NCBI GenBank assembly: GCA_913046805.1
Contig: CAJWTA010000038.1
Span: 1 to 9,843 of the forward strand
Reading direction: 5' to 3'
DNA length: 9,843 bases
From: an uncultured Fidelibacterota bacterium
GTDB lineage: Bacteria; Marinisomatota; Marinisomatia; Marinisomatales; TCS55
The notes beneath the pieces were generated by a model, which made no database searches, was not told the origin of the DNA, and worked only from the letters and a program-made list of their open reading frames with translations. This document shows positions 1-9,843 of this stretch, piece by piece (position 1 is the first letter of the stretch; the number at the start of each line of letters is the position of its first letter). Made by a program: the position numbers and the translations under genes.

Positions 1-1374
1 AGCCCAACAGGCGAGTTGCATCTTGGTGGTGCTAGAACAGCCTTATTCAATTGGTTGTTTGCAAAGAAAAACAATGGCTCTTTTTTTCTTAGAATCGAAG
101 ATACTGATAAAGAAAGATCAAAGCAGGTTTATACAGATCAAATACTGGATTCATTAAAATGGTTAGGACTGAATTGGGATGAGCCGCTCATTTATCAATC
201 GGGCCGTTCAGATCGATATAAGCATTATTTAAATAAACTTTTAGATGAAGGTAAGGCGTACAGGTGTTTTTGTTCTAAAAACGACCTTGAAGACAATAAA
301 AAAGACAGTTATTCATTATACCCTGGTACTTGCAGAAATCTAACAAGCGATGAAATTAAATCTAAGTTAAATCAAGGGATATCATTTACTATTCGTATAA
401 AGCTTGAAGAGGGTGTTACCGTTTTTGACGATCTTGTCTATGGCTCCATTAGTACAAATAATAAAGAGCTTGACGATTTTATCATTGCTCGATCTGATGG
501 GTCTCCTACATATAACTTTACTGTTGTTGTAGATGATTTTGAGATGGAAATAAGTCATGTTATCAGAGGGGACGATCATCTATCTAATACCCCAAAGCAA
601 ATTATCATTTATAATAACTTAGAATTAAATCCTCCAACCTTTGCCCATCTTCCAATGATACTGGGTCCCGATAAAAAAAGGCTCAGTAAAAGACATGGGG
701 CTCCTGGCGTTCAAAATTTTACTGATAAGGGATATTTCCCTGAAAGTTTGTTAAACTATTTAGCTTTACTTGGATGGAATCCTAAAAATGAAAAAGAAGT
801 ATTAACTTCTGAAGAATTGATAGAAAACTTTTCTTTTGAGCAGGTTCAAAAGAAAGGAGCTGTTTGGGATGAGAAAAAATTGCACTGGTTAAGTGGTCAA
901 CATATTCAGAATAAATCTTCGCAGGTTTTATTGGAAAAAATAGGAATGTTAGAGCCAGATTGGGGTATGAATACGGAACCTTCTACATTGATTAGTATCA
1001 TTGAATCGCTTCAGCCAAGAGCAAAATCTTTGCAGGAATTTATCTTTAAATCAAAATCTTTCTTTTATCCACCTAAATCATACAATGAAGACGAAAAATC
1101 AAAAGCATGGCCTAATTCTGAAGTTACAAAAATAGCTTCACAATCCATTCAAATTTTAGATGCTATCGATATTTGGAGTTCGGATAGAATTGAAAAAAAG
1201 ATTAAAGCATTTGCATCTGATAATTCTTATGGAGTTGGAAAAGTTATTATGCCTTTGCGTTTGGCGGTGTTTGGTTCACTAGATGGACCATCATTGTTTG
1301 ATATATTTTTTATACTAGGGAAAAAAGAAGCTATAAATCGTATTCAGCGCGCAATAGCCTTTATGCCTAAATAA
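1..1374 (+). CDS. gltX: Glutamyl-tRNA synthetase (GluRS), 5' end outside the window
   Basis: Class I aminoacyl-tRNA synthetase that charges tRNA-Glu with glutamate in the cytoplasm. The frame is open from base 1 and reads SPTGELHLGGARTALFNWL, the HIGH-type ATP-binding signature; the TTG at base 16 is an internal Leu codon, not a start. Only about ten N-terminal residues should be missing, leaving 457 codons against roughly 470 in the family. Other landmarks are a CxC pair followed by YPGTC (codons about 90-112, resembling the zinc-binding insert of bacterial GluRS), the VIRGDDHLSNTPKQ stretch lining the catalytic pocket, and the KMSKS-type loop KRLSKR at codons 226-231. The last ~150 codons form the helical anticodon-binding region. 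It ends with TAA 5 bases before glnS, so the two are very probably co-transcribed. With a dedicated GlnRS next door, a discriminating GluRS is expected; this is inference. Confidence 0.97.
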   Translation, partial: SPTGELHLGGARTALFNWLFAKKNNGSFFLRIEDTDKERSKQVYTDQILDSLKWLGLNWDEPLIYQSGRSDRYKHYLNKLLDEGKAYRCFCSKNDLEDNKKDSYSLYPGTCRNLTSDEIKSKLNQGISFTIRIKLEEGVTVFDDLVYGSISTNNKELDDFIIARSDGSPTYNFTVVVDDFEMEISHVIRGDDHLSNTPKQIIIYNNLELNPPTFAHLPMILGPDKKRLSKRHGAPGVQNFTDKGYFPESLLNYLALLGWNPKNEKEVLTSEELIENFSFEQVQKKGAVWDEKKLHWLSGQHIQNKSSQVLLEKIGMLEPDWGMNTEPSTLISIIESLQPRAKSLQEFIFKSKSFFYPPKSYNEDEKSKAWPNSEVTKIASQSIQILDAIDIWSSDRIEKKIKAFASDNSYGVGKVIMPLRLAVFGSLDGPSLFDIFFILGKKEAINRIQRAIAFMPK

Positions 1375-1379
1375 TACCT

Positions 1380-3032
1380 ATGAATGAGATAAATAAAAAT
1401 TTTATACAAAAAATTATTGATGATGATAGCATCTCAGGAAAATTCAATAACAAGGTGCATACGCGCTTTCCTCCTGAGCCCAATGGCTACCTGCATATAG
1501 GTCATGCCAAATCAATATGTCTCAATTTTAATATTGCAGATGAATACAACGGGAAATGCAATCTTAGATTTGACGATACTAACCCCATAGCAGAAGAAGA
1601 AGAATATGTGCGTTCGATTCAAGAGGACGTCAAATGGCTTGGTTTTGACTGGGAAAGCAGGATTTACTTTGCTTCTGATTATTTTCAGCAGATGTATGAT
1701 TATGCACTACAATTAATCAACGATGGCAATGCATATGTTTGCGACCTCTCACCTGATGAAATTAAAGAAACCCGTGGTACTCTACAAAAACCTGGCACCG
1801 ATAGTCCGTTTCGTGATAGACAGCGAGATGAAAATATAGATTTATTTAAAAGGATGAAGTCTGGTGAGTTTAAAAATGGCACCAAAACACTCCGCGCAAA
1901 AATTGATATGTCGCATCCCAATATGAATATGCGAGATCCCGTAATTTATAGAATTTTACACGCTAAGCATCATAGAACAGGGGATAATTGGTGTATTTAC
2001 CCCATGTATGATTGGGCGCATGGACTCGAAGATTCTATTGAAGGAGTTACCCATTCACTATGCTCACTTGAGTTTGAGGACCATAGACCGCTATACGATT
2101 GGTACCTCAACAAATTGCGTGTATATCATCCACAACAAATTGAATTTGCTAGACTTAATCTTAGCTACACCATTATGTCAAAACGAAAATTAAAAGTTTT
2201 GGTTGAGGGCAAATATGTCGATGGATGGGACGATCCAAGAATGCCAACTATATCAGGGTTCAGACGTAGAGGATATACGCCAGTAGCAATCCGTAATTTT
2301 ATGGAAGAGGTTGGTGTTGCAAAACGTGATAACATAATGGATATTGCCAAACTCGAATCAGCCTTAAGGACCGACTTAAATAAAAGATCGCCCAGAAGAA
2401 TGGCAGTATTAAATCCCCTCAAGGTGGTAATAACAAATTATCCTGATGAAAAAGAGGAGTACGTTATTGCTAAAAATAATCCAGAGGATGAGTCTGCCGG
2501 AACACGGCAAATTCCATTTTCAAAAATCCTTTACATAGAAAAAGACGATTTTATGGAAGATCCGCCGAAAAAGTTTTTTCGTCTTACATTGGGATCAGAG
2601 GTTCGATTTAAGTTTGCCTATTACATTACATGCAACGATGTTGTTAAAGATAAAAATGGAAATATTATAGAGCTTCATTGTACCTATGATAAAGATACCC
2701 TTGGAGGAAGATCAGAAGATGGTAGAAAAGTAAGAGGTACACTGCATTGGGTTTCCGCAAAACACTCCATTAAAGCAAATGTAAAAATATATGACAGATT
2801 GTTTACCACTGTAAATCCAGATAGCGATAACAATTTTATTGATTCTTGGAATCCGGATTCTTTAAAAATATTAAAAGACTGTCAGCTTGAACCTGACCTT
2901 AAAACACTCAAAAGCGATATACCGATTCAGTTTGAGCGACTCGGGTATTTTTTCAAAGATATTCATTCTCTAAAAGATGCTTTGACTTTTAACCGAACTG
3001 TTGCACTTCGCGATACATGGACAAAAAAATAA
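1380..3032 (+). CDS. glnS: Glutaminyl-tRNA synthetase (GlnRS)
   Basis: Attaches glutamine directly to tRNA-Gln. At 550 residues it matches the usual ~550-560. The Rossmann catalytic domain carries PEPNGYLHIGHAKS with HIGH at residues 39-42, and the KMSKS loop is IMSKRK with I265-R269. The stretch LRFDDTNP (about residues 61-68) and the YPMYDWAHGLEDSIEGVTHS block (about 207-226) are typical of GlnRS, with the latter separating it from bacterial GluRS. The last ~200 residues form the two beta-barrels of the anticodon-binding domain (TLGGRSEDGRKVRGTLHWVS). The ATG at 1380 begins 5 bases after the gltX stop and has no recognisable Shine-Dalgarno, as for most genes here. Having glnS implies direct Gln-tRNA formation instead of sole reliance on GatCAB amidotransferase, a trait spread unevenly among bacteria by transfer from eukaryotes (established knowledge). 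Confidence 0.97.
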   Translation: MNEINKNFIQKIIDDDSISGKFNNKVHTRFPPEPNGYLHIGHAKSICLNFNIADEYNGKCNLRFDDTNPIAEEEEYVRSIQEDVKWLGFDWESRIYFASDYFQQMYDYALQLINDGNAYVCDLSPDEIKETRGTLQKPGTDSPFRDRQRDENIDLFKRMKSGEFKNGTKTLRAKIDMSHPNMNMRDPVIYRILHAKHHRTGDNWCIYPMYDWAHGLEDSIEGVTHSLCSLEFEDHRPLYDWYLNKLRVYHPQQIEFARLNLSYTIMSKRKLKVLVEGKYVDGWDDPRMPTISGFRRRGYTPVAIRNFMEEVGVAKRDNIMDIAKLESALRTDLNKRSPRRMAVLNPLKVVITNYPDEKEEYVIAKNNPEDESAGTRQIPFSKILYIEKDDFMEDPPKKFFRLTLGSEVRFKFAYYITCNDVVKDKNGNIIELHCTYDKDTLGGRSEDGRKVRGTLHWVSAKHSIKANVKIYDRLFTTVNPDSDNNFIDSWNPDSLKILKDCQLEPDLKTLKSDIPIQFERLGYFFKDIHSLKDALTFNRTVALRDTWTKK

Positions 3033-3047
3033 ATATGAAAAATTACA

Positions 3048-3073
3048 TTGAGAATACTCCGATTTTCTATAAT
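3048..3073 (+). promoter_or_regulatory. Possible promoter in the glnS / envelope-gene gap
   Basis: The 51-base gap after glnS holds a perfect TATAAT at 3068-3073. A TTGAGA lies at 3048-3053, but its 14-base spacer is shorter than the usual 16-18, so the -35 assignment is weak. Transcription would start near 3080, only a few bases before the ATG at 3084, giving an almost leaderless mRNA. No terminator hairpin is visible in the gap, so read-through from glnS is equally possible. Confidence 0.3.
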
Positions 3074-3083
3074 TTGACCTCTG

Positions 3084-4376
3084 ATGCTACAACCATCTAA
3101 ATACTTTCTTGCCTATCTATTGGCTATTTCTTTTGCATTTGCAGTACCACCTGCATTAAATGTATACGTTATACCTTTTGATAATTCAAAAAGTGAAACA
3201 GCGCTGACTTGGCTATCTGAGGCTTTTTCTAGTATGGTTACAGCTAATCTTTCTGATCAAGATCGAGTTTATATTAAGGATCAATTAAACCTTGAACAGG
3301 TTATGTCAAATCGTTCCTTATTGAACCAGCAGAAACCGGGGACAAAAAATTTCCTTGTTTTAGGCAAATTTGAACGCTCTCTTGATAAATTAATAGTTTC
3401 TATACAATTAATCGATATAGCTACATGGGATGAAGTTGACAGTAGAAGAATTACCGGTTATTACAACAAAATTGATGATCTAAATTCCTCTTTAGTTGCA
3501 ACGGTAAAAACGATGCTTTCCCCTTATCTGCCTAAACCCACCAAAAGCAAATACCCTACCTTAACAGAGGGAAAGGGTATGCAGAAACCGCCAACCTATG
3601 CCCAGAGCGCTATTGATGCTAGTACGGCTATTGATAATGCAATTATAGAGTTAGAAAAGAAACTTGATGTAAGTATTGGTGCGCAAGGTCAAATCAATCC
3701 TGATGAATCCAGGGAGATTGAAGGGGAGTGGGTTCTGGATTTTTCAAAAGAAGATTATGAGAACGCAAAGCCAGAAAACGAAATGAATACGGTTATGATG
3801 GTTGAGGTGCTCGAAAATTTAATGAATAATCCGTATACTGTAAATTTGGATAAACCAAAATTCAGCTACGACCCACAGAATAAAAAAGAATTTCAGGTTC
3901 AGCTACCAGTAAATTATAAATTAAAGGGAAATATAATTAAGGATATGTTGAAATCGTTGCCGTATTCCGGATTAAAGCAGGACGGCAACCTTACAATTTT
4001 TTATTTTAATAAAGACAAATATAATTTTCCTCCAGGTATATCAGAAAAAATAAAACTCGGTAAATATCGAGCCATACCGGTTATTCAGTTGCAAAACTCT
4101 TTAGGTGTACCTTTAGCTGTTCTGGTTGATTCACATGACAAAACTATTCAAAATCTTAATAGCGATCGTCTGGTTTTTAAATCTTTTAGATCGTTTTCAC
4201 CACTAATAGATTTTACAGTTGGTGGATGGTCGATGCAAGTTTCCTTAGAGACCGTTGATATTTCTGCTAATTACGAGTTTAAAATTGATGTAAAAACAGC
4301 AAATAGTATTAGTAGGGTAAAATTAAAATTCGTTCCTGAAAACGAGTTATATGATTACCTAAGCACATTGCTCTAA
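3084..4376 (+). CDS. Exported protein with CsgG/FlgO-like N-terminal half, function unknown
   Basis: A 430-residue envelope protein opening the four-gene run. Residues 1-20 form a signal peptide (hydrophobic LAYLLAISFAFA, probable cleavage AFA/VPP) with no lipobox cysteine. Residues ~22-150 (NVYVIPFDNS, ...WLSEAFSSMVTANLS, NFLVLGKFERSLDKLIVSIQLIDIATWDEV) have the alpha/beta pattern of CsgG/FlgO/TolB-N-like domains: a strand ending in PF-N, a helix that names a family member to inhibit or query, and a 'G-F---DKLIVSIQLID-ATWDEV' strand pair. This is pattern recognition, not a verified hit. After a Pro/Lys-rich linker (~150-170), residues ~210-430 look beta-rich and match no family I know. There is no Shine-Dalgarno before ATG 3084. 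The 10-base gap to the thioredoxin gene implies a shared transcript and perhaps a common role at the outer membrane. Confidence 0.8.
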   Translation: MLQPSKYFLAYLLAISFAFAVPPALNVYVIPFDNSKSETALTWLSEAFSSMVTANLSDQDRVYIKDQLNLEQVMSNRSLLNQQKPGTKNFLVLGKFERSLDKLIVSIQLIDIATWDEVDSRRITGYYNKIDDLNSSLVATVKTMLSPYLPKPTKSKYPTLTEGKGMQKPPTYAQSAIDASTAIDNAIIELEKKLDVSIGAQGQINPDESREIEGEWVLDFSKEDYENAKPENEMNTVMMVEVLENLMNNPYTVNLDKPKFSYDPQNKKEFQVQLPVNYKLKGNIIKDMLKSLPYSGLKQDGNLTIFYFNKDKYNFPPGISEKIKLGKYRAIPVIQLQNSLGVPLAVLVDSHDKTIQNLNSDRLVFKSFRSFSPLIDFTVGGWSMQVSLETVDISANYEFKIDVKTANSISRVKLKFVPENELYDYLSTLL

Positions 4377-4386
4377 AATAATTTTG

Positions 4387-4869
4387 ATGTATAAATTCCT
4401 TTTCTTGGCAAGCCTAGCCTTTTTATCAGAATTGCGCGCTCAAAACGTACAAACCAATCTTCGTCTCAATCGAATCGATGGAAAAAAAGTTAACTTAAAG
4501 CAGTATCTTGACAACGGACCAGTTCTTATAAATTTTTGGGCTACTTGGTGTGGGCCCTGTAAGAAAGAAATGTTGCACTTGGATCGTTTATCAAAAACGT
4601 ATAAAAAAAACAAATTAACCATACTTTCAATCAGCATTGATACACAGCGCAGTTTATCAGAAGTCAAAAGGTTTGTTCGTTCAAAAAGATATGAGTTTGA
4701 AGTATTTCTTGATCCAAATCAGCAAATTTTTAAAAAACTTAATGGAAATATTATGCCAACGAATGTGCTGATTGATAAAACTGGAAAAATTGTTTGGATG
4801 CATTATGGATATATGCCTGGAGATGAAAAAATCATGGAGCAGCAAATTTCACAGCTTGTTCGTCGATGA
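4387..4869 (+). CDS. TlpA-like periplasmic thioredoxin (thiol-disulfide oxidoreductase)
   Basis: A 160-residue exported thioredoxin-fold protein that should reduce or shuffle disulfides in periplasmic partners. I chose ATG 4387 over the in-frame TTG one codon upstream. Residues 1-19 are a signal peptide (FLFLASLAFLSELRAQ). The fold follows: NGPVLINFWATWCGPCKKEM with the active-site pair Cys55-Gly-Pro-Cys58, a SIDTQRSLSEVKRFV segment, DPNQQIFKKLN, the cis-proline loop IMPTNVLID (Pro124), and a final strand and helix. This order is that of the TlpA/ResA/AhpC-TSA family, at a typical length. Its stop TGA overlaps the next gene's ATG (ATGA at 4866-4869), a mark of translational coupling. It lies two genes before a putative Sec-containing thioredoxin-like lipoprotein, so it could be that protein's electron donor or acceptor (inference). 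Confidence 0.93.
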   Translation: MYKFLFLASLAFLSELRAQNVQTNLRLNRIDGKKVNLKQYLDNGPVLINFWATWCGPCKKEMLHLDRLSKTYKKNKLTILSISIDTQRSLSEVKRFVRSKRYEFEVFLDPNQQIFKKLNGNIMPTNVLIDKTGKIVWMHYGYMPGDEKIMEQQISQLVRR

Positions 4870-6593
4870 AAAGCCGTATTTCTATATCCTTTTTAATGTT
4901 CTTAAGTATCGGTTTGGCTCAAATAAACTTCTCAGGATCATTGGTTTCAAATTCTGGCAGCAGTGAAAATAGTTTTAATTATTCTGAAAATAGGTTTAGC
5001 CTTAATTCAGACTGGAATAATTGGATAGGTTGGCTTGAGCTCGAACATTCAAATCCCCCTGAATTAGGTAGAAAGAACATAGGGTTAAGGAAGATTCGAA
5101 TAGAGTATCAAGGAAATAACTTTGCTCTCAAGCTTGGAGATATTTATGAATATTGGGGGAATGGGCTCATATTCAATATGATAGATGATCAAAGTATTGA
5201 TTTGGACACTGGTTTAAAAGGAGCCCTTATCTCGTATACCAATGATTTTGCTATCTTTGAATATATCTACGGCAATCAACGAAGCTGGAGATCAACTATC
5301 CACATGCCTGATTTCGATGAACGCATACCAAATTTTAGATCAAATTATATTTTGAATGGAGTAAAAACCTCATTTAATCTCCAAAATAGTTCTTATGATT
5401 TTTATTTATTAGATGTAGCTAATAACGCCATTGATTTTGATATCAATTCAACCCTAAATAAATCTTCAATTGAAACGAGTTCGTTATTAAGTGGATTTAG
5501 TCTTAATTACGCCTACAATAACTTTGAACTGGATTATCATTTTACAGGTAAGGTTAAGCATAAGGGTTCAGCGCACAATTTCAATTCCTATGTCTTTTTA
5601 AATGATTTTTCTTTTAGTTTATCTTTAAAAGATTATTATTTTGACAAACTTTCTCCTGATAACCGTTGGGATTTTATCAATAATCCAAATGGAGTAGCTT
5701 TCTTTCAGCAAATGCCTACAGTTTTTAAAACTCATAGCTCATTATACCTAGCGAGAGCTACGCATCGCGTGGATTATAACGATGAGCTTGGCTTTAGCTT
5801 CACTGTTGAAAAGCAAAATAGAAGCAATGGATCATTCATTTTTAATTATTCACAATCCAGCCGTCACGCGGAATGGGAAAATGTTGCGGATCAAAACTCT
5901 GCTTTTGTTTGGAGCGTTAAAGACCGCACCACACTTCCATCATCGAAATGGCAATACAATCCATTTCAAGAAATCTATTTTGAGGTGAATGGATATCATG
6001 ACTCTAAGTTGTTTTATCAAATGTCTTATGCTAATAGTTATGACGTATTGGATATATTTTCAAGTAAGTATTTACAATCTGGGCATGCCTACAGCTACGA
6101 AGCCTTGAACGCAAAAACGATACCCATCATCATGTCTTATGAATTAAACTCAAGGAATAGTATCAATACTCAGATAGAATATCAGATCTTGAAAAAAGGT
6201 ATTTACAGCATAAATCCAAATAGCGCAAATTTAAATCAGAGCTTTGGATCAAGTTTTTCTGAGAAAGTGCAAAGAAATAAATTTATTAGTATAGGTTTTT
6301 CTAGATCTCCAAAATGGTCAATTAGTCTTAATATAGATAATACCAACACGGAAGATATTTTAATTATTGAGAAGAAAAGAAGTTCAAACTTTATTGAGAA
6401 TTTATTACACCCTTATATTGATAAATCGCTCACATGGTCAAATGTTGAGCTTATCTTTAATCCGTATAATTCCACACAAATTTCTTTATCCTACGGATCT
6501 CAGAGAGGTGGCGTGCTTTGCAGTAACGGTATTTGTAGATATGTACAATCCTTTGAAAATGGACTTAAATTTGGCATAACCGCAGCTTTTTAA
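4866..6593 (+). CDS. DUF6029-like outer-membrane protein
   Basis: A 575-residue exported protein with a signal peptide (residues 1-19, ISFLMFLSIGLAQ) and a body of alternating hydrophobic/polar, aromatic-rich strands ending in LKFGITAAF, a terminal Phe typical of outer-membrane beta-barrels. The segment at residues 89-124, LKLGDIYEYWGNGLIF...DLDTGLKGALISY, matches the conserved 'G-D-YE-FG-GL-LR...LG-DN-L-GA' core of DUF6029 proteins as I recall it from Bacteroidota. There is almost no cysteine apart from a C-x4-C pair near residues 555-560 (GVLCSNGICRY), which could form a disulfide. The start ATG lies inside the thioredoxin stop (ATGA) and the next gene begins 2 bases after the TAA, so all three are likely co-translated. 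DUF6029 genes often sit near TlpA-type and Omp28-type genes (from memory), and this arrangement agrees. Confidence 0.8.
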   Translation: MKSRISISFLMFLSIGLAQINFSGSLVSNSGSSENSFNYSENRFSLNSDWNNWIGWLELEHSNPPELGRKNIGLRKIRIEYQGNNFALKLGDIYEYWGNGLIFNMIDDQSIDLDTGLKGALISYTNDFAIFEYIYGNQRSWRSTIHMPDFDERIPNFRSNYILNGVKTSFNLQNSSYDFYLLDVANNAIDFDINSTLNKSSIETSSLLSGFSLNYAYNNFELDYHFTGKVKHKGSAHNFNSYVFLNDFSFSLSLKDYYFDKLSPDNRWDFINNPNGVAFFQQMPTVFKTHSSLYLARATHRVDYNDELGFSFTVEKQNRSNGSFIFNYSQSSRHAEWENVADQNSAFVWSVKDRTTLPSSKWQYNPFQEIYFEVNGYHDSKLFYQMSYANSYDVLDIFSSKYLQSGHAYSYEALNAKTIPIIMSYELNSRNSINTQIEYQILKKGIYSINPNSANLNQSFGSSFSEKVQRNKFISIGFSRSPKWSISLNIDNTNTEDILIIEKKRSSNFIENLLHPYIDKSLTWSNVELIFNPYNSTQISLSYGSQRGGVLCSNGICRYVQSFENGLKFGITAAF

Positions 6594-6595
6594 AT

Positions 6596-7642
6596 ATGAA
6601 AAGATTCATAAATAAATACTTAATAATAGCATGTTTTTCTTTTTGGGCTTGTGAAGACAAAACAACGGTTTCCAGCTTAGACTCCATTCAAATTATTATC
6701 AGTCAAGATGTGTTAATGCCAAAACAGACCACATATATATATGCTCGTGGATTTGATAAAGATGGCAATAGGATCGATAAACTGCCCGTTGAGTGGTCGA
6801 CATCAAATCCAGAAATTGCCTCTATTGATAATGAAGGTAAGGTCATTGCCATTTCAAAAGGTATATCAAGAATAACTGCTAAAAGCTCAACTATTTCTGC
6901 CTCATCAGATATTATTGTTTCAGTGAATAAAAAAAGGGTTTTAAGTGAGATGTTTACATCATCTACCTGAGGACCTTGTGCCTCCGCGGAGCGGAGTTTG
7001 AACAATTATACCAATCAATCATCCGTTAATTCAATTAGCGCAGAATTGGATAGTATTTGGTCGCGTATCTATTATCACGTATGGTGGCCATCACCTGGAA
7101 ACGATCCGATGTATGCCCTCAATCCTGAATTAAATAGAAGCAGAAGCGCTTACTACGAAGGTAGCTTTACTCCGCATATGTTTACAAACGGGCTCGATTC
7201 AGGTTCAAGCTTAAACTTGTGGCTTGAGGACCCAAAAAAATATTTAAATACCGTATCTACCTACAATATTTCCCATAAGGGTTCCAGAATTAACGATAGA
7301 ATTGATTTTATGGTTACCACAACCAATATGAAGAATAGTGATAGTGCAAGTGATATTCGGTTATTTGTGGCTGCTGTAATGGCAAAGGTAGTATACCCAG
7401 GATCTTTCAATGGAATGTATGAACACAAAAATGTTGTTATGGAGCAATTGCTGGGTAATTCGGGGAAAAGAATAAATTATATCGCCAATGTCGATTACGT
7501 TGAAAGTTTTAATTGGTCCATACCAGAAGTTTGGAAGAATAATCCCGATATCAAGTGGAGTATTGGTAGTCTCAAAGTAGTATCGTGGATACAGGATTAT
7601 AATTCAAAAGAAATTTTGCAATCAGCAGAATTGAATTTTTGA
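6596..7642 (+). CDS. Putative selenoprotein: Big_2 + Omp28/thioredoxin-like lipoprotein with UGPC centre (TGA read as Sec)
   Basis: Read through the in-frame TGA at 6968-6970, this is one 348-residue protein. Residues 1-19 are a signal peptide with a lipobox-like FWAC, so Cys19 is probably lipidated and the protein held on the outer membrane. Residues ~28-112 form a Big_2 immunoglobulin-like domain (VEWSTSNPEIASIDNEGKV...GISRITAKSS). From ~115 comes a thioredoxin-fold Omp28-type domain: VLSEMFTSST-Sec125-GP-Cys128-ASAERSLNNY, then IYYHVWWPSPGNDPMYALN, the R--YY-G-FTPHMFTNG cis-Pro block, and a beta-rich tail. Family members have Cys where the TGA falls. Frame, composition and homology run on unbroken across the TGA, and a SECIS-like hairpin follows. 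The start ATG 6596 is 2 bases after the DUF6029-like stop. The real stop is also TGA (7640-7642), with a second in-frame TGA at 7664. Alternatives are a sequencing error in TGT/TGC or a recent nonsense mutation. Conventional calling would give a 124-residue stub and a false TTG start at 6998. Confidence 0.82.
6968..6970 (+). other. Predicted selenocysteine codon (UGA recoding site)
   Basis: The TGA follows Thr124 and precedes Gly-Pro-Cys, so it takes the first, nucleophilic position of a CxxC redox motif. TGA differs by one base from either Cys codon. TGA is an ordinary stop elsewhere in the window: the thioredoxin gene ends with it in an ATGA overlap at 4866-4869. A genome-wide reassignment of TGA is therefore unlikely, and no other gene here contains an in-frame TGA. 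Confidence 0.8.
6976..7005 (+). promoter_or_regulatory. Bacterial SECIS-like hairpin
   Basis: CTCCGC (6982-6987) pairs perfectly with GCGGAG (6991-6996) around the loop GGA (6988-6990). TTGT (6976-6979) can pair with ACAA (7002-7005), adding a lower stem across an asymmetric internal loop. The apical loop starts 18 bases after the TGA and begins with GG. Known bacterial SECIS elements lie inside the coding region just after the UGA, with an apical loop roughly 16-37 bases away and a G at its first or second position for SelB binding, so the geometry fits. The stem is all GC-rich codons (GCC TCC GCG GAG CGG) in an AT-rich gene, as if the RNA shape were selected. Confidence 0.75.
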
Positions 7643-7731
7643 TTTAAAATCCAGATTAAGCCTTGAGGAGAAGCTAGGATAAGGGTAGATTTGGCGCACT
7701 TTATAATTGTTTTTTATCAATAAGATTAAAT
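7643..7731 (+). promoter_or_regulatory. Intergenic stretch with a likely -10 box for the tRNA gene
   Basis: This 89-base gap between the selenoprotein-like gene and the tRNA holds a perfect TATAAT at 7702-7707. Transcription would begin about 7714, roughly 18 bases before the mature tRNA. No good -35 hexamer sits 16-18 bases upstream of it, so the promoter call is tentative. I see no convincing terminator hairpin plus T-run for the upstream gene; the T-run at 7710-7715 has no stem before it. Confidence 0.35.
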
Positions 7732-7805
7732 GCACCCGTAGCTCAACTGGATAGAGCGTTCGGCTACGGACCGAAAGGTTGAGGGTTCGAATCCTTCCGG
7801 GTGTA
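7732..7805 (+). tRNA. tRNA-Arg (anticodon ACG)
   Basis: The full cloverleaf can be drawn. The acceptor stem GCACCCG (7732-7738) pairs with CGGGTGT (7798-7804) with one terminal G-U. The D-arm GCTC...GAGC spans 7741-7757. The anticodon stem TTCGG/CCGAA flanks the loop CTACGGA (7764-7770) with ACG at 7766-7768. The variable loop is AGGTT, the T-stem is GAGGG/CCTTC around TTCGAAT (7786-7792), and the discriminator is A7805. The 3' CCA is not encoded (ACT follows), so it must be added by the CCA-adding enzyme. A34 should be edited to inosine by TadA so that CGU, CGC and CGA are read. Only 23 bases separate it from the next ATG. Confidence 0.97.
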
Positions 7806-7813
7806 CTGTTACT

Positions 7814-7820
7814 TAGGAGG
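7814..7820 (+). promoter_or_regulatory. Strong Shine-Dalgarno of the Asp-box protein gene
   Basis: TAGGAGG ends 8 bases before ATG 7829 and fixes that start. No other gene in this window has an equally good ribosome-binding site: glnS, the CsgG/FlgO-like gene, the thioredoxin, the DUF6029-like gene and the selenoprotein-like gene all lack one. The site lies in the 23-base gap behind the tRNA. Confidence 0.8.
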
Positions 7821-7828
7821 CTTACTTA

Positions 7829-9843
7829 ATGCGCTACTTAAAGTCAATATCATTTATAGTTTTAGCAACTTTTGTCTCTGTCTATGCTCAAACAGCAAGC
7901 AAAACAATATGGACAAAAGAAAATTTTTCCGGTTTAAAGTTTAGAAGTATTGGACCAGCTTTCATGTCCGGAAGAATATCCGATATAGCTATCCATCCAG
8001 ACAATGAGAGCATATGGTACGTCACGGTTGGTTCAGGTAATGTATGGAAAACTACAAATGCGGGGGTTACTTGGACTCCGATTTTTGACGATCAGCCGTC
8101 CTATTCAATTGGCTGTGTAACTATAGATCCATCCAACCCAAACACTATTTGGATTGGAACAGGAGAAAATCTTGGAGGTCGTCATTTTGGCTATGGCGAT
8201 GGTGTATATAAATCAGAAGACGGAGGAAAATCCTGGAAAAATATGGGTCTCAAAAAATCTGAACACATTTCAGAGATACTTATCCATCCGTCAAATCCAA
8301 ATATAATTTGGGTAGCTTCTCAAGGTCCAATGTGGAGTAGTGGTGGTGAAAGAGGTGTTTATAAATCTATAGACGGAGGAAAATCCTGGTCTTTGGTTTT
8401 AAAAAGTAACAAGTGGACAGGAGCTACTGAACTCAAAATGGACCCTAGAAATCCAGATCGCCTGTACGCAGTTTTATGGCAACGTCATCGTACCGTTGCT
8501 GCTTATATGGGCGGTGGACCAGGAACAGGAATTTATCGATCTGAAAATGGAGGAAAGGATTGGAAGAAATTATCTTCAGGTCTCCCATCTTCAAACATGG
8601 GTAAGATTGGTTTTGATATCTCTTACCACAAACCCGATATTGTTTATGCTGCTATCGAGCTTGACAGAAGAAAAGGGGGAGTATACAAATCCTCCGACAG
8701 GGGTGAAACTTGGGCCAAGCAATCCGATGCTGTTGCTGGGGGAACTGGACCGCATTATTATCAAGAACTCTACACCTCACCACATCATTTTGATAAATTG
8801 TTCTTAATGAATAATTACATGCTGGTTTCAGATGATGGTGGTAAAAATTTTGAGCGAATGAATGAAAAACATAAGCATGTGGATAATCATGCAATCGCTT
8901 TTAAGAAAAGTGATCCGAATTATGTTATGGTTGGAAGCGATGGCGGTATTTATGAAACATTTGATCTAACTAAGACATGGCGCTTTATATCCAATCTTCC
9001 GATCACACAGTTCTATGATTTGGCTTTGGATGATACTGAGCCTTTTTATAACGTTTTTGGTGGTACGCAAGACAACAGCTCTGAAGGTGGGCCCTCAAGA
9101 ACGGACAACAGACAAGGAATCCAGAATGCGGATTGGAGAGTTATTCTTGGCGGTGATGGCCATCAGCCTGCAACTGAGCCTGGTAATCCGGATATAATGT
9201 ATGCGCAAAGTCAACAAGGTTACTTAAATCGTTTAGATATGACCACAGGTGAGACAGTGTTCATTCAACCGCAACCAAGGGAGGGTGAGCCTTACGAGCG
9301 ATTCAACTGGGATGCTCCTATCATTGTAAGTCCCCACAAAACCTCTCGTATTTATTTTGCGTCTCAGCGCGTCTGGAAATCAGATGATCGTGGGGACTCA
9401 TGGACACCAATCTCAAAAGACTTGACTCGCAATCAGGAGCGTTTCGACTTACCCATAATGGGCTCTAAGCAAAGCTGGGATAATCCTTGGGATGTTTATG
9501 CAATGTCCAATTACAACACAATATCTGCTATATCTGAATCTCCTGTAAAGCAGGGACTGATTTATGCAGGAACTGACGATGGTTTTATAAATGTAACTGA
9601 AAATGACGGGAAAAATTGGAAAAAATTTGAAGTAAAGAGGTTGCCTGGTGCACCTGAGATGGCATATGTAAATGATCTTAAAGCCGATAATTTTGATGCG
9701 AATACCGTATACGCTGTTCTAGATAATCATAAATATGGTGATTATAAAGCATATGTTTATAAAAGCATAAATAAAGGGCAAACGTGGAGGTCTATATCTT
9801 CGAATCTCCCTGAAAAATCTCATAGTTGGAGGATTGTTCAGGA
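7829..9843 (+). CDS. Secreted VPS10/sortilin-like Asp-box (BNR) beta-propeller protein, 3' end outside the window
   Basis: Open for 671 codons from ATG 7829 to the window edge with no stop. Residues 1-20 form a signal peptide (SISFIVLATFVSVYA/Q). The mature part begins FSGLKFRSIGPAFMSGRISDIAIHP, the usual opening of the large 'glycosyl hydrolase BNR / VPS10-sortilin-like' exported proteins of Bacteroidota, Marinimicrobia and Acidobacteriota. Asp-box repeats (S-x-D/N-x-G-x-x-W type) begin near residues 74, 128, 179, 237, 287, 333, 517, 589 and 645, for example KSEDGGKSW, KSIDGGKSW, RSENGGKDW and KSSDRGETW, each followed about 20-40 residues later by an HP/DP-(S/D/R)NP-x-x-(I/L)W/Y strand. This predicts one or two beta-propellers. 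Family members are about 1000 residues, so roughly a third is missing. Asp boxes are structural, so sialidase or other hydrolase activity cannot be inferred. Its own Shine-Dalgarno and the tRNA ahead suggest a unit separate from the redox genes. Confidence 0.93.
   Translation, partial: MRYLKSISFIVLATFVSVYAQTASKTIWTKENFSGLKFRSIGPAFMSGRISDIAIHPDNESIWYVTVGSGNVWKTTNAGVTWTPIFDDQPSYSIGCVTIDPSNPNTIWIGTGENLGGRHFGYGDGVYKSEDGGKSWKNMGLKKSEHISEILIHPSNPNIIWVASQGPMWSSGGERGVYKSIDGGKSWSLVLKSNKWTGATELKMDPRNPDRLYAVLWQRHRTVAAYMGGGPGTGIYRSENGGKDWKKLSSGLPSSNMGKIGFDISYHKPDIVYAAIELDRRKGGVYKSSDRGETWAKQSDAVAGGTGPHYYQELYTSPHHFDKLFLMNNYMLVSDDGGKNFERMNEKHKHVDNHAIAFKKSDPNYVMVGSDGGIYETFDLTKTWRFISNLPITQFYDLALDDTEPFYNVFGGTQDNSSEGGPSRTDNRQGIQNADWRVILGGDGHQPATEPGNPDIMYAQSQQGYLNRLDMTTGETVFIQPQPREGEPYERFNWDAPIIVSPHKTSRIYFASQRVWKSDDRGDSWTPISKDLTRNQERFDLPIMGSKQSWDNPWDVYAMSNYNTISAISESPVKQGLIYAGTDDGFINVTENDGKNWKKFEVKRLPGAPEMAYVNDLKADNFDANTVYAVLDNHKYGDYKAYVYKSINKGQTWRSISSNLPEKSHSWRIVQ
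8218..8389 (+). repeat. Exact 19-base direct repeat encoding two Asp boxes
   Basis: AGACGGAGGAAAATCCTGG occurs at 8218-8236 and again at 8371-8389, 153 bases (51 codons) apart and in the same frame. Both copies encode (E/I)DGGKSW. A 51-codon period is about one propeller blade, so this is likely recent blade duplication or gene conversion within the coding sequence, not a mobile element. Confidence 0.7.

What the first reader, a model, noticed from the sequence alone, without database searches (positions are those of the whole stretch)
6596..7642. Undescribed-looking selenoprotein: Omp28-type thioredoxin-like lipoprotein with a UGPC active site
One frame runs from ATG 6596 to TGA 7642, broken only by a TGA at 6968-6970. 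Upstream it encodes a lipoprotein signal, a Big_2 domain and the start of a thioredoxin-like fold (VLSEMFTSST). Downstream it continues the same fold (GPCASAERSLNNY, then the YYHVWWP and FTPHMFTNG blocks). The TGA replaces the first Cys of CGPC, the place where Sec replaces Cys in known redox selenoproteins. A lipidated, Ig-domain-tethered Sec thioredoxin on the cell surface or periplasmic face would be a new kind of envelope selenoprotein as far as I can recall.
Basis: partly seen in the sequence, partly recalled or inferred. Interest (0 to 1): 0.93.

Follow-up and report, generated by a model that had tools for sequence, protein, structure and literature searches.

The report
Envelope selenoprotein with UGPC active site
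A bacterial gene whose apparent internal stop codon (UGA) is kept at the same place in 15 of 15 close family members, followed by a conserved RNA hairpin, likely uses that codon to insert selenocysteine into a thioredoxin-like protein predicted to be anchored in the cell envelope; it is a separate branch beside a catalogued but unstudied selenoprotein family.

Summary
Frame 6596-7642 has one in-frame TGA (6968-6970), present at the same codon in 15 of 15 close family members (window plus 14 Fidelibacterota genomes). Of 120 listed database homologues, the 64 at least 40% identical start after it (truncated gene calls); the other 56 have Cys there. Four codons after the TGA are invariant in 15 of 15 and form a six-pair, GGA-loop hairpin 17 nt downstream whose outer pairs covary: a bacterial SECIS. 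At least one of selA, selB, tRNA-Sec was found in 13 of 14 relatives' genomes; the window's own genome is not held. Selection is purifying on both sides of the TGA. The model joins a Big_2 Ig domain to a domain closest to HBP35, which has thioredoxin activity.

"Undescribed" is half right: NCBIfam NF045500 "Omp28-related selenoprotein" (GOS_C, 2008) is a known relative. The window protein scores 16.1 bits against its 200 cut-off and differs in motif (UGPC, not UPYC), Big_2 domain, lipoprotein-like start and hairpin; where examined, both share one locus with a TlpA-like thioredoxin and DUF6029. Verdict: real predicted selenoprotein, new variant of a known kind; localisation, redox direction and substrate are inferred.

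The parts
6596..7642 (+). Predicted selenoprotein gene, 348 residues with Sec at 125; TGA 7640-7642 is the end stop
   Evidence: gene callers elsewhere report only the part after the internal TGA
6596..6652 (+). N-terminal signal with candidate lipid-carrying Cys19 (codon 6650-6652), followed by acidic residues (CED)
   Evidence: Cys conserved 15 of 15, each followed by two acidic residues; the window's residues before it (FWA) are not a textbook lipobox (recalled); lipidation is inferred
6662..6925 (+). Big_2-type bacterial Ig-like domain (about residues 23-110)
6920..7639 (+). Omp28/HBP35-type domain: thioredoxin-like part plus C-terminal beta domain (residues 109-348)
6968..6970 (+). In-frame TGA, predicted selenocysteine codon (residue 125)
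   Evidence: TGA in 15 of 15 core sequences, 16 of 16 with the G098 paralogue
6968..6979 (+). UGPC active-site motif (residues 125-128)
   Evidence: aligned with CGPC of Cys homologues
6982..6996 (+). bSECIS-like hairpin CTCCGC-GGA-GCGGAG; loop 6988-6990, 17 nt after the UGA
   Evidence: fits the published bSECIS geometry
7172..7174 (+). Pro193, predicted cis-Pro facing the active site (TPHMFTNG block)
   Evidence: invariant in alignment A2 and 15 of 15 core; cis geometry not measured, role recalled for thioredoxin folds
4384..4869 (+). TlpA/ResA-like exported thioredoxin with WCGPC (ATG at 4387), conserved neighbour
   Evidence: Redoxin/AhpC-TSA domains; found upstream in 13 of 14 core loci, the 14th stretch being too short
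4866..6593 (+). DUF6029 protein, predicted outer-membrane beta-barrel, overlaps tlpA-like gene by 4 nt and ends 2 nt before the selenoprotein ATG
   Evidence: PF19494 79.9 bits; found upstream in 13 of 14 core loci, not found in G085; barrel inferred from C-terminal Phe and family, recalled

Best explanation
The TGA at 6968-6970 is conserved at this codon in 15 of 15 close family members and is likely read as selenocysteine, giving a thioredoxin-like protein with a U-G-P-C active site that is predicted to be a lipoprotein of the outer envelope. Shown by sequence: the conserved TGA, Cys in the more distant homologues at that residue, purifying selection on both sides, a covarying bSECIS-type hairpin 17 nt after the UGA, and Sec machinery in relatives' genomes. 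Inferred: SelB carrying Sec-tRNA would bind the hairpin and insert Sec; the protein would be exported, lipidated at Cys19 and held out from the membrane by the Ig domain; Sec125 would attack a disulfide (or oxidised thiol) in an envelope or extracellular substrate, Cys128 would resolve the mixed selenylsulfide, and the neighbouring TlpA-like WCGPC thioredoxin would likely re-reduce it, with the DUF6029 protein as an outer-membrane partner. I commit to the reductive direction as more likely than the oxidative one.
Against: No genome is held for the window, so its own sel genes are untested. G101 (1 of 14) shows none of selA, selB, tRNA-Sec over cut-off, and 5 of 14 lack selA; these are unnamed drafts and gaps are likely but not shown. 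The hairpin's folding energy in the window is not unusual against shuffles (z -0.65, 44 of 200 fold as well); the MFE of 2 of 15 stretches is another fold (L001, L040); the isolated stem reaches the published -7.5 kcal/mol in 6 of 15 only, though all 15 42-nt stretches do; L004 breaks the outer pair. The lipobox is not textbook. In HBP35 the same fold complemented an E. coli dsbA mutant, so the oxidative direction is open. No expression or selenium data exist here.
Confidence: 0.85

Rival explanations
1. The TGA is a true stop: the locus makes a 124-residue Ig lipoprotein and, by reinitiation, a separate 214-residue protein.
For: Automatic annotation elsewhere calls the downstream part as its own gene (64 of 64 listed close homologues); ORFs 6596-6970 and 6998-7642 exist.
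Against: The stretch between the TGA and the next start is among the best conserved (UGPC.SAER invariant in 15) and would be untranslated; the thioredoxin fold would be cut between its strand and its active-site helix; covarying hairpin; downstream starts differ among homologues (projected starts 135-158).
Confidence: 0.04
2. The organism reads TGA as another amino acid genome-wide (for example Trp or Gly).
For: None beyond the open frame.
Against: TGA ends the tlpA-like gene and this gene; only one in-frame TGA in the frame; homologues have Cys, not Trp or Gly, at the site; SelD of the relatives has one in-frame TGA as in known Sec-SelD; hairpin.
Confidence: 0.01
3. Sec protein, but an envelope disulfide-forming (oxidising, DsbA-like) or isomerising enzyme rather than a reductase.
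For: HBP35, the closest solved fold, complemented an E. coli dsbA mutant as cited in PMC2907840 (passages); exported thioredoxins can act as oxidants.
Against: Sec gives low redox potential and is mostly used in reductive or peroxidatic roles (recalled); the conserved neighbour is TlpA/ResA-like, a family of reductants (role recalled); HBP35 reduces insulin.
Confidence: 0.2
4. It is simply a member of the catalogued GOS_C / NF045500 family, already known.
For: Same domain, Sec at the first position of UxxC, same phylum and the same locus in 3 of 3 GOS_C loci examined.
Against: 16.1 bits against a 200-bit cut-off, 28.5-34.6 bits for the 3 core relatives scanned; separate fully supported clades with a 1.43 branch; UGPC in 15 of 15 against UPYC or UPTC in 23 of 23 readable GOS_C; other hairpin; Big_2 and Cys19 only in the core group among those looked at; no genome has both over threshold.
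Confidence: 0.15

Closest known systems
Omp28-related selenoprotein, NCBIfam NF045500 = hypothetical protein GOS_C (Zhang and Gladyshev 2008, PMC2398784; review PMC13188914 Table 1)
   Same: Omp28-type thioredoxin-like domain, Sec at the first position of UxxC, marine, found in 24 of 245 genomes of the same phylum over cut-off, and in the same gltX...TlpA/DUF6029 locus in 3 of 3 loci examined
   Different: Far under the model's cut-off; UPYC/UPTC instead of UGPC; no Big_2 and no lipid-type Cys in the 7 GOS_C starts printed; another hairpin (AGUUU-type loop); other genomes
HBP35 of Porphyromonas gingivalis (PDB 5y1a)
   Different: Cys not Sec; 15% identity; no Ig domain in front; carries a type IX sorting domain; binds hemin, not tested here
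Omp28 family outer membrane lipoprotein, NCBIfam NF033782 / Pfam PF11551 (PDB 2r2c)
   Different: Cys family; 25.6 bits against a 150 cut-off; PF11551 not over cut-off
DUF1223 (Pfam PF06764; PDB 2axo)
   Different: Cys, no Ig domain, function unknown
Sec-containing thioredoxin and TlpA-type selenoproteins (review Table 1)
   Same: UxxC chemistry
   Different: Other thioredoxin-fold families, no Big_2/Omp28 architecture

Membership tests
Bacterial selenoprotein gene | In-frame TGA aligned with Cys of homologues, coding on both sides | tested here: met
Bacterial selenoprotein gene | bSECIS: 3-9 nt loop with G in first two positions, 4-16 bp stem, 16-37 nt from UGA (PMC13188914 section 5) | tested here: met
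   GGA loop, 6 bp, 17 nt; the -7.5 kcal/mol criterion is met by the window's stem (-8.2) and by 6 of 15 isolated stems, 15 of 15 on 42-nt folds
Bacterial selenoprotein gene | selA, selB, selC, selD in the same genome | tested here: inconclusive
   window genome not held; all four in relatives G001, G002, G004, G005; at least one of selA, selB, tRNA-Sec in 13 of 14
Bacterial selenoprotein gene | Selenium shown in the protein | not testable with these tools
   needs 75Se or mass spectrometry
NF045500 Omp28-related selenoprotein (GOS_C) | Score over the curated cut-off of 200 bits | tested here: not met
   16.1 bits; 28.5-34.6 in 3 core relatives
NF045500 Omp28-related selenoprotein (GOS_C) | Sec at first position of UxxC in an Omp28-type domain | tested here: met
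Omp28 (PF11551 / NF033782) | Score over curated cut-off | tested here: not met
   NF033782 25.6 against 150; PF11551 absent in the window, best 26.2 against 34.9 in a relative
HBP35/DUF1223-type thioredoxin-like fold | Structural match with the active-site motif at the start of the first helix | tested here: met
Big_2 Ig-like domain (PF02368) | Score over gathering cut-off 22.8 | tested here: inconclusive
   window 21.8; 14 of 14 relatives 23.1-56.9; Ig fold matches
Bacterial lipoprotein | Signal peptide with lipobox Cys | tested here: inconclusive
   Cys19 conserved 15 of 15 but F-W-A before it is not the textbook motif (recalled); no signal-peptide predictor run

The most novel reading that the evidence does not exclude
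A selenium-based electron relay to the outside of the cell: the conserved TlpA-like thioredoxin / DUF6029 barrel / Omp28 trio is an outer-envelope disulfide-exchange machine, and Fidelibacterota have put selenocysteine into its terminal, surface-tethered lipoprotein more than once and in different ways (UGPC with a GGA hairpin here, UPYC with another hairpin in GOS_C, UPxC elsewhere), while the streamlined lineages without Sec machinery keep the same locus with Cys.
Probability: 0.3. Interest if true: 0.78.

Novelty: new variant of a known kind. Interest (0 to 1): 0.55.

Why it matters
It adds a clade with its own motif, architecture and SECIS to a family that a 2026 review lists only as a hypothetical protein, and it gives that family a context: one conserved locus with a TlpA-like thioredoxin and a DUF6029 protein, in which Sec and Cys forms alternate across a major marine phylum (formerly SAR406). 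It makes testable why selenium would be spent on an envelope thiol enzyme. It also shows systematic misannotation: all 64 listed close homologues in a 5.8-billion-protein database are the fragment after the UGA. The hairpin, with four invariant codons, three compensated pairs and one deviating paralogue, is a clean natural set for testing SelB recognition in an uncultured lineage.

Tried and rejected
Pseudogene, frameshift or sequencing error: rejected. True stop with reinitiation and genome-wide recoding: rejected as above. Membership in NF045500: tested, not met at the curated cut-off. Rfam found no SECIS family and only a tRNA, plus a sub-threshold antisense match on that tRNA. Single-sequence folding energy did not stand out from shuffles; covariation and codon invariance decided instead. 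Direct sequence search of solved structures with the single protein gave only Ig-like matches at E 0.0012 or weaker; the alignment profile gave weak Omp28, DUF1223 and HBP35 matches (the HBP35 stretch over the active site has only 7.4 bits). Viral contigs: none matched the patterns. Literature: no paper in the held library with selenoprotein + Omp28, selenocysteine + DUF1223, selenoprotein + UGPC, or selenocysteine with Fidelibacterota/Neomarinimicrobiota; two papers hold selenoprotein + Marinimicrobia and three hold selenocysteine + SAR406. Of these I saw passages of PMC8318568 and PMC5029168, not about this gene, and only the listing of PMC9012183 and PMC8406227. The DUF6029/Omp28 search returned unrelated Brucella Omp28 papers in what was listed, 30 of 123. 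In PMC13188914 I read the abstract, section 5 and parts 1 and 2 of 3 of section 7; of PMC12013277, PMC9312934, PMC2398784, PMC1088965 and PMC2907840 I saw passages. Supplements were not available, so I could not check whether some GOS reads of 2008 belong to this clade.

Full report
Observation. The window reads, in order, gltX, glnS, a 430-residue protein without a Pfam match, a TlpA/ResA-like thioredoxin, a DUF6029 protein, the gene of the finding, a tRNA-Arg and a sortilin/Vps10-type BNR repeat protein. The frame from ATG 6596 to TGA 7642 has a single internal TGA at 6968-6970; read as Sec it gives 348 residues with U125-G-P-C128. The tlpA-like gene and this gene end in TGA, the other four complete reading frames checked in TAA.

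The TGA is conserved. Six related loci came from the genome collection: five are named Marinimicrobia/Neomarinimicrobiota drafts and carry TGA at that codon; the sixth, a distant Euryarchaeota draft, has TGC. A survey of 245 genomes of the phylum gave 67 with a match at 1e-6; 14 of these hold close family members ("core"). With the window, 15 of 15 core sequences have TGA; a second, diverged copy in G098 also has it, with U-S-N-C. In the protein database 174 proteins were found and 120 listed: all 64 that are at least 40% identical begin downstream of residue 125, at projected positions 135-158, that is, they are the fragment after the UGA; all 56 others have Cys at residue 125. No full-length Cys member of the core clade is among the 120.

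Coding constraint. For pairs with unsaturated dS, dN/dS is 0.135 upstream and 0.068 downstream (L001/L002), and 0.167 and 0.088 (L041/L042). Window pairs are saturated at silent sites in part (window/L031 downstream 0.098; window/L001 and window/L002 downstream not finite, pN 0.124 and 0.138 against pS 0.852 and 0.756). Eight pairs were examined.

The hairpin. Codons +5 to +8 after the TGA, TCC GCG GAG CGG, are identical in 15 of 15, whereas 43 other conserved columns of at least four-fold degenerate residues have a mean codon identity of 0.28. They form N-TCCGC-GGA-GCGGR-N'. The outer pair joins the third base of codon +4 to the second base of codon +9, which changes the amino acid; it is C-G in 5, A-T in 6, T-A in 2, G-C in 1 and unpaired in 1 (L004); 0 of 20000 permutations do as well. 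Adding the G098 paralogue, whose stem is rebuilt with other bases around the same GGA loop, 98.9% of cells pair, 3 of 6 pairs change on both sides and the covariation score is 0.321 against a shuffled mean of 0.084 (0 of 500), with slid versions at 30-57% paired. At 3885 other codon positions of the 15 genes, 70 give a comparably placed hairpin at or below -6 kcal/mol; at the TGA 14 of 15 do. The geometry (3-nt loop starting GG, 6 bp, 17 nt after UGA) fits the published bSECIS model (PMC13188914 section 5). Against: the window's 51-nt fold is not more stable than shuffles (z -0.65), 2 of 15 stretches have another minimum-energy fold, and the stem alone reaches -7.5 kcal/mol in 6 of 15.

Sec machinery. 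No genome is held for the window. In the 14 genomes with the gene: selA over cut-off in 9, selB over cut-off in 8 plus a broken frame in G106, tRNA-Sec over cut-off in 10, and at least one of these in 13; G101 has none. selD was sought in five of them (G001-G005) and found in 5 of 5, itself with one in-frame TGA. G001, G002, G004 and G005 have all four; the four tRNA-Sec hits there are called tRNA-SeC with TCA anticodon, while G003's best hit is a tRNA-Ser. Of 16 genomes in which I read a Cys-type relative, the six small ones (G042, G044, G045, G048, G058, G062) show no selA, no selB over cut-off and no tRNA-Sec over cut-off, though G042 has a 46.6-bit hit just under the 47-bit threshold; the other ten do have selA, so Cys does not require loss of the machinery.

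Family and tree. NCBIfam has NF045500, "Omp28-related selenoprotein"; the 2026 review lists it as GOS_C with UxxC, reported in 2008 with 74 ocean reads (passages). The window protein scores 16.1 bits against a cut-off of 200; three core relatives score 28.5-34.6. NF045500 is over cut-off in 24 of 245 genomes of the phylum, none of them among the 14 core genomes. At the Sec column: core 16 of 16 U, the intermediate group 9 of 9 U (UGPC, UPSC, UPGC, UPYC), the group fetched as Cys candidates 16 C and 1 U (L058), GOS_C 23 of 24 U with one stretch not covering the site, and the 10 database proteins plus L006 all C. In a tree of 76 rows the core is one fully supported clade (100/100) and GOS_C another on a 1.43 branch; Sec/Cys needs 4 changes, at least 3 by well supported branches (root unknown, some long branches).

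Locus. Upstream of the gene the tlpA-like gene is found in 13 of 14 core loci (the 14th stretch, G101, is too short) and DUF6029 in 13 of 14 (not found in G085); Vps10 follows in 8 of 14. The same gltX...TlpA-DUF6029-Omp28 order holds in 4 of 4 Cys loci and 3 of 3 intermediate loci examined. In the 3 GOS_C loci examined, the GOS_C gene sits in the same cluster, before TlpA in G129, between the 430-residue gene and DUF6029 in G120, after DUF6029 in G088. In the window, tlpA-like and DUF6029 genes overlap by 4 nt and DUF6029 ends 2 nt before the selenoprotein ATG, which suggests one transcript (inferred).

Reading. The gene is, with high likelihood, a selenoprotein gene: UGA, SECIS, Sec/Cys pairing, coding constraint and machinery agree. 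Its likely job is thiol-disulfide exchange in the outer envelope, with Sec125 as attacking and Cys128 as resolving residue. The TlpA-like neighbour as reductant, the DUF6029 protein as partner, lipidation, location and substrate are inferred. Compared with what is catalogued it is a new variant: same domain and locus as GOS_C, but a separate clade with UGPC, an Ig domain, a lipoprotein-like start and its own SECIS.

Noticed in passing
G129, G120, G088 loci (L115, L116, L117): GOS_C selenoprotein genes lie in the same gltX...TlpA/DUF6029 cluster, giving this hypothetical family a genomic context; the review parts read do not mention one.
   Followed up: partly
L089:1683-2597 (G098): Second, diverged Sec paralogue with U-S-N-C and a rebuilt hairpin around the same GGA loop, away from the conserved locus.
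   Followed up: partly
L043-L045, L048-L052, L055, L058: Further Omp28-type frames with one TGA (UGPC, UPSC, UPGC, UPYC), 9 of them about 590 residues long, under the NF045500 cut-off where matched: likely more unannotated selenoproteins in the phylum.
   Followed up: partly
L024-L028 (G001-G005): selD itself carries one in-frame TGA in 5 of 5 (and in a second copy in G002), as in known Sec-containing SelD.
   Followed up: no
window 3084-4376: 430-residue protein without a Pfam match that keeps its place between glnS and the tlpA-like gene in 13 of 14 core loci.
   Followed up: partly
G106 contig C28: selB frame broken by one TGA and one TAG next to an intact selA; assembly error or decay not distinguished.
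   Followed up: no
window 7732-7806: tRNA-Arg (ACG); its antisense strand gives a sub-threshold Rfam match to Plastid-ycf2, likely spurious.
   Followed up: no
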